Assembly: GCF_014879935.1 (NCBI RefSeq) | Contig: NZ_JACSRD010000179.1 | Span: forward strand, 1-64,000 | From: Prosthecobacter sp. | Lineage (GTDB): Bacteria > Verrucomicrobiota > Verrucomicrobiia > Verrucomicrobiales > Verrucomicrobiaceae | DNA: 64,000 bases | Direction of reading: 5' to 3' | Shown here: positions 1-64,000 of the stretch, in pieces | How positions within the stretch are numbered: position 1 is the stretch's first letter | Layout: each line of letters starts with the position of its first letter | The notes under the pieces: generated by a model | What the model was told of the DNA's origin: nothing | The model's database searches: none | What the model saw: the letters and a program-made list of their open reading frames with translations, nothing else | Program-made: the position numbers and the translations under genes

Positions 1-3000
1 ATGGTGAGCGCGGGGGCCTGTGTCTCGGTTTCCGTGATGGGCGGCGAGGTAGGTGTGGCGCTGGCTTGATTGGAGTTGGCGCTTTCGCCGCCTGCGTTCA
101 CGGCGGTGACGACGTAGTAGTAAATGGTGTCGTTGGTGAGGCCGGTGTCGATGTGGTTGGTGGCGACAATGCCGGTGGCGACGGTCGAATAAGGGCCGCC
201 ATTGGTGGTGCTGCGCTTCACGTTGTAGCTAGTGGCTCCGGCGACGCTGTTCCAGGTCAATCCGACCTGCATGTGGCCTGCGGTGGCGGCGAGGCCCGTG
301 GGAGCGGCTGGCAAAGCATCGGCTCCGTAGAACTCGACTTCCGCGACGTTGCAGAAGCCGCCGTCGGGCGAGAGATAGCGCACATAGCGGAAGCCGTTCG
401 GATGGCTGACGAGTTGCGTGGTAAGGACGTCGGCTGCGGGTGCTCCGACGATGGTGTGAAGGGTGACGGCATCGCTGAAGTCCGCGTTGTTCGCTCCTTG
501 GAACTTGCCGCCAGTCATGCGTCCTACAGCCCAGGCGGCGCGTGGTGCATAACGGATGGCGGCGATGAGTTTGCTGGCACCGGCTCCGAGGTCGAGACCA
601 GCCCAGGCTCCGTTTGCTTCGAGCGCATCGAAGGAGGTGTTGAGGTTGCCATCAAACACGGCGGCGCGGGTGGCATTGGGGTCGTTGTTCCATGAGCCGG
701 TGGTGCCGATCACCGTGCCGGTGAACTTCGGCGGCAGCGGTATGGCGCTCACGGGCGTGGAGTCGGCGCTGTTGCCGGAGGGGTGGAGGGCGCTGATGGC
801 GTAGTAGTAGAGCGTGAAGTTCGCGGCGCTGGTGTCGGTGTATCCAGTGCCGGGAAGATTCGCCGCGATGGTGGTGAAGGGGCCAGCGGGTGAGCTGCCG
901 CGTTTCAAATCGTAGCCCGTCGCACCACTGACACTGTTCCAAGCGAGAACGACCTGCGCATTGCCAGCGGTGGCGGTGAATCCTGCGGGCACCGGCGTGA
1001 ACGGTGTGGCACTGGCCGGTGCGGAGTCCGCACTTTCACCACTGCCTGTCACTGCGGAGACGACATAGTGATAGGTGATGCCGTTCGTCAGGCCGGTGTC
1101 GGTGAAGGTGTTGGTCAGCACGTTCGAGGCGATGGTTGCATACGATCCGCCGCTCACGGTGGCGCGTTTGACGTTGTAGCCGGTGGCTCCGGCGGAGGGC
1201 AGCCACGTCAAGGCGACCTGCGCATTGCCAGCCATTGCCGCCAGGTTCAGCGGCACGGGCGAGGATGCCGTCGTGCCGAGGAAGACGACTTCCGCGACGT
1301 TGCAGAAGCCATTGTTCGGCGAAAGATAGCGCACATAGCGGAAGGCGGTGTTGTTGGTGATGAGGTGCGATGTGAGAACGCCGGCGACGGGTGGCTGCTC
1401 GGCCACGGTGTGAAGCGTGACAGCATCGCTGAAGTCGGCGTTGTTGGCTCCTTGCAGCAGGCCGCCGAGCATGCGCCACTCATGGAATTGACGCGGTGCG
1501 TAGCGCACCTCGGTGATGATGCGGCTATTGCCCGCGCCGAGGTCGAGCCCGGCCCAGGCTCCGTTTCCTTCGAGCGCATCGTAGTAGGTGTTCAAGTTTC
1601 CGTCGAAGACCGCGGCTTTGGTCGTGTTGGGATCGTTGTTCCATGATCCATTCGTGCCGATGACGGTGTCCGCGAGTGGTTCGCTCGGGACACTGGTCGC
1701 AGGCGTGACGAGATTGGTGCTGGGAACGGTTTCTTCCTCGAAGCCGGGGCCGCTCCAGAGCATCTGGACTCGCGCACCGCCGCCGTCCTCACGGTGGTCC
1801 ACGCGCAGGTCGTGCAGGGAGTTTCCAGTCAGCGTGAGATTGGCAGTGACTGCTGCCGGATCGTAGGCCCAGCGGTCGATCACGAGGCTGCCGTTCACCC
1901 ACACGCGGATGCCATCATCAGCAAAGAACTTCAGCGTGTAGTTGCCTGCGTCACGCGTGAGCAGCCGTCCGCGCCAGCGGGTGCTGAAGTTGTCCGCCAC
2001 CATGCCTGTCACCGGAGCTGCGGCACCCCAGACGGCGTTCAGCGTTGTCTCCACGCGTGAGAGGAAGAGGCTGGTGAAGTCCGCCGCATTGAAATACTGC
2101 GCATAGAGGCCGTGCTGGCCGGGACTGAACACAGACACGACAACGGCGCTGGAGGTGGTCGCACCGTCTCCGTCATCATCCACCGCGCGGGCGGTGATGT
2201 GGTAGGTGCCCGCTGTGTAGCCCGTCCATGAGAAAACATACGGCGCGGTGGTGTCTTCGCCGATTTTCAGGCCGTTCGCATAAAACTCGACCTTGGTGAT
2301 GGTGCCGTCGGAATCGCTCGCCGTGGCGCTCAGGTTGGCGTTGGCACCGATGGTCGGAAACTCGGGCGAGACGCCGGTCAGCGCGATGATTGGGAGCTGG
2401 TTGCCATTGTCGGGAGCCAGCTCGCTGATGTCCACATAGCAGAGCTTTGCATTCGCCGCACCGGCAGCGGGTGCGATGGTGAGCAGTCCGTTGGTGACGG
2501 TGACGGTGGCCGTGGCTTCGTAAAAGTTCTGTCCCGCAGGCAGGCCATTGGTGAGAGCCACGCCATTTGCGCTCACTGATTGGACACCATCGGTGGCTGT
2601 TGCATCACCAGCGACGACGTGGACCGAGTAGGTGCTGTTTGGCAGCGCGATGCTCCATGAACTCGTGACATCGCCGCCCCCGTGATCCTTCTGCATGTGA
2701 ACGAGCGTGTCGTAGCGCTTGTCGGCGTTGGCATTGCGCTCGCGCGCATCCGCCGTGTTGTCGCGGCTCCAGCCGTAGGTCATGCCGTTGCCACGCGCTG
2801 CATACGGCAGACCCGAGTCGGCCACATAGCCGGAAGGCACTGCTGCGGCGGCAGTTTGGAAGTTGATCTTTGCCCGCACGAGTCCGGGCAGCTCGGTGAC
2901 ATTGATGGTCACGCTGGCGCTATCAGCGGAGTTGTTCACGGCGTCGTAAGCTCGTGCGAAAAGCGTGTGCGTGCCCTGGGCGATGTCGCTGTAGGAGAAA

Positions 3001-6000
3001 GTGTAGGGCGCAGTGGTGTCCTCGCTGACTTTGGTGGCACCATCGAAGAACTCGACACGCACGATGCCGTCGGCATCGGTCGCGGTGGCGGCGAGTGCGA
3101 CGGGATTGGGCGTGATCACGTTGGCTCCATTCAGCGGCGAAGTGAGCACCACGACGGGAGGATCGTTGGCCGGGATGCTGTTGATCCAGTCGGTGATCAA
3201 CTGCACGCCGACTTCGTCAACGAGATTGCGTCCGATGGGCGGCATCTGGTTGGCACCCACGCGATCAATGCGGTGATGCATCATCGAGCGGCTGGTAGAT
3301 TGCGGCACGATGACGCGCGGGTTCACGAGGCCGAGCGTGGTGCCCACGGAGCCGTAAATGATGCCCTGATTCGCCAGCGGCGTGTCGTATCGCGCATCCC
3401 AGAGGGCGGGCACACCGCCGGGGCGGTGGCAGTTCGCGCAGTTCGTGTCGATGTAGCTGCGGGCGCGTTTTTCGAGCGATTCGCTGGTCTGGTTCACATG
3501 CGCGAGCTTCTCATAGGTCGGGATGGTGGCCTCGTTGAGCGTGGTGTTGAACATGCCGACATGGTTGAAGGCACGCAGTTGATTGTCCGTCACGCCGGTG
3601 GCGGTGTAGGCGTGGTCTTTGTTAAACTGCCGCGTGTTCGGCCCGATGAAGCCCCCGCCCGCGTTGTTGTTGTGACACGTCGTGCAGTCCGTGCGTCCGG
3701 GGTAATACCAGGGCTGGAGGCGCGTCGTTTGCAGCTCAATGGTGCCGGTGGCAGCCAGGCCGTTGTCATGCGCATTCATCGCGATGCCAAAATATAGCGT
3801 GGCAGGCATGACGATGGTCCGGCGGCTGTATTCGACCCAGTTCGCACCATCGGCGCTGGTGTAGCTGATGAAGGTGTTGCCCTTGCGGGCCATCCGTAGC
3901 CAGCCGTTGGGATAGCTCACGAGATGCGTTCCTGCCGCTGGATAGGTGGCCGTGGTGTTGCCGCCTGCGGTGGTGCGGTAGTGATCTTCATAACCGCTCG
4001 TGTTGGCTCCACGCCCGGCATTGCTGGCCCAGGCGAAGATGAAGTAATGCGGCGAGTTCGCGGCCAAAGACTCGCGCGCCATGAGGCCGAACTTGGAATA
4101 AAGCACCGCCGGAGTGAAGGAGGTGGCCTTCATGCTGATGTCAAAGTCGCCTGTGCGCTGCTGATGCGCGAAGTGAAACTGGTCGCTCGTGCCCCAGATG
4201 TCCGCGCCGCCGCCAGTGAGCGTGAGCGTGTTTCCATTCACCGTGGTGCTGCCTGCGACGCCGGGGTTGCCGATGTCTGTCGGTGTGAAGGTGCCGACGG
4301 ATGGGATGGTGATGGGCACCACTTCGGTGACACCTTCATTGATGAGATCGGCATCGCTGTTGTCCGCACGCCAGCGGTAAGTCGCGCCATAAGAGCCGCC
4401 GCTGGCCATTTTCACCAAAACACGAGTTTCCAGCCGTTTGCGGATCGCAGGGTTGGTTTCGTCCGTCGCCAGATCGAAGTGCTTCATCGCGATGCTGCCT
4501 GCGGGGAAGCTCCAGTCGCCGGTGGCATTGAATCCGATGGTCGAACCCGTGGGCACCGTGAGCCAGCGTGATTTGATCGCCTTGTCCGACCAAAACGGCG
4601 CGTTGATGGTGTAAGGGATGAGTTTGTCGGAAGGCACGAAGTTCGCTACATCGCTGAGCAGGCCCGTGGCGCTCAGTGTGGCGGGCAAAGGCGTGCTGGG
4701 AGCCGATCCGCGCTCCAGTTTCAGAATCTTGCCTTCGGTGCTGCTCAGGCGGCAGATATACACTTCGCCATCGCTATCCACGCCCCAGCTCGAAATGCCG
4801 ATGTAGCTGCGTCCGCTGTCTGGACCGGGACCGGTGGGGACGGTGGTGAGCAACGTCTTCGTGGCCGGCGTGGTGCCTTCATTCATCGCCCACACCTTGT
4901 TCACCACATTGTCGGCGAAGAGATACTTCCCCTGAAGCTCTGGAAAGGCCGCGCCGCGATAGACATAACCGCCGATGATGGCGCTGCCCTCGCTGTGAGT
5001 GTAGTCGAGCACCGGGCGCTTGTTCACGCCGATGTATGGCGGCGTCATGTCACCGTTGTAGCCTTCTTTTTGCGGCCACTGGAAGTTCACGCCGCTGGTC
5101 TCGGTCGGTTCGATGATGTCCACCTCCTCGCGATCACCCGCGCCCACATCCGCGATGTAGGTGCGCCCCGTCACCGCATCGTGCGTCATGCGGTGCGGAC
5201 TGCGCAGGCCGATGGCGAAGGTTTCTTCATTCACACCTGATTGCCCGACGAATGGATTGTTGTTCGGGATGAAGTAGTTCTGCGTCGTCACGCCCGTGGG
5301 CACGCGAATGGGCGCATGGCTGACGTTTCCACCGCGCTTGTCCACATCCACGCGGAAGACGCCGCCCAGCAGCGGCCCGGTGATGGACTGCGCATTGGCC
5401 GAGTTGGTGTCATCGCCATTGCTCCAGTAGAGAAAGCCGTTCACAGGATGGAAAAACATGCCGCTGCCGTTGTGCCAGGTGTTCGTCGCCGCCTGATCCA
5501 TGATGACGACCTCCGAGCCCGCCAATGCGACGCCGTTCGCATCCAGCTCGAAGCGCGAGATGCGGTCCCGCATGTTCGGAATCGTGTTGTTGGGTCGCGT
5601 CGTTGGACTGCCCACCACCGTGCCCGGCGGCACCCATTCGTAATAGACGTAGATGTAGCGGTTCGTGCCCGGAGCACCTCCGAGGTCAAACTGCGGATGA
5701 AACACGAGGTTCATCAAGCCCGCGTCATCCCAGCCCTGGCACTGGTTGGAGATGTCCAGCACGAGGGTCTTCGTGGCCGTGGTGCTTGCCTTGTCGAAGA
5801 GATAAACGGCCCCTTCACGCTGCCACACCATCATCTTGTTCTGTCCCGGCACTTGAAGGATGCCCGTGGGATTGATGAAGGTGAGGTTCGGATACGCATC
5901 CACCGCCGTGAACGACCCGACCGTCGGCGGCGTCGCCGGAAAAGCATTGTCGAAGTAAGGCCCGACTGCTGGCTTGGTGGCGAGTCCGTAGGATTGGGCG

Positions 6001-6104
6001 TGAGCAAGTGCCGGAATAAAGGCAGCAGCAGTCAGCATGACTGTCGCGACAATGCGGCGACATTTGGACAAGACTGCCAAGAGGGTGGTTGGACTCTGCT
6101 TCAT
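1..6104 (-). CDS. Giant secreted multidomain protein: glucose/sorbosone dehydrogenase-like propeller, diheme cytochrome, Ig, PA14, discoidin, FN3 (3' end outside window)
   Basis: The frame stays open from the ATG at 6104 to the left edge, so at least 2034 residues. A signal peptide (about 1-30) is followed by a PQQ-type glucose/sorbosone dehydrogenase propeller (about 35-470). Next comes a region like the SO2930/HNE_0200 diheme family, with heme motifs CTTCH at 807-811 and CANCH at 889-893. A concanavalin-like domain with LMARESL and an SxDGxxW motif sits between (about 560-800). Then follow an Ig-like domain, a malectin-like domain, a second Ig-like domain, PA14 (about 1325-1460), discoidin, two FN3, a second discoidin and a third FN3. 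Probably an exported sugar oxidase coupled to c-type heme and carrying carbohydrate-binding modules; this is inference. The start is chosen because MKxS(P/S)T recurs at the starts encoded at 9522 and 10776; an in-frame ATG also lies at 6116. The true C-terminus is unknown. Confidence 0.85.
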   Translation of the reverse strand, partial: MKQSPTTLLAVLSKCRRIVATVMLTAAAFIPALAHAQSYGLATKPAVGPYFDNAFPATPPTVGSFTAVDAYPNLTFINPTGILQVPGQNKMMVWQREGAVYLFDKASTTATKTLVLDISNQCQGWDDAGLMNLVFHPQFDLGGAPGTNRYIYVYYEWVPPGTVVGSPTTRPNNTIPNMRDRISRFELDANGVALAGSEVVIMDQAATNTWHNGSGMFFHPVNGFLYWSNGDDTNSANAQSITGPLLGGVFRVDVDKRGGNVSHAPIRVPTGVTTQNYFIPNNNPFVGQSGVNEETFAIGLRSPHRMTHDAVTGRTYIADVGAGDREEVDIIEPTETSGVNFQWPQKEGYNGDMTPPYIGVNKRPVLDYTHSEGSAIIGGYVYRGAAFPELQGKYLFADNVVNKVWAMNEGTTPATKTLLTTVPTGPGPDSGRSYIGISSWGVDSDGEVYICRLSSTEGKILKLERGSAPSTPLPATLSATGLLSDVANFVPSDKLIPYTINAPFWSDKAIKSRWLTVPTGSTIGFNATGDWSFPAGSIAMKHFDLATDETNPAIRKRLETRVLVKMASGGSYGATYRWRADNSDADLINEGVTEVVPITIPSVGTFTPTDIGNPGVAGSTTVNGNTLTLTGGGADIWGTSDQFHFAHQQRTGDFDISMKATSFTPAVLYSKFGLMARESLAANSPHYFIFAWASNAGRGANTSGYEDHYRTTAGGNTTATYPAAGTHLVSYPNGWLRMARKGNTFISYTSADGANWVEYSRRTIVMPATLYFGIAMNAHDNGLAATGTIELQTTRLQPWYYPGRTDCTTCHNNNAGGGFIGPNTRQFNKDHAYTATGVTDNQLRAFNHVGMFNTTLNEATIPTYEKLAHVNQTSESLEKRARSYIDTNCANCHRPGGVPALWDARYDTPLANQGIIYGSVGTTLGLVNPRVIVPQSTSRSMMHHRIDRVGANQMPPIGRNLVDEVGVQLITDWINSIPANDPPVVVLTSPLNGANVITPNPVALAATATDADGIVRVEFFDGATKVSEDTTAPYTFSYSDIAQGTHTLFARAYDAVNNSADSASVTINVTELPGLVRAKINFQTAAAAVPSGYVADSGLPYAARGNGMTYGWSRDNTADARERNANADKRYDTLVHMQKDHGGGDVTSSWSIALPNSTYSVHVVAGDATATDGVQSVSANGVALTNGLPAGQNFYEATATVTVTNGLLTIAPAAGAANAKLCYVDISELAPDNGNQLPIIALTGVSPEFPTIGANANLSATASDSDGTITKVEFYANGLKIGEDTTAPYVFSWTGYTAGTYHITARAVDDDGDGATTSSAVVVSVFSPGQHGLYAQYFNAADFTSLFLSRVETTLNAVWGAAAPVTGMVADNFSTRWRGRLLTRDAGNYTLKFFADDGIRVWVNGSLVIDRWAYDPAAVTANLTLTGNSLHDLRVDHREDGGGARVQMLWSGPGFEEETVPSTNLVTPATSVPSEPLADTVIGTNGSWNNDPNTTKAAVFDGNLNTYYDALEGNGAWAGLDLGAGNSRIITEVRYAPRQFHEWRMLGGLLQGANNADFSDAVTLHTVAEQPPVAGVLTSHLITNNTAFRYVRYLSPNNGFCNVAEVVFLGTTASSPVPLNLAAMAGNAQVALTWLPSAGATGYNVKRATVSGGSYATIASNVLTNTFTDTGLTNGITYHYVVSAVTGSGESADSAPASATPFTPVPAGFTATAGNAQVVLAWNSVSGATGYDLKRGSSPAGPFTTIAANLPGTGYTDTSAANFTLYYYAISALHPSGNSADSTPVSAIPLPPKFTGTVIGTTGSWNNDPNATRAAVFDGNLNTSFDALEANGAWAGLDLGAGASKLIAAIRYAPRAAWAVGRMTGGKFQGANNADFSDAVTLHTIVGAPAADVLTTQLVSHPNGFRYVRYLSPDGGFCNVAEVEFYGADALPAAPTGLAATAGHMQVGLTWNSVAGATSYNVKRSTTNGGPYSTVATGIVATNHIDTGLTNDTIYYYVVTAVNAGGESANSNQASATPTSPPITETETQAPALT

Positions 6105-6141
6105 GGTTGAGGCCATGATCTAACCAACACATGCCATTCAC

Positions 6142-6173
6142 GTCGAGGTTCGAGCCATGGCACTTTAGTCCTG
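6142..6173 (-). promoter_or_regulatory. Conserved leader motif, copy 1
   Basis: A 32-bp sequence, on the plus strand starting GTCGAGGTTCG and ending CACTTTAGTCCTG, occurs 38 nt before the ATG at 6104. It recurs with two to four mismatches at 9560-9591 and 10832-10863, each time upstream of an exported protein. It may be a promoter or 5'-UTR element. In coding orientation it contains TAAAGT, a possible -10, but no convincing -35 was found. Confidence 0.5.
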
Positions 6174-6177
6174 CGGA

Positions 6178-6247
6178 GAGTATTCCCGGGCTTTAGCCCG
6201 ATCTGCCTCCGCGCGTCACGTTGGCGGGCTAAAGCCCGGGAATACTC
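6178..6247. repeat. REP pair A/B (inverted RAYT-associated palindromes)
   Basis: Two 23-bp units (6178-6200 and 6225-6247) are perfect inverted copies of each other: GAGTATTCCCGGGCTTTAG plus CCCG, and its reverse complement. Each contains the palindrome CGGGCT-TT-AGCCCG. The 24-nt spacer resembles that of the next pair. It lies between the giant secreted-protein gene and the RAYT gene. Confidence 0.9.
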
Positions 6248-6300
6248 TTTTCAGATCGTTCGATTCGAGTGAAGACGCACGGCACAAACTGCCGCACTGG

Positions 6301-6371
6301 AGTGTAGTCTCGGGCTTCAGCCCGTCTTGGCTCCGAACCGTGCGTTGACGGGCTAAAGCCCGGGAATACTC
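6301..6371. repeat. REP pair C/D
   Basis: A degenerate left unit contains CGGGCTTCAGCCCG at 6311-6324. The intact inverted right unit lies at 6349-6371 and ends 7 nt before the RAYT start codon. The spacer is similar in sequence to that of the pair at 6178-6247, suggesting duplication of the whole bipartite element. Confidence 0.85.
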
Positions 6372-6378
6372 TCCTTCA

Positions 6379-7050
6379 ATGAGCTTCAAGCCGTTCAATC
6401 CGAACGCCAAGTTGCGCATCACACGGCAAAATCTTCCGCACTGGCGGCAAGACGGCACGACCTACTTCGTGACCAGCCGCTTAGCCGATTCACTTCCCAA
6501 ATACATCGCGGACGACTGGCGCGGAAAGCGTGACGAATGGCTCGCTCAACACGGCGCGACCTGTGTGGACGATCTGGCCGAAGAACTCCGGCTCGACTAC
6601 CAACGCCTGTTCACGGACAAGTTTCACGACCTCATCGACGCAGGTCACGGTGAGTGTTTTCTCGCCCGGCGCGATTGAGCGGACGTTTTGATCAGCAAAA
6701 TGATCGAGGGCCACGCGACCTGCTTTCAACTCGGTGCGTGGTGCGTCATGCCGAATCATTTTCACGCCGTTGTGGAGCCTGCGAAGGGATCGGTGCTGGG
6801 CGAAATCGTGCAGCACTGGAAAGGCGGCAGCAGTTTCACGATCAACCGCTTGCTGGGCCGCTCTGGCAGCCTGTGGGTGAAGGAACCCTTCGATCACATC
6901 ATCCGCAACGAACTGCAATGGCGGCGGCTGACCGAGTATGTGGCGGACAATCCAAAGAAGGCTCATCTGAAGTCCGGCTATGTGCTGGGTTTCGGCGCGA
7001 AGGTCGGCCTGTCTCGTGAAGAGATATTGGAGAGTATTCGCGGGCTTTAG
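6379..7050 (+). pseudogene. REP-associated tyrosine transposase (RAYT, Y1/IS200-like), interrupted by an in-frame stop
   Basis: Two same-frame segments, 6379-6678 and 6688-7050, are separated by a single TGA at 6676-6678. The first carries the RAYT-type start of the domain (TTYFVTSRLADSLP). The second has the HUH motif MPNHFHAVV and the nucleophile-region motif YVADNPKKAHL. If the TGA is read through, the protein is 223 residues, a normal RAYT size. RAYTs are single-copy HUH nucleases thought to move REP palindromes, and this one is flanked on both sides by such repeats. Its own stop codon (TAG, 7048-7050) lies inside repeat unit E. Either a recent pseudogene or, less likely, a readthrough gene. 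The catalytic residues look intact, so decay is recent. Confidence 0.85.
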
Positions 7051-7154
7051 CCCGTCAGTGCGTGACGAGGTCATGAACACATCGAAGTCTGCTCGCAAAC
7101 CTCGGAGCCGCTGGTGTCAGCGATGCATTTTCGGGCTAAAGCCCGTGATTACTC
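7032..7154. repeat. REP pair E/F
   Basis: Units at 7032-7054 and 7132-7154 are inverted around a 77-nt spacer. The whole 123-bp element has the same length as, and a spacer similar to, the pair at 9596-9718. Unit E provides the stop codon of the RAYT gene. Unit F encodes the last residues of the beta-strand-repeat protein on the opposite strand. Confidence 0.9.
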
Positions 7155-9522
7155 TCCTCCGACGCGCCAACAATCCCACGACCCCGATCATCGCCAGCAT
7201 GGCCCGTGAAGGCTCCGGCACGCCCAGGATGCTGATGCTGCCCTGGGTGTAGAGATTGCTCGTGTCCACATACGTTCCCGAAGAGAGAGTGAGGGCCGAG
7301 TAGTCCACGTTCCAAGTGCCGGTGCGCGTGCTCAGACCCGTCCAATCAATCACTTTGAAGATATCACCAGCGGTGAAGGTGAGCGCGTTGGGGTTATTCA
7401 GTATCAGGGTAGCCCCGCTGGTGATGTCCAGCCTGCCAAAGAGCCTCAGCATATCTGCCGCGGCCTGATTGCCGGTCATGTCCGTGCCTGTGGTGGACCA
7501 GAGGTCCAGTGAGAGAAAGCTGCTGCCCCCAAGAACTGTGCTGCCGGTGCTGGAGGTGGTCACGGAGAAGTCTGAACCCGACGAAGCACCGATGGCTCCG
7601 ACTTGGAGCGTGCCGTTGAGATAGACATAGTTGTTGGCGCTTGCCGTCACACTGCCATCACCGGCGAGCGTGCCGCTAGCAGCCACCGTCACCGTGCCGC
7701 TGCCCGTGCCGGAGCCTGTGGTGTTATTCACCTCCAGAGTGCCCGCATTGATGGTCGTGCCGCCGCTATAGGTGTTGGCGGCAGTGAACTGCAAGGTGCC
7801 CGCGCCTGCCTTGGTGAGCGCTCCGCTGCCCCAGTAGTCGCCAGAGCCATCGCGCAGCGGGTTGCTGACGATTAAATCCGCCGCGCTGCTGCCCGTGGCA
7901 TCGGCCACGGTGACGAGCATGTTGTTGCCGCCCGCGATGTGATTGGCCTTGCCGTTCGAGGAGCTGATCGTCGAGGCCGCGCTGCCACCGACGGTGATGT
8001 TGCCGAGGAACTCGTAGCCTTCGTAGTTGCCGCCGTCGCTGCTGGTTTGATTCAAAGTGCCGCCATTCAGCGTGACGTGGCCGAGGACATTGAAGCGGCT
8101 GCTTTGCATCGCTCCACCGTTGAGGACTACCTGCGGGAGCCCGCCCGCAGTCGCTCCTCCACCCGCGAAGATGTTGTTGTTGGTGAAATCCAGCGTCGCG
8201 CCGCTGTTCACGGTGATGGTGCGGCTCCCGGCGTTGGCACCGAGAGTGCCCGTGGCGAGGTAACCATTGCGGATGCCGTTGGCACGCAGGGTGCCCGTAT
8301 TCACGGTGATATTACCAGTGAAGCTGTTGTCCACGTTGCTGAGGGTCAGCACGCCAGCCCCGTTCTTCGTCAAGCCGCCGTCCGTGGCGTTGTCACCGCC
8401 GAGGTTGGAATGCAGGAGCGCCTGGGAGATGGTGACGTTGAAACCGTTCGTGTCCACGACGGCACCGCCGTCGCGCACGTTCGCCAAGGTGAGACCGCCG
8501 AGGAAATCGGTCCTGTTGACCTGCGCCTGGAGCGTGCCGCCGTTGAAGTTGAACGTGGAAGCGCCCTTCACGCCCGTGCCGCCCGTCTCGCTGAAAACGC
8601 GGAGGGTGGAGAGCGTGCCGCCGTTGAGGTTGATGGTCGCGGTTCCGCCCGTGGCGGTGTCATAGCCCGAGGCCATGTTCACACCCGCGTGCCAGTCCTC
8701 GTTGTGAGCAGAATCCGTGGTCAGCGTGCCGCCGGTCAGTGTCACCGTGGCCACATTGCCGCCAGCGGAGCTGCCCGTGCCCACCGCCAGTGCCAGCCGG
8801 TTGTTGAAGCTGATCGAGCCGCCGCTGATGTTGAGATTGCCAGTCGCCGCCGAGCCGCCATGACCAAACTGGCCGCTGTTCGTGTAATCCCCGGCAACCG
8901 TGACCGTGCCTGCGTCTAGATTGACCGTGCCCACATCACCAATCGCGGTGCCAGCGATCAGACTGCCATTGACCTGCACCGTGCCTGAGGTGTTGATGTT
9001 CATCACGCCGGTCGCATGATCCCACCAGCCCGCACCCGCTCCCACCCGCAACTCGGCATTCACGCTGAGACTGCCCGTGCCGGTGCCGAAGTTGGTGAAG
9101 GCACCACCCGAGGCCGCTGTGTTGGCGAGGTTGTAAGTTCCCGTGCCATAAGAACCGCCACCGAGCAGCACCCAGCCGTAGGGCCAGCCGGTGTTCGTCA
9201 CGGTGAGAGTGCCCGCCGTGTGATCCAGGCGTCCGTTGTTATACCAGGTGCCGACTTGCAGCTCCGTGATGGTTCCGGCCGGGCTCCCTGAAATCGTGGC
9301 GATGTTTCCTGTGTTGGTGGTGATGAAAGCGCCCGCATTGTTCGGCACGACACCGCCGGTCCAGTTGGCACCCGTGTTCCAGTCATTGCTCGGGCCGTTG
9401 TTCAGCCAGTCCGCCGCCTGGGTGATGCCTGCAAGCGTTGCAAACAAGACGGCGAAGCCCGCTACAAGAGGCATGGGCAGGCGCATTGGACTTTGGGACA
9501 GAGTGGTGGAACTCGACTTCAT
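7117..9522 (-). CDS. PEP-CTERM protein with autotransporter-associated beta-strand repeats
   Basis: An exported 801-residue protein. The signal peptide (about 1-36, ending ITQAAD) is followed by Gly/Thr/Asn-rich beta-helical repeats, with recurring units such as GGTTINAGTLEVNN and KNGAGVLTLSNVDN that match the PATR repeat family. The C-terminus has the sorting signal VPEPSR, a hydrophobic stretch and ARRRR. PEP-CTERM proteins are processed by exosortase and linked to exopolysaccharide or the surface, so a surface-matrix role is inferred. The last 11 residues (VITGFSPKMHR) after the arginines are encoded by REP unit F, so the natural terminus was probably the arginine cluster. The start is the ATG at 9522, matching the MKxS(P/S)T starts of two neighbours; an ATG at 9534 is also in frame. 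Confidence 0.88.
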   Translation of the reverse strand: MKSSSTTLSQSPMRLPMPLVAGFAVLFATLAGITQAADWLNNGPSNDWNTGANWTGGVVPNNAGAFITTNTGNIATISGSPAGTITELQVGTWYNNGRLDHTAGTLTVTNTGWPYGWVLLGGGSYGTGTYNLANTAASGGAFTNFGTGTGSLSVNAELRVGAGAGWWDHATGVMNINTSGTVQVNGSLIAGTAIGDVGTVNLDAGTVTVAGDYTNSGQFGHGGSAATGNLNISGGSISFNNRLALAVGTGSSAGGNVATVTLTGGTLTTDSAHNEDWHAGVNMASGYDTATGGTATINLNGGTLSTLRVFSETGGTGVKGASTFNFNGGTLQAQVNRTDFLGGLTLANVRDGGAVVDTNGFNVTISQALLHSNLGGDNATDGGLTKNGAGVLTLSNVDNSFTGNITVNTGTLRANGIRNGYLATGTLGANAGSRTITVNSGATLDFTNNNIFAGGGATAGGLPQVVLNGGAMQSSRFNVLGHVTLNGGTLNQTSSDGGNYEGYEFLGNITVGGSAASTISSSNGKANHIAGGNNMLVTVADATGSSAADLIVSNPLRDGSGDYWGSGALTKAGAGTLQFTAANTYSGGTTINAGTLEVNNTTGSGTGSGTVTVAASGTLAGDGSVTASANNYVYLNGTLQVGAIGASSGSDFSVTTSSTGSTVLGGSSFLSLDLWSTTGTDMTGNQAAADMLRLFGRLDITSGATLILNNPNALTFTAGDIFKVIDWTGLSTRTGTWNVDYSALTLSSGTYVDTSNLYTQGSISILGVPEPSRAMLAMIGVVGLLARRRRVITGFSPKMHR

Positions 9523-9559
9523 GGTTGGGTCCATGATCAAACCAGCACATGGGATTTAC

Positions 9560-9591
9560 GTCGAGGTCCGAGGCATGGCACTTTAGTCCTG
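9560..9591 (-). promoter_or_regulatory. Conserved leader motif, copy 2
   Basis: This copy differs from the one at 6142-6173 at two positions and has identical 38-nt spacing to the start codon. Similarity extends on both sides, from the start codon through to an adjacent REP unit. Confidence 0.5.
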
Positions 9592-9595
9592 CGGA

Positions 9596-9718
9596 GAGTA
9601 TTCCCGGGCTTCAGCCCGTCAGAGCATGAAGAGGCCAAGGAGCTATCGAAGTCGGTCAGCAGGTTCGGAGCGCTTGGGTGCTAGAGATACTTCTTCGGGC
9701 TAAAGCCCGGGAATACTC
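9596..9718. repeat. REP pair G/H
   Basis: Units at 9596-9618 and 9696-9718 are inverted around a 77-nt spacer similar to that of the pair at 7032-7154. With copy 2 of the leader motif and the hairpin at 9760-9787 it accounts for the gene-free stretch 9523-9829. Confidence 0.9.
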
Positions 9719-9759
9719 TCCGCCGACAAGCACAAAGGGCGAGCCAATCACAAGCAGCA

Positions 9760-9787
9760 GGGCTGACGCCTGCATTCGGCTCAGCCC
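9760..9787 (-). terminator. Terminator-like hairpin after the PEP-CTERM gene
   Basis: GGGCTGA at 9760-9766 pairs with TCAGCCC at 9781-9787, extended by GCC/GGC after one bulged C, with a 7-nt loop. It lies 42 nt beyond the stop codon of the gene at 9830. There is no T-tract, so intrinsic termination is uncertain. Confidence 0.35.
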
Positions 9788-9829
9788 CCCGTGACAGCCA
9801 TACGACAGACCCCGTTTCCCCTTAGAAAC

Positions 9830-10564
9830 CTACTTCTTCCGGCGGCGCGTGGTCAACATTCCGAACAGGGAAAGGCCAAGCAAAACCGTCCTTGAGGGTT
9901 CGGGGACGGCAGCAGTCATTGCGAACGCATAGTCCAGGCCGGAGTTAATTCCCCCTGCTTCATACGAGCTGCCACCCGCATACAGATCTCCTCCACTTCT
10001 CTGCCAGGCGAAGACACCGTTACTTGTGGCAGAAGACGTGATCTGAAGCGCATATCCTGCCGTGCCGCTCGTTGCGGCCAAAGTAACTTCATCGCTGCCA
10101 GTGAAGTCAAATTTCAGCAACGAGGTAATGTCCGCAGAACTGGTAAAGCCGGCCGCGGCGCGACTTATGGCGTCGGACGTGAACGTCCCGGTCACCACAG
10201 ACGTTCCCAGTGTGAGCGTGGATGCGTTGACGTCCGCAACGTTGTAGATGCTGAGAACGATGGTTCCATCCGCGTAGGGGTTCCCGGATTGATACTCAAG
10301 GTAAAGCGCATCAAGTGTGAACGTGGACGCGACTTGGAAAGTCTGCGTGTTATCCCGAGGGCTGCGCACATTGCGTTCATTGAAGTTATCGGTGGTGGTC
10401 GTATAAACGGCGGAGTTGGCGGGGTTGCTGAAGTCGATGCCGAGGCTATTGCTCGGAAGCGTGCCTGTGGTGGAACCGGTAACGATCACCGCAGCTTGGA
10501 GCCCTCCGGCTGAGAAGAGTAACAGACCTGCGGTGAGAGTGAGGATGGATGTAGGTATGTTCAT
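9830..10564 (-). CDS. PEP-CTERM sorting-domain protein of unknown function
   Basis: A 244-residue exported protein. It begins MNIPTSILTLTAGLLLFSAG (signal peptide, cleavage near GLQAA) and ends with VPEPSRTVLLGLSLFGML then TTRRRKK, a standard PEP-CTERM signal. The body is Ser/Thr-rich and predicted all-beta, with no catalytic motif recognised. The start is the ATG at 10564. It overlaps the stop of the short upstream ORF as ATGA, so it may be translated by coupling to that ORF. No other start with an evident ribosome site was seen. Likely an exopolysaccharide-associated or surface protein, by family; the specific role is unknown. Confidence 0.82.
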   Translation of the reverse strand: MNIPTSILTLTAGLLLFSAGGLQAAVIVTGSTTGTLPSNSLGIDFSNPANSAVYTTTTDNFNERNVRSPRDNTQTFQVASTFTLDALYLEYQSGNPYADGTIVLSIYNVADVNASTLTLGTSVVTGTFTSDAISRAAAGFTSSADITSLLKFDFTGSDEVTLAATSGTAGYALQITSSATSNGVFAWQRSGGDLYAGGSSYEAGGINSGLDYAFAMTAAVPEPSRTVLLGLSLFGMLTTRRRKK

Positions 10565-10776
10565 AGGTTGTTCGCGGCGTGTTCTTGGGTGTGACCGTTT
10601 AAAGGGATGAAAGCGCCCGCGTTGTTCGGCACGACTCCGCCGTTCCAGTCCGAGCTTGGGCCGTTGTTCTTCCAATCTGCCGCTCGTGTGCCGACCGGAG
10701 GCGCTGCAAACGCCAGAACCAAGCCGCAGGCGATCCGAATGGACGGCGCGGTGGAGTTGGTTGGACTCGGCTTCAT
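10561..10776 (-). pseudogene. 71-residue relic of a beta-strand-repeat protein N-terminus, coupled to the PEP-CTERM gene
   Basis: The start MKPSPTN and the segment ADWKNNGPSSDWN followed by GGVVPNNAGAFI closely match the N-terminus of the 801-residue protein at 7117-9522, which has ADWLNNGPSNDWN at the same place. Six residues (TGANWT) are missing and the frame ends soon after, so this looks like the truncated 5' end of a paralogue. It keeps a signal peptide and the shared leader at 10832-10863. The TGA at 10561-10563 overlaps the ATG of the next gene, so the relic may now act as a leader ORF that delivers transcription and ribosomes to that gene. Confidence 0.65.
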
Positions 10777-10831
10777 GGTGGTAGGCTGTCGGGTTGAGAT
10801 CGGTCGTATTTGATCGGAGCGGGCTCATGTT

Positions 10832-10863
10832 GTCGAGGTCCGGGGCATAGCACTTTAGTCCTG
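10832..10863 (-). promoter_or_regulatory. Conserved leader motif, copy 3
   Basis: Third copy, two mismatches from the copy at 9560-9591 and 56 nt before the ATG at 10776. Unlike the other two, it has no REP unit beside it. That argues the motif is conserved for its own sake and is not simply part of the REP element. Confidence 0.5.
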
Positions 10864-10917
10864 TATGGCCGTCTGGCGGAGGATTGAGCCTTTCCGCTGG
10901 CGTTCACTGCCCGTAGA

Positions 10918-13053
10918 ATGCCGCACGCTTTCATGCCCTCCCGCCTCCAGTTTGTCGTCATCACGCTTCTCACTCTCACCCTCGCGGCCCATGCTGAGGA
11001 CGGGAAGACGCTGACGACCATCGCCGCTGTGCATGCGCTCATGCCAGAGGAGGCCGCGCGAAATCACCCGGTGCATCTGCGCGGCACCATCACCTTTTAC
11101 AATCCTCTCTACAGCCTCGGCTTCATTCAGGATGAAACCGGCGGCATCTACTTCAAGCCTCCTCCTACGGGTGCTGCCGACGCTCCAATGCTCACTGCCG
11201 GGGATCGCGTGGAAATGATCGGCGTCACCCGGCGCGGGCAGTTTTCACCCAGCATCTCGCTCCATCCTGACGATGCGCCCCGCACGGACAAACCTGTCGT
11301 GATGCGTGTCGTGAAGCTCAGCACCGGCCCGCTCCCCGAAGCACCGCTCGTGAGCGTGGACCGCATCAACACCGGCGATTTCCATGACCAGTTCGTGCGA
11401 GTCCGCGCGACGATTCGCCAGGTGGTGGAACACACAGACCACAGAGTCGAGCTGCTCAATGTGGATGCCAGCAGCCGCTACGGTCCGCTCAATGTCATCT
11501 TGATGTGCGCGAAGAATCAGCAGCCCGCCGTCAAGCATTGGGAGAATGTCGAAGCCGAGATCAGCGGCGTCGTTTCTGGCGAAGTGGATGAGCGCAACCA
11601 GCTCCGCAAAGCGACCTTGCTCGTCGCCACCGTCGCGCAGATCAAGCCGGACCTCACCGCCATGCAGGCATGCTTTGACCAGCCATCGCGGGGCTTTCGC
11701 GAGCTGCTGCATTACCGCCCCCCGCAGCCCGGCGGCACGGAGACACGGCAGCACGTCTCCGGCATCGTCACGCTGGTGCATCCCTCGCGCGGCGGCTACT
11801 ACCTCGGCAGCCCGCACGGCGGCCTCTGGGTGCGCACTCCGCAGCAGCCGCCCGTGCAGACCGGTGATGAGCTGAACGTCATCGGCTTCATCGCCGGTGG
11901 CACCGACGGCGTGTGGCTGGAGGACGGTATCCACCGCATTGAGCGAAAAGCCGTGCCCTTCGCGCCGCTCGTGCGCACCACGGAAAAAATCGCCTCGGGC
12001 ACTGACTTCGGCAGCCTCGTCCAGGTGGAAGGCCAGTTGATCGACCAGTTCGATCGCCCGAGCCACCGCCTGCTCTACCTCGGTGCGGAAGGACACACCT
12101 TCTATGCACGCCTCGCTGAAAGCGCCGATACCACCCCGCTCAGCTCTTTTGAAAACGGAAGCTGGCTCCGCCTCACCGGCGTCTGTGAAAAACCCAACGA
12201 TCCAGCCGCTCGCGAATCTTTCTCGCTCCTCCTGCGCGAAAATGCCGACATCGCCCTCATCAGCCGCCCGCCGTGGTTCACCGCCCAGCGCCTGCGCTGG
12301 CTGCTCGGCGGCCTGCTCGCACTCACCGCCATCATCAGCGCCTGGGTGCTGCTTTTGCGCCGACAAGTCACCCGCCAGACCCAGGTTATCGCGCATCAGC
12401 TCGAGCAAAAAACACTCAGCGACGAACGCCGCCGCATCGCCCGCGAGCTGCACGACACCCTCGAGCAGCAGCTCGCCGGTGTGAACATCCACCTCGACAC
12501 CGTCGCCGAGTGCGCCCCCGATCTGCCAGCGCCCGTTGCTAGCGCTCTCGACAACGCCCGCGCCATGCTCGCCCACAGCCGCACCGAGGCGCACCGCTCC
12601 ATCCTCGAACTCCGCTCCCGCGCCATCGAGCAGGCCGGCCTCGTCGGTGCCGTGCGCGAGTCCATTGATGCCCTCCAGCTCATCACCCCGCGCATCACTC
12701 TCGAAATCGAAGGCGAGGAACAGCGCCAGTCACAGCACATCGAGTTTCAGCTCTTGCGCATCATTCAGGAATCCATCACCAACGCCCTCAAACATGCCGA
12801 AGCCGCCAACATCACCGTGCGCTTCCATTTCACGCAGGAAGAACTCCACGTCACCATCACCGACGACGGCACCGGCTTCGACGCCACACGGCCGCCCGCC
12901 GTGCACAGCACCCAGTTTGGCCTCCTCGGCATGAGAGAACGCGCCGCCAAGATCCGCGCCACACTCACCATCCACAGCACCCCGGGCAACGGCTGCACCA
13001 TCGCCGTCACCGCTCCCACCCGGCCCACCAGCCTTCACCTCCGCACCCCATGA
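10918..13053 (+). CDS. Membrane sensor histidine kinase (NarL/DesK-like, HisKA_3)
   Basis: A 711-residue kinase with a signal sequence (ends AAHAED) and a large periplasmic region (about 30-455) with OB-fold-like repeats (HLRGTITFYN, HVSGIVTLVH). One transmembrane helix follows (about 459-480, LRWLLGGLLALT). The cytoplasmic part carries the HisKA_3 dimerisation box ERRRIARELHDTLEQ with the phospho-acceptor His512. An HATPase domain follows, with N-box ESITNALKHAEA and G-box DDGTGFD. It overlaps the response regulator by ATGA at 13050-13053, so the two form one operon. The signal is unknown; the periplasmic domains suggest a ligand outside the membrane. An alternative start is the ATG at 10933. 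Confidence 0.92.
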   Translation: MPHAFMPSRLQFVVITLLTLTLAAHAEDGKTLTTIAAVHALMPEEAARNHPVHLRGTITFYNPLYSLGFIQDETGGIYFKPPPTGAADAPMLTAGDRVEMIGVTRRGQFSPSISLHPDDAPRTDKPVVMRVVKLSTGPLPEAPLVSVDRINTGDFHDQFVRVRATIRQVVEHTDHRVELLNVDASSRYGPLNVILMCAKNQQPAVKHWENVEAEISGVVSGEVDERNQLRKATLLVATVAQIKPDLTAMQACFDQPSRGFRELLHYRPPQPGGTETRQHVSGIVTLVHPSRGGYYLGSPHGGLWVRTPQQPPVQTGDELNVIGFIAGGTDGVWLEDGIHRIERKAVPFAPLVRTTEKIASGTDFGSLVQVEGQLIDQFDRPSHRLLYLGAEGHTFYARLAESADTTPLSSFENGSWLRLTGVCEKPNDPAARESFSLLLRENADIALISRPPWFTAQRLRWLLGGLLALTAIISAWVLLLRRQVTRQTQVIAHQLEQKTLSDERRRIARELHDTLEQQLAGVNIHLDTVAECAPDLPAPVASALDNARAMLAHSRTEAHRSILELRSRAIEQAGLVGAVRESIDALQLITPRITLEIEGEEQRQSQHIEFQLLRIIQESITNALKHAEAANITVRFHFTQEELHVTITDDGTGFDATRPPAVHSTQFGLLGMRERAAKIRATLTIHSTPGNGCTIAVTAPTRPTSLHLRTP

Positions 13054-13685
13054 GCAAACCACCCGCCACCATTCGCGTGCTCCTCGTGGACGACCACTTC
13101 TTCGTCCGCTCCGGCGTCAAAGTCTCCCTCGAAGCCGAAGGCGATCTGCAAGTCGTCGCCGAAGCCGACAGCACCGCCAGCGCCGTGGAGCAATACCGAC
13201 AGCATCAGCCCGAAGTCACCCTCATGGACGGCAATCTGCCCGATGGCAGCGGCATCCAGGCCATCACCGAAATCCGCGCCGAGTTCCCCCAGGCCCGCAT
13301 CATCATGCTCACCATCAACGAGACCGAGGAAGACGTGTATCAAGCCGTCGCCGCCGGAGCCACCGGCTACCTCACCAAATCCTCCGGCCGCAAAGAAATG
13401 CTCCACGCCATCCGCGAAGCCGCGCGGGGCAAACGCTACTTTCCAGCCGAACTCGCCGCCCGCCTCAACGCCCGCCGCGCCCGCCCCGAACTCACCACCC
13501 GCGAGACCGAAGTCCTCCAGCACGTCGTCGCCGGCACCCCCAACAAAAACATCGCCGACGTCCTCGGCTGCACCGAGCAGACCATCAAAAACCACCTCAG
13601 CCACATCTTCGCCAAACTCGACGTCCAAGACCGCACCTCCGCCACCGTGACGGCATTGCGCCGAGGTTTGGTGCGGCTGGAGTAA
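13050..13685 (+). CDS. LuxR/NarL-family response regulator
   Basis: A 211-residue partner of the kinase directly upstream. The receiver domain has the acidic pair Asp14-Asp15, phospho-acceptor Asp60 (LMDGNLPD), Thr88 and Lys110. The C-terminal GerE helix-turn-helix spans about 148-198 (LTTRETEVLQHVVAG and TIKNHLSHIFAKL). It should bind DNA after phosphorylation; target genes are not evident. Its final codons GAG-TAA lie inside a REP unit (13680-13701), so the repeat abuts or has replaced the original terminus. Confidence 0.95.
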   Translation: MSKPPATIRVLLVDDHFFVRSGVKVSLEAEGDLQVVAEADSTASAVEQYRQHQPEVTLMDGNLPDGSGIQAITEIRAEFPQARIIMLTINETEEDVYQAVAAGATGYLTKSSGRKEMLHAIREAARGKRYFPAELAARLNARRARPELTTRETEVLQHVVAGTPNKNIADVLGCTEQTIKNHLSHIFAKLDVQDRTSATVTALRRGLVRLE

Positions 13686-13830
13686 TCGCGGGCTTCAGCC
13701 CTCCCAAACGCTACCAGCCTCCAGCGCCAACGAACTCCCAACAAGCTCCCTCTGCGAGCACAACGCATTCAGCGACTCGACCCGCACGGCTTTGAATCAA
13801 GCGCTGTCGGGCTAAAGCCCGGGAATCCTC
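13680..13830. repeat. REP pair I/J
   Basis: Unit I (13680-13701, a GAGTAATCGCGGGCTTCAG variant) and inverted unit J (13808-13830) surround a 106-nt spacer unrelated to the other spacers. With the element, the gene-free stretch 13686-13985 holds nothing else recognisable. Confidence 0.8.
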
Positions 13831-13985
13831 TGCCCTGCTCCCTGAACTGGTCAGGTTGGAGCACTTGGCTGTGGCCATCAAAGACGCACGCACAGGCTTC
13901 TCTTCATCCATGCCTGCGGATCGTGCTGGGCGGCCAAATTCGCGTTTGCCAAAATACAGGAAATGCGTCCATTATATCGCCATTC

Positions 13986-15176
13986 ATGAATTCAGCCTTT
14001 TTCTCCCACCTCGCTTCCCAGATCGACGCCATCCGCGCCGCAGGCACTTACAAGCGCGAGCGCGTGCTCAGCACGCCGCAGGGAACGCTCGTCCGCGCAA
14101 ACGGCGGCGCGGCAGTGCTGAACATGTGCGCGAACAACTACCTCGGCCTCGCGCAGCATCCAAAGGTGCGGCAGGCTGCGCACGAAGCGCTGGAGCACTG
14201 GGGCTACGGCCTTGCCAGCGTGCGCTTCATCTGCGGCACGCAGGGCGTTCACAAGGAGCTGGAGGCCAGTTTGACCGACTTCCTCGGCACCGAGGACACG
14301 ATCCTCTACGGTTCCTGCTTCGACGCGAATGGCGGTCTGTTTGAAACGATCCTCGGCCCCGAAGACGCGATCATCAGCGACGAACTGAACCACGCCTCGA
14401 TCATCGACGGCGTGCGCTTGTGCAAAGCGCAGCGCTATCGCTACAAAAACTGCGACATGGCCGATCTTGAGGCACAACTCATCGCCGCCGATGCCAAAGG
14501 TGCTCGCTTCAAGCTCATCGCCATCGACGGCGTGTTCTCCATGGACGGCTACATCGCGCCACTGAAGGCCATTTGCGATCTCGCGGACCAATACAACGCA
14601 CTTGTGATGGTCGATGACTCCCACGCCGTCGGCTTCATGGGCAAAACCGGCCGCGGCACGCACGAACACTGCGATGTGATGGGCCGCATCGACATTCTGA
14701 CCGGCACGCTCGGCAAAGCCCTCGGCGGCGCAAGCGGCGGCTACACCAGCGGTCGCAAAGAGATCATCGAACTGCTGCGTCAGCGCTCACGGCCGTATTT
14801 GTTTTCGAATACGCTCTGTCCTTCGATTGCGGGAGCGTCGATCGCGGCTTTGGGCCTGCTCAAGCAGAGCACGACTTTGCGAGACACGCTCGAAGCCAAC
14901 ACTCGCTGGTTCCGCGCTGCGATGACAGACGCCGGCTTCCAAATCGTCCCTGGCGAGCATCCCATCGTCCCCGTCATGCTCGGCGATGCCGCGCTCGCGT
15001 CAAAGTTCGCCGACGCGATGCTCGAGCGCGGCGTTTACGTAATCGGCTTCAGCTACCCCGTCGTGCCTCAAGGCAAAGCCCGCATCCGCACCCAAATCAG
15101 CGCCGCGCACACGCGGGAGGATTTGGAGAAGGCGGTGAAGGCGTTTGTCGAAGTGAAAAGTGAACTCGGTATCTGA
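13986..15176 (+). CDS. kbl: Glycine C-acetyltransferase (2-amino-3-ketobutyrate CoA ligase)
   Basis: A PLP enzyme that interconverts 2-amino-3-ketobutyrate plus CoA with glycine plus acetyl-CoA, the second step of threonine breakdown. The 396-residue product matches the family length (E. coli Kbl is 398). Features: [11 protein letters not shown] near the start, [11 protein letters not shown], the aspartate motif [12 protein letters not shown], and the PLP lysine Lys244 in GTLGKALGG. The start is the ATG at 13986; the upstream in-frame ATG at 13923 would add 21 atypical residues. No threonine dehydrogenase gene is adjacent. The next gene begins 2 nt after the stop, so co-transcription is likely. 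Confidence 0.95.
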
Positions 15177-15178
15177 TC

Positions 15179-16690
15179 ATGAAAAAGTCGCTCCTCATCC
15201 TGCTCCTCTTCACAGTCGCCGTTCACGCGGAGGATCTGTGTAAACAACCGCCACCGGAGGAGATGGCGAAGGCCGCAGGAGTCACGCTGCCGCCGCTGCC
15301 GTGGCATGTGGCGAATGTTTGGTGGGACTTTGAGAAGCCGGTGGAGCATTTCACCTCGCTGGAAATGGACATCACCATCGACCGCGATGTGCCAAGCGAC
15401 TACAACCTCTACATCTCGCCCTGCGGCATCGCGAAGATCAATGGTTTGCAGTTTTACGGCGGCATCCAGACCAATATCAACGGCTGGGCGACCAAGGAGA
15501 GCCGCGAGCGCGTGCATCGCGGCAAAGGCGGGATTTTCTCCCGCTGGTCGAGCGACAAGACGACACCCATCGGCCTGGACCACGTGAGCACCGCCGCCAG
15601 CGACTGCCTGGTGGAGAGCGCAGGTTATGAGGGTGAGTTTGCCAGCGTGCGGCGCCCGTTTGCATGGACCCAAGGCACCTACACCTGGTGCATCGCCAAA
15701 GGAGCGGCTGAAGCGGACGCCACGTGGTTCACCTGCACGATCCGCGATGCGGCGGGCCGTGTGCATGCGGTGGGCAGTTTGCGCTTTGAGGGCAGCGATT
15801 TCACGTTTTGGGACAAGCACAGCGCCTTCGTGGAGGTTTACAGCACCTCGAAGCTTCCGAAGTCGGGCATTCCGAAGGTGGATGTGACCTTTGGATGGCC
15901 GCGACTGAACGGGAAGAAGGTGCCACTCAAAAAGGCGCACGCTTACTATCCCGACAAAGGCGGGCCGGATTCGCCGGACTGCGCGTGGGTGAAGGCGGAG
16001 GGCGAAAACTGCGTGGTGGAGGTTGGTCCGATCTTTAAACGCGATGAGGCGAAGCGGCGGCATGATCTCGTTCTGGGTGCGAAGACGCGCACGGTGTCGA
16101 AAATCACCTCGAAAGAGGCTTTGGCGCTCGTGGACACAAATGACGCGGCCGATTTGAAGGAATGGGGAAACAAGGCGAGCACGCTATGCGTCGAGTGGAT
16201 GCCGAAAATCGCCGCATTGCTGCCCAGCGAGGGTTTTGAGGCTTCGAGAGAGGTGACGCTCTATTTTGATCCGGCAATGAAGGGCGTCGCACATGCCGCG
16301 AACGGCAAGATCACCATCTCCGCGGCCTTTGTGCGCTCGCATCCCGATGATTGGGGCATGGTGGTGCATGAGCTGACGCATGTGGTGCAGTCGTATCCGG
16401 CTGGAGGGCCGGGCTGGCTGGTGGAAGGCATCGCTGACTACATCCGCATCGCCCATTACGAGCCTCAGGCCCCGAGGCCGAAGCTGACGCGGCTGGCCAG
16501 CTACAAGGACGCCTACAAGACCACGGCGATGTATCTTGAGTGGGTCGAAAAACAGCACGTACCCGACCTTGTTGTGAAACTGAACGCAGCGCTGCGGAAA
16601 GGCGCGTATCGCGACGAACTGTGGAAGGAGATCACCGGCCACACGGTGGATGAATTATGGGGCGATTTTGTGAAATCATTGTCTGACTGA
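15179..16690 (+). CDS. Secreted metallopeptidase of the basic secretory protein family
   Basis: A 503-residue protein with a signal peptide (KKSLLILLLFTVAVHAED). The N-terminal half is beta-rich with many Trp residues, including FAWTQGTYTWCI, and is probably a substrate- or glycan-binding jelly roll. The C-terminal part (about 330-500) resembles the basic secretory protein family: zinc motif HELTH (His397-Glu398-His401), then GGPGWLVEGIADYIR and a Trp-rich end. Substrate unknown. It starts 2 nt after kbl and ends 2 nt before the MarC gene, so it lies in an operon-like run although the functions look unrelated. Confidence 0.75.
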   Translation: MKKSLLILLLFTVAVHAEDLCKQPPPEEMAKAAGVTLPPLPWHVANVWWDFEKPVEHFTSLEMDITIDRDVPSDYNLYISPCGIAKINGLQFYGGIQTNINGWATKESRERVHRGKGGIFSRWSSDKTTPIGLDHVSTAASDCLVESAGYEGEFASVRRPFAWTQGTYTWCIAKGAAEADATWFTCTIRDAAGRVHAVGSLRFEGSDFTFWDKHSAFVEVYSTSKLPKSGIPKVDVTFGWPRLNGKKVPLKKAHAYYPDKGGPDSPDCAWVKAEGENCVVEVGPIFKRDEAKRRHDLVLGAKTRTVSKITSKEALALVDTNDAADLKEWGNKASTLCVEWMPKIAALLPSEGFEASREVTLYFDPAMKGVAHAANGKITISAAFVRSHPDDWGMVVHELTHVVQSYPAGGPGWLVEGIADYIRIAHYEPQAPRPKLTRLASYKDAYKTTAMYLEWVEKQHVPDLVVKLNAALRKGAYRDELWKEITGHTVDELWGDFVKSLSD

Positions 16691-16692
16691 GC

Positions 16693-17274
16693 ATGGACAC
16701 GCTTTCCGCCACGCTGCTGCTGCTGACGATCATGGACCCGCTGGGGAATGTGGCGACGTTTGTGTCCGCCCTTCGTCCGGTGCCACAGGAGAAGCGCATC
16801 CGCGTGATCGCACGTGAACTGGTCATCGCCCTCGTGATCCTGATCGTGTTCCTCTTTCTGGGGAAGAGCCTGCTCGGGCTGCTGCACCTGAAGCAGGAGG
16901 CGCTGTTCATCAGCGGAGGCATCGTGCTGTTCCTGATCGCCTTGAAGATGATCTTCCCGCCGTCGCATCGTGAGGAGGTGCAGCTCATGGAACCGTTCAT
17001 CGTTCCGCTGGCCACCCCGATGGTGGCCGGCCCCTCCGTGCTGGCGACGCTGCTCGTCTTGGTCAGCACGCAGCCGGAGCACCTGTGGCGGTGGTTTGCT
17101 GCATTGATGATCGCCTGGACCATCACCGCCGCCGTTCTACTCTGCGCCCCGGCCATCGCCCGGGTGCTGAAGGAGAAAGGCTCGCTGGCGGTGGAGCGGC
17201 TGATGGGCATGCTGCTGGTCATGGTGGCCGTGCAGATGTTTCTGAACGGCATCGAGCATTACTTGAAGCACTGA
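16693..17274 (+). CDS. MarC/YhgN-family integral membrane protein
   Basis: A 193-residue protein with about six hydrophobic segments. The N-terminus carries the family signature around IMDPLGNVATFVSAL, and FISGGIVLFLIALKMIFPP and PLATPMVAGPSVLATLL follow in the expected order. The MarC family was once linked to multiple antibiotic resistance, but its transport role is unresolved. It sits between an exported peptidase and a second small membrane protein with only 1-2 nt gaps. Confidence 0.92.
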   Translation: MDTLSATLLLLTIMDPLGNVATFVSALRPVPQEKRIRVIARELVIALVILIVFLFLGKSLLGLLHLKQEALFISGGIVLFLIALKMIFPPSHREEVQLMEPFIVPLATPMVAGPSVLATLLVLVSTQPEHLWRWFAALMIAWTITAAVLLCAPAIARVLKEKGSLAVERLMGMLLVMVAVQMFLNGIEHYLKH

Positions 17275-17275
17275 C

Positions 17276-17890
17276 ATGCCCGCCTGGATCGAATTCTTCG
17301 CCGTCTCGGTGTGCGCCATCACGGCCGTGTTGGCCGCTGAAGGAAAACGCATGGACTTGTTCGGCGTGGTGGTGCTGGCGCTGGTGACCGCGGTGGGCGG
17401 CGGAACGATCCGTGACCTGTGTCTCGGCGTGCGGCCATTGTTTTGGATCGCCGAGCCCTTGCACGTGTGGACGGCATTGATCGCCGCCCTGGTGACATTT
17501 GTGCTCGTGCGGTTCACGCACCCGCCTCACAAGCTGCTCGCCATCGCGGATGCGTTTGGCCTGGCGCTGTTTGGCATCGCGGGCACTGAAAAGGCACTCG
17601 CGCTCGGGACCCCGGGGATCGTGGCGATTCTGCTCGGCATCGTGACCGGTGTGGCCGGCGGCATTCTGCGCGATGTTTTGCGGCAGGAGATTCCCTGGGT
17701 GTTCAAGGCCGACGTGAACCTGTATGCGACAGCCGTGTTCGTGGGCGCGCTCGTCTTCGTTCTGCTGCGGCAAAACCTGCCCGCCTCGGAAAGCCATCGC
17801 TACATCGGCATGGCCGTCATTTTGGGCCTGCGTCTGGCTGCGATGCGCTGGAAGCTGCGGCTGCCAACCTATCGAACGCGCGCAGGCTGA
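17276..17890 (+). CDS. TRIC-like channel family protein (UPF0126/YicG)
   Basis: A 204-residue membrane protein with two similar three-helix halves, each with the family motif: AVGGGTIRDLCLG in the first half and GVAGGILRDVLRQEIPWVF in the second. Prokaryotic TRIC homologues form trimeric cation channels, so potassium or small-cation flux is plausible. It begins 1 nt after the MarC stop. An intergenic gap of 34 nt precedes the DUF1501 gene. Confidence 0.92.
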   Translation: MPAWIEFFAVSVCAITAVLAAEGKRMDLFGVVVLALVTAVGGGTIRDLCLGVRPLFWIAEPLHVWTALIAALVTFVLVRFTHPPHKLLAIADAFGLALFGIAGTEKALALGTPGIVAILLGIVTGVAGGILRDVLRQEIPWVFKADVNLYATAVFVGALVFVLLRQNLPASESHRYIGMAVILGLRLAAMRWKLRLPTYRTRAG

Positions 17891-17924
17891 GAGAGCGGCC
17901 GTTCGGGAGGCGTAGTCTGCGCCC

Positions 17925-19313
17925 ATGCTCTGCCAGCCTGCTAGCACTCCCTTCAACCGCCGCGAATGGCTTCGCGTGGGCGGATTGGGGGCGTTGGGGC
18001 TTTCGCTGCCTTCGGTGTTGAAGGCGAAGCCGAAGCTGGCGGGCAAGGACACGTCGTTTGGCCGGGCGAAGAGCTGCATCCTGCTCTTCCTCAGCGGCGG
18101 GCCGCCGCAGCATGAGACCTTTGATCCGAAGCCGGATGCGCCGCTGGAGATTCGCGGGGACATCAAATCCATCGCGACCTCGGTGCCGGGCGTGCATTTC
18201 TCCGAGGTGCTGCCACGCACGGCGAGGCTGGCGCATCGCATGAGCGTGATCCGTTCGATGACGACGGGCATCAATGCGCACTCGACGAGCGGCGCGTTCA
18301 TGCTCACGGGCTACGAGCCGCTGTCGAAGGCGGAAAACGTCCCGGCAGGTGGAAACGACTGGCCGAGCATCGCGGCGGCAGTCGGGGCCCTGAAGCCGAG
18401 CAAACGCTCGCCGCTGTCGTCGGTTGTTCTGCCGGAGTGGATCGAAAACAACGGCCACATCGTCTGGCCGGGGCAAAACGGCGGCTTCATGGGCTCCGCT
18501 TGGCATCCACAGATGATCAAGTGCGATCCCTCGGCTCAACGTTTGCGCATCGAGGGCATGAGTTTGGCCGAGGGCATGACGGAAATGCGTTTCTCCGAGC
18601 GTGGCAGCCTGCTGCGGCAGCTCGACACGCGTTTTCGTGCCGCGGTGGCGAATGCGCATATCGACGAAACAGACGCGATGCATCAGCGGGCCTTCGATTT
18701 GATCCACTCGGAGGCCAGTCGTGCCGCGCTGGAGATCGAGCGTGAGCCTGCGGCGATGCGGGATCGCTACGGACGCGGCAAATTCGGCCAGAGCGTGCTG
18801 CTGGCGCGTCGCTTGATCGAGGCGGGCACGCGACTCGTGCAGGTGAACTGGGCACGCGAGCCGGAGGATCAAAACGCGGGCAGTCCGCTGTGGGACACAC
18901 ATCAGCGGAATGCGCAACGTGTGCGCGAGGTGCTGGCACCGCAGTTTGATCAGGCCTACGCGGCGCTGATCGAGGATTTGCAGTCGCGTGGCCTGCTGGA
19001 TGAAACGCTCATCGTTGTGATGGGCGAGTTTGGCCGCTCACCGACGATCAACAAGAGCGGTGGCCGCGATCATTGGGGGAATGTGTTCTCCGTGGCGCTC
19101 GCCGGTGCCGGTGTGCCCGGCGGGCAGATCATCGGCGCGAGCGACAAGATCGGAGGCTATCCCGAGGACCGCCCCGTGCGTCCGCCGGAGCTCGCGGCGA
19201 CTCTTTTTCATCTGCTCGGCATCCAGCCGAACCACGAATTCCTTGATCCGATCCAGCGTCCGCGCCTTGTGACGGACAGCGGCGTGCCCTTGCGCGAAAT
19301 CGTCGGCATCTGA
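17925..19313 (+). CDS. DUF1501 protein (Tat-type exported, alkaline-phosphatase-fold)
   Basis: A 462-residue protein. The N-terminus FNRREWLRVGGLGALGLSLP looks like a Tat signal. The body has DUF1501 landmarks: SCILLFLSGGPPQHETFDP, SVIRSMTTGINAH, SVVLPEW, GEFGRSPT and GGRDHWG. DUF1501 proteins belong to the alkaline-phosphatase superfamily fold and normally pair with DUF1549/1553 cytochromes. This copy is instead followed by an SGNH-hydrolase fusion. Enzymatic activity is not established. It is the first of three DUF1501 genes in the window, and it ends 11 nt before the next start. Confidence 0.9.
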   Translation: MLCQPASTPFNRREWLRVGGLGALGLSLPSVLKAKPKLAGKDTSFGRAKSCILLFLSGGPPQHETFDPKPDAPLEIRGDIKSIATSVPGVHFSEVLPRTARLAHRMSVIRSMTTGINAHSTSGAFMLTGYEPLSKAENVPAGGNDWPSIAAAVGALKPSKRSPLSSVVLPEWIENNGHIVWPGQNGGFMGSAWHPQMIKCDPSAQRLRIEGMSLAEGMTEMRFSERGSLLRQLDTRFRAAVANAHIDETDAMHQRAFDLIHSEASRAALEIEREPAAMRDRYGRGKFGQSVLLARRLIEAGTRLVQVNWAREPEDQNAGSPLWDTHQRNAQRVREVLAPQFDQAYAALIEDLQSRGLLDETLIVVMGEFGRSPTINKSGGRDHWGNVFSVALAGAGVPGGQIIGASDKIGGYPEDRPVRPPELAATLFHLLGIQPNHEFLDPIQRPRLVTDSGVPLREIVGI

Positions 19314-19324
19314 ACCTTCCAACC

Positions 19325-21007
19325 ATGCGTCATCTCCTCCTCTCCCTCCTTGCTGTCACCGGCCTCGTCGCCGGAGAACTGCCGAAAGAAAAACGCATCC
19401 TCTTCCTTGGCGATTCGATCACGCAGGGCGGGGCTTACGTGGAGTTCATCGATGCGGCGCTGAGGGCGCAGCATCCGGAGTCGGACATCGAGATCATCCC
19501 CTGCGGCCTCAGCAGCGAGACGGTGAGCGGTTTGAGCGAGGAAGGCCACGCCGGTGGCAAATTTCCGCGTCCGGACCTGCATGAGCGTCTTGATCGTGCT
19601 TTGGAGAAAACGAAGCCGCAGCTCGTTTTTGCCTGCTACGGCATGAACGACGGCATTTACCTGCCGCTCGGTGCCGAACGCACGAAAGCCTATCAGGACG
19701 GCATGCGGAAGCTGCGGGCGAAGGTCGCCGCGATTGGTGCGCGGATGATTCATCTCACGCCGCCGGTCTTCGATCCGGTGCCCATCGCGCACAAAGTGGT
19801 CGAAGCGGACAAAGTGGACGGTGCGCATCCGTTCAAAGGCTACAACGAGGTGCTCGACTTCTACGCGAACTGGCTGCTCGACATGCGCGACAAGGAAAAG
19901 TGGGAGGTGCTTGATGTGCACGGCGTCATGATGAGTGCTCTCGCCGAGAAGCGGAAGACCGATCCGCAGTTCACCTTTTCCAAAGACGGCGTGCATCCCG
20001 GCGCAGAAGGTCATCTGCTCATGGCGCGGCCTGTTCTCGCGGCTTGGGGCCTGAAGGTGCGCGAGGACGGCACGCCCGATCATCCGAACGGCGCGGCGAT
20101 TCTCGCGGTGATCAAAAAGAAGCACGCGATCCTGCGTCCGGCCTGGCTGAGTCATGTTGGCCACAAACGCCCCGGCAATGCGCCTGGCCTTCCCATTGAA
20201 GAAGCCTTGAAGAAGTCCGCCGAACTCGACGTGGAGGCCAAGAAGCTCGCCAGCTCGAAAGAAGTCGTCTTCCCGAATCAAACCGGCGAGTGGAACGGCT
20301 ACGCGAAGCACGAACTGACCATCGCAGGCAAGCCGGTGACCGTCGTGGCACCGAAGACCGCTGCCGCAGGCCGCCCCTGGGTCTGGCATGGCGAGTTCTT
20401 TGGCCACAAACCCGCACCGGACATCGCGCTGCTCGGCAAAGGCTTTCATATTGTTTACATGAAGATCAACGACATGCTCGGTTGCCCCGATGCGGTGAAG
20501 CTTTGGAACCAGTGCTACGCCGAGCTGACCTCCAGCTATGCTTTGAGCAAGAAGCCTTCGCTCGTCGGCCTCAGCCGTGGCGGTTTGTATTGCTACAACT
20601 GGGCCACGTCGAATCCCGACAAGGTTTCCTGCATCTACGGCGATGCGCCGGTGTGCGACTTCAAGAGCTGGCCCGGCGGCAAAGGCAAAGGGAAGGGCGA
20701 TCCGCGGAATTGGGGCTTCGTGCTGAAGCTGTGGGGCTTCAAAGACGAGGCCGAGGCGCTCGCCTACAAGGGCAACCCGGTGGACAGCCTCGCCCCGCTC
20801 GCGAAGGCCGGCGTGCCGCTGCTGCATGTGTTCGGTGATGCCGACGACGTGGTGCCCTGGGATGAAAACACCGGCTTGATCGAGTCACGCTACAAAGCCC
20901 TCGGCGGCAGCATCACGATGATCCGCAAACCGGGCGTCGGCCACCATCCGCATGGATTGGATGACTCGACACCGATTGTTGAGTTCATCGCAAAGAACGC
21001 CAAGTGA
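19325..21007 (+). CDS. SGNH/GDSL hydrolase fused to an alpha/beta-hydrolase domain
   Basis: A 560-residue exported enzyme (signal peptide ending VAGEL). The SGNH domain (about 22-245) has block I GDSIT with Ser31, the block III-like GMND motif, and DGVHPG with Asp221 and His224. The second domain (about 315-560) is an alpha/beta hydrolase with nucleophile Ser417 in GLSRGG, an acidic residue in DADDVVP and a late histidine in GVGHHPHG. Both halves keep complete catalytic sets. Such pairs occur as carbohydrate or xylan esterases, so double deacylation of a glycan is plausible but unproven. It is followed after 7 nt by the M23 gene. Confidence 0.87.
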   Translation: MRHLLLSLLAVTGLVAGELPKEKRILFLGDSITQGGAYVEFIDAALRAQHPESDIEIIPCGLSSETVSGLSEEGHAGGKFPRPDLHERLDRALEKTKPQLVFACYGMNDGIYLPLGAERTKAYQDGMRKLRAKVAAIGARMIHLTPPVFDPVPIAHKVVEADKVDGAHPFKGYNEVLDFYANWLLDMRDKEKWEVLDVHGVMMSALAEKRKTDPQFTFSKDGVHPGAEGHLLMARPVLAAWGLKVREDGTPDHPNGAAILAVIKKKHAILRPAWLSHVGHKRPGNAPGLPIEEALKKSAELDVEAKKLASSKEVVFPNQTGEWNGYAKHELTIAGKPVTVVAPKTAAAGRPWVWHGEFFGHKPAPDIALLGKGFHIVYMKINDMLGCPDAVKLWNQCYAELTSSYALSKKPSLVGLSRGGLYCYNWATSNPDKVSCIYGDAPVCDFKSWPGGKGKGKGDPRNWGFVLKLWGFKDEAEALAYKGNPVDSLAPLAKAGVPLLHVFGDADDVVPWDENTGLIESRYKALGGSITMIRKPGVGHHPHGLDDSTPIVEFIAKNAK

Positions 21008-21014
21008 TGACGCT

Positions 21015-22478
21015 ATGAAGTCACTGTTTTTCTGCTGTCTGTTTGTTGCGTCCTTTGGCTTGGCCGCTCCGCCAGAGCCCACCCTCACGCCGACACTTCG
21101 CGCGGTCGATTTGAGCCTCGGAGAGGCCGTGGAGATCACGTTGGCTGATCAAACGACTGCGAAGGTCAAACTGCTGAAACTCGACGAGAAGGTCGATTCG
21201 ATGGCGAAGGCCGTCCGCGAGGCGAAAGTGCTCGTCGAGGTCAATGGCGAGCAAAAGTGGCTCACGAGCGCAAATTACAACCTCCCGCAACTCGTCGGCG
21301 GTGTGCAGATCGACTGCCCCATCACGCGTGGCTACAACGCGAACAGCGGCGAGGACTCCTGGGGGCTCGAAAAGGACGCGCGGCTGCGTCTTTGGCCCAA
21401 AGGCTCGCCGTGGATCGAGCCGGGCACGTTCGTGTATCCGCTCAAGCAGCGCTGGTTCGCTACCTCGACGCAGTTCTCGAACGAACCGACCTACGTCGAT
21501 GGCGGCGACAAACCGGACCGCAAAAAGATCTACTACCACAACGACCTCGACTTCGGCGGCTGCGAGGGACTCACGGAGGTCATCGCGGCGACGGATGGCC
21601 TCGTCGTGAGTGTTTCGGAGAAGACGCTGCCTGGTTACTCGCTCACGCCGGTGCGTCCCCGCTACGACGTCGTCTATCTGCTCGATGAACGCGGCTGGTA
21701 TTACCGCTACAGCCACCTGCACACGATTGATCCGGCCATTCAGATGGGCTCGCGCGTGAAGATGGGCCAGCGCATCGGCCTGCTCGGCAAAGAAGGCGCG
21801 AGCGGTGGCTGGACGCATTTGCACTTCGGCATCAAAAGCCGCCAACCCTCCGGCAAATGGGGCACGCAGGAGGCCTACGCCTTCGCGTGGGAGGCCTATC
21901 AACGCGAACACAAGCCCGCCATCATCGCCGTGGCCCGCCCGCATCATTTCATCCGCGCCGGCGAGACGATCACGCTCGATGCGTCGAAGTCCTGGTCCTC
22001 ATCCTCGATCAAGACCTACAACTGGACCTTCACCGAGGGCCAAACCGCCTCCGGCGCGAAAATCGAGCGCACTTACACGAAACCGGGTGCTTACAGCGAG
22101 ATCCTCAAAGTCATCGACGCCGCTGGAAACGTCAGCTACGACTTCGCCATCGTCCAAGTCATGGGCAGCGACGACAAAATCCTGCCGCCCACCATTCACC
22201 CGACCTTCTGGCCAACCACCGGTCTCAAGCCCGGCACCGAGATCACCTTCAAAGTCCGCACCTTCCGCACCACCGGCGGCGAGACCTGGGACTTCGGCGA
22301 CGGCACCCCGAAAGTGACCGTCAAATCCGACGGCAACGCCAAAGCCCTCGCCAAAGACGGCTACGCGACCACGCAGCATGCCTTCTCAAAGCCCGGCGAC
22401 CACATCGTCACCGTCGAACACACCAACGAGCGCGGCGAACGCGCCGTGGGGCATCTTTGGGTGCGCGTGGAGCCTTGA
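21015..22478 (+). CDS. Exported M23-family (LytM) endopeptidase with PKD domains
   Basis: A 487-residue protein. The signal peptide MKSLFFCCLFVASFGLAA precedes a linker domain, then an M23 domain (about 170-285) with zinc ligands His175 and Asp179 (HNDLD) and HLH at 268-270 (THLHFG). Two PKD-like domains follow, with ITLDASKSW, YNWTFTEG and WDFGDGTPKV. M23 enzymes cut peptidoglycan cross-links or glycine-rich peptides; PKD domains bind polymers. The start is the ATG at 21015. An upstream in-frame ATG at 20952 lies inside the previous gene and would bury the signal peptide. It converges with the next gene, 19 nt apart. Confidence 0.87.
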   Translation: MKSLFFCCLFVASFGLAAPPEPTLTPTLRAVDLSLGEAVEITLADQTTAKVKLLKLDEKVDSMAKAVREAKVLVEVNGEQKWLTSANYNLPQLVGGVQIDCPITRGYNANSGEDSWGLEKDARLRLWPKGSPWIEPGTFVYPLKQRWFATSTQFSNEPTYVDGGDKPDRKKIYYHNDLDFGGCEGLTEVIAATDGLVVSVSEKTLPGYSLTPVRPRYDVVYLLDERGWYYRYSHLHTIDPAIQMGSRVKMGQRIGLLGKEGASGGWTHLHFGIKSRQPSGKWGTQEAYAFAWEAYQREHKPAIIAVARPHHFIRAGETITLDASKSWSSSSIKTYNWTFTEGQTASGAKIERTYTKPGAYSEILKVIDAAGNVSYDFAIVQVMGSDDKILPPTIHPTFWPTTGLKPGTEITFKVRTFRTTGGETWDFGDGTPKVTVKSDGNAKALAKDGYATTQHAFSKPGDHIVTVEHTNERGERAVGHLWVRVEP

Positions 22479-22497
22479 GATCTCATCCGACACGCGC

Positions 22498-23907
<1,410 letters not shown>

Positions 23908-23911
23908 GGTC

Positions 23912-26236
23912 TTATTCGCGGGTGACGGTTTCATCCAGATTGAGCAGCGTTCGGGCGGCATTGAGAGTGTCGAGCTTCTTCAGGACAGCGAGCTCGTCAG
24001 GTTTGGGGGAGCGTGAGGTGCAGCGTTTGAAGGCGGCTTCGAGGCCATCCTTTTTGATGATCTTTTCCAGAGCGGTCGCGAACTCGTAGAACCCGGGATC
24101 GTTCATCAAGGTGAGTGCTTGCAGCGGCGTGTTGCTGCGGATGCGGCGCGTGCAACTATTGAAGCCTTCAGGGGCATCGAACACGGTCAGTTCCGGTGGT
24201 GGCGAGGCGCGATAGACGAAGGTGTAGAGACCACGACGGTATTTGTCCTCCCCTTTGCTCACGGTCCAGACACGCTTCACCTGCCCCTGGCCCATCACGC
24301 CATCGGGAATAGGCGGATAGACGGGCGGCCCGCCGAGCTTGGTGGAAAGCAGCCCGCTGGCGGACAAACTCACATCACGCACGAGTTCGGCATCCAAACG
24401 CAGGCGGGTCTGGCGGGCCAGAAGGTAGTTGTTCGGGTCCTTTTCGACCAGTTCAGGCGTGTTGGCCGAGCTTTGGCGATAAGTGTGTGAGGTGACGATG
24501 AGACGGTGCAGTTGCTTGAGGCTCCACTTTTTCGCCAGCAGCTCCTTCGCGAGCCAGTCGAGCAGTTCAGGATGGCTGGGCAGCGTGCCTTGCGATCCGA
24601 AGTCGTTCTCCGTCTCGACAATGCCACGGCCGAAATACTGCTGCCACACGCGGTTCGCGATCACGCGTGGCGTGAGCGGATTTTGCGGGCTGACGATCCA
24701 CTTCGCCAGATCGAGACGGTTTGGCTGCGGATTGGTCGTCTCGAACGCATGCAGCACCTTCGGCGTGCCAGGCTTCACCTCTTCATCGGGTCTGGTGAAA
24801 TCACCTTTGATGAACACCGTCGTCTTGCGCGGCGTGGCGAGTTCTTTGAGCACCATCGTCGTCGTGCCTTTGTTCAGCAGCGTGTCGAGCTCCCGGTGGC
24901 GGTCGCCGAGGATGCGGATGGGATCACTCGGCTGGGTGAAAACGCCGAAGATGACGAGGTTGTCGGCGAGCGAACGCTTCGCCACAGGTTTGGCGACCGC
25001 CTTGTTGACTGCGGCGGAGAGTTTCGCGCGAAAGTCGGGCGACATGTCCTTCTCCCACGCGGTTTCCTCGTTGTAGCGCTCCTTGATGAGCGTGGTGAGC
25101 TTCTTCTCCACGTCTTTGAATTCCGCCATCAGCGTCTTCACGTTCACCTTTGGATCGAAGACCTTCAACTCGGGCTCGTCCTGGTTGTTCAGGAAGGCGA
25201 AGAGGCGGTAGTACTCCTTCTGCTCGATGGGATCGAATTTGTGATCGTGGCATTGGGCGCAGCCAATCGTGAGCCCCAGCCACACCGAGCCTGTGGTGGC
25301 GACACGGTCGAAGATGCTGTCGATGCGGAACTGCTCCTTGTCGATGCCGCCCTCCTGATTGATCTGCGTGTTGCGGTGGAAGCCGGTGGCGATCTTCTGG
25401 CTCTCGGTGGCATTCGGCAGCAGATCACCCGCGAGCTGCTCGATCGTGAACTGATCGAAGGGCATGTCCCTGTTCAGCGCATCGACCACCCAGTCGCGGA
25501 ACTTCCAGATCTGACGCGGGGCATCAATGGAGTAGCCGTTCGAGTCCGCGTAACGCGCCTGATCCAGCCACCAGCGGCCCCAGCGTTCGCCATAGTGCCG
25601 ACTTTTCAACAGACGATCAACGAGGGCACGATAGGTCCCATCGGCATCTTTGACCGAGGCCTTCACAAAGGCATCCACCTCGGCGGGTGTCGGCGGCAGA
25701 CCGGTCAGATCCAGCGACACGCGACGAATCAGCGTCGCAGCATCGGCGGCTGGCGATGGTTTCAGGCCGTTCTCCTCCAGCTTCTTCTCGATGTAGTAAT
25801 CGATGGGATTGGCTGTGGGCGGGTGCAGCGAGGCATTCTTCTTCGGCGGTTCGAAGGCCCAGTGACGCTGGTATGTCGCACCTTGCTCGATCCAGGCTTT
25901 CAAAATCTCACGCTGTCGGGCATTGAGCGGCGGCTTGTGCGACTTCGGCGGCGGCATCACCTCGTCCTTGTCGTCGCTGATGATGCGCTGCCAGGCATCG
26001 GATTTCGCCAGATCGCCAGGCACGATGCCGCGTGAGCCGTCGCGATCCGCCGTGGCACCATCAAACGTGTCCAGCCGCAGGCCGCCCTCGCGATGTTTCG
26101 GGTCGAAGCCATGGCAGGCGAAGCAGTTCTCCGACAGGATCGGGCGGACATCGCGATTGAACTCGATCTTTGCCGGCGCGGCATGGAGTGATGACGCGAA
26201 AGCGATGGTGATGGGGATCAGAACGGAACGATTCAT
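23912..26236 (-). CDS. Planctomycete-type cytochrome c (PSCyt1) with DUF1549 and DUF1553
   Basis: A 774-residue exported protein (signal peptide ending SLHAAP). The PSCyt1 domain has the heme motif CFACH at 38-42 (RPILSENCFACHG) and a downstream EVMPPP Met-ligand region. DUF1549 follows (RRVSLDLTGLPPTPAEVDAF, RWWLDQARYADSNGY). A second CxxCH, CAQCH at about 326-330 followed by DHKFDP, precedes DUF1553 (RNDF-type NRVWQQYFGRGIVET, LDWLAKELLAKKWSLKQLHRLI in two parts). Probably a periplasmic diheme redox protein. It is divergent from the sigma factor gene across a 161-nt gap. Confidence 0.93.
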   Translation of the reverse strand: MNRSVLIPITIAFASSLHAAPAKIEFNRDVRPILSENCFACHGFDPKHREGGLRLDTFDGATADRDGSRGIVPGDLAKSDAWQRIISDDKDEVMPPPKSHKPPLNARQREILKAWIEQGATYQRHWAFEPPKKNASLHPPTANPIDYYIEKKLEENGLKPSPAADAATLIRRVSLDLTGLPPTPAEVDAFVKASVKDADGTYRALVDRLLKSRHYGERWGRWWLDQARYADSNGYSIDAPRQIWKFRDWVVDALNRDMPFDQFTIEQLAGDLLPNATESQKIATGFHRNTQINQEGGIDKEQFRIDSIFDRVATTGSVWLGLTIGCAQCHDHKFDPIEQKEYYRLFAFLNNQDEPELKVFDPKVNVKTLMAEFKDVEKKLTTLIKERYNEETAWEKDMSPDFRAKLSAAVNKAVAKPVAKRSLADNLVIFGVFTQPSDPIRILGDRHRELDTLLNKGTTTMVLKELATPRKTTVFIKGDFTRPDEEVKPGTPKVLHAFETTNPQPNRLDLAKWIVSPQNPLTPRVIANRVWQQYFGRGIVETENDFGSQGTLPSHPELLDWLAKELLAKKWSLKQLHRLIVTSHTYRQSSANTPELVEKDPNNYLLARQTRLRLDAELVRDVSLSASGLLSTKLGGPPVYPPIPDGVMGQGQVKRVWTVSKGEDKYRRGLYTFVYRASPPPELTVFDAPEGFNSCTRRIRSNTPLQALTLMNDPGFYEFATALEKIIKKDGLEAAFKRCTSRSPKPDELAVLKKLDTLNAARTLLNLDETVTRE

Positions 26237-26397
26237 TGAAGAAGGCTGTAATACGCGATGCGGACGCTGCGTCTGGCGGCTGGCGGGCCGTTCAGAAGCT
26301 TTGTCTGCTGCTGGATTCCGGGTTCGCGCCCGGATCTCACACGAAATTCCGAATTTTTTCTGTGAGAACTCGCAGCGAACACGAAATTGACCGGCAA

Positions 26398-26964
26398 ATG
26401 CTCGAATCCGACCAGCTCAACGCAAGTCTTGACCATGTCCTCCGCGGACAGCCGGACGCGTTTCTCGCGATCGTGCGTGCTTACGGCCCGGGACTCCGAG
26501 CCTACCTCGCCAGCCAGTTGTTTCACATCGACGAGGTGGACGACATCGCACAGGAGACCTTCATCGCCGCTTATCGCAGTCTGAACTCATTCCAGCGTGG
26601 CCACGACTTCGGCGCCTGGCTGCGTGGCATCGCGCGGAACAAGCTGCTGCGCTTCTTTGAGCAGACGAATCGCCGCAGCGTGCAATTGGAAAACTTCCGC
26701 CATGAAGCGGCCAGCCTTTTGCAGGCGGAGCTGGAAGACACGGCTGCCAGTGTGAAGTCGGAGCAGCTGCAGGCGATGCTTTCGTGCATCACCCGGCTGC
26801 CGGATCGCATCCGTCACGTGGTTCGTTCGCTTTTGGATGGCAGCAAGGCCGCCGCATTGGCCGAGGAGATGCGCACCAGCACCGGTGCGATCTATCAACT
26901 GCAATACCGTGCCCTCGGCATGCTGCGCGAGTGCATCAATCAGGAGCTTGCGCATGAACCCTGA
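26398..26964 (+). CDS. ECF-family RNA polymerase sigma factor
   Basis: A 188-residue sigma-70 family protein. Region 2 spans about 15-85 (LRAYLASQLFHIDEVDDIAQETFIAAYRSL in two parts, then FGAWLRGIARNKLLRFFEQ). Region 4 spans about 120-180 (LPDRIRHVVRSLLDGSKAAALAEEM). The type is common in planctomycete and verrucomicrobial genomes upstream of FecR-LamG genes. Its stop overlaps the start of that gene by 11 nt, which indicates co-translation with its likely anti-sigma factor. The start is the ATG at 26398; a longer frame from 26236 has an improbable N-terminus. The divergent cytochrome operon is a candidate target. Confidence 0.93.
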   Translation: MLESDQLNASLDHVLRGQPDAFLAIVRAYGPGLRAYLASQLFHIDEVDDIAQETFIAAYRSLNSFQRGHDFGAWLRGIARNKLLRFFEQTNRRSVQLENFRHEAASLLQAELEDTAASVKSEQLQAMLSCITRLPDRIRHVVRSLLDGSKAAALAEEMRTSTGAIYQLQYRALGMLRECINQELAHEP

Positions 26965-28546
26965 CCTCCAAGACGCCCTCATCGCCTGGCAGGGCGGCGA
27001 ACTGCCTCCCGGCCGCGTCGATACCCTGCTCGAAAAGCTGCGTGGAGATGCGCAGTTCCGCCAGGCACTCGCGACCGAGGTGTGGACGCTCTCATTGACC
27101 AAAGTGGCGCAGGCGCCTGATCCGCGCTGGATCGCGTTGCACGAGGAGATCGGGCTCGTTGATCGGCAGTTCACCGTCGTGGATGGCGGATTCGAGGCCT
27201 CGCTGATGCAAAACGTGCGTCGTGAGCCGCTGCGTTTTGTGAACGCCTGGTGGCGCTGGGCGGCGGCAACCGCTGCCGCCGCGGTGGTCGTTTTGTCAGC
27301 CACGCTACTGCTTCAACACAGCGAAAGTGAGACGATCGTGAAGGAAACTCTTGCCGTGCTGGTCCCGGACTCGGAATCGAGTCCAAGTCGTGCCTTGAGC
27401 GCAGGACCACTGCGGCTGGCGGATGAACGCGTGCGCCTGCTCTTCACCAACGGCGTGATCGTGGACATCGAAGGACCTGCGGACCTGAATCTGCTCAGCG
27501 TCAGCCGTGTGATCTGCCACGAAGGCAAATTGCGCACGCAGGTGCCGAAGGGTGCGGAAGGTTTCTGTGTGGAGACGCCACGCGGCGCGGTGACGGATCT
27601 CGGCACGCAACTGGGCATCGCCGTGTCGCGACAGGGAAAGACGGATGTGGATGTGTTCGAAGGCCAGGCGGAGCTTTCCGTGCGCATTCCAGGCCAGGAA
27701 GGCCTGCGCACGGCCGTGCTGAACCAGGATGACAGGGCCAGCGTAAATCCCGGCACGGGGGAGATTCGTGCGACGGATCAGTCGGTGCTCATGGAAGCGA
27801 CAGAACCGCAGACACGGCGGCTGAGATTGCGGGAGGATTACTCGCAACGCATTCTGGCAGCCAAGCCCGCGCACTACTGGCGCCTGAATCGCGAAGTGGC
27901 GGGAAATATTCCGAATGAGGTGCCAGACGCGCCCGCCTTGGTGATCGTGGGAGGCGTTCGTGTCCAGGAGGACGCGCACGGTTTTGCCAGCGCTCGTTTC
28001 GGAGCTCGCCAGCAGCCAGGCGTGCTGGTGTCCGAACAGCCGTGGAAGACACCGGCTGAAGGTTATGCCATCGAGTTCTGGTTCACGGCTGAGACGCTGG
28101 ATCAGATGGCTTTGGCCGCGCTGACCACGCTGGAGCCGCTAAGGCCACACCTGGCGCTGGTGGAGCTTGGCGGCCGTCGCCCCGGTGAGTCCACAGCGGC
28201 AGGCACGCTGCGTTATCTGCTGCGCTGGCCGGCAGGACATCGCGATGGCATGAACTTGTTCTCCGCGGCCACGGCGGCCTTGCCTTATCAGTGGCATCAC
28301 CTCGTGGCCCAGCAGCGTGCAGGCCGGATGGAGATGTTTCTCAATGGGAAATCGATCAGTTCAGCGATGGCGGACGATTCGCCGCAGGCGTCGGAGGCAC
28401 TGTTGCAATTCGGATCGCTGGAACTGCGGCCAGCGCAGGACCCCGCGAAGCTGCGCAGGCCTTTTGCGGGCCGCATCGCCGAGATCGCTGTCTATGATCG
28501 CGTCCTGAGTGCCGCCGAGATCGGCAGTCATGCGGCCTCCAGGTGA
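26954..28546 (+). CDS. FecR-type anti-sigma factor with a LamG/concanavalin domain
   Basis: A 530-residue single-pass membrane protein. The cytoplasmic N-terminus (1-95) probably binds the sigma factor. The transmembrane segment lies at about 100-122 (AAATAAAAVVVLSATLLL). A FecR domain follows outside (about 145-275; LLFTNGVIVDIEGPADL, VETPRGAVTDLGTQLGI, VDVFEGQAEL). The C-terminal LamG-like domain (about 305-525; AIEFWFTAET, PYQWHHLVAQQ, MEMFLNGKSI, FAGRIAEIAVYDRVLS) probably senses a polysaccharide. The overlap with the sigma gene supports a sigma/anti-sigma pair. It ends 14 nt from a convergent gene. Confidence 0.92.
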   Translation: MNPDLQDALIAWQGGELPPGRVDTLLEKLRGDAQFRQALATEVWTLSLTKVAQAPDPRWIALHEEIGLVDRQFTVVDGGFEASLMQNVRREPLRFVNAWWRWAAATAAAAVVVLSATLLLQHSESETIVKETLAVLVPDSESSPSRALSAGPLRLADERVRLLFTNGVIVDIEGPADLNLLSVSRVICHEGKLRTQVPKGAEGFCVETPRGAVTDLGTQLGIAVSRQGKTDVDVFEGQAELSVRIPGQEGLRTAVLNQDDRASVNPGTGEIRATDQSVLMEATEPQTRRLRLREDYSQRILAAKPAHYWRLNREVAGNIPNEVPDAPALVIVGGVRVQEDAHGFASARFGARQQPGVLVSEQPWKTPAEGYAIEFWFTAETLDQMALAALTTLEPLRPHLALVELGGRRPGESTAAGTLRYLLRWPAGHRDGMNLFSAATAALPYQWHHLVAQQRAGRMEMFLNGKSISSAMADDSPQASEALLQFGSLELRPAQDPAKLRRPFAGRIAEIAVYDRVLSAAEIGSHAASR

Positions 28547-28560
28547 TCGCAGATGGCCGA

Positions 28561-29805
28561 TCAGGTCATCAGGCCATCGATGTTGATGAGGAAAAGCTGG
28601 CGGCCGTTCGCGCCATCGGGGGCGTCGATGCAGACGAGTTTTTCATCGCGACTGCTGCGTGGATGGGAGTCGCAGCGCCATTCCCCTTTGTATTCGGGCG
28701 GCTGGACAAAATGGCCGAGGTCGATGCGCTTCTTTGAAGCGATGTGATACAGATGCGGCGTCTGGATGCGGCGCACACCCTGCGCGTAGGTGTCATTCAG
28801 GATCCACTCGTTGTTGTGGAGGTAAGTAAGATGGCCGGCCTTGTCCAAGATGCCGTGACCGATCTCCTCGACGATGCCGCTGTCCTTGTCTTCGAAGAGG
28901 AAATCACCCCAGTCGGTGTTTCCCAGCCAGTTTTTTGCCTGCGAGAGGATGTGCGTGGCATCACGCCAGATGAAATGGGACGCGTAGCCGTTCGGGATGA
29001 CGATGCGCAAGTCGCTGCCGTCCATGTTCGCCGTGATCAGGCGTGTGAGATGGCCGCCCTTCGGCTGCGTCCAGCGATGCAGCATGATGAAGCGCTTCCC
29101 ATCCGGCCCCACGAGCAGGTGATACGCGTGATGTTTCGAGTCGGGATGGTTCTCCATCACCGGGCCCGTGTTCGCCAGCGTCTTGTGGCTCACGATGAGC
29201 TTCTCCACGCCGGTCTCGAGGTTCACATGCGTCACTCCGCTGCCCTCGGGAGCCATCTCGTCGAAAAAGCGGTCCTTGATGCCTGCATAGCCATATCCTG
29301 GCCGACAATCCGCCACGCGGGAGAAGTCGCAGCTCACGCCTTCTTTGCCGTTCGGGCTCAGAGCGTAGATCGGAAAGGGCAGCGTGTGCTTCTCCATCGT
29401 CTTCACATCGAGGACGTGGCTGACGAACTTGTCCTTCTCGCGGTCGTTCCAGATCACCTTCGATTGCGTGCCGGGAATCCATTGCAGCATGCAGCCCTGC
29501 TGCCAGCACCAGGCGTTCGACTTGCCCAGCGGAATCCATTTGTCGCCCTCCTGGAGGTCCACCATGCCGACCTCGATCACGTCATCCGCCGTGGGTGAGC
29601 GATGTTCGAAGTTCACCTTGTTGCTGAGCACGAAACGGTTGTCCGGCGAGAACTGCAGCTTGTCGTAATAGGCGAACCAGTGGAACCCGGGGCCTCGGGT
29701 GATTTTGCGTGTCGGCGGAAAGCCCGGTGCGTCCTGGCCGCGTGCGGCGAAGGGGGCGAGAGCGAGGGTGGACAGAAACTGACGGCGGCTGGGAAGTGAA
29801 TTCAT
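28561..29805 (-). CDS. Exported beta-propeller protein resembling oligogalacturonate-lyase-type folds
   Basis: A 414-residue protein with a Tat-like signal (SRRQFLSTLALAPFAARGQ) and repeated propeller blades: KLQFSPDNRFVLSN, GCMLQWIPGTQSKVIWN, KHHAYHLLVGPDGKRFIMLHR in two parts, and GYASHFIWRDATHILS. The layout and the HRWTQPKGGH segment resemble oligogalacturonide lyase or TolB-like propellers, but catalytic residues could not be confirmed, so function is unassigned. It is separated by 23 nt from the upstream PhoD-like gene and is probably co-transcribed with it. Confidence 0.65.
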   Translation of the reverse strand: MNSLPSRRQFLSTLALAPFAARGQDAPGFPPTRKITRGPGFHWFAYYDKLQFSPDNRFVLSNKVNFEHRSPTADDVIEVGMVDLQEGDKWIPLGKSNAWCWQQGCMLQWIPGTQSKVIWNDREKDKFVSHVLDVKTMEKHTLPFPIYALSPNGKEGVSCDFSRVADCRPGYGYAGIKDRFFDEMAPEGSGVTHVNLETGVEKLIVSHKTLANTGPVMENHPDSKHHAYHLLVGPDGKRFIMLHRWTQPKGGHLTRLITANMDGSDLRIVIPNGYASHFIWRDATHILSQAKNWLGNTDWGDFLFEDKDSGIVEEIGHGILDKAGHLTYLHNNEWILNDTYAQGVRRIQTPHLYHIASKKRIDLGHFVQPPEYKGEWRCDSHPRSSRDEKLVCIDAPDGANGRQLFLINIDGLMT

Positions 29806-29828
29806 GGGTGTGGAGAAGTTGGCGGGAA

Positions 29829-30854
29829 TTAACGGGTCTGCAATTCGCTGAACGGCACGCGGTGCTCAATGCGGGTCAGGCCTTCCTGGTCGATGACTTT
29901 CACCGTGATTGTCGAGGACGGCCAGTCGATGCGCAGATGGCCCACGCTCGGCAGATGCCACGTTTGGGGCACGATGCGGTGCTTGTTCGGCGTCGGCGTG
30001 CCACGGGGATGTTTCTGCGTCATCGAGCTGGAGGTGAAATCGAAAACGCCGTTGTGCGAAAACTCGCACCAGTGCCGGTCCCCGCTCAAAACTACAGCCT
30101 TGTGACCTTTGAGGAGCGAAAGGAGCCTGCGCTGCTCATGCGGGAAGTTGGCCCAGCATTCGCCGCCATGTGCTTCAGGAGCGAATTGAATGCTGGAGAC
30201 GACGATTCGCAGTTCCGCAGGCTCCTGGAGGGCCTTTTCGAGCCAGGCCCACTGTGCTGCGCCGAGCATGGTGGTCGTTTCATCGTCTGTAGGCACCGAA
30301 GTGCCACCTAGCATCGCTTTGTCCTTTGGAACCTTCTTCAGCGGGCTGCGGAAGTAACGTGTGTCGAGCAGGATGACCTGCGCACGCTTTCCGTCGGGCC
30401 CGAAGGTCTGGGAGTGATACACGCCCTCCTGCCTCCGCCGCGGCGAGCCGGGCGGTTCATCGAGCCAGTTCCAGAACTCGGCCTGCGCCTCCTTTTTGAT
30501 CGTGCAATCGGCCCCGCCGTCGTTCAGACCGAAATCGTGGTCATCCCACGTCGCCAGGACCGGTTTGTTCCTCAGGCCGTGGAAGAAGCGGCTGTTTTTC
30601 AGCAACGCATACTTTTCCTGCATCATCGGAATGCCGCCTTTGTCCGCATAAATGTTGTCACCCATGAAGACGAACAGGTCACGCGGCAGCGTGAGCGTGC
30701 GGTCGAGCATGGGATGATCATGCGTGTCGAGACAGGAGCCGAAGATGACGTGCTCCAGCGGCTGCTCATCGCCCGCATGCGCGGCGAGCATTCCGAGGGC
30801 GGGAAGTCCGGCGATGAACTGGCGGCGATGGAGGGAGGTGACTGGCTTCTTCAT
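29829..30854 (-). CDS. PhoD-like metallophosphoesterase
   Basis: A 341-residue protein with a Tat-like signal (LHRRQFIAGLPALGMLAAHA). Metallophosphatase motifs appear in order: GSCLD, FVFMGDNIYAD, ATWDDHDFGLNDGG, LLDTRYFR, VVSSIQFAP and LSGDRHWCEFS. This set matches the PhoD/alkaline-phosphatase-D family, so phosphodiester or phosphomonoester hydrolysis in the periplasm is likely. The start overlaps the stop of the upstream repeat-protein gene (ATGA at 30851-30854), which predicts translational coupling. Confidence 0.92.
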   Translation of the reverse strand: MKKPVTSLHRRQFIAGLPALGMLAAHAGDEQPLEHVIFGSCLDTHDHPMLDRTLTLPRDLFVFMGDNIYADKGGIPMMQEKYALLKNSRFFHGLRNKPVLATWDDHDFGLNDGGADCTIKKEAQAEFWNWLDEPPGSPRRRQEGVYHSQTFGPDGKRAQVILLDTRYFRSPLKKVPKDKAMLGGTSVPTDDETTTMLGAAQWAWLEKALQEPAELRIVVSSIQFAPEAHGGECWANFPHEQRRLLSLLKGHKAVVLSGDRHWCEFSHNGVFDFTSSSMTQKHPRGTPTPNKHRIVPQTWHLPSVGHLRIDWPSSTITVKVIDQEGLTRIEHRVPFSELQTR

Positions 30855-31993
30855 GGTTTGGAGGCGAATTCTTCGATGGTGCGGCGCGCATTCTCACGCT
30901 CGATACACGGGCCGCACAAGCTCAACAATTCACGCGCCTCCTGCACGGAGCCGCCGTTCGCGGCCCGCCTCCAGGCCGCGGTGGCGGAAAAAGCGTCGCG
31001 CAATGGACCGGCGGGCAGTTGACGGATCATTCCAAGGAGCTCACCGAGGTTCCTCACCTGCTCGCCAAGCACTCCCCCGAGTGTGGCGCTGGCCTTTTGC
31101 AGATCAGGATTATTCGCGTGGCTCACCAGCCAGCGCAGCGCTTCGTCCGGTTTGTCACTGGCGAAGGCCGTGATCCAGACGTCAGACAGCAACTCGATGC
31201 GCTCCGCCTTGTCCGGCATTTGCAGGATGAGATCCATCGCCTGGGAGCGATCGATCCCGGATTTGTCCTGAAAGCAGACAGTCTCGAGGAGCCGTTTGCG
31301 CAGCACGGGGTCATCCATTTGCAAAGCCGCCGCAAAGGCGGCCTGCGGATCGGCTCGCCCCCATGCGGAAGCGATCTGATCCAGCGCCTTGTATCGCAAA
31401 AAGGGATCTTCGAGCTGTGCGGCCCATGCAGCGTAGCCAAGCGGATCTTTCTCCGCGCCATTGGCCAGCAGGGATTCGATGCCGGTTTCCTGCAACACGG
31501 GATCGTCTTCCACGGCTGTCACCCATTTCCATGCGGCGGTGGCGTCCGTCCTGGCCCACTCGAACAGAATCCGCCTCAACGCCATGTCCTTGAGCTGCGG
31601 GGAGGTGATGGTTTTCATGGCGGCGAGCGCGGCGTCTCGATCCAGTCCGGTCCAGCGCATGAACAACACTTCGACCGCCCGGCCTCGGACATCGGGATAG
31701 CGTGATCCAAGGATGACTTGCAGCAAGCCCGGCAGTTCGTCGATGCCAGCTTTCTCCACGACCATGAACACATCCGGCCAGCGCTGCGGATTCAAGCGCT
31801 GTGCCAGCAACTCCGCCCAGGACAAAGGACGGGCCGAAGCAGATGGCGGCGGCGATGCGGCCACTTTCATCGACACAACTGCCTGCTTCGCCTCCACAGG
31901 AGCCGGACGGGCCGTGGGACTCTCTGAAGACACGAGCCAGAACCCTGCGAACGCCGCAGAAACGTGCAGCAGGACCTGAAGCCCCAGCTTCAT
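30851..31993 (-). CDS. Membrane-anchored alpha-helical repeat protein, function unknown
   Basis: A 380-residue protein starting MKLGLQVLLHVSAAFAGFWLV (signal peptide or anchor), then a Pro/Ala-rich linker and repeated helical units rich in Ala, Asp and Trp, such as WARTDATAAWKWV, WAAQLEDPFLRYKALD and WGRADPQAAFAAA. The pattern resembles TPR/HEAT-like repeats in which each unit carries an AxxxW motif. It overlaps both neighbours by ATGA. The upstream gene encodes a protein of the same style, suggesting a duplicated pair. No enzymatic motif was seen. The start is the ATG at 31993. Confidence 0.75.
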   Translation of the reverse strand: MKLGLQVLLHVSAAFAGFWLVSSESPTARPAPVEAKQAVVSMKVAASPPPSASARPLSWAELLAQRLNPQRWPDVFMVVEKAGIDELPGLLQVILGSRYPDVRGRAVEVLFMRWTGLDRDAALAAMKTITSPQLKDMALRRILFEWARTDATAAWKWVTAVEDDPVLQETGIESLLANGAEKDPLGYAAWAAQLEDPFLRYKALDQIASAWGRADPQAAFAAALQMDDPVLRKRLLETVCFQDKSGIDRSQAMDLILQMPDKAERIELLSDVWITAFASDKPDEALRWLVSHANNPDLQKASATLGGVLGEQVRNLGELLGMIRQLPAGPLRDAFSATAAWRRAANGGSVQEARELLSLCGPCIERENARRTIEEFASKP

Positions 31994-33024
31994 GGTGCAA
32001 CCTCCAGCCCGTAGGTCTTCAGAAGCTCCGTCCGCATCTCGTGGTCCATGAGTTGTTTCGCCACAGCACCTTGAAGCCATGCAAGCGCGGCATTCCGATC
32101 GGTTTCCAGCCAGTGCTCCACGTGATTCAGGGCATGCTCTTCGCGGATGTCCTGACTCTGGATTCGGGCATCCAGTTCGAGGCCAAACGGCGGGTCGGTC
32201 ATGCCCATGATCCACGCGTAGCCACCAAGCATATCATCACGCCGCCCCGGATCAGTTTCAGCCGCGAGCTGTCTTTCGATGGCTTGCGGATCGATGTCGG
32301 CGAGCTGCATGCCCAGCTTCCACTCGACTGAAATCGCACCCTGATGAGGTTTTGTGCCGTCATTGATCACAGCCAGGATGGCTGCCGTGTTCCGCCAGGA
32401 GCCGGCCTGGGCCGCAACCGCAACCAACCCTTCGGCCAGATACGCCCGCCCCTTGGTGTCCAAACGGGATGCGAACGTTGCGACACGTTCCGCCGGCAAC
32501 TGGGCGAGGCCAAAGGTTGCTGTGCTGAGAAGCAGGACATTGTTCATCCGGCCCTCGGGCAGCGTTTCCAGGAAGCGCAATACCCCTTCCGAGTCGTGGC
32601 GACTCCATTCGGAGATCAGTCTGTTCATCGCCTGGTCTGCCATCTCGCCCGGACGCAGGCTCCGAACGATGCGGGCCAGCACCTGCGGATCGAAGCGGCG
32701 AAAATTTTTCAAACACTCCAACGCGATCTGACCACGCTGCTCGTCCGTGATCTGGGCATCAGTAAGAAACAAAGTCTCCGCCGCGGCAGCGTCGCCTTTG
32801 TTCATCCGGCTCCACACCCACTCCATCGAAGCCGCGACACTGGGGAAGGGCGGCGGCGGCTCGTAAAGGAGATCGACCGACGCAGGCTGGGCGGCCTTCA
32901 TCGGCCGCTGCTTCGCCACCGTTGGTTCGGCAGCGAGTGGCTCCGGCCGCTCCCACCTGCCCACACCCGCCCCGAGCAAGGCGCACAGGGCGGTAGTGAA
33001 GATTGTCCGTGGGAGGTGACGCAT
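31990..33024 (-). CDS. Exported helical repeat protein, paralogue-like partner of the next gene
   Basis: A 344-residue product from the ATG at 33024; a TTG at 33045 would add seven residues. The N-terminal hydrophobic segment (TIFTTALCALLGAGVG) is followed by a low-complexity linker and helical repeats, including DPQVLARIVRSLRPGEMAD, SEWSRHDSEGVLRFLETLP, DPQAIERQLAAETDPGRR and DRNAALAWLQGAVAK. It resembles the following gene in layout and repeat style. Its TGA overlaps that gene's ATG. Likely a scaffold or binding protein; function unknown. Confidence 0.72.
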   Translation of the reverse strand: MRHLPRTIFTTALCALLGAGVGRWERPEPLAAEPTVAKQRPMKAAQPASVDLLYEPPPPFPSVAASMEWVWSRMNKGDAAAAETLFLTDAQITDEQRGQIALECLKNFRRFDPQVLARIVRSLRPGEMADQAMNRLISEWSRHDSEGVLRFLETLPEGRMNNVLLLSTATFGLAQLPAERVATFASRLDTKGRAYLAEGLVAVAAQAGSWRNTAAILAVINDGTKPHQGAISVEWKLGMQLADIDPQAIERQLAAETDPGRRDDMLGGYAWIMGMTDPPFGLELDARIQSQDIREEHALNHVEHWLETDRNAALAWLQGAVAKQLMDHEMRTELLKTYGLEVAP

Positions 33025-33130
33025 GAGCCGCGCTGGAACGATCAACAGGAGAGGCAGCTTAGCAGTTCAAGGAGCGGAGCTTCCCGAACCCATCAGGCAT
33101 CCCGGCTCTTGATAAGTCCACCTCTTGATT

Positions 33131-34378
33131 TCAACGCGGTGCCTTCAGCTTCGCATCGAGCTCCTCCAGGGTGAAACGAACGCTGACGACGTAGGCTTCC
33201 TCGCCCTCGGTCCAGTGGCCATAGGTGGTGGTGACGAAGGTGCCGTCGGGCAGCAGCTCCACGCCCGGGTAAGTGGTGTCCTGGCCCTTCTTGTTGTCCA
33301 TGATGCGCACGCGGTACTGGCCTTCTGTGCCGTTCACAATGTCGTCGTATTTGCCGACCCAGCCCACCCAGTCGCCCTTGGTTGCGCTGACGTGCGTGGT
33401 GTCGCGGAAGCTGATGAAGAGGCGACCATCGGGCGCATACTTCGCCACGTGGCGATCGCCGGTGAGTGAGGCGGGCAGTTCTTTCGGCTGTGACCAGGTG
33501 AGGCCCTCGTCGTCGCTGAAAATGACGAAGGAATTGTACTTCCGGCTGTTTTCGCGCAGCAGCACGGCGATCTGTTTGCCATCGGGCGAGCGCAGAGCGC
33601 CCGGCTCGCAGAGATTCGCGTCGGGCAGCATCGCGATGGGCACGGGCACGCTCCAGGTGAGGCCTCCATCTTTGGAAAGGCAGGTGTAAACCCAGAAACG
33701 CCATGGCTTGGCGGTGGAGGACGAGTACTCCGGCACGTGCGGGCTTTTGATGCGGTATTTCTCCACCTCGCCACCACGGATGAAGCGGCCGTCATCGTGG
33801 AAAAACGCGAGGTAGTGCCCCGGCGTCTTCAAATCGATCACCGTGGCCATCGTGACCACGCCACCGAAGTCGCCGATGGGTTTCAGCTCGCCCCAGTTCG
33901 CGCCATCATCCTCGCTCACGGCCATGCGGATGGGATACAGACCGCTGAACATGATGAGGCGCTTTCTTCCGGCTGAATCGACGGTGCGATGAAGCGTGGG
34001 CACTTCGAGGGAGGTCTCCCAATTCTTCGGCGTGGGCAGGCGATCACTCCAAGTGAGCCCGGCATCGTAACTGCGCTTGTACACGATGGCGCCGCGGCCG
34101 TGGCCCTTCGGATAGACAGTGAGCATCGTCTTGTTGTCCTCCAGCAGCACCGTGGTCGGATGCCCCAGATACTGCCCCTTTTCACGATCCACGACCACCT
34201 GACGTTGCGTCTCGGCGCTGATATCGACGACGGGGATCGTGTAGCCAGGTGGCAGTTTCGTTTTCAGATTTTTGGGCGGCGTCAGCGTGACATCCGCCTG
34301 TTGCAGCTTGGTCTGCGCAAAGGCAGGGGTGAAGGAGGACAGCAGGGAAAACGCGATGAGAATGGGCCTGGCATGCAT
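33131..34378 (-). CDS. Exported sialidase-type (BNR/Asp-box) beta-propeller
   Basis: A 415-residue protein with a signal peptide (IAFSLLSSFTPAFA). Asp-box motifs SxDxGxxW recur: SYDAGLTW, SEDDGANW, SKDGGLTW and SDDEGLTW, spaced as in a six-bladed propeller. Further features are ATVIDLKTPGHYLAFFHDDG and DGTFVTTTYGHWT, common in environmental exo-alpha-sialidase homologues. The real substrate is uncertain, as many such proteins are not true sialidases. It starts at the ATG at 34378; gaps of 106 and 101 nt separate it from its neighbours. Confidence 0.85.
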   Translation of the reverse strand: MHARPILIAFSLLSSFTPAFAQTKLQQADVTLTPPKNLKTKLPPGYTIPVVDISAETQRQVVVDREKGQYLGHPTTVLLEDNKTMLTVYPKGHGRGAIVYKRSYDAGLTWSDRLPTPKNWETSLEVPTLHRTVDSAGRKRLIMFSGLYPIRMAVSEDDGANWGELKPIGDFGGVVTMATVIDLKTPGHYLAFFHDDGRFIRGGEVEKYRIKSPHVPEYSSSTAKPWRFWVYTCLSKDGGLTWSVPVPIAMLPDANLCEPGALRSPDGKQIAVLLRENSRKYNSFVIFSDDEGLTWSQPKELPASLTGDRHVAKYAPDGRLFISFRDTTHVSATKGDWVGWVGKYDDIVNGTEGQYRVRIMDNKKGQDTTYPGVELLPDGTFVTTTYGHWTEGEEAYVVSVRFTLEELDAKLKAPR

Positions 34379-34479
34379 GGTCTGAGCCTTACGCTCCCCG
34401 GGCCCTCGTCTTTGTCCTTTGCGTCTGGTCCTCCCACAATACCACGGCCTGCGCCGGTTTGGTCGGCGCTGTGTCTTGG

Positions 34480-35541
34480 TCAAAGTTTCGCCCGTGGGTC
34501 GATCCCATAAGTCCCACCGGGCTCCTCCACCGGCAGCCTTGGTTTGGAAGAAGCGGGCCTGTCCTCGGCGAACCAGCGGTTCCGCTCGAAACGAAACGTC
34601 CCGGGGGACGTGGCGTCGCTCATGTTGATGTCGATACCCACCTGTGTGCGGCGAAAGACGACCTTGTTGTCCTTCACCAGCACATTGCGGCACTGTACGA
34701 ATCCAGGTTCGCGGGTTTCCTGCAGAATGCGGAAGATCCACTTCGTCGGAAACAATATCGTGTTGCTGCTGAACTCCGCCCCATCGACACCGACGAACGC
34801 TGCGGCGCAGACGCTGCCTTCGATGACGTTTTCACGCGCGATAATCCGTGCCGCCTCATGCTTCGCTCCCGGTGGACGGAAATATTCGAGGCCCGTGGAG
34901 CCGCCGATGTTCAGCGGACGCTCGCCCGCGTTGGTGAAATGGCATTTCTCGACAATCACATCGCTCGTGCCGCCTTTGAGCTGAACAGCGGCGCTGGCCG
35001 TGAACCCATCTTTGCCGATGAACTTGCATCCGGTGATCAAACTGTGATGACATCCGACAAAGTCGATCCCCTGCCCTCCCCAGCCGGTGATCGTGCAATC
35101 GCGGATCGTCAGCTTGTCGAGCCCGGAGCACTTGATGCCATCGTGATTGCCCTGCGGGCCGATGTCGCTGATCTCAACGTTTTCGAGCGTGATACCCGTC
35201 ACTGGACTCGCCAGATCGCCACCGTCGTCGAGATTGAGCCCGTTGCCGGTTTGACCGCTGACACGGATGTTTCGCAGCGTGAGGCCGAAACAGCGTGAGA
35301 AGTGCCACGCATTGGCCCCGCCCTTGAAATGGGGTGGTTTTTTCGGTTCTAGCGCCTCAATCGTGAGCCTTTCGACGCTGCTCACATGATGACCGCCAGG
35401 ATAGTCACCGGGAGCGATTTTGAGCACCATTCCTGGCTTGAGACCGCTCAACGCGGCAGGCAATTCGCCTGGATTGTGCACGATCACCTCGGCACTCCCT
35501 GCGGAAGCGGCCGCCATCAAGAACGGAATGAACTGCCGCAT
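34480..35541 (-). CDS. Right-handed parallel beta-helix protein (polysaccharide-lyase-like)
   Basis: A 353-residue exported protein (signal MRQFIPFLMAAASAGSAE). A regular beta-helix follows: LKPGMVLKIAPGDY, GLTLRNIRVSG, VTGITLENVEISD, DKLTIRDCTITGWGGQGID and SLITGCKFIGKDG. Such folds are shared by pectate lyases and alginate- or mannuronan-processing enzymes; no clear catalytic triad was identified, so only the fold is called. It ends 101 nt before the sialidase-type gene and begins 3 nt after the DUF1552 stop, so it may belong to the operon starting at 40689. Confidence 0.82.
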   Translation of the reverse strand: MRQFIPFLMAAASAGSAEVIVHNPGELPAALSGLKPGMVLKIAPGDYPGGHHVSSVERLTIEALEPKKPPHFKGGANAWHFSRCFGLTLRNIRVSGQTGNGLNLDDGGDLASPVTGITLENVEISDIGPQGNHDGIKCSGLDKLTIRDCTITGWGGQGIDFVGCHHSLITGCKFIGKDGFTASAAVQLKGGTSDVIVEKCHFTNAGERPLNIGGSTGLEYFRPPGAKHEAARIIARENVIEGSVCAAAFVGVDGAEFSSNTILFPTKWIFRILQETREPGFVQCRNVLVKDNKVVFRRTQVGIDINMSDATSPGTFRFERNRWFAEDRPASSKPRLPVEEPGGTYGIDPRAKL

Positions 35542-35544
35542 GCT

Positions 35545-36882
35545 TCAAACCTCCTCCAGCATCATCGTCGCATCGCCAAACGTCTTCGGTCGCACGTCCA
35601 TCTTGTCCATCATCGACATGAAAAGACGGCAGAGCTGGCGCTCGGGCTTGTCTTTGTAGTCGAGCACGCGACCGCTCATCAAACGTCCGCCCGCGCCGCC
35701 GAGGACGACGACGGGCAGTTCGTCGTTGTTGTGCTTGGCGCCGACCATCATGCTGGAGCAGTGCATGAGCATGGTGTTGTCGAGCAGTGTGCGCTCGCCC
35801 TCCCGGATGCTGTCGAGTTTGCGTGCGATGTAGGCGAGCTGCTCCATGAAGAGCTGGTTCACCTTGAGGTAGTCCTCGCCGTCGCTGTGCGAAAGCAGGT
35901 GGTGGATCATGTAGTCGATGCCGTGGCCGGGCTGCTGCACGCTGGGCAGATTCGGGAAACGCAGGGCACTGTGGTCGTTGTTGAGCTTCAGTGTGGTGAT
36001 GCGTGTGGTGTCGGTCTGGAAACCGAGCACGAGGATGTCACACATGAGCTTCATGTGCTCGGCGATGTCCTGCGGGATGCCGTCGGCAGGACGCTGCATG
36101 TTCGGTTTGTCGAGCGTGGGCCGCCAGCCTTGCAGTTCGCCGCGTTTGCCGGCGTTTTCGATGCGCTTCTCCACCTCGCGCACGCTGTCGAGATACTCGT
36201 CGAGCTTGCGTTGATCGATGGCGCTGATGTCGCGCCGCAAATCCTGCGCATCGGCCAGCACGGCATCCAGCACGCTCTTGTCGGCGGGCGAGGCATCGTC
36301 TTTAAAGAGACGATCAAAGGCCAGCGCGGGGTAAAGCTCCAGCGGCGTCGGCGTGGTCGGCGAAGACCACGAAATGTGCGAGCTGTAGAGCATCGAGTAG
36401 TTTTTGTGCACCGAGGGGTTCGACTTCTCGCACGCGAGCACGAGGCTCGGCACCTTCGTGGAGCGTCCGTAGGTCTGGGCGAGCATTTGATCGAAGCTCG
36501 TGCCGCTGCGGATCTCGCCACCGCTCGCGATGGGGGCGCCGGAGAGCATGTTTCCGGTCTGCGAGGAGTGAATGTTCCCTTTGCGCGCCTCCTCATGATA
36601 CAATCCGCGCACAAAGAGCAGTCGCTCGCGAAAGTCCTTCAGCGGCTCCAGCACGCGGCCAAGCTCCATCGCCTTCCCCTCGCCCTTCGCCCACCATTCC
36701 TTCGATTGGAAGCCGTTGCCCGAGAAGGTCACGCACAAGCGCACCGGAGCTTCGCTCGCCGGTTTGTTCTTCTTCGGCTCATCGCCCCAGACATTGACGG
36801 ATTCCATCCACGGCAGCGCCATGGTAACGCCTGCTCCACGCAGGAAGGCTCGACGGGAGAATTGATGGCTTTTCATGTTCAT
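35545..36882 (-). CDS. DUF1552 protein (Tat-exported)
   Basis: A 445-residue protein with a Tat-like N-terminus (SRRAFLRGAGVTMALPWMESV). DUF1552 landmarks are RLCVTFSGNGFQSKEWW, RERLLFVRGLYHEEARKGN, GGEIRSGTSFDQMLAQ and NTMLMHCSSMMVGAKHNNDELP. DUF1552 genes normally lie beside a DUF1592/1588/1585 cytochrome, as here with a 3-nt gap, and are thought to function with it outside the membrane. It ends 3 nt before the beta-helix gene. Substrate and activity are unknown. Confidence 0.93.
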   Translation of the reverse strand: MNMKSHQFSRRAFLRGAGVTMALPWMESVNVWGDEPKKNKPASEAPVRLCVTFSGNGFQSKEWWAKGEGKAMELGRVLEPLKDFRERLLFVRGLYHEEARKGNIHSSQTGNMLSGAPIASGGEIRSGTSFDQMLAQTYGRSTKVPSLVLACEKSNPSVHKNYSMLYSSHISWSSPTTPTPLELYPALAFDRLFKDDASPADKSVLDAVLADAQDLRRDISAIDQRKLDEYLDSVREVEKRIENAGKRGELQGWRPTLDKPNMQRPADGIPQDIAEHMKLMCDILVLGFQTDTTRITTLKLNNDHSALRFPNLPSVQQPGHGIDYMIHHLLSHSDGEDYLKVNQLFMEQLAYIARKLDSIREGERTLLDNTMLMHCSSMMVGAKHNNDELPVVVLGGAGGRLMSGRVLDYKDKPERQLCRLFMSMMDKMDVRPKTFGDATMMLEEV

Positions 36883-36885
36883 GAA

Positions 36886-39800
36886 TCAGTGGTTGGCCGT
36901 GAATTCTTTCCCACGCACCTCGCGGAACTGCCGGCTGCGGACGATCATCTCCACCAGCGTGCCAAAGCGGAGGTCGCTCTTCACCATCTGCTCGATCAGC
37001 GGCTTGTCGGAAAGCTGCACACCGCGGCCCAGCGCATAGCCGAGCAGTTTCCGGCAAAACTGGCGCGTGAAGTCATCCCGGCGATTCGTGAGGAGGTAGT
37101 CGCGAAGGCCCACGAGGCCATCGATGGCGCTTCCATCGGGCAAAACGGTCTTGGTATCGGCTTTTCGAGCACGACCGATGGCGTCGAAGCCTTCGAGGGC
37201 GAAGCCGTAAGGATCGATGCGCTTGTGGCAGCCCATGCAGTTCTCATCGCGGCTGTGTCGCTCGATGAGTTGACGTTCAGTGAGGTCAGTGGGGGCTTCC
37301 TCAGGCAAAACGGGCACGCCTTTCGGAGGAATGGGCAGTTTTTCACCGAGCACGATCTCGGTGAGCCAGGTGCCGCGCAGGATGGCGCTGTTGCGTGAGG
37401 CTCCGGCTTGTTTGGCGAGCGTGGCGGCGAAACCGAGGATGCCGCCGCGGCCCTGGGCATGCAGACCGTCGATGCGACCGTAGCTCGAATCTCCAGATTC
37501 GCGGTCTGGGGGAACGACTTTGGAAAGTCGTTCTACGTCCAATCCATAGTGCTTCGCGAGTTCCGCATTCACAAAGGTGTGATCCGCATCCAGCAGGCTC
37601 ACGATGCTGCGATTGTTCTGGATGAGGTCGATGAAGAAGCGGGTGACTTCCTCCTGCATGTCATCGCGGAGGTCGAGGAAGGTGGGGAAGTGGCGTTCGC
37701 TTTTTTCTTCGAGCGTGGCGACATCGCGTACGTGCAGGTATTGGCAACCGAACTCGAGGGCCAGACGGCGCACTTTGTCGCTCCTTAGCATGCGCCTAGT
37801 TTGCTCAATAAGGTCATTCAGGTCACTGGATCTCAGCTCCTCATCCGGTGCGGAGGACCATAAAAAGTAACTGAGGCGTGTGGCGAGCTCCTGAGTGCTC
37901 ACGGGAGCTGTTTTGGCCGGTACTTTCTCGCCGCGATACAAAAACGCGGGCGAAGTCAGCACTCGCACGAGCATGAGACGCGGATCAAAGGCTCGCAGAC
38001 CGCTGATCTCTTTTTCGGTGAGAGGACGTCGCCAGGCTTTCTCCGCAAAGGCCAGCACGGCGGCCTTTTGAGGCTCGATGGCGGCCTTCTGCTGTGCTTT
38101 GAACTTCGCGGCGGCTTTCAGGATCGGCTCGCGCATGGGCTCGAAGGCGCTGGGCTTCGCATCCTGGGTTGCGAACTGGAAAAGCTGCTCAAAGACGTCC
38201 ACCTGCTTCAGCGGAGCCTCGCTGACGAAGAGCAATTCATCCCACAAGCGGTCGAGTTCGCTCGATTCGGCCTTGGAGAGCATCAGACGGCGCAAAGGTT
38301 CGTCCTCGCGATGAAACAGCGTCAGCGTGACCACTTCATCCACCGGCACGATCTTGGTGTAGCAGAGCGCGATGGGGAAAAGAGCGCGGAAGTCGTCGAA
38401 AGCGGCCTCAAAGCGTGTGCGGGGCACGCTGGCGTCATTCACGATGATCGGGGCGGTATGCTGCGTGATGAGGTTGTTGTCGCTCCACCGGCCATTTTTG
38501 ACCGCCGACTCCGCTTTGCCGGCGACAAGGCTCACGTTGACAGCCGGCTTTTGCATGAGCACCTGCATCTGCACGCTGCCGTGGGTTTTGGAGGCCAGTT
38601 TGCCAGTGACGACGAACTCGGTGCCATTCGCGAGGGCCGCGGGGGTTTGGATTTCGAGGATGGAAGGCGCTTTGGCGGTGGGGTTGGACGGGAATGACGT
38701 AGCTGACCCGATTGACAGGAATGGGCGAAGAAGCGGTGACGTGAGTGGGAAGTCCTTCTCCAAATACTGCCGCACTTTCATGGCGAGTTCCGGTGAAGGC
38801 TTTTTTCGCCATTCGGCGATCGGTGCAGGCACATCCGGCGCGGCTTCGAGGGTGGCGGGTTGGCTGAGGAAGTGCCACGCGCCATGAGGATTGCCCTTCA
38901 AGATGTTTGGCGACACCTCCTTCGCGAGGTCCCAGGTCTTCGAGCCATCGCTGAGGGTCAGATTCACGGCGGTGAGGTCACAGACGTGGTTGCCATCACG
39001 TGGACCGATGACCAATGCGACAACCTGACCCGCCTCGACGCGCACGTTCTCAAACGGCCCCAGCTTTTGCTCCGCCGCAGATTTCGCCACACCGCTGGCG
39101 AGCACTTCGCTCGTGTGGCCGCGTCGCACCTCAAGCGCCCAAGTGACGCCGTTGCCGCATTCGGGGTGCGCATCGGTCACATCACCCTGGATGCGCAGGC
39201 TGCCGGCCTTGTCGCAATGCCAGGCGATGACTGAGGCACGCGTCGGGGAAGGATGCGTGGCGACGCTGTGCGCCTTCATCACGCCCGGCGTGCGCACGGT
39301 GGCGTCGGAGGAGTTGGCGAGCACGCTGAGCGCCTGCTCGCCCTGCCAGCCCTGGATGAAGTTGTAGTCCGGGGTGCTCTTGAGTTGTTTCGTGAGCAGC
39401 GGTTCGAGATTCGTCGTGCCGTAGCCGAGGTATTCACGCCACGCGGCCATCAAAGCAGGGTCCGCATCGCTTTTGCCATTCGCGATGGCATTCAGGCACT
39501 GCTCGGTGCTTGCGATGATTCTCTCACGCTGCGCTTCGAGGTGCTTCAAGAGCGCGGGAAGACCATGGATCGGCAAATCGGGCCTGCCGGGAGCAACAAG
39601 GCGTGGATTTTGCCAGATCACCTCATCCCCATCGCTGCCGTCGCCTGCATCGGTGGTGGTCAAATAGAGCGTCACATCGCGATCCGAGGTCAGCTTGACG
39701 CGCATTTCATGTTCCGGCACCAGTGGCGTCACAGGCTCCTGCCAGGCCTTCGGGCCGTTTTCTTTGCCGATGTGGCCTACGCTGGCGAATCGCCACAGAA

Positions 39801-40689
39801 CCTGCTGCCAAGGCTCGATGTCGGCTGCGTTGAGCTTTTTCGCCCGGAACTTCGCCCGCAGCGGATCGAGTAAAATGGATGGTTTTGTGCTCGTGAGTGC
39901 CGCGCGGAGTATTTGCAGGTATTTCGGGCTCAAGCTGTCCGCGCTGCCACGGCCTTGAAGCGCATCGAGATAGCGCGGGAGCGGCAAACGACCGCCGGCA
40001 TTCGTGTCAAACTTCACGCCTTGCAGATTCATCGCCTGAGCGCCGCCGGCGGTGCTGTAGCGTGCGTAAAAAGAGCGGATCATCGCCAATGTCTCGTCCG
40101 TCCAATCTTGAGCCGAAGTGCTGGCGGACCAGTGCATGCCGTGCGGCGTGAAGACCGCGTGACTCGCGATCTCTTTCGCTGCGTCGAGATACTTCGTGAG
40201 CAAGGCGGGCGACATCACGAGCGCCGCTCCCGCATTCGTGAAACCTTCACCCGCCGCACCATCGATGGGAAACTCACGCGCTGGATCCAGCGACTCGATG
40301 CCGGTCAAATCACGCAGTGTGTAGGTGTATTCCATGTTCGACAGCCGCCGCAACACGACGGGTCCTGGATCGCCGGCATTCGCGAGAGCGATTTGATCCA
40401 AGGTGCCGCGCACCCAGTCGGTGAGCTGCTTTTTCTCCGCAGCGCTGAGTTGCTTCTCCTTCTTCGGCGGCATTTCGCCGAGCTGCATCTGGTCGAGCAC
40501 GTTTTCCCAGACGTGCGGCTCTTTTTGAATGTCGGAGGCTTCGAGATCGAGATCGCCTTTCTGCTCTTTGGTCGAGTGACAGTTGAGGCAGTAGGTTTGG
40601 AGGATGGCTCGTGTCTCGACGGCATGTGTCGTGACTGCTACCAGGGGCAAAAGTAGTGCGAGGGAACAAGTCAGAACACTTGGATTCAT
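36886..40689 (-). CDS. Large planctomycete-type cytochrome with DUF1587, DUF1592, DUF1588 and DUF1585
   Basis: A 1267-residue exported protein. After the signal peptide comes a PSCyt domain with heme motif CLNCH (about 34-38) and an EMPP motif. DUF1587 follows (LRRLSNMEYTYTLRDLTG). A long middle region contains carbohydrate-binding-like beta domains. Then come DUF1592 (ELATRLSYFLWSSAPDEEL), DUF1588 (NAELAKHYGLD and ASRNSAILRGTWLTEIVLG) and DUF1585 (FTRQFCRKLLGYALGRGV), with a second CxxCH, CMGCHKRIDPYGFALEGFD. Compared with relatives, the segment between AKHYGLD and GRGGILGF carries about 19 residues encoded by paired palindromes at 37480-37536. It is the first gene of the run down to the beta-helix gene. 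Confidence 0.92.
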   Translation of the reverse strand: MNPSVLTCSLALLLPLVAVTTHAVETRAILQTYCLNCHSTKEQKGDLDLEASDIQKEPHVWENVLDQMQLGEMPPKKEKQLSAAEKKQLTDWVRGTLDQIALANAGDPGPVVLRRLSNMEYTYTLRDLTGIESLDPAREFPIDGAAGEGFTNAGAALVMSPALLTKYLDAAKEIASHAVFTPHGMHWSASTSAQDWTDETLAMIRSFYARYSTAGGAQAMNLQGVKFDTNAGGRLPLPRYLDALQGRGSADSLSPKYLQILRAALTSTKPSILLDPLRAKFRAKKLNAADIEPWQQVLWRFASVGHIGKENGPKAWQEPVTPLVPEHEMRVKLTSDRDVTLYLTTTDAGDGSDGDEVIWQNPRLVAPGRPDLPIHGLPALLKHLEAQRERIIASTEQCLNAIANGKSDADPALMAAWREYLGYGTTNLEPLLTKQLKSTPDYNFIQGWQGEQALSVLANSSDATVRTPGVMKAHSVATHPSPTRASVIAWHCDKAGSLRIQGDVTDAHPECGNGVTWALEVRRGHTSEVLASGVAKSAAEQKLGPFENVRVEAGQVVALVIGPRDGNHVCDLTAVNLTLSDGSKTWDLAKEVSPNILKGNPHGAWHFLSQPATLEAAPDVPAPIAEWRKKPSPELAMKVRQYLEKDFPLTSPLLRPFLSIGSATSFPSNPTAKAPSILEIQTPAALANGTEFVVTGKLASKTHGSVQMQVLMQKPAVNVSLVAGKAESAVKNGRWSDNNLITQHTAPIIVNDASVPRTRFEAAFDDFRALFPIALCYTKIVPVDEVVTLTLFHREDEPLRRLMLSKAESSELDRLWDELLFVSEAPLKQVDVFEQLFQFATQDAKPSAFEPMREPILKAAAKFKAQQKAAIEPQKAAVLAFAEKAWRRPLTEKEISGLRAFDPRLMLVRVLTSPAFLYRGEKVPAKTAPVSTQELATRLSYFLWSSAPDEELRSSDLNDLIEQTRRMLRSDKVRRLALEFGCQYLHVRDVATLEEKSERHFPTFLDLRDDMQEEVTRFFIDLIQNNRSIVSLLDADHTFVNAELAKHYGLDVERLSKVVPPDRESGDSSYGRIDGLHAQGRGGILGFAATLAKQAGASRNSAILRGTWLTEIVLGEKLPIPPKGVPVLPEEAPTDLTERQLIERHSRDENCMGCHKRIDPYGFALEGFDAIGRARKADTKTVLPDGSAIDGLVGLRDYLLTNRRDDFTRQFCRKLLGYALGRGVQLSDKPLIEQMVKSDLRFGTLVEMIVRSRQFREVRGKEFTANH
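37480..37536. repeat. Palindromic element inserted in frame in the DUF1592 gene
   Basis: The 57-nt segment (19 codons) is bounded by GTAG and CTAC. It contains two perfect palindromes: CGAATCT-CC-AGATTCG at 37486-37501 and GAACGACTTT-GG-AAAGTCGTTC at 37512-37533. The encoded residues (VERLSKVVPPDRESGDSSY) sit where DUF1588 relatives usually have a short stretch. It looks like an insertion that kept the frame. Confidence 0.75.
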
Positions 40690-40719
40690 GTTCTATTGAA
40701 CGGATCTTAGGTCGATAAA

Positions 40720-42735
40720 TCAGCTTTTTGTTTCGCCCACGATCACCACATCGCCCGACTGGAGCGGCGTCGCTTTGTTCTGGAGGTCGAGGGGCTGCTT
40801 CTTGCCCTTTCGTTCCAGAGTCACCTCCTTTGTGTCGGCACGCTGGGACAGCCCGCCGGCCGCCTGGATCAAGTCAGCCAAAGTCATTCCGGATTTGAGC
40901 GTGTATTTCCCTTGCCGCAGCACCTGGCCGAAAATCGTGACGGCAGGCTCGTCACTGGCTGGCGTTGGTTTGGGCCTGGCGGGCACCACTTCGCTTGCTT
41001 GGAAGACGAAAAAGATCAGGCGACCTGCCTTGTTCGACTTGGCCTCCACGAGGGTGTCAGATTCGGTTTCGTGAGGAATAAAGACACCCTCCGGCGAGCC
41101 CAGGCCGCCGATCACCACAGCCTCGCGTCTCGTGAGCACAAAGGAGCTTGTCATTTTCAGCGAGTGAAACACCGGCTGCTTCACTGCATTGGGTGTGACC
41201 ACTTTCCCATCTTCCCGGGTGACCGGATCTCCATAGTTGATGAAGCCTTCAAACTCCGTGATTTCCGGCATCACCGTCAGTTGGACCTCGTCTTTCGTGA
41301 GAAGTTCGGGCACCACCTCGATGCGCACGCCCACCGGGCGCATTTCAAAAGCGGTCGGTGTCGTCGGGATGACGGTGTTGTCCTTGTCGATGTGCCTCGG
41401 CGGATCAAACTCGGTCGGGTAAATGAACTCGCGCACCATCTCCATCACCGCCTTCTGGCCGCTACGTGTGGTGATGGAAGGAGTGCTCATCAAATCCACC
41501 CCTTTCTGCTGCGAGAGGCCTCGAAGCAGCGTTTGAAGACTCGCCTCGGGAATCACACCAAGAGTCTGAAGTCCTTTGTTCTGACCATCCATGACCAGAC
41601 CGGCCTGGGCGAGCACGGGCGAGTCCACCGGAACGCTAAAAACCTTCGCCTGCACCCAGATCTGCGCCTCAGAAGACGTGGACGGAGCTTCTTTCCGGCA
41701 TGCCGTGAGCCCGGCCAGCAAACCACTGAGCATCAGCGCAAGCACCAGCAGCCCGGTTTTCTGCCAGCGGCTGAAACCCACGCGCCGCTCGGGACCCTGC
41801 AGGATGTTTTGCAGCCTGCCACGCATCAAACGAGCGCCACCCGATACCGACATCGCAAGAGCGAGCGGCAGCAGAGGCCGTCTGGAAACCGGCACAAGCG
41901 CCTCAACGGCTGCCAGCAGTTCATGCGCAAAGTCCGCCGCCTTCTGATCCCCGCGGCCCAACGCCAGATCGTCACAGGCCTGCTCGCGGGAACGTTGTGC
42001 GGCCCGTAGCATGATCCACACGACGGGATGAAACCACAACAGCACCGCCACCAAGGTCATGATCGCGGAGACCAGCACATCCCCCCGCGCGAGATGCGCC
42101 AGTTCATGCCGCAGCACGAGCCGCAGCCGGGCCTCCGGCCAGTCCACCGCCTCGCGCGTCAGCAGCAGCGTCTTTTGAGAAAACAGGCCCCAGGTCATCG
42201 GCACCCCGCAGGCTTCACTTTGACGCAAACAATCCGCCTCCAGCCTCAAGCCAAGCACGTCGGACTCTTCGCGAAAAACCGCCTTCAGCCGTTCATCGTG
42301 AACCTCCGCAGATTCGCTCCGCAGCCGACGCAGTGACTTTGCAGACCATCCGAGCAGGCCAAGACCAGCGGTCGCTCCGAGCAGCCAGACCATCCCCCAC
42401 CACACCGGAGCCTGCTCCACCTCCAACAAGGTGGTCTTCACGGAGATGGACATGGCGAATGGATCGGCATTCGCCACTTCGACTACTGAGGAAGGCTTGC
42501 TCGATGACACGCTTTCAGGTGATTGGACGGGCATCAAACGCCAGCCGGGCACGATGAAGCCCGCCACAAGCAACAACGGCAGCGTCAGCAGAGCCACAGC
42601 CTGCACAAAATGACGCCGTGCAGCCGGTAAAGCGGGCCACAGGCTGAGCAAACCAGCGAATGCCAGCCACAGCGTGATCTGGAGGGACACATCCGCCAGC
42701 CAGGCAGGTGTGAAGGAGGTGAGCAGCGTGTTCAT
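40720..42735 (-). CDS. BlaR1-type M56 sensor peptidase fused to secretin-like and SLBB domains
   Basis: A 671-residue membrane protein. The N-terminal half is an M56 peptidase with four or more transmembrane segments, the zinc motif HELAH (His210-Glu211-His214) and Glu251 in SREQACDDLAL. After a last hydrophobic segment (about 328-346, ending GLTAC), a secretin-type region follows (about 360-590; LMSTPSITTRSGQKAVMEM, GVRIEVVPELL, AVVIGGLGSPEG). An SLBB domain ends it (about 608-668; GQVLRQGKYTLKSGMTL, LIQAAGGLSQRAD). BlaR1 proteins sense an outside signal and inactivate the adjacent repressor, here the BlaI-like gene 18 nt upstream. The extracellular domains differ from the penicillin-binding sensor, so the signal is probably not a beta-lactam. 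Confidence 0.85.
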   Translation of the reverse strand: MNTLLTSFTPAWLADVSLQITLWLAFAGLLSLWPALPAARRHFVQAVALLTLPLLLVAGFIVPGWRLMPVQSPESVSSSKPSSVVEVANADPFAMSISVKTTLLEVEQAPVWWGMVWLLGATAGLGLLGWSAKSLRRLRSESAEVHDERLKAVFREESDVLGLRLEADCLRQSEACGVPMTWGLFSQKTLLLTREAVDWPEARLRLVLRHELAHLARGDVLVSAIMTLVAVLLWFHPVVWIMLRAAQRSREQACDDLALGRGDQKAADFAHELLAAVEALVPVSRRPLLPLALAMSVSGGARLMRGRLQNILQGPERRVGFSRWQKTGLLVLALMLSGLLAGLTACRKEAPSTSSEAQIWVQAKVFSVPVDSPVLAQAGLVMDGQNKGLQTLGVIPEASLQTLLRGLSQQKGVDLMSTPSITTRSGQKAVMEMVREFIYPTEFDPPRHIDKDNTVIPTTPTAFEMRPVGVRIEVVPELLTKDEVQLTVMPEITEFEGFINYGDPVTREDGKVVTPNAVKQPVFHSLKMTSSFVLTRREAVVIGGLGSPEGVFIPHETESDTLVEAKSNKAGRLIFFVFQASEVVPARPKPTPASDEPAVTIFGQVLRQGKYTLKSGMTLADLIQAAGGLSQRADTKEVTLERKGKKQPLDLQNKATPLQSGDVVIVGETKS

Positions 42736-42753
42736 CAGCGTGGTGGGTTGGGT

Positions 42754-43122
42754 TCAGCGTGGCTTTGCCTCGTCGATGAAGCGACGCAGCTCGGCGATTT
42801 CATCATCGGAGAGCCTCGCCTTCGGATCACTCAGGTAGGCGGCGAGCGCCTGGGAGATCGAGCCGCCGAAAAAAGTGCTCACCACGCGGCTCAGCGTCGA
42901 TTTCCCGGCCTTTTCCCGCGAGACGACACTGCGATACACAAACTCCCGGCCCTCGGTGCGATGCTTGAGCTGCCCTTTCTCCTCCAGGATGGTCAAAATC
43001 GAGCGTAGCGCCGGTCGCGTAGGCGGATCCGCCATTTCCTCCAGGATTTGCGACAGCGTGGCCTCGCCCAAGGCGAAGACGATTTCCATGACCTCACGTT
43101 CCCGGCGGCTCAGATTGTCCAT
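42754..43122 (-). CDS. BlaI/MecI/CopY-family transcriptional repressor
   Basis: A 122-residue winged-helix repressor starting at the ATG at 43122 (MDNLSRREREVMEIVFALGE). A TTG at 43137 in the same frame is less likely. The wHTH recognition part is ATLSQILEEMADPPTRPALRSIL and the wing carries LKHRTEGREFVYRSVVS (in pieces); the C-terminal helices mediate dimerisation. Family members bind dyads in their own promoter and are cut when the BlaR1 partner signals. The peptidase gene directly downstream supports that pairing. A dyad covering 43134-43170 immediately upstream is the probable operator. Confidence 0.92.
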   Translation of the reverse strand: MDNLSRREREVMEIVFALGEATLSQILEEMADPPTRPALRSILTILEEKGQLKHRTEGREFVYRSVVSREKAGKSTLSRVVSTFFGGSISQALAAYLSDPKARLSDDEIAELRRFIDEAKPR

Positions 43123-43133
43123 GGGCTGATTTT

Positions 43134-43170
43134 TCAACCTTTAAGACTCAAGGTCAAGCTTGAAGGTTGA
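43134..43170 (-). promoter_or_regulatory. Candidate BlaI operator/promoter dyad
   Basis: TCAACCTT (43134-43141) and AAGGTTGA (43163-43170) form a perfect 8-bp inverted repeat; the palindrome TCAAGCTTGA (43154-43163) lies within it. It sits 11-48 nt before the BlaI start in the 75-nt space after the DUF1501 gene. In coding orientation, TTGACC at its centre could be a -35 box. Autoregulation by BlaI is inferred. Confidence 0.45.
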
Positions 43171-43197
43171 TTTTTCAGCCCTTGCTGCAAGAGCGCT

Positions 43198-44598
43198 TCA
43201 GGCCAGTATCTCCTTCACGACGTTACCATGCACATCGGTGAGCCGGTAATCGCGGCCCAGATGCCTCCATGTGAGCTTTTCATGATCGAGGCCGAGTTGA
43301 TGCAGGATCGTGGCGTGCAGGTCGTGGAGGTGGACTTTGCCGGAGACGGGGCGGAAGCCGAAGTCGTCGGTCTCGCCGAAGGTGAGGCCGGGTTTGATGC
43401 CGCCACCGGCGAGCCAGGTGCAAAAGCTTTCGGGTTGATGCTCGCGGCCGTGTTTCTCGATTGGCGAGGTGCCGCTGAGGTCCTGGCTCCACGGCGTGCG
43501 GCCAAACTCGCCGCTCCAAATGACGAGCGTGTCTTCGAGAAGACCGCGTGACTTGAGATCTTTGATGAGCGCGGCGCAGGGCTGGTCGGTGCCGGCGCAG
43601 CTTTTCGGCAACGCGTTACGGATGTCACCATGATGATCCCAGCCGCCCATGGTGACCTGGACGAAACGCACGCCGGCTTCGCTCAAACGACGCGCGAGCA
43701 GGCAGGCTCGGGCGTTCTTGTCGCAGTCTTTGTTGCCGATGCCATACAGCTTCTTCGTGGCCTCGGACTCGCTGGAGATGTCCATGAGTTCCGGCGTGGC
43801 CGTTTGCATGCGAAAGGCGATCTCCATGCTCTCGATCATGCCTTCCATGCGTGCATCGCCAGGCGCTTGATCGAGCAGGCGACGGTTCATGCGCTGGGTG
43901 AAGTCGATGCGGGCGCGTTGCGATTTCGCATCGCCGGAAATGTCGGCGAGGTAGTCGATGGGCGATTGCTTGGCGTCCTGCGGCACGGTGACTTTCGTGC
44001 CCTGATGCGCGGCGGGGAGGAATCCGGAGCCGTAGAGCCGCGTGTCGCTGTCGGGATGGATGGTGATGAAGCTCGGCAGGCTTTGATTCTCCGTGCCGAG
44101 GCCGTAGCTGACCCACGAGCCGAGCGAGGGACGCACGTCCGCCGTGATGCCGGTGTGAAATTGAAGCGCGGCGGGCTGGTGCTGGTTGTTGTCCGAATGC
44201 ATCGCCCGCAGCAGGCAGATCTCATCCGCGATGCTCGCGGTGTGCGGCAGCAAATCGGAGATCATCATGCCGCTCTGTCCACGTGGCCGCACCTCGCCAT
44301 GCGTCGCCAGCGCGAGGAATTTGTCCGTGCCGACGCGGAGTTCGTTCGTGTTGATCGGCGCATGGATCGTCTGGCCATGCATGCGCTTGATGTAGCTCTT
44401 TGGGTCAAAGAGGTCCGGCTGCGAAGGCCCGCCGGACATGAAGAGGAAGATCACGCGTTTCGCCTTCGCAGGCAAACGAGGCGCCCTCAGCGCGAGCGGA
44501 CTCTCCGCAGCCTGCACGAGGTCGCGCAAAGCGAGCGCACCGAAACCGCAAGCAGTGTTCTGAAGCCAGGCGCGGCGGGAAATGGACGAGGCAGTCAT
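43198..44598 (-). CDS. DUF1501 protein without an adjacent cytochrome partner
   Basis: A 466-residue protein with a Tat-like start (SISRRAWLQNTACGFGALAL) and DUF1501 motifs: RVIFLFMSGGPSQPDLFDP, DLLPHTASIADEICLLRAMHS, VTMGGWDHHGDIRN, WSGEFGRTPW and HGREHQPESFCTWLAGGG. It resembles the copy at 22498-23907 more than the one at 17925. No DUF1549/1553 gene flanks it: dnaE lies upstream and BlaI downstream. It may work with a partner encoded elsewhere, or it is a remnant of a moved pair. The frame is intact. Confidence 0.9.
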   Translation of the reverse strand: MTASSISRRAWLQNTACGFGALALRDLVQAAESPLALRAPRLPAKAKRVIFLFMSGGPSQPDLFDPKSYIKRMHGQTIHAPINTNELRVGTDKFLALATHGEVRPRGQSGMMISDLLPHTASIADEICLLRAMHSDNNQHQPAALQFHTGITADVRPSLGSWVSYGLGTENQSLPSFITIHPDSDTRLYGSGFLPAAHQGTKVTVPQDAKQSPIDYLADISGDAKSQRARIDFTQRMNRRLLDQAPGDARMEGMIESMEIAFRMQTATPELMDISSESEATKKLYGIGNKDCDKNARACLLARRLSEAGVRFVQVTMGGWDHHGDIRNALPKSCAGTDQPCAALIKDLKSRGLLEDTLVIWSGEFGRTPWSQDLSGTSPIEKHGREHQPESFCTWLAGGGIKPGLTFGETDDFGFRPVSGKVHLHDLHATILHQLGLDHEKLTWRHLGRDYRLTDVHGNVVKEILA

Positions 44599-44735
44599 GG
44601 TGCAAGCGGGTTGAACTTCGCGGGGAAGAACGCCGATGCATCATCTGCCTTTTCATACGCCTTCAAGGGCCGGACGGGCACGTGGGTCGAATTGGATGGG
44701 ATACCCGGCCGACCACAACCACGCACGTTTCACCC

Positions 44736-47700
44736 TCAGTCCAGCCAGATGACCAACGCCCGCCTCAATTCAGCGCTGGACGTGACACGCAGTGTCTCAT
44801 CGACCTCCAGCCGTGCTTTGTGGCCGTTTTGGGAGATTTCGAGGAAGACGGGGAGGTCGCCGGGGAATTGGGTGAGGACTTCGTGGATGCGTTCGAGATC
44901 GGTTTCGTCGTGCTGGCGGGTGTTGAGCTTCAGCACGATGGGTTTCGGGGGCGCGGGCGGTTTGGGAGGCGGCGGCAGCGAGGGGTCGGGATCGCCGGCG
45001 TTGCGCGGCTTCGCGGCCTTGGGCTTGAGCGGTTTGGCGTCGTTGCAGGTGCAGCGGTTGCCGTCGGTCTTTTGATCCTTGCTGACGCGGACGCGGAAGG
45101 CCATCACGGCGCCGTTGGCGAGCACGTCCTTGAGTTTCTCGTAGTCGTCGCTCCAGCACATCATCTCCTGCACGCCGGTGAAGTCTTCTACTTTGAAGGT
45201 GGCGAAGGGACGGTTGTCCTTCTTCGAGTAACGCACCTCTAGCTGGCTCAATATGCCGGCGATGGTGTGCGTGCTGGGCTTCTCCTTGGTGTCGATCTCC
45301 TCAATGCCCGCGATCTTGATGAGCTTGGGCGAGTCAAAATGGCCGCGGTAGCTGTCGAGCGGATGGCCGCTGACGTAGAAGCCGAGCAGTTCCTTTTCAA
45401 AGGCGAGCACCTCATCCGTGCTCCACACCAGCGCGGGCTCGGTGGACTCGTTCTTCTTCGATTTCTTCGGTTTGCCGAGGTCGAAATCGTCAAACAGGCC
45501 GCCCTGCCCTGCCTTCTTGTCCTTTTGCATCGACGCGGCGGAGGCGAGCACCTGTTCGAGCTTGGCGAACATGACTGCCCGCAACTCGCCGGTGAAGTCG
45601 AACGCGCCGGCCTTCACGAGCGCTTCCATGAGTTTTTTGTTCACTGCACGGTTGTCCATGCGCGCGGCGAAGTCTTCGAGGCTGGTGTAGGGGCCGTTTT
45701 GCTCGCGTTCCGCAATCGCGGCCTCCATCGCCCCTTCACCGACGTTTTTGATGGCGCTGAGCCCGTAGCGGATGGCGTTGGGGATGTTCATGGAGGCGGG
45801 GACTCCGTCCCCGTTGCCATCGGGGGACAGAGTCCCCCGCTCCTTGGCGAGTTCTTCGACGAACTCGGGAGCGAATTTCAGAGCCGACTTGTTGATATCC
45901 GGCGGCAACACGCGAATGCCCATCTCGAAGCACTCGGAGACGAAGTTGGCGATCTTGTCGGGATTGCTGATTTCGTAACTGAGCACGCCCGCCATGAATT
46001 CGACGGGGTAGTTGGCCTTCAAATAGGCCGTGCGATACGTGACGATCCCGTAGGCGGCAGAGTGGGATTTGTTGAAGCCGTATTGCGCGAACTTTTCGAG
46101 CAAATCGAAGACGGCGTTGGCCTGCTTTTCGGGGATGCCGTTCGTTTTGAGGCAGCCTTCGACGAAGGTGAGTCGCTGACGCGCCATCTCGGCGGCGTCC
46201 TTCTTGCCCATGGCACGGCGCAGCATGTCAGCGCCGCCGAGGGAGAAGCCCGCGAGCACGTTCGCGGCCTGCATGACCTGTTCCTGATAAACCAGGATGC
46301 CGTAGGTCTCCTTGGCGATCTTTTCGAGCAGCGGGTGTGGATACTCGACCTTCTCGAGGCCTTTTTTACGCGCGATGTAGTCGGGAATGAACTGCATCGG
46401 CCCCGGACGATACAGGGCGAGGATAGCGATGATTTCCTCGATGGTGTCCGGCCCGAGCTGTTTGCAGGTGTTCACCATGCCGCCAGATTCCATCTGGAAC
46501 ACGGCGACCGTTTCGCCACGCTTGATGAGTTCGAAGGTCTTGAGGTCTTCCAGCGGCGCATCGGCCACTTTGAAGCCGGGCACGCGTTTGTTGATCCAAT
46601 ACTCGGCCTCGTGGATCACCGTCAGCGTTTTGAGGCCGAGGAAGTCCATCTTGAGCATGCCGAGCTCAGTGAGCGGCTTCATCGCGTATTGCGAGAGGAT
46701 CGCCTCATCCTTGTCGCGTGTGAGGGCGATGAAGTTGTCGAGACGACGGTCACCAATGACGACGCCGGCGGCGTGAACGCCGGTGCCGCGTGTCAGGCCT
46801 TCGAGGAAGGTGGCGTGCCTCCAAAGCTCCTGCGCGTTCGTGTCCGCTTCGAGCTTGGCCGCGAGCTCGGGGTTCTTCTTCACCGACTCCTCAAGGTCGA
46901 TGTTCAGCTCGTTCGGAATCATCTTCGCGAGCGCATCGCTGTCGCCGTAGCTCCAGCCGAGCACGCGGCCGACATCGCGGATGACCGATTTGGCCCCCAT
47001 CGTGCCGAAGGTGATGATGTGGCAGACGCTGAGGTCGCCGTATTTTTCGCGGACGTATTGGATGACCTCCGGTCGGCGCGTCTGGCAGAAGTCGATGTCG
47101 ATATCAGGCGGCGAAACACGCTCTGGATTGAGGAAACGCTCGAAAACGAGCTCGAAGCGCAGCGGATCGATGTCCGTGATGCCGAGGCAGAATGCCACGA
47201 GCGATCCGGCGGCCGATCCGCGGCCCGGACCGACGGGAATGCCGTGCTCGCGAGCCCAGTTGATGAAGTCCCAAACGATGAGGAAGTAGCTGGTGAAGTT
47301 TTTCTCCTTCAGCAATGCGAGTTCCACCTCCATGCGCTGGTGGAGCACCTCGTCATTGAGGGCGCGGTCGCGGCCGTAACGGCGTTCGAGTCCTTCCTGC
47401 GTGAGTTTGCGGAGATACTCGTTTCGATCCCCGCCATCGGGCATCGGATACTGCGGGTAGCGGTCGATGGAGGTGGAGTCGAGGTGGATTTTGACGTCGC
47501 AGCGCTCGGCGATCTCGAGCGTGGCATCGCAGGCCTCGGGCACTTCCGCAAACAGCGCCCGCATCTCCTCGGCGGTCTTGAAATGGACCTCCGGGGAGTA
47601 CGTCATGCGGTTCTGGTCGTAGATGCTCGCGCCAGTGCCGATGCAGATCATGATGTCGTGGGACTCGTGGTCCTCACGTCGCAGGAAGTGGACGTCGTTG

Positions 47701-48368
47701 GTGGCGACGGTCTTGAGGCCGTATTCCCTGCCCCACTCGATCATCTGGCGGGCGCTCTTGCGCTGCGCCTCCATGTTGTGGTCCTGGATCTCCAGATAGA
47801 AATTCTCCGGGCCGAAGATGTCACGAAACTCCTGCAGGCTCTTCTCCGCCTCATCTTTGCGATCGGAGAGCAGCAGTTCGTTGATCTCGCCATTGATGCA
47901 GCCACTGAGGCAGATGAGGCCCTTTGAATGCTGGCGCAGGAGTTCCTTGTCCGCCCGCGGCTTGTACCACTGACCGTGCAAGTGCGCCTGGGAGACAAGT
48001 TTGGAGAGGTTGTCGAACCCCTCGTTCGTCGAGGCCAGCAGCGTGAGGTGAGAGGCGCGTTTCCGGCCGGGCACCTCCTGTTTGTCGTGCATGGAGCCGG
48101 GTGCCAGGTAGATCTCGCAGCCGAGAATGGGCTTCACCACCTTCGCGAGCTGCTCCTCCGTCACCACCTCGCCCTTTTTGGGCTTTGGCTTGGTCTTCAT
48201 CGCCGCCATGTAGAAGTCGATCGCGCCGAAGAGATTGCCGTGGTCCGTGATCGCCACGGCGGGCATCTTGTATTCCTGAGCCTTCTTCACGAGCTGGTCA
48301 ATCCGCACCGCACCATCGAGCAGTGAGTAGTCGGAATGCAGGTGAAGATGGACGAAGGAGTCAGACAT
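44736..48368 (-). CDS. dnaE: DNA polymerase III subunit alpha
   Basis: The replicative polymerase, 1210 residues, slightly longer than the typical 1160. It begins with the PHP domain (FVHLHLHSDYSLLDGAV, AITDHGN). The polymerase core has the active-site aspartates in PDIDIDFCQTRRPEV and the motif GPGRGSAAGSLVAFCLG. Further hallmarks are YRPGPMQFIPDYI, GYGFNKSHSAAYG-like AQYGFNKSHSAAYGIVTY, an HhH and an OB domain (HTIAGILSQLEVRYSKKD). An insertion of about 15 residues at 844-858 is encoded by two palindromes (45796-45840). The far C-terminus is Pro-rich. The start is the ATG at 48368 with a typical MSDSFVHLHLHSD. Confidence 0.97.
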   Translation of the reverse strand: MSDSFVHLHLHSDYSLLDGAVRIDQLVKKAQEYKMPAVAITDHGNLFGAIDFYMAAMKTKPKPKKGEVVTEEQLAKVVKPILGCEIYLAPGSMHDKQEVPGRKRASHLTLLASTNEGFDNLSKLVSQAHLHGQWYKPRADKELLRQHSKGLICLSGCINGEINELLLSDRKDEAEKSLQEFRDIFGPENFYLEIQDHNMEAQRKSARQMIEWGREYGLKTVATNDVHFLRREDHESHDIMICIGTGASIYDQNRMTYSPEVHFKTAEEMRALFAEVPEACDATLEIAERCDVKIHLDSTSIDRYPQYPMPDGGDRNEYLRKLTQEGLERRYGRDRALNDEVLHQRMEVELALLKEKNFTSYFLIVWDFINWAREHGIPVGPGRGSAAGSLVAFCLGITDIDPLRFELVFERFLNPERVSPPDIDIDFCQTRRPEVIQYVREKYGDLSVCHIITFGTMGAKSVIRDVGRVLGWSYGDSDALAKMIPNELNIDLEESVKKNPELAAKLEADTNAQELWRHATFLEGLTRGTGVHAAGVVIGDRRLDNFIALTRDKDEAILSQYAMKPLTELGMLKMDFLGLKTLTVIHEAEYWINKRVPGFKVADAPLEDLKTFELIKRGETVAVFQMESGGMVNTCKQLGPDTIEEIIAILALYRPGPMQFIPDYIARKKGLEKVEYPHPLLEKIAKETYGILVYQEQVMQAANVLAGFSLGGADMLRRAMGKKDAAEMARQRLTFVEGCLKTNGIPEKQANAVFDLLEKFAQYGFNKSHSAAYGIVTYRTAYLKANYPVEFMAGVLSYEISNPDKIANFVSECFEMGIRVLPPDINKSALKFAPEFVEELAKERGTLSPDGNGDGVPASMNIPNAIRYGLSAIKNVGEGAMEAAIAEREQNGPYTSLEDFAARMDNRAVNKKLMEALVKAGAFDFTGELRAVMFAKLEQVLASAASMQKDKKAGQGGLFDDFDLGKPKKSKKNESTEPALVWSTDEVLAFEKELLGFYVSGHPLDSYRGHFDSPKLIKIAGIEEIDTKEKPSTHTIAGILSQLEVRYSKKDNRPFATFKVEDFTGVQEMMCWSDDYEKLKDVLANGAVMAFRVRVSKDQKTDGNRCTCNDAKPLKPKAAKPRNAGDPDPSLPPPPKPPAPPKPIVLKLNTRQHDETDLERIHEVLTQFPGDLPVFLEISQNGHKARLEVDETLRVTSSAELRRALVIWLD
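45796..45840. repeat. Palindromic element inserted in frame in dnaE
   Basis: Two GC-rich palindromes, GGGGAC-TCC-GTCCCC (45798-45812) and CGGGGGACAGAGTCCCCCG (45821-45839), are separated by 8 nt and also pair with each other. The 45-nt segment encodes about 15 residues (RGTLSPDGNGDGVPA) between the DnaE blocks KFAPEFVEEL and NAIRYGLSAIKNVG. It looks like a repeat inserted in frame. Confidence 0.75.
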
Positions 48369-48400
48369 GAGCGAATGGGGGCCTCCGAATGACGGATTTC

Positions 48401-48426
48401 GGCTGGCCTGCCAGTTTTAGCCAGCC
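48401..48426 (-). terminator. Hairpin between the ankyrin gene and dnaE
   Basis: GGCTGGC (48401-48407) pairs with GCCAGCC (48420-48426) around a 12-nt loop, in the 101-nt gap before dnaE. There is no T-run, so it may be a weak terminator for the ankyrin gene or a structure in the dnaE leader. Confidence 0.3.
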
Positions 48427-48469
48427 CGGATAGATTGGACAGCAGGAGTTGTTCACAATCGCCGCGTCA

Positions 48470-49369
48470 TCACTCGTCCCAGCCGAAGGTGCCCAGTTTG
48501 ATCCAGTACCCGTTCAAGAGGACGACATGCCCTGCCCAGCCGCCGCCATTCATCGCTCCACCGCGGGTGGTGCGCACTTTGAACTCGTAGGCAGGAGCGA
48601 TCCAGCCACGGGCCAGTTTGGCGAGCAGGCTTTTGTCCTCCTGCCGGATCGACGTGGAGGATGATCCGGCAAGCGTGATCTGCACATGCTCGCCAAACTC
48701 CTTGGTCTTCTTGTCGCGAATAATGCTGCCGTGCCTCGCATTGGCGGGTGGTTCAGCCGGTTCGATGAGGCTTCCGGGCCTCCAGCCGGGATAATGGGCG
48801 TCCAGCACCGGCTTCATCTCGGGCACGGGATCGAGGTCATTGATCGAAATGAAGATCACCAGCGGAGGTGGCGCATCTTTGACGGGTGGTGCCAGCGGAT
48901 CAGGCGTTTTGGCTGGCTGGCCCAGCACCTCGCGCCAGACCGGGACGGGGATTTCATCCAGCATCCTGCGGTCGTGACCGGCCAGCTCACGTTTGAGAGC
49001 CTCCAGGCATCCGTTCAGCTCTTTTTCGTCCGAGCAACGGGCCAGGTCATCCACCGGTTTGTCATTGTAATAATCCAGCGCCAGCGGATCGGCTCCTTTC
49101 GCGAGCAGATGGCGGATCATGTCCGGTTTTCGTGCGGAAACGGCCACGTGCAGCACCGTCTGACCATCCTCGGGATCGACAGGCTTGTTGACCTGCAATC
49201 CCGCCTTCAGCAGGGCGTCCATCAGCGTCGTGTTTCCAGACCAGACGGCGGCTTTGGCCGCTCCACGCAAATCGCGATGTTCGGAGGTGACGTCTGGATC
49301 GTCCTCATGGGACAAAACACGGGTGGCAGGCCATAAACCCAGGATCAGCAGCAGGGAAAGACGGTTCAT
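48470..49369 (-). CDS. Exported ankyrin-repeat protein
   Basis: A 299-residue protein with a signal peptide (MNRLSLLLILGLWPATRVLS). Two or three ankyrin repeats lie at about 35-125 (TTLMDALLKAGLQVN, GQTVLHVAVSARKPDMIRHLLAKGADP). The C-terminal half has no recognised domain but contains a beta-rich segment (EHVQITLAGSSSTSIRQED and GGGWAGHVVLLNGYWIKLGTF) that could be a jelly roll. Likely binds another envelope protein; function unknown. The start is the ATG at 49369. It lies downstream of a small membrane-protein gene with a 52-nt gap. Confidence 0.8.
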   Translation of the reverse strand: MNRLSLLLILGLWPATRVLSHEDDPDVTSEHRDLRGAAKAAVWSGNTTLMDALLKAGLQVNKPVDPEDGQTVLHVAVSARKPDMIRHLLAKGADPLALDYYNDKPVDDLARCSDEKELNGCLEALKRELAGHDRRMLDEIPVPVWREVLGQPAKTPDPLAPPVKDAPPPLVIFISINDLDPVPEMKPVLDAHYPGWRPGSLIEPAEPPANARHGSIIRDKKTKEFGEHVQITLAGSSSTSIRQEDKSLLAKLARGWIAPAYEFKVRTTRGGAMNGGGWAGHVVLLNGYWIKLGTFGWDE

Positions 49370-49421
49370 CGGTGGAAATGCGCCCAAGATCGTAGTCACA
49401 AGTCCCCCACGATGTCACCCC

Positions 49422-50159
49422 TCATTCGTCCTTCTTCGGCCGCTGGTGCCAGCGATGATGATGGCGGTATTTGTTGAGCAGGCGCCAGCCTTGAAAAAGC
49501 AGCACGAGCACGGCTGCCAGGAGCAGTCCCACGGCCATTCGACCGGCCGATGAACTGGCTGCGGGCTTCGGCGCGACCCCAGGCTTTGCGTTTGGCACGA
49601 ACGTCAACTCAAACGGCCGGCTGGTCTCGCCAGGAAAAATCACCTGGGGCCGGGCGGCGGAGCCGCCTTTCTGCTGGGGCAGCAGGATCAGGGTGGTGTT
49701 CGCATCCTTCGCAAAATCCACCTGGAAGCTGGCAGCCCCGGGAGGGACCGATCCCTGGACCCGGGCCAGGAAATGGACTTCCTGGGTGTCCGGTTCGAGC
49801 GGCGTGTTGTCCTCCCCGTCGATCGGCTGGATTTCGCAAGCTGGGAGCGCTGTCTTTTGTCCACCGAAGAGCAGCCCCAGCGCCGCGACGAGGTATTCCT
49901 GAGCCTTCGCCTTCGTGGCCGCCGCCTGCTCCGCCGACTGCTCCTGATACCACGAGGCGGGCACCGGCGGCAGACTGGTGGGGTCAGAGGCCAGAAAAGT
50001 GCGCGGGTCCACATTGATCTGCAAAGCGTAGCGGCCGTCGGCAGCGAATTCCGCCTCCACCGTCATGTTCGGGACCACGTGAGCACCCGCGCTGCCTGCC
50101 GCCAGCGTCAGCAGCCCCACGGCATTCAGAAAAGGACGGCTGAAAAAACGGACAACCAT
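49422..50159 (-). CDS. Exported, C-terminally anchored protein of unknown function
   Basis: A 245-residue protein: a signal peptide (VGLLTLAAGSAGAHVVP), an all-beta ectodomain with charged linker segments, a C-terminal transmembrane helix (about 209-228, GRMAVGLLLAAVLVLLFQGW) and a His-rich basic tail (KYRHHHRWHQRPKKDE). The first mature residue may be histidine in AHVVPNMTVEAEF, a pattern seen in some copper-associated exported proteins. That is only a hint, as no metal motif is complete. It is divergent from the FHA-cyclase gene across 199 nt. Confidence 0.7.
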   Translation of the reverse strand: MVVRFFSRPFLNAVGLLTLAAGSAGAHVVPNMTVEAEFAADGRYALQINVDPRTFLASDPTSLPPVPASWYQEQSAEQAAATKAKAQEYLVAALGLLFGGQKTALPACEIQPIDGEDNTPLEPDTQEVHFLARVQGSVPPGAASFQVDFAKDANTTLILLPQQKGGSAARPQVIFPGETSRPFELTFVPNAKPGVAPKPAASSSAGRMAVGLLLAAVLVLLFQGWRLLNKYRHHHRWHQRPKKDE

Positions 50160-50358
50160 GACCCATCATGGAGGCGGGAGCGGCCAAGGCAAACGCATCG
50201 TTGGACGGCATGGGAGCGGCCGTCCGCTTGCCGCCTGTTTTTGGGGTGGTGCTTTTTGAGCGGAGAAAGAACCCGTGAAAAACCTTGTAGCTAATGCCTG
50301 CCCGCGCTTGACTAGTGGCGCGTAAATTGCTTCAAAAACGGTTTAGCAACCAACCCGC

Positions 50359-51291
50359 ATGGGAGCCACCCTCAGATCCATCGAGAAAGGTCAGGAGATA
50401 GTCCTCGAAGACTTCAACCTGATCGGCCGCAGTCCGGATGCCTCCATCCGTCTGCTGGACGGTGGCGTGTCCCGGCAGCATGCCACCATCCGCCGTGATG
50501 GCGCCCTGTTCTGGGTGTCCGACCTCGGCAGCGCCAACGGCAGCTTCGTCAACGACGTGGCCGTCACCACCGCCCGCGCCCTGCGTCATGGCGACCGCGT
50601 GCAGTTCGGCACCAGCGTCTTTATTTTTGACAGTCAGGACGACGAACGTCCGCCCAGCGAGACCAGCAACGTCAGCACCCAGTCCCTGCACACCATCGCC
50701 CTGCCGGTGAAGACCGTGAAGGCCACCCTGCTCGTCGGCGACCTGCGTAATTTCACCTCCCTTTCGGCCCAACTCAGTGCCGAGGAGGTCGCTGCCATGC
50801 TGCGTGAATGGTATGCGCAGTGCGAGCAGGTCCTGAAATCGCGTGATGCCATCATCGACAAGTTCATTGGCGACGGTGTCTTCGCCTACTGGCCGGGAGA
50901 CGATCCCAGCACCCGCGTGAAGGCCACCGAAGCCGCCAAACTGCTCAGCGGCCCGGATGCCGGCAACTCGCCCAAGCGCAAATGGCTGCGCGAGAACATG
51001 AACCTCGAAGTTCACTGCCACATCGGCTTGAACATCGGCGATGTCGCCCTCGGAGCCATGGGCCGTGGCAACACCACCGCCGTGGGTGAAGCCGTGAACG
51101 TCACCTTCCGCATCGAGAGCCTCACCCGGAAGCTGCAGGTGCCCGTGCTCGCCGGAGCGCCTTTCCTTCAAGGCTGGCCGGAAGGCCTGCGGCTCTACCA
51201 AAACGCCGGCATTCATCCGGTCAAAGGCCAGCCAGACCCCGTCGAGGTTTACTCGTTGAGCGACTTCCCCACCGTCACGATCCCCACCTGA
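50359..51291 (+). CDS. FHA domain fused to a class III adenylate/guanylate cyclase
   Basis: A 310-residue soluble protein. The FHA domain (about 1-95) has phosphothreonine-binding motifs IGRSPDASIRLLDGGVSRQHA in parts and DLGSANGSFVND. The cyclase domain (about 118-300) keeps both metal aspartates (VGDLRNFTSL and KFIGDGVFAYW), the substrate lysine in DKFIGDG, the glycine motif LNIGDVALGAMG, and the Asn/Arg of VNVTFRIE. Adenylate cyclase is more likely than guanylate given that lysine. FHA binding to phosphoproteins could localise cAMP production. Its last 43 bp overlap the convergent GNAT gene. Confidence 0.9.
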   Translation: MGATLRSIEKGQEIVLEDFNLIGRSPDASIRLLDGGVSRQHATIRRDGALFWVSDLGSANGSFVNDVAVTTARALRHGDRVQFGTSVFIFDSQDDERPPSETSNVSTQSLHTIALPVKTVKATLLVGDLRNFTSLSAQLSAEEVAAMLREWYAQCEQVLKSRDAIIDKFIGDGVFAYWPGDDPSTRVKATEAAKLLSGPDAGNSPKRKWLRENMNLEVHCHIGLNIGDVALGAMGRGNTTAVGEAVNVTFRIESLTRKLQVPVLAGAPFLQGWPEGLRLYQNAGIHPVKGQPDPVEVYSLSDFPTVTIPT

Positions 51292-51779
51292 GGGATCGAG
51301 AGGTAGCAGCCTATGTCCTCCCGCGTCATGCGATAGAGAAACCACTCGCTCATCCGTTTCGCACCGAGGCGCTGCTCATACACGCGCTGCGCGTTCACAT
51401 TCCAGTCCAGCGCCGTCCATTCCATGCGGCCGCAACCGCGCTCGTAGGCCAGACTCGCCGCTTTTTTCAGCAGCGCACCGCCCACACCCGCGCCGCGATG
51501 CTCCGGCAGCACAAACACATCCTCGATGTAGAGCGTCGGCAGCGCGAGGAAGCTCGAATACGTCTCCACGAGGATCAAATACCCGCACGGCACCTCCGCG
51601 CCGTCCACAAACGCCAGCCACACCTCGATCCGTGGCCTGTCACTGAGCGCATCCTCCACCAGCCGCCCCTGCGCCGCCGCATCCGGCGGCGTCAGCTTCT
51701 CAAACTTCGCCAACGCGATGACGAGCTGGCAAAACGAAGCCGCATGCTCGCGGGTGAGAGGCTGGAGCGAAATGCTCAT
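51249..51779 (-). CDS. GNAT-family N-acetyltransferase
   Basis: A 176-residue protein. The acetyl-CoA-binding motif A is well preserved (IEDVFVLPEHRGAGVGGALLKKAASLAYERG), followed by motif B (WTALDWNVNAQRVYEQRLGAKRM), similar to polyamine/diamine-type GNATs. Substrate not determinable. The start overlaps the stop of miaB (ATGA at 51776-51779), so both are co-translated. The 3' end overlaps the cyclase gene tail on the opposite strand by 43 bp. Confidence 0.92.
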   Translation of the reverse strand: MSISLQPLTREHAASFCQLVIALAKFEKLTPPDAAAQGRLVEDALSDRPRIEVWLAFVDGAEVPCGYLILVETYSSFLALPTLYIEDVFVLPEHRGAGVGGALLKKAASLAYERGCGRMEWTALDWNVNAQRVYEQRLGAKRMSEWFLYRMTREDIGCYLSIPQVGIVTVGKSLNE

Positions 51780-53134
51780 GCTGTCAAAACCGGATCCCCA
51801 AACAGCGTGAAGTGCCCGGCCTCGGTGATGCGGACTTTGAAGATCTCGCCGGTGTGGCGTGCGGGGTTGCCGTCGAAGACGACGATGCGGTTGCTGCCGG
51901 TGCGGCCGGTGAGGCGCTCGGAGTTGGTCTTGCTGGGGCCTTCGCAGAGGATCTCGACCTCTTTGCCGACGAGCGCGTCATACATCGGCAGGGCGATGCT
52001 GTTGACGAGGGCGAGGAGGTCTTGATTGCGCTCTTCTTTGACCTTTTCAGGCACTTGCAGAGCGTCTTCCATCTCGGCGGCGGGGGTGCCGCGGCGTTTG
52101 GAGTAGCGGAAGACGAAGGCGTTGTCGAAACGGATGTCTTCGAAGAGCTTTCGCGTCTCCAGGTAGTTCTCCTCCGTCTCGCCGGGGAAGCCGACGATGA
52201 CATCGGTGGTCACGGCGATGCCGGGACGCGCGGCGCGGATGCGCTGGATGAGTTCAGTGAACTTCGCCGTCGAGTATGGACGGTGCATGCGCTTCAAAAT
52301 GGCATCGCTGCCGCTTTGCACGGGCAGGTGGACGTGCTCGGCGAGCTTCGGCAGGTAGGTGAAGGCCTCGATGAGGTCCTTTTTGTAGCCGATGGGATGC
52401 GGGCTGGTGAAACGGATGCGCTGGATGCCGGGCACCTCGTGCACGGCCTCCAAAAGCTGCACGAAGGGGCTTTTGCCATCGAAAGCGGGGAATTCGTGGC
52501 GGCCGTAAAGATTCACGATCTGGCCGAGCAGCGTGACTTCCTTCACACCGCGATCCGCGAGGCGTTTCACCTCCTCCACGATGTCGGCGATGGGACGGCC
52601 GCGTTCCTCGCCGCGTGTGTAGGGCACGATGCAGAAGGTGCACTTCATGTTGCAGCCCTGCATGATGCTCACGAAGGCGCTGGCCTGCTTTTCCTTCAGC
52701 GTGTGGTCGCGGATGGTGTTCTGCGACTGCTCCTCCTCCTCGACATCGACGATGGAGAAACGCTCGTCGTCCATGAGCGTCGCCTCTTTCTTGCGGATGA
52801 TCTCATCGACGTAATCGACGACGCGGTGATACTTCTGCGTGCCGACGACGAGATCGACGCTGGCCTTGTCCACGAGCTCGCTGCCACGGCTCTGCGCCAT
52901 GCATCCCATGAAGCCGGTGACGAGCGGGATGCGCCGACGACGCACCATGCCCATCTTGCCCAGCGCCTTCTGCTCGGCCTGATCGCGCACGGAGCAGGTG
53001 TTGATCAAAACCACATCTGCGTCCGTGTCGGTCGCCGTCATGGTGTACCCGCGCTCGACGAACATCTGCGACACCTGCTCGGTGTCGCGCTCGTTCATCT
53101 GACAGCCGTAGGTTTTGATGTGGACGCGGGGCAT
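51776..53134 (-). CDS. miaB: tRNA-2-methylthio-N6-dimethylallyladenosine synthase
   Basis: A 452-residue radical-SAM methylthiotransferase that adds a methylthio group to A37 of certain tRNAs. The UPF0004 domain opens with IKTYGCQMNERDTE (first iron-sulfur cysteine), then NTCSVRDQAEQKALG and GFMGCMAQSRG. The radical-SAM domain has CNMKCTFCIVPYTRGEERGR, and a C-terminal TRAM domain closes the protein (LTGRTGSNRIVVFDGNP). The start is the ATG at 53134, which gives the usual MPRVHIKTYGCQ; the longer frame from 53242 has an implausible N-terminus. Confidence 0.96.
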   Translation of the reverse strand: MPRVHIKTYGCQMNERDTEQVSQMFVERGYTMTATDTDADVVLINTCSVRDQAEQKALGKMGMVRRRRIPLVTGFMGCMAQSRGSELVDKASVDLVVGTQKYHRVVDYVDEIIRKKEATLMDDERFSIVDVEEEEQSQNTIRDHTLKEKQASAFVSIMQGCNMKCTFCIVPYTRGEERGRPIADIVEEVKRLADRGVKEVTLLGQIVNLYGRHEFPAFDGKSPFVQLLEAVHEVPGIQRIRFTSPHPIGYKKDLIEAFTYLPKLAEHVHLPVQSGSDAILKRMHRPYSTAKFTELIQRIRAARPGIAVTTDVIVGFPGETEENYLETRKLFEDIRFDNAFVFRYSKRRGTPAAEMEDALQVPEKVKEERNQDLLALVNSIALPMYDALVGKEVEILCEGPSKTNSERLTGRTGSNRIVVFDGNPARHTGEIFKVRITEAGHFTLFGDPVLTA

Positions 53135-53199
53135 TGGGGGGCTGGGAGAGTAGCTTTCCGCAGAAGAGGGCGCAAGAGGCGGCGAGGCCGTGAAATGAC

Positions 53200-53230
53200 G
53201 AATGCCGAATTCCGAAGGTTTGCGGCATTC
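53200..53230. repeat. Inverted repeat GAATGCCG/CGGCATTC upstream of miaB
   Basis: GAATGCCG (53200-53207) and CGGCATTC (53223-53230) pair perfectly around a 15-nt loop. The surrounding 53196-53280 carries several GAATGAC/GTCATTC-like words, and the 144-nt gap between ridA and miaB is otherwise empty. It looks like an interspersed repeat. Confidence 0.5.
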
Positions 53231-53278
53231 GGACTTGGTCATTGATTCGTCATTCGTCCTTCTGTTTTGGTCATTCGT

Positions 53279-53719
53279 TCACGCTTTGATCTCAAAGATC
53301 GCCTCGACCTCCACCGCGGCCCCGGTGGGGAGCTGCGCGAAGCCGAGGGCGCTGCGGGCGTGGTAGCCATCGCCTTCCTTGCCGAAGATTTCGTGCAGGA
53401 GGTCGCTGCAGCCGTTGATGACGAGATGCTGGTCGCTGTAGTCGAGCGTGGAGTTCACGCAGCCGAGCACTTTGATGACCTTCAGGCCGTCGAGGGTGCC
53501 ATGGACGTTCCAAACCGAGTTCAGAATCTTCTCGGCGCAGTTTTTCGCCGCCTTGTAACCGTCTTCTGTCGAGACTCCCGCGCCCAGCTTGCCCTTCAGA
53601 TCGCTGACGTGGCCGGAGGTGAGGAGCTGGCTGCCGCTGCGGATGCAGAGGTTCAGATAGCCGGGGGTCTGCTTCGCGAAGGTGATGCCGAGGGATTCTG
53701 CTTTTTGCTGGGGAGTCAT
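53279..53719 (-). CDS. RidA-family protein
   Basis: A 146-residue protein of the YjgF/YER057c/UK114 family. Landmarks are LTSGHVSDLKG, AAKNCAEKILNSVWN, VNSTLDYSDQHLVINGCSDLL and the C-terminal GFAQLPTGAAVEVEAIFEI. RidA proteins hydrolyse reactive enamine or imine intermediates from PLP enzymes. The length suggests the longer subfamily, so deaminase activity toward a specific substrate is uncertain. It lies between the anti-sigma gene and miaB with gaps of about 145 nt on each side. Confidence 0.92.
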   Translation of the reverse strand: MTPQQKAESLGITFAKQTPGYLNLCIRSGSQLLTSGHVSDLKGKLGAGVSTEDGYKAAKNCAEKILNSVWNVHGTLDGLKVIKVLGCVNSTLDYSDQHLVINGCSDLLHEIFGKEGDGYHARSALGFAQLPTGAAVEVEAIFEIKA

Positions 53720-53865
53720 GGTCGGGTGCTGAGTTTCAAGGTTCAGGTTCCAAGTGTTGCCTTGGAGGCGCTTGATAACGGACCTCGCCGATCATTTCCA
53801 TTCTTCAGTTCCCAATTTTCGAGTCCCCTCGCGTAAAGAACGAGGCCGCGCACCTGTCGCTCGTT

Positions 53866-54600
53866 TCAAACAAGACCCAGCAACTGCTTCAGCTCTTTCT
53901 CACTCGCGCTGGTGGCCAGGAGGTAGGTCTGGCGCCCATCACTCCAGCTTGCCATGTGCCAGCGGTCCCGAGTTTCGAGGCGTGGCGGGGTGTGCGGCAC
54001 ATCCGAGGCGTCTGAGGCACCATTGATGACCACCAGGTGCGCCTCTTTGCCGCCATCGAGCTTGAAACAAATGATGGTGGCGGGCCGGCCTGCGACCTGG
54101 ATGCGTTTGCAGCCAAAAGTCGGCCGGCTCGCAATCGTGCCGGGCAGACGGCCAGGGCTGGGTGAGCGGGTGGCTGCCAGCAGCCGTCTCACCTCATCCA
54201 GATTTGGAGCCCGCTGGTCGAGCCGCGCCATGCCGTGCTCCACCTTGATGACGGCGGCGAGGGACTCGGACTGCCAGGCGGGCATGTCCCCATGCACAGG
54301 CAGGAACAGGGTGAAACCAGCCACGACGCATGCTGCGGCGGCGGTGGCGAGTGCCGTCATGGTCCAGCGAAGTCGCCGACGATTCACCGCCGGCTTCACG
54401 TTCCTCAGGATGCTGTCACGAAGGCCAGGCGGTGCGGCCGTGGTGAACGCGGCGGCGACGGATTCATCGAAGGCCGTGCGTTGCGCATGCCATGCGGCGA
54501 GCCGGGCGTCACTCTCCAGCATGGCACGGGCCTCCGGCGACGCGTCCTGCGGCCGGAGCGTCGTGGCGTCGAGTTCGAGTCTGGCTTCTTCGCGTGTCAC
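53866..54600 (-). CDS. Anti-sigma factor-like membrane protein
   Basis: A 244-residue protein with a GTG start at 54600 that overlaps the stop of the upstream sigma gene. The cytoplasmic N-terminal part (1-78) has the features of an anti-sigma domain (EARAMLESDARLAAWHAQRTAFDES, APPGLRDSILRNV in pieces). One transmembrane helix (about 80-100, MTALATAAAACVVAGFTLFL) precedes an extracytoplasmic region with WHMASWSDGRQTYLLATSAS. It probably binds and silences the ECF sigma factor. No zinc HxxxCxxC motif is present. Confidence 0.85.
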   Translation of the reverse strand: MTREEARLELDATTLRPQDASPEARAMLESDARLAAWHAQRTAFDESVAAAFTTAAPPGLRDSILRNVKPAVNRRRLRWTMTALATAAAACVVAGFTLFLPVHGDMPAWQSESLAAVIKVEHGMARLDQRAPNLDEVRRLLAATRSPSPGRLPGTIASRPTFGCKRIQVAGRPATIICFKLDGGKEAHLVVINGASDASDVPHTPPRLETRDRWHMASWSDGRQTYLLATSASEKELKQLLGLV

Positions 54601-55187
54601 GTCTGAAAGGTGGCGGGAATGATGTTTCCCTGAAGTTTGAGGAGGATCTGGCGCAGGTGGTCCTTTCCGCGGGACAGTCGTGACATCACGGTGCCAATGG
54701 GAATGGCGAGCGCCTCGGCGATCTCACGATAGGACAGCTCCTTGAGGTAGAACAGCACGAGCGGGGCGCGGTAATTCGGATCGAGCTGCCCCAGCGCCGT
54801 CTGCAGCGTGGCACTGTCCACGTGGGGGTTTCCGCCTTCGTCGTCCATCTGTGCCGAGCCGTGCAAGTCAGGCTCGAACTCGACCTGCTCATGCTTTTTC
54901 TCCCGCCGGGCGATGCTGAGCCACTCGCGGTAGATCGTGGTGAAGAGCCAGGTCTTGACCTTCGCAGGATCCCGCAGGGTGTGGCCCTTCCTCGCCCACT
55001 GGAGAAAGGTCTGCTGCACGAGGTCCTGCGCCGTGGCCTCCCGGCGGCACATGCTGAGAGCGAAGCGGTGGAGGCCCTCGTAATGGGCGTCCACGATCTG
55101 CTCGAAGCTGGGCACGGCATCAGTCACGCGGCGAGGTATGGGACGGATTGCAGGCAGTTCAATGCCGACTTGGAAGGTGAGCTCCAT
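54597..55187 (-). CDS. ECF-family RNA polymerase sigma factor
   Basis: A 196-residue protein. Region 2 is HRFALSMCRREATAQDLVQQTFLQWARKG and KVKTWLFTTIYREWLSIARR (in parts). Region 4 is YRAPLVLFYLKELSYREIAEALAIPIGTVMSRLSRGKDHL in parts. The gene is directly followed by its predicted anti-sigma factor with a GTGA overlap. Target genes are unknown; it is divergent from mpl across 117 nt. The start at 55187 may be early: a GTG at 55124 would remove 21 residues that precede the domain. Confidence 0.92.
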   Translation of the reverse strand: MELTFQVGIELPAIRPIPRRVTDAVPSFEQIVDAHYEGLHRFALSMCRREATAQDLVQQTFLQWARKGHTLRDPAKVKTWLFTTIYREWLSIARREKKHEQVEFEPDLHGSAQMDDEGGNPHVDSATLQTALGQLDPNYRAPLVLFYLKELSYREIAEALAIPIGTVMSRLSRGKDHLRQILLKLQGNIIPATFQT

Positions 55188-55304
55188 GCATTGGGAGGGA
55201 TCATTTCGGTGTGGGAGAAGCCGGCTGGCGCATTATTCCGGGAAAGCCCCATTTTTTGCGGGCGGGGCCGGAAAGTCCGGTTTATGTGCCGCCCGAAAAC
55301 CGAC

Positions 55305-56690
55305 ATGGCCCTCCCAACCAAACACATCCACTTCATCGGCATCTGCGGCACGGCGATGGGCTCGACCGCAGTCGCGCTGCGGGCGCTCGGCCACACCATC
55401 AGCGGTTCCGATGCACAGGTCTATCCGCCGATGAGCGATGTGCTGCGGAATGCCGGGATCACGGTGACCGAGGGCTACAAACCGGAGAACCTGCCAGCCG
55501 GAGCGGATGTTTATGTCGTCGGAAACGCCATCTCCCGCGGCAATCCGGAGCTGGAGACGCTGCTGGAGAAAAAGCTGCCTTATGTCTCGATGGCGGAGAT
55601 GCTGAAGCGGGAGGTGATCCAGGGCAAACGCAGCTTTGTGGTCAGCGGCACGCACGGCAAAACGACGACGACAACGATGCTGGCGTGGATTTTCGAGCAC
55701 GCCGGCAAGGTTCCCGGCTTCATGATCGGCGGCGTGCCGGAGAACTTCGATTCGGGCGCCCGGTTCACCCACTCTGACCTGTTTGTGATCGAGGGAGACG
55801 AGTACGACACGGCCTACTTCGACAAGCGCAGCAAGTTCCTGCACTACCTGCCGGAATGCGCGATCGTGAACAACATCGAATTCGACCACGCGGACATCTT
55901 CCGCGACCTGGATGACATCCTGCTGAGCTTCCAGCGCTTCCTGAACACCGTGCCGCGCAACGGACTGGTGCTGATCAATGGCGACGATGCGAACTGCCTC
56001 ACCCTGCGTGCCAAATGCCCCGCACCGCTGAAAACGGTGGGATTGGGGCCGGCGTGTGACTTCCGCATCACGATCACCGGCACCACGCCGGACAGCACGC
56101 GGTTCGAGATCAATGGCGACGCGTTCGAGGTGCCGATGATCGGCGAATTCAACGCGCGTAACGCGGCGATGTGTGTCTGTGCGGCGCGTTTTGCGGGATT
56201 GAGCGATGACGAGATCCGCGCCGGTCTGCAAAGCTTCCGTGGCATCCGCCGCCGCCAGCAGGAACGCGGCAGCACCCACGGCATCACGGTGATCGACGAT
56301 TTCGGCCATCACCCCACGGCGATCCGTGAGACCCTGCGCGGCCTGCGGCAGCGCTACCAAGGCCGCCGACTGTGGGCCCTGTTTGAACCGCGCTCAAACA
56401 CCAGCCGCCGCAATGTCCTGCAAAACGAATTGATCGAGGCTTTGACCGAGGCGGACGCCTCCGTGATCGCTGCCGTGGCCAATCCGGAGAAGGTGGCCGC
56501 TGATCAGCGCCTGGACACCGCGAAAGTGGCCGCCGCCGTGACCTCACGCGGCAAACCCTGCTGGTTTGAGGCGAGCACGGACGCGATTGTGAGCCGTTTG
56601 AAGTCCGAAAGCCGCAGCGGCGATGTGATCGTCGTCTTCAGCAACGGCGGCTTTGACGGCATCCACGACAAGCTGCTGAAGGCCCTTTGA
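55305..56690 (+). CDS. mpl: UDP-N-acetylmuramate:L-alanyl-gamma-D-glutamyl-meso-diaminopimelate ligase
   Basis: A 461-residue Mur-family ligase that reattaches recycled murein tripeptide to UDP-MurNAc; E. coli Mpl is 457. Features: HFIGICGTAMGS at the N-terminus, SGSDAQVYPPMSD, the ATP loop SGTHGKTTTT, GEFNARNAAMCVCAA and DDFGHHPTAIRETLRGLR. The start is the ATG at 55305, which precedes the expected LPTKHIHFIGICG; a longer frame upstream is unlikely. It converges 29 nt from the L,D-transpeptidase gene, another peptidoglycan enzyme, which suggests a local wall-recycling theme. Confidence 0.94.
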   Translation: MALPTKHIHFIGICGTAMGSTAVALRALGHTISGSDAQVYPPMSDVLRNAGITVTEGYKPENLPAGADVYVVGNAISRGNPELETLLEKKLPYVSMAEMLKREVIQGKRSFVVSGTHGKTTTTTMLAWIFEHAGKVPGFMIGGVPENFDSGARFTHSDLFVIEGDEYDTAYFDKRSKFLHYLPECAIVNNIEFDHADIFRDLDDILLSFQRFLNTVPRNGLVLINGDDANCLTLRAKCPAPLKTVGLGPACDFRITITGTTPDSTRFEINGDAFEVPMIGEFNARNAAMCVCAARFAGLSDDEIRAGLQSFRGIRRRQQERGSTHGITVIDDFGHHPTAIRETLRGLRQRYQGRRLWALFEPRSNTSRRNVLQNELIEALTEADASVIAAVANPEKVAADQRLDTAKVAAAVTSRGKPCWFEASTDAIVSRLKSESRSGDVIVVFSNGGFDGIHDKLLKAL

Positions 56691-56692
56691 GC

Positions 56693-56706
56693 GGAGCGCC
56701 GGCTCC
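56693..56706. terminator. Short hairpin between convergent mpl and ankyrin-L,D-transpeptidase genes
   Basis: GGAGC (56693-56697) pairs with GCTCC (56702-56706) around GCCG. It lies between the stops of the two convergent genes. The stem is only 5 bp, so it is a weak candidate for a bidirectional terminator. Confidence 0.25.
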
Positions 56707-56719
56707 AGCGATCCGGTCT

Positions 56720-58066
56720 TTAATAGATGATCTGCACCTCGTCTCCGACGGCGACTTGGCCGAAGAACTCCTTCGCCTTCTCATACGGCAGCCGGATGCA
56801 GCCATGCGATGCCGGACGTCCGGTCACATAGCCGCTGTGCAGGCCGATGGCGCCGCAGTTCAGCCGCATGAACCAGGGCATCGCCACGTGGTACAGGGTG
56901 GACGTGTGGCTGCGGTGTTTGTCGGTGATGACATAACGCCCGGCCGGTGTGCCGTAACCCTGTCGGCCGGTGGAGACCATGGTGCTGTTAATGACGCGGC
57001 CTTGCTTGGTCACCCAGGCACGCTGGCTGGATAGATCGACCGTGACCAGCGTGTCGGGCTCGGAATCTGGATCACGCCCCAGGAGGACGCGCATGAGGAA
57101 CAGGTAGCCCTGGGTGGCGGCGAAGTTGATCGGATAGCGGTGATAACGGGTGGTACAGACGCCAGGTCGCGCACCTGCGGCCATCAAAGCGACCGCGCCT
57201 TCGACATCCCCACGAGCCGCGCAGCAAATCAGCGGGGTGACGCCACGGTCGCTCTCCATGGCATTGCGCAGGTCCTTGATCATGCAGCGATCGATCACCG
57301 ACTTGAGCACCGGAGTCTTGAAACGCGTGTTCGGATCGACCCCGCAGTCCAGCAGGGCTTTCAACACCGGCGTGTTGCGACGGAGCGAGGCGACGGCGAT
57401 GGGCGGCTGTTTTTCGTGCGCCGGCTGGTTCATGTCCACGCCAGCGAGGAACAGGACCCGGACGCATTCAGCCCGCCCCATGCGCACAGCGGCACAGAGC
57501 GGCGTATCGCCTCCGAGCGTCATTTCGTGAGGCGAAACTCCCATCGAAATGAGTTTGGCGAGGTGCTCCGGGTCGTCATTGAGCACCGCCTGATAAGCCT
57601 GGGGCAGCGCATCCGTGCGCGGCATCAGCTTTGTCCAATGCTGGTCGATCGGATCAATGATGGGGCGCCAAGGTTGCGGCTTGATGACAACCGGCGCCAC
57701 TTTCTTGGCCGCAGGAACCTTGGCCGCGACCACGGGCTCCGCAGGGACCGGCTTCTTCGGGGCGGGGCTCTGCCTCGCAGCTTCGGCCGCTTTGCGTATC
57801 GCCTCACGCTCGGGGTTTTCCGGCATGCGCGGCGGGACGATCCGGCCCAGACCATCGTCCAAAGGCAGTGACGCGCGAATTTCCGCCGCAGTCTCGCTCA
57901 AATGGCCGGTCCTCACTTGTCCGGCCGCCGCGGCTGGCAGGACGATGTGGCCGGGCCGGAACAATTCATGGTTCTTCAAAAGATGGATGAGGCCGCTGCA
58001 AGCTCCCACGCCCACGACGGGCGGAAGCAAGCAGGCACCAACCATGTTAAGCCATTTCGTTTTCAT
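56720..58066 (-). CDS. Ankyrin-repeat protein with a C-terminal L,D-transpeptidase (YkuD) domain
   Basis: A 448-residue envelope protein: hydrophobic signal/anchor (LLPPVVGVGACSGLIHLL), an Ala/Pro-rich linker, then five or so ankyrin repeats (about 160-320; GVSPHEMTLGGDTPLCAAV, RNTPVLKALLDCGVDPNTR, RGDVEGAVALMAAGARP). The YkuD domain occupies about 335-448, with LVTVDLSSQRAWVTKQG and the catalytic motif GRPASHGCIRLPYEKA (Cys with upstream His in GLHSGYVTG). L,D-transpeptidases form 3-3 cross-links in peptidoglycan or attach proteins to it. The ankyrin part may recruit a partner. It is divergent from the PEP-CTERM protease gene. Confidence 0.9.
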   Translation of the reverse strand: MKTKWLNMVGACLLPPVVGVGACSGLIHLLKNHELFRPGHIVLPAAAAGQVRTGHLSETAAEIRASLPLDDGLGRIVPPRMPENPEREAIRKAAEAARQSPAPKKPVPAEPVVAAKVPAAKKVAPVVIKPQPWRPIIDPIDQHWTKLMPRTDALPQAYQAVLNDDPEHLAKLISMGVSPHEMTLGGDTPLCAAVRMGRAECVRVLFLAGVDMNQPAHEKQPPIAVASLRRNTPVLKALLDCGVDPNTRFKTPVLKSVIDRCMIKDLRNAMESDRGVTPLICCAARGDVEGAVALMAAGARPGVCTTRYHRYPINFAATQGYLFLMRVLLGRDPDSEPDTLVTVDLSSQRAWVTKQGRVINSTMVSTGRQGYGTPAGRYVITDKHRSHTSTLYHVAMPWFMRLNCGAIGLHSGYVTGRPASHGCIRLPYEKAKEFFGQVAVGDEVQIIY

Positions 58067-58161
58067 TTTTGAGTCACAGGCGCGCCATCCATAACAAAAA
58101 TGACTGGAGTGTCGAGCTTCGATTTTGCTTAGCCATCACCGTGCCAGAACACGAGCCGGGA

Positions 58162-58189
58162 TTGATTAAGTGCGGCGTATGAATTTAAA
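58162..58189 (+). promoter_or_regulatory. Weak candidate promoter for the PEP-CTERM protease gene
   Basis: TTGATT (58162-58167) and TTTAAA (58184-58189) are separated by 16 nt, ahead of the ATG at 58241 in the 174-nt gap. Matches to the consensus are partial. Confidence 0.3.
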
Positions 58190-58240
58190 CGATGGCAAAG
58201 GAAATTATGGAAATTCAAACAAGGGATGGGACAGTACTGA

Positions 58241-59242
58241 ATGTTGCGTCGTGGACCCACCCAAATCGCCTCTCGCCCGCGCTTTGCGCTTCTGGTGATG
58301 GCATTGTTCTGCCTGCACGCTGCTGAAAGCCAGGCCGTGCTGTTTTACGACACTGGCGACTACTCCCACAACACCACCGCGCCGACGGGAATCTTCACCG
58401 ATTCCGGATGGCAGTATGAAGGCCTGTATGGCAGCTACCTGGGCACGGCGATCGCGCCGCAGTATTTCATCACAGCCCAGCATTTCGGCACGCAAGGCAC
58501 CACATTCACCCAGAGCGGCATTTTCACCGGCGGGTCTGATGTGACCTACAATGTGGACACGACCGTGAACGCAGGCACCGGCTACTGGGACATCGCGGGC
58601 ACGGATCTGCGCATCTTCAAAATCCAGGAGTCGTTCTCCAGCTACGCACCGCTCTACACCGGCACTCTCGAGCTCGGAATGACGATGGTGACCATGGGAC
58701 GGGGCGGCGCCCGAGGCGCGGAAGTGCTGCTCAACGGCAATCTCCACGGCTGGGAGCCAGAACTGGCTGATGGAACGACGCGCTGGGGCAGCAACACCGT
58801 GAGCGACATCTACTCCAGTGTTCTGGGCGACTTGCTGATGGCCTCGTTCAGCGCCGGCGGCACCAGCGAGGAGGCCACACTCTCCAACGGCGACTCAGGC
58901 GGCGGCGTCTTCGTCAACGACGGCGGCGTGTGGAAGCTGGCAGGCGTCAACTACAGCGTCGATGGCCGCTTTGATTACACTGCGGGCCCCGGAGACGGCT
59001 TTGACGCGGCGCTGTTTGACCGCGGCGGATTTTATCAGGGCTCGGATGCCTTCGGCTGGAGCTTCATCACAGACGACGTCGCGGACAATCCCTCCAACAT
59101 GTTTGCGTCACGCATATCGACCAACGCGACGGCCATCATGGCCATCGCAGTGGTTCCTGAGCCAGGTTCCGTGCTTTTGTTGATGATCGGCTGCGCGTGG
59201 GCGGCGGGCACCCGGAAACGCGGCGTCAACCGGCCGGTTTGA
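58241..59242 (+). CDS. Trypsin-like serine protease with PEP-CTERM signal
   Basis: A 333-residue exported protein: signal peptide (LLVMALFCLHAAESQAV), then a chymotrypsin-fold region. The likely triad is His in FITAQHFG (replacing the usual TAAHC), an Asp in DIAGTDLRIFKI, and Ser in LSNGDSGGGVFV. The C-terminal end carries VVPEPGSVLLLMIGCAW plus TRKRG, a PEP-CTERM sorting signal. Family proteins in this form occur in Planctomycetota and Verrucomicrobiota; the substrate is unknown. Its last 17 bp overlap the 3' end of the convergent PIN-TRAM gene. Confidence 0.85.
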   Translation: MLRRGPTQIASRPRFALLVMALFCLHAAESQAVLFYDTGDYSHNTTAPTGIFTDSGWQYEGLYGSYLGTAIAPQYFITAQHFGTQGTTFTQSGIFTGGSDVTYNVDTTVNAGTGYWDIAGTDLRIFKIQESFSSYAPLYTGTLELGMTMVTMGRGGARGAEVLLNGNLHGWEPELADGTTRWGSNTVSDIYSSVLGDLLMASFSAGGTSEEATLSNGDSGGGVFVNDGGVWKLAGVNYSVDGRFDYTAGPGDGFDAALFDRGGFYQGSDAFGWSFITDDVADNPSNMFASRISTNATAIMAIAVVPEPGSVLLLMIGCAWAAGTRKRGVNRPV

Positions 59243-60254
59243 TCTCCGCAAAGATCAAACGTCCGGCGCTGGTGGGCAGCGTGCCGGAAACCACCACCTC
59301 CACGGTCTGGCCGATCTGCGCGGACGCGTTGTTCACCACGATCATCGTCCCGTCCGGCAGATAGCCGACGGCCTGGTTCTTGTCCTTGCCTGGCTTCGTC
59401 AGTGGCAGCCGCAATTCATCACCGACGCTGAGCTCCGGATGCAACGCCGCAGCGAGCTCATGAAAACTCAGCACCGTGATGCCACGCAGACGGGCCACTT
59501 TGACGAGGTTGTCATCGTTGGTGAGCAGGCGGGCGTTCAGTTCCCGCGCCAGGGTCACCAATTGCACGTCCACCGGGGCGTTTTCGGCACCGGCACTGCC
59601 TTCGTGGATCGAAACGTTCATCTCCGCCGACGAGCGCAGCTTTTCCATCATCGCCAGACCGCGTTTTCCGCGCAGCTCCTTGGAGGATTCGGCGGAATCC
59701 GACAGACGTTGCAGCTCATCGAGCACGAAACGCGGCACCACCACCGCGCCGCTGAGGAATCCGGTGGCCAGCACGCCCGGCAGGCGGCCGTCGATGATCA
59801 CATTGGTGTCCAGCAGCATCGGCTCGCCCTCGGAACCATCACGGCGGAAACGAACGTAGGGAATGAGGAAGGCGAACTGGTCGCGATCACTGCGCAGGGC
59901 AAAGGTGACGCCGAAAAATGCCAGCGTGCCGTAGATGCAGACCTCCACGATGTTTTGCAGTGCCCCGCCGTCCGGATGATTCTGAAAGTAGGCGAGCTGG
60001 AAGACACCGATGCGGGTCAGCAGCCACGCACAAAAAAGGCCGATCGCCAGCCCCAGCGTCGCATGGGAGAAGTCCCGCAGCGTGAAATGCGCCAGCACCG
60101 CGTCCAGGACCATCAGCAGGCCCATGAAGACCGCTCCGCTCACCGCCCCCAGCCATGCCTCCTGCTGGAGGCCGAGGGCGATCGCGATGCCGATGAACAC
60201 CGAGAACGCAAAAAAGAGCGCCCGCACGAGCCGGATGGACCACGATGTCTTCAT
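59226..60254 (-). CDS. PIN-TRAM membrane protein (YacL-like ribonuclease)
   Basis: A 342-residue protein with four N-terminal transmembrane segments (about 10-110, VRALFFAFSVFIGIAIALG onward). A PIN domain follows (about 147-265) with the acidic residues of LDTNVIIDGRLPG, LDELQRLSD and TNDDNLVKVARLRG. A C-terminal TRAM domain ends it (AVGYLPDGTMIVVNNASAQIG). Homologues in Firmicutes and Verrucomicrobiota are membrane-bound nucleases. The start is the ATG at 60254; an in-frame TTG at 60257 would add one residue. It overlaps the protease gene tail at its 3' end. Confidence 0.93.
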   Translation of the reverse strand: MKTSWSIRLVRALFFAFSVFIGIAIALGLQQEAWLGAVSGAVFMGLLMVLDAVLAHFTLRDFSHATLGLAIGLFCAWLLTRIGVFQLAYFQNHPDGGALQNIVEVCIYGTLAFFGVTFALRSDRDQFAFLIPYVRFRRDGSEGEPMLLDTNVIIDGRLPGVLATGFLSGAVVVPRFVLDELQRLSDSAESSKELRGKRGLAMMEKLRSSAEMNVSIHEGSAGAENAPVDVQLVTLARELNARLLTNDDNLVKVARLRGITVLSFHELAAALHPELSVGDELRLPLTKPGKDKNQAVGYLPDGTMIVVNNASAQIGQTVEVVVSGTLPTSAGRLIFAEIKPAG

Positions 60255-60319
60255 CAATCAAGAATGCCGAGGGAATAAGAGCAAATGCCCCGCCGGGCAA
60301 GAATTCTCCCCGGATTTCC

Positions 60320-61147
60320 TCAAGGCGTGAAAGCCATCCCGCCGCGCCGGGTGAACTGCAACTGCACGCCCGCTTCCGCGAAGGCTTCACTCATCCCGCG
60401 TTCGAGCTCGGCCACGCTGCGTCCGTGCAGCACGAACTCACGCACCGCCTGCTCTTCCGTCATGCCTTGCTCCATGGCCCTCATGAGCCCTTTGACCCCC
60501 GCCCCGTCACCATCGTGGTCGAGGAAACTCAGGTAAAAGGTCAGCAGCATGGCCGACACACGGTTCTCATTCGCCGCCGGACCCGTCATGCCCGCCTCCC
60601 AATTCGCAGGCGTCATGGCGAGCAGTTCTCCCACATTCAGCATCGCCAGACGGACAGCCTCACCCATCTGCCGCGCTCCGCGTTCACGCAGGCTTTGGCG
60701 CAATTGCCCGATGATTTGGGCCGGCGAAAGGCCCTGCGCGGCCACCTGGGCAAATTCGGGCGCGTCAGCCAGCAACCACTCAGGCAGGAGCCGGCGTCGG
60801 GCCTTCGGGACTTCCGCAACTTCGGGCACAACGGCCGCTCCATCTGCCGGCTCGCCTTTTTTCATCGCGTAGGCGGCCAGAGGTGACGACTCCGTGGTCT
60901 CCAGCAGCGGTTGCAGACTGCGTGCCTCGACCAACGGTGACTCACGAGTGGCATCGGCCGCACGTGCATGGGGCGATTCGTTTTTCAACCAGACCAGGGC
61001 TGCTGAAACACCCCCCATCGCCACGCAGAGTGTCATCACCCGGAACCACGTGACCGGACGCGATCCACCCCGCCGGCGTCTTCGAGAGACGAGCCCGGCC
61101 TGGTCCACGAGCGCCACGGGCGCATGACATGGGGCATAAGGATGCAT
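60320..61147 (-). CDS. Single-pass membrane protein of unknown function
   Basis: A 275-residue protein. The Arg-rich N-terminal part (SRRRRRGGSRPVTW) precedes a transmembrane helix (about 37-54, VMTLCVAMGGVSAALVWL), then a Pro/Ala-rich segment and a helical C-terminal domain with RQMGEAVRLAMLNVGELLAM, LTFYLSFLDHDGDGAGVKG, EGMTEEQAV-like MEQGMTEEQAVREFVLHG and AFAEAGVQLQFTRRGG. The DHDGDGAG stretch resembles a calcium-binding loop but lacks a complete EF-hand. No homology was recognised. The start is the ATG at 61147; the frame extends upstream only via TTG. Confidence 0.75.
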   Translation of the reverse strand: MHPYAPCHAPVALVDQAGLVSRRRRRGGSRPVTWFRVMTLCVAMGGVSAALVWLKNESPHARAADATRESPLVEARSLQPLLETTESSPLAAYAMKKGEPADGAAVVPEVAEVPKARRRLLPEWLLADAPEFAQVAAQGLSPAQIIGQLRQSLRERGARQMGEAVRLAMLNVGELLAMTPANWEAGMTGPAANENRVSAMLLTFYLSFLDHDGDGAGVKGLMRAMEQGMTEEQAVREFVLHGRSVAELERGMSEAFAEAGVQLQFTRRGGMAFTP

Positions 61148-61222
61148 GACAAGCGGTACTGACCGGGCCAGAGGGCTGATCGTCAAGGCTCGTGAGATAA
61201 GAGTTTCTTCAGAAGGAACCGC

Positions 61223-63313
61223 TCATTGCATCATCGCCTGCGCCTTCTCCGCCATGAGCGTTTCATCCCGGAACGGTGCCAAAGCGGGGCGCTGCAGTTG
61301 AGGATCTTCATCCAGCGTCTTCTCCGCGAGCTGGCGTGCCAGCCGCACCAGACGCGTGTCCGCCAGCAGTTCCCCGAAGCGCAGCGGCGCCTGGCCGCTC
61401 TGCGCATGACCCAGCACATCGCCAGGTCCGCGGCGACGCAGGTCCTCCTCCGCAATTTGAAAGCCGTCGCTCGTCTCCTCCATGATCGCGAGGCGCTGGC
61501 GGTTCTCCTCGTCCTTGTCCTCGACAAACAGCACGCAGTAGCTCGAATGCGCGCCGCGTCCGATGCGTCCGCGAAGCTGGTGGAGCTGCGCCAGGCCGAA
61601 ACGCCCCGCATCGTGGATGAACATCACCGTTGCGTTCGGCACATCGATGCCCACCTCGATCACCGTGGTGGAAACCAGCGCGTCCAGCCGCCCATCCCGG
61701 AGGCGTTTCATCACGTCTTCCTTCTCCTCGGCGCTCAAACGGCCATGCAGTAGGCCGACTTCGCGCGGCGCGAGCAGTTTCGACCATTCCTCATGGCCTT
61801 TCGTCGCCGCACCGGCGTCCAGCTTCTCCGATTCATCGATCAGCGGATACACGATGTAGCCCTGGCGGCCTTCGTCGATCTGCCCGCGCAGAAACTTCGC
61901 CGCATCTTTCAGCTTCGACTTCGGCCGCACCTTGGTCACGATCTTCACCCCATCCCGCGGTTTCTGGTCGATCGTCGAGACATCCAGATCCCCGTACACC
62001 GTCAACGTCAGCGTGCGGGGGATCGGCGTGGCCGTCATCACCAGCACGTCCGGCGTGTCTCCCTGGCGGATCAGCTTCGCCCGCTGCGCCACACCGAACT
62101 TGTGCTGCTCGTCGATCACCACGATCCCCGTGTTGTGCATCAGCTCCGCGTCATGCAGCAGCGCATGCGTGCCGATCACGATCTCGGGTTTTCCCGCGCT
62201 CAGCTTTCCGCGCATCAGCTCAAAATCATCCCCGTCCTCACGCTTGTTGCCTGTGCGCAGCGCCACGCGCAAACCCAGCGGCTCCAGCCACTTGCGCGCG
62301 TTCCGCGCATGCTGTTCGGCCAGGATCTGCGTCGGGGCCATCAGCACCGCCTGGCGCCCGGATTCCACCGCACGCAGCATCGCGGCGAAGGCCACCACCG
62401 TCTTGCCGCTGCCCACGTCGCCATGCAGCAGACGGTTCATCGGCGCGCCGCAGGCCATGTCGCGATGGATCTCCTCCAGACAGCGCTGCTGGGCCGGCGT
62501 GAGCTGGAAAGGCAGCTCGTTGAAGAAATCACGCAGCAGCTCGCCCGTGCCCCTCTGCTCCCGTCCACCAGATTCGATCACACGCCGTTTCCGTCGGGCC
62601 ACGCGGAGCTGGTAGCCGAAAAACTCCTCCAGCGCGAGGTAACGCCGTGCCTGCTCCAGCTTCTCCATGCTGGCTGGAAAATGCGCCTCACGCAGCGCCT
62701 TGGATCGTGTGAGTCCCGCGAACTCGCCCTCCGCGCTCGGCGTGGGCAGCAGATCCTCGATGAATGACTCCGGCAACGCCTGAAACACATGCCACGCGGC
62801 CACGCGCAACGCCTTCTGCGTCATCGCACCCCGCAGACGATACACCGGCGTGATGCGTCCCGTGTGAATCTGCTCCGCGTCCTCATCCGCGCCGCCTTTG
62901 ACGATCTCATACTCCGGATGCGCCATGCTCAGGCACCCCTTCGTCTCCTTGATCACGCCATAAACGATCAATTCCTGCCCCTCCGCGATCACACGGCTCA
63001 TGAACGGCATGTTCCACCAGCGCAGCGTGAGCTGCTGTCCCAGCAACGCGCCCGCGTGCTGCACCACGGCCTCAAACATGCCGGAGCGCCGCCCAAAAAA
63101 CTTGTTTCCAGTCTTGGTGACCAGCACGTGATGGCAGGACGGCAGCGGCCCCGCCTGGAACGCCAGCGCCTCCATCTGCCGGCGGTCCTCATGCCGGAAC
63201 GGCAGATGCCAGACCACCTCGGCCACTGTTTTGACACCCTCCTTCGCCAAAGTCCGCGCCGCATGCGCAGGCAGGCCGGGTACCTCGGAGAGAGACAGAT
63301 CGAAAGGAATCAC
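61223..63313 (-). CDS. recG: ATP-dependent DNA helicase RecG
   Basis: A 696-residue helicase that reverses stalled forks and branch-migrates Holliday junctions. The N-terminal wedge (OB) domain is followed by motif I HGDVGSGKTVVA, motif II DEQHKFGVAQR, motif III VMTATPIPRTL, motif V STTVIEVGIDVPNATVM and motif VI LHQLRGRIGRG. The C-terminal TRG region has EEDLRRRGPGDVLGHAQSG. The start is the GTG at 63313; no in-frame ATG exists before an upstream stop. It lies 64 nt downstream of the zinc-ribbon gene. Confidence 0.96.
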   Translation of the reverse strand: MIPFDLSLSEVPGLPAHAARTLAKEGVKTVAEVVWHLPFRHEDRRQMEALAFQAGPLPSCHHVLVTKTGNKFFGRRSGMFEAVVQHAGALLGQQLTLRWWNMPFMSRVIAEGQELIVYGVIKETKGCLSMAHPEYEIVKGGADEDAEQIHTGRITPVYRLRGAMTQKALRVAAWHVFQALPESFIEDLLPTPSAEGEFAGLTRSKALREAHFPASMEKLEQARRYLALEEFFGYQLRVARRKRRVIESGGREQRGTGELLRDFFNELPFQLTPAQQRCLEEIHRDMACGAPMNRLLHGDVGSGKTVVAFAAMLRAVESGRQAVLMAPTQILAEQHARNARKWLEPLGLRVALRTGNKREDGDDFELMRGKLSAGKPEIVIGTHALLHDAELMHNTGIVVIDEQHKFGVAQRAKLIRQGDTPDVLVMTATPIPRTLTLTVYGDLDVSTIDQKPRDGVKIVTKVRPKSKLKDAAKFLRGQIDEGRQGYIVYPLIDESEKLDAGAATKGHEEWSKLLAPREVGLLHGRLSAEEKEDVMKRLRDGRLDALVSTTVIEVGIDVPNATVMFIHDAGRFGLAQLHQLRGRIGRGAHSSYCVLFVEDKDEENRQRLAIMEETSDGFQIAEEDLRRRGPGDVLGHAQSGQAPLRFGELLADTRLVRLARQLAEKTLDEDPQLQRPALAPFRDETLMAEKAQAMMQ

Positions 63314-63377
63314 CGCGTGAGATGGAATGCAGCTCCGCAGGTGTCAACCGCCACGCGCCCTCCGCATCACCCGCCCA

Positions 63378-63614
63378 TCACGACAAATCCGACGCCAGTA
63401 CCGAATTCGCGGCCCGGAGAGCCAGTTCCTTCGCCTGGGCGATCACGCGCGTGGTCGCGCTGTCGAACAAGTAGGCATGGCAGCTCGGACAGGTCACAGC
63501 CCGTGTCACCACAATCGATCCGCAACCTTCACAGACCTTGTACTGCTCCGGATGGGTGGCGATCTTCTCCGCCTGCTTCAGACGTGAATCGGGTTTGCTC
63601 TCGTGCGCGCTCAT
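63378..63614 (-). CDS. Small zinc-ribbon protein
   Basis: A 78-residue protein starting MSAHESKPDSRLKQAEKIA. It has paired CxxC motifs (CEGCGSIVVT and CPSCHAYLF), a zinc ribbon. Function unknown; proteins of this size and layout recur in verrucomicrobial genomes, by recollection only. It is placed between recG and the oxidoreductase fragment. The start is the ATG at 63614; the longer frame begins with an atypical sequence. Confidence 0.8.
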   Translation of the reverse strand: MSAHESKPDSRLKQAEKIATHPEQYKVCEGCGSIVVTRAVTCPSCHAYLFDSATTRVIAQAKELALRAANSVLASDLS

Positions 63615-63713
63615 GAGACGCTCGCATGCTACGACGGCTGTCGCAGCGTGCAACTCCGGTGATGCACAACTTGCGCCAAAAATTGCGCTTGTTACGTCGA
63701 TGTTAATCACCAC

Positions 63714-64000
63714 TCACCCCAGCCCCTCGACGCTCCAGCCATCGCGATACGTCCGCGTGAGCTGGGCATTCAATTCGGGCCTGTTGGCGATTTTGCCGTT
63801 CGTGGCATCCCATTCGATCCAGTCGCCCGGATTCCGCTCGGAGAGAACGCCGAGCAAAACGGCCTCCGTCACGGGGCAGCCGTAGGTCGGCAGGTCGGTG
63901 GCGGCTTTTGCGCCCTTCATGCAGGCATCCACCCAGTCGGTGTAATGATTCGCGATGCGTGTCTTCGGGTAGGTGTGGCCGGTGAAATTCGCCTCCGGCA
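63714..64000 (-). CDS. C-terminal end of a Gfo/Idh/MocA-family oxidoreductase (5' part outside the window)
   Basis: The final 95 residues of a larger protein remain open at the right edge. The segment TGHTYPKTRIANHYTDW, then GCPVTEAVLLGVLSERNPG and WDATNGKIANRPELNAQL, matches the C-terminus typical of planctomycete and verrucomicrobial Gfo/Idh/MocA enzymes, which use NAD(P) on sugars or related polyols. The N-terminal Rossmann domain is not in the window. Confidence 0.82.
   Translation of the reverse strand, partial: PEANFTGHTYPKTRIANHYTDWVDACMKGAKAATDLPTYGCPVTEAVLLGVLSERNPGDWIEWDATNGKIANRPELNAQLTRTYRDGWSVEGLG

Follow-up and report, generated by a model that had tools for sequence, protein, structure and literature searches.

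REP systems and the present locus

In a REPtron, a RAYT gene encoding an HUH-Tyr protein is flanked by inverted REPs, each RAYT has one REP family, and orthologous RAYTs stay in place while their REPs change, as described in three papers (Nunvar 2010, PMC2817692; Quentin 2018, PMC6006769; Corneloup 2021, PMC8266576). In Stenotrophomonas, each genome carries 37 to 427 perfect REP copies (Nunvar 2010, PMC2817692). Two inverted REPs and their spacer can form a single unit, the REPIN, and the REPINs described by Bertels and Rainey 2011 (PMC3116915) are abundant and genome-wide. Verrucomicrobial REPs are also in print, and the families reported by Di Nocera 2013 (PMC3733652) are abundant, carry a GTAG or GTGG tag, are often paired and sometimes lie within genes, with Opitutus terrae being highly enriched in GTAG repeats.

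The locus described here lies in a 64-kb window, the whole stretch of DNA that was analysed, and shares all of the above features except abundance, genome-wide spread and the exact tag. Unlike in those REPtrons, its foot tetranucleotide is mostly GTAT, the residue at the position of Q95 in E. coli TnpA_REP is Val, its ~10 copies lie nearly all within 10 kb, and its RAYT is broken. Its REPINs are few and local with three spacer classes, and a GTAT foot escapes a GT[AG]G search of the kind outlined in Quentin 2018 (PMC6006769). The sequence-only reading had considered such a system less described in Verrucomicrobia, which is right in part, given that the O. terrae repeats are published (PMC3733652) and that the pairs are a known form, the REPIN. 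The break in the RAYT, the local confinement, and the altered foot were absent from that reading. We interpret the locus as a REPtron, in which a RAYT (TnpA_REP, an HUH single-strand endonuclease) accompanies its own small and mostly local REPIN family, with a probability of roughly 0.7. The RAYT is most likely the enzyme that copies the REP pairs of the window.

Five inverted pairs with three spacer classes

The window holds ten arms of a 23-bp unit, arranged in five inverted pairs as had been claimed, the second of which starts at 6302 and not at 6301. The core CGGGCTNNAGCCCG occurs 19 times with up to 2 mismatches versus 6.9 expected, and as 100 shuffles gave at most 14, a chance origin was rejected. 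All nine exact copies of the core in the window are arms, and the remaining arm has 1 mismatch. REPIN 1 (6178–6247; arms 6178–6200 and 6225–6247) and REPIN 2 (6302–6371; arms 6302–6324 and 6349–6371, the left with a GTAG foot) are both 70 bp. Their supposedly common short spacers agree in length, at 24 nt, but are only weakly alike in sequence (13/24 identical). REPIN 3 (7032–7154; arms 7032–7054 and 7132–7154) and REPIN 4 (9596–9718; arms 9596–9618 and 9696–9718) are both 123 bp with 77-nt spacers. As the same reading had it, these two spacers are homologous, with 45/77 positions identical without gaps, equal to the maximum of 20,000 random 77-nt pairs (mean 20.3). REPIN 5 (13680–13830, 151 bp; arms 13680–13702 and 13808–13830) has a 105-nt spacer resembling that of a REPIN at a different place in the relative G015, which shares the positions of REPIN 1, REPIN 2, and REPIN 3. 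Folding of the first four pairs as single-stranded DNA gave hairpins with z-scores of -6.6 to -10 relative to shuffles.

A broken RAYT, the break probably recent

The RAYT gene (6379–7050, forward strand; 223 codons plus stop) had been placed in the middle of the cluster. It is present but sits closer to the left end, and its last codons and stop fall within the left arm of REPIN 3. An overlooked in-frame TGA at codon 100 (6676–6678, forward strand) breaks the gene; in each of the three orthologs examined, this position is occupied by a sense codon. The HUH motif NHFHA and the catalytic Tyr motif YVADNP align with those of 49 other RAYTs, apart from the Tyr missing in the broken G053 copy. Profile scores are low, with 21.9 bits for the window RAYT and 20.0 for its G015 ortholog against Pfam Y1_Tnp, both below the curated cut-off of 23, which C120, a 57% relative of GTAG type, passes with 35.3. 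Comparison of the intact G015 ortholog with structures returned 4er8, which we take to be E. coli TnpA_REP, as the sole chain below E 0.1, with a weak E of 0.011.

At a threshold of at least 70% identity to the window RAYT, orthologs are found only in the window's own genome (G000), G015, G028, and G053, with the next best at 57%. The own genome holds a single copy (next best again 57%). The G015 gene is intact and syntenic, and the window gene, its stop aside, is 93% identical to it, so the break is probably recent. The G028 gene is also intact, while the G053 copy is broken, has lost its Tyr, and is adjoined by a REPIN resembling REPIN 3. In all four genomes, copies of the RAYT's own REP lie to either side of the gene. 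The dN/dS of the RAYT is 0.075 between G015 and G028 and 0.157 between the window and G015, compared with 0.134 for the neighbouring histidine kinase and 0.162 for the response regulator in the latter pair. By these ratios, the G015 and G028 RAYTs are under purifying selection.

A Y1 HUH enzyme beside hairpins would also fit a standard insertion sequence of the IS200/IS605 type that left derelict copies of its ends. This is very improbable, as the protein is of RAYT type and is present in the genome as one copy, not many, with a conserved, syntenic place in G015. The repeats, for their part, are paired in inverted orientation, carry foot tetranucleotides, and occur also without the gene.

Locality of the REPIN family

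In the 7.74-Mb genome of the window, all 10 REP copies with up to 2 mismatches lie inside the window, and a genome-wide family was rejected on this basis. Outside the window there are only three 3-mismatch matches of GTAG type. Across the four genomes, 39 matches have at most 2 mismatches, and 32 of them are no more than 10 kb away from the RAYT (10/10 in G000, 12/17 in G015, 5/7 in G028, and 5/5 in G053). As G015 is assembled in ~6 contigs, fragmentation does not explain the locality there. Five pairs around a RAYT with almost none elsewhere in a Verrucomicrobiales-type genome appears unusual for REPINs. Among the other families of the same genome, that of RAYT C278a is also local (11 of 14 genome-wide matches within 3.4 kb), that of C120 is dispersed, with matches on seven contigs besides the window's, and the matches of the C157b family are scattered.

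The repeat is therefore nearly absent elsewhere in the genome, which the sequence-only reading had taken as evidence against its proposal but which shows locality and not a missing link to the RAYT. With up to 3 mismatches, there are 13 matches in G000, 23 in G015, 10 in G028, and 5 in G053, versus 101 in total in 138 relatives lacking a RAYT ortholog (mean 0.7), although a few close copies do occur there. The link stands because the repeat is not equally frequent without the RAYT. Six 1-mismatch matches occur where no ortholog was found (G019, G023, two in G036, G057, and G062), and those retrieved from G019, G036, and G057 proved to be paired.

Alternatively, a formerly genome-wide family may be declining, its far copies having been lost while linkage or local selection kept the near ones. 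One dispersed pair occupies an orthologous site in G015 and G028, and in the window's genome the far side of that site is different; pairs of G015 and G019 follow the same left flank, and the RAYT is broken in both the window's genome and G053. However, the G015 and G028 families are mostly local too despite intact RAYTs under purifying selection, and the break in the window is probably recent, making this explanation unlikely.

Neighbouring genes and possible movement of pairs

Gene A, encoding a large protein (3–6116, reverse strand; its frame open at the window end), is the left neighbour of the cluster. Gene B (7117–9540, reverse strand), encoding a PATR (passenger-associated-transport) repeat protein, lies between REPIN 3 and REPIN 4. 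To the right are the HisKA_3 histidine kinase (10918–13053, forward strand), syntenic in G015, and the Response_reg and GerE response regulator (13050–13685, forward strand), which ends within REPIN 5 and takes its stop codon from the left arm. The GGCACTTTAGTCCTGC motif (6159–6174, forward strand) adjoins REPIN 1 and a second copy (9577–9592) adjoins REPIN 4. A single motif copy at 10849–10864 (forward strand) marks an empty site; in G015, a REPIN there has the motif to its left and to its right. Two copies of a 22-nt stretch enclose this 148-bp pair, and the window has one copy, with homology on either side. Beyond the copies beside REPIN 1 and REPIN 4, there is no exact GGCACTTTAGTCCTGC copy in the own genome, and this confinement may help explain the sites of REPIN 1, REPIN 4, and the G015 pair.

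The filled and empty site suggests that the pair moves as a unit, as does the finding that 13 of 15 further places from seven genomes hold a simple inverted REP pair. Together with the same REP being present at the orthologous RAYT locus in each of three relatives, this supports the proposal that RAYT-linked pairs act as units. Y1 enzymes are not known to leave a target duplication, with which the 22-nt duplication at the filled site is at odds, and the pair may instead have been lost from the window by recombination between the 22-nt repeats. For two dispersed G015 pairs, no clean empty site was found in the window's genome, one having a different far side and the other having its halves on separate contigs.

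It is also conceivable, albeit quite improbable, that segmental duplication and recombination of local regulon promoters spread the repeats, the hairpins being retained for a regulatory or terminator role and the RAYT a bystander. REPIN 1 and REPIN 4 are 87% alike over 119 nt, up to and including the left arm, so at least one was perhaps moved by duplication or recombination. Both adjoin the same motif, REPIN 1 upstream of gene A and REPIN 4 upstream of gene B. The motif is also upstream of the kinase, and a motif copy borders the G015 pair on each side. Nonetheless, no further window pairs have common flanks among the listed repeats, and the ends of genes are overlapped by REPIN 3 and REPIN 5. 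The kinase, regulator, and motif are present in G008 and G011, which have no REP (up to 5 mismatches, 20 kb) and no RAYT ortholog, while the same REP accompanies the RAYT in G028 and G053. The tblastx locus comparison, dominated by low-complexity matches, was used only for regulator presence in G008 and G011 and for rough gene order.

Under the REPtron reading, the REPINs would be inverted REP pairs that fold on single-stranded DNA and form the unit of movement, with the RAYT cutting and rejoining the hairpins at the foot tetranucleotide. Most new copies would settle close to the donor, perhaps as a result of excision and re-insertion sharing one single-stranded stretch of lagging-strand template. 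Because its RAYT carries a stop, the family is probably largely frozen in the window's genome unless another RAYT there serves it.

Foot tetranucleotide and the Q95 position

The six REP feet flanking the window RAYT are not uniform, comprising four GTAT, one GTAA, and one GTAG, and mostly do not fit GT[AG]G; its clade may read GTAT via the Val replacing Gln. Feet ending in A or T occur in 7 of 91 RAYTs, with four origins, and Q/H is absent at the Q95 position in all 7, whereas none of the 79 RAYTs with Q/H has such feet. Five RAYTs without Q/H retain a GTGG foot. On the tree this link comprises four changes (three in an earlier tree of 43 rows), too few for significance by independent pairs. 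The C26 repeat also contains the octamer GAGTATTC, making cross-recognition possible.

RAYTs within core genes and wider meaning

In relatives, whole RAYTs lie in frame within the genes for LeuRS, ClpB, and CarB, an observation more novel than the window locus itself. The host core genes look like sole copies, and such in-frame RAYTs with REPs argue against the view, as put in Quentin 2018 (PMC6006769), that a REPtron is not transposed as one unit.

A tentative broader picture, which we rate at somewhat below even odds, is that Verrucomicrobiales RAYTs and REPs form many small private systems with their own tags, several replicating chiefly locally. The RAYT and flanking REP cassette would jump, even in frame into leuS and clpB linkers, and the residue at the Q95 position would help determine which base ends the tag, making specificity readable from sequence. 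For the question of how RAYTs copy REPINs, ten copies in 8 kb are far simpler to test than hundreds dispersed, and the system offers intact and broken RAYTs in close species and a filled and empty site. The link between foot and residue gives a direct prediction for altering RAYT specificity in laboratory strains.

Repeat pairs and the RAYT gene between them

The repeat unit (REP), GAGTATTC-N-CGGGCTTYAGCCCG, occurs ten times in the window at ≤2 mismatches, and its core gives 19 matches against 6.9 expected, a count reached by 0/100 shuffles. The ten copies form five inverted pairs (REPINs), at 6178-6247 (REPIN 1), 6302-6371 (REPIN 2), 7032-7154 (REPIN 3), 9596-9718 (REPIN 4) and 13680-13830 (REPIN 5). 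By spacer length (24, 77 or 105 nt) they fall into three groups. REPIN 3 and REPIN 4, both with 77 nt, have homologous spacers (45/77 identical), and REPIN 5 is similar to a pair at another place in the related genome G015 (74% over 149 columns). As single-stranded DNA, REPIN 1 to 4, the pairs folded, are single hairpins. REPIN 3 contains the last codons and stop of the RAYT gene, and REPIN 5 the stop of the response regulator (13050..13685, +). REPIN 1 and REPIN 4 have 119 nt in common at 87%, which favours recombination or duplication for these two.

The RAYT gene (6379..7050, +) lies between REPIN 2 and REPIN 3 and has 223 codons with an in-frame TGA at 6676-6678. Orthologs are intact in G015 (93% identity) and G028 (72%), and broken by three stops in G053 (71%). 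All three have a sense codon at this position, so the TGA is either a nonsense change of the window's own genome or an assembly error. Alignment shows the HUH and Tyr motifs, and the best solved relative is TnpA_REP 4er8, a weak match (E 0.011). Purifying selection has acted on the gene, with dN/dS of 0.075 for G015 vs G028 and 0.157 for the window vs G015; in the latter comparison the neighbouring kinase and regulator give 0.134 and 0.162.

An empty and a filled site upstream of the kinase

The window shows synteny with G015, at ~90% across bases 1-9429 and at 93% across 10845-13686, and REPINs 1, 2 and 3 are at the same places in both. Upstream of the histidine kinase (10918..13053, +), G015 carries a 148-bp REPIN flanked by two copies of a motif-bearing 22-nt stretch; the window has one such stretch and no REPIN, with homology to G015 on the left (77% over 229 columns) and right (93%) of the site. 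G008 and G011 conserve both the kinase and the regulator; they carry a single copy of the motif and, in 20 kb, no REP at ≤5 mismatches. The filled state is therefore probably derived, a whole pair having come in at the G015 site, as the sequence-only reading had proposed for pairs in the window. The alternative is that the window lost its REPIN through recombination between two flanking copies of the stretch. REPIN 5 is absent in G015, but its site is uninformative because the sequence after the G015 regulator differs.

The motif itself, GGCACTTTAGTCCTGC, lies at 6159-6174 and 9577-9592, upstream of gene A (3..6116, −) and gene B (7117..9540, −) respectively, and with two mismatches at 10849-10864, upstream of the kinase, near which G008 and G011 also keep it. 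A search of the own genome found no further exact copies. It is possibly an operator for the adjoining response regulator. A second, partial copy of the gene B 5' end and promoter precedes the kinase at 10606-10870. Outside repeats, G015 has no match to the region (~9430-10640) in which gene C (9830-10828) and REPIN 4 are located.

Locality of REP families

At ≤3 mismatches, the own genome (7.74 Mb, 286 contigs) holds 13 unit matches, the ten arms and three others of GTAG type with exactly 3 mismatches each. Across 142 genomes from the order, the own genome among them, the four carriers of a RAYT ortholog (own, G015, G028, G053) have 13, 23, 10 and 5 matches, and the 138 non-carriers 101 altogether, spread over 37 genomes. 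The highest non-carrier counts (G057 19, G005 11) are chiefly AAGTA.. types. Six 1-mismatch matches are listed in ortholog-less genomes (two in G036, one each in G019, G023, G057 and G062), which weakens a strict REP-RAYT link. At ≤2 mismatches, 32/39 matches in the four carriers lie ≤10 kb from the RAYT (10/10, 12/17, 5/7 and 5/5 per carrier). Fragmentation does not explain this locality in G015, as its assembly has ~6 contigs.

Fifteen further places were fetched from seven genomes (G015 seven; G019 and G057 two each; G028, G036, G053 and G055 one each), of which that of G053 and one of G015 are within 10 kb of the RAYT. A simple inverted pair is present at 13 (≤4 mismatches to a relaxed pattern); of the remainder, one is a single arm (L255) and one a pair clustered with further arms (L259). 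Four REPs of GTAG type, all pointing the same way, recur in steps of exactly 169 bp at G057:C30:131042-131571.

The PF01797 profile has 27 matches in the own genome, and RAYT-protein matches mark 12 loci, all RAYT-like in appearance. A palindromic word of ≥14 nt is common to both 350-nt flanks in 9/12 RAYTs vs 3/3671 control segments; other Y1 genes are positive in 5/14 cases. Of the RAYTs failing this test, C157b is flanked on either side by a longer repeat, C26 has repeats on one side, and C38a shares no word between its flanks but is adjoined by GTAG-foot hairpins. Copies at the own locus and elsewhere, counted at ≤3 mismatches in the fetched stretches without a chance control and with some short patterns, number 8/0 for the window, 5/0 for C26, 11/0 for C278a, 13/5 for C278b, 6/7 for C3, 3/3 for C204a, 2/3 for C120, 4/2 for C157a, 9/29 for C157b, 6/1 for C213 and 3/3 for C148. 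Whole-genome checks disagree between the C278a family, which is local (11/14 matches in 3.4 kb), and the C120 family, which is not (3/14 at its own RAYT). Some REP families, but not all, are therefore local.

The REP foot and a protein residue

Q95, E100, H101 and R104 are among the E. coli TnpA_REP residues described at the GTAG foot tetranucleotide (Quentin 2018, PMC6006769). Val aligns to Q95 in the window RAYT and its G015 ortholog, and the six feet flanking the window RAYT are GTAT (four), GTAA (one) and GTAG (one). A wider set comprised 108 RAYTs, 80 from newly taken loci and 28 of 50 earlier rows, leaving out 21 duplicates and the unclear C3. Of these, 91 (90 different) had a single commonest foot and a readable residue, and the other 17 were set aside. 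In 7/91 the foot has A or T as its last base, and the residue is V in three of them, M in three and K in one, never Q/H. None of the 79/91 RAYTs with Q/H has such a foot (43 GTAG, 31 GTGG, 5 GTAC). Five RAYTs without Q/H retain GTGG. Fisher's test gives p 1e-7 with kinship ignored; on the tree the A/T foot has four origins, for which an independent-pairs test lacks power. The counts are suggestive of a link between the residue at the Q95 position and the last base of the foot.

RAYTs inside host genes

Eighteen RAYT matches, one of them in the own genome (C3), were chosen for open frames >500 aa. Pfam, run on eight RAYT-bearing frames, places host domains either side of the RAYT in seven: LeuRS, ClpB, CarB, HsdR, an Eco57I-type methylase, a dehydrogenase/oxidoreductase fusion and, in the own genome, a glycosyltransferase. 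The eighth has the RAYT followed by a NUDIX domain.

The LeuRS hosts, L163 5666-8842 (G094:C57) and L166 4192-7695 (G128:C213), include a whole RAYT with flanking REPs in frame, the Pfam assignment being based on the G094 protein. In both genomes the interrupted gene is the sole strong LeuRS editing-domain match; much weaker matches are probably other synthetases, and the interrupted leuS seems to be the sole LeuRS gene present. An uninterrupted LeuRS gene is found in G125, a member of the same genus. In the ClpB host, L157 5650-8994 (G018:C6), the RAYT is in frame, profile positions 1-514 and 521-852 are in one frame, and the gene is the sole match above the family cut-off in G018. Further in-frame RAYTs lie in a carbamoyl-phosphate synthase large subunit gene (L165 1103-5239, G115:C43) and, with GGCGACGAATCGTCGCC-type REPs, in a group 1 glycosyltransferase gene (L045 8824-10482, C3). 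The G015 LeuRS (L226) has its editing-domain match split by ~100 nt with the frame open, perhaps an in-frame insert. In-frame REPs are already described (PMC3733652); whole in-frame RAYTs were not found in the literature searched.

Proposed mechanism

E. coli TnpA_REP is reported to cut and join single-stranded REPs in vitro (PMC8266576). Here, the RAYT would most likely recognise the folded REP and its foot and then cut, and the pair would be passed on via single-stranded DNA. Landing near the donor would be expected if both steps share one exposed lagging-strand template. As its own RAYT is broken, the REP family is expected to be frozen in the window's genome, unless a different RAYT acts on it.
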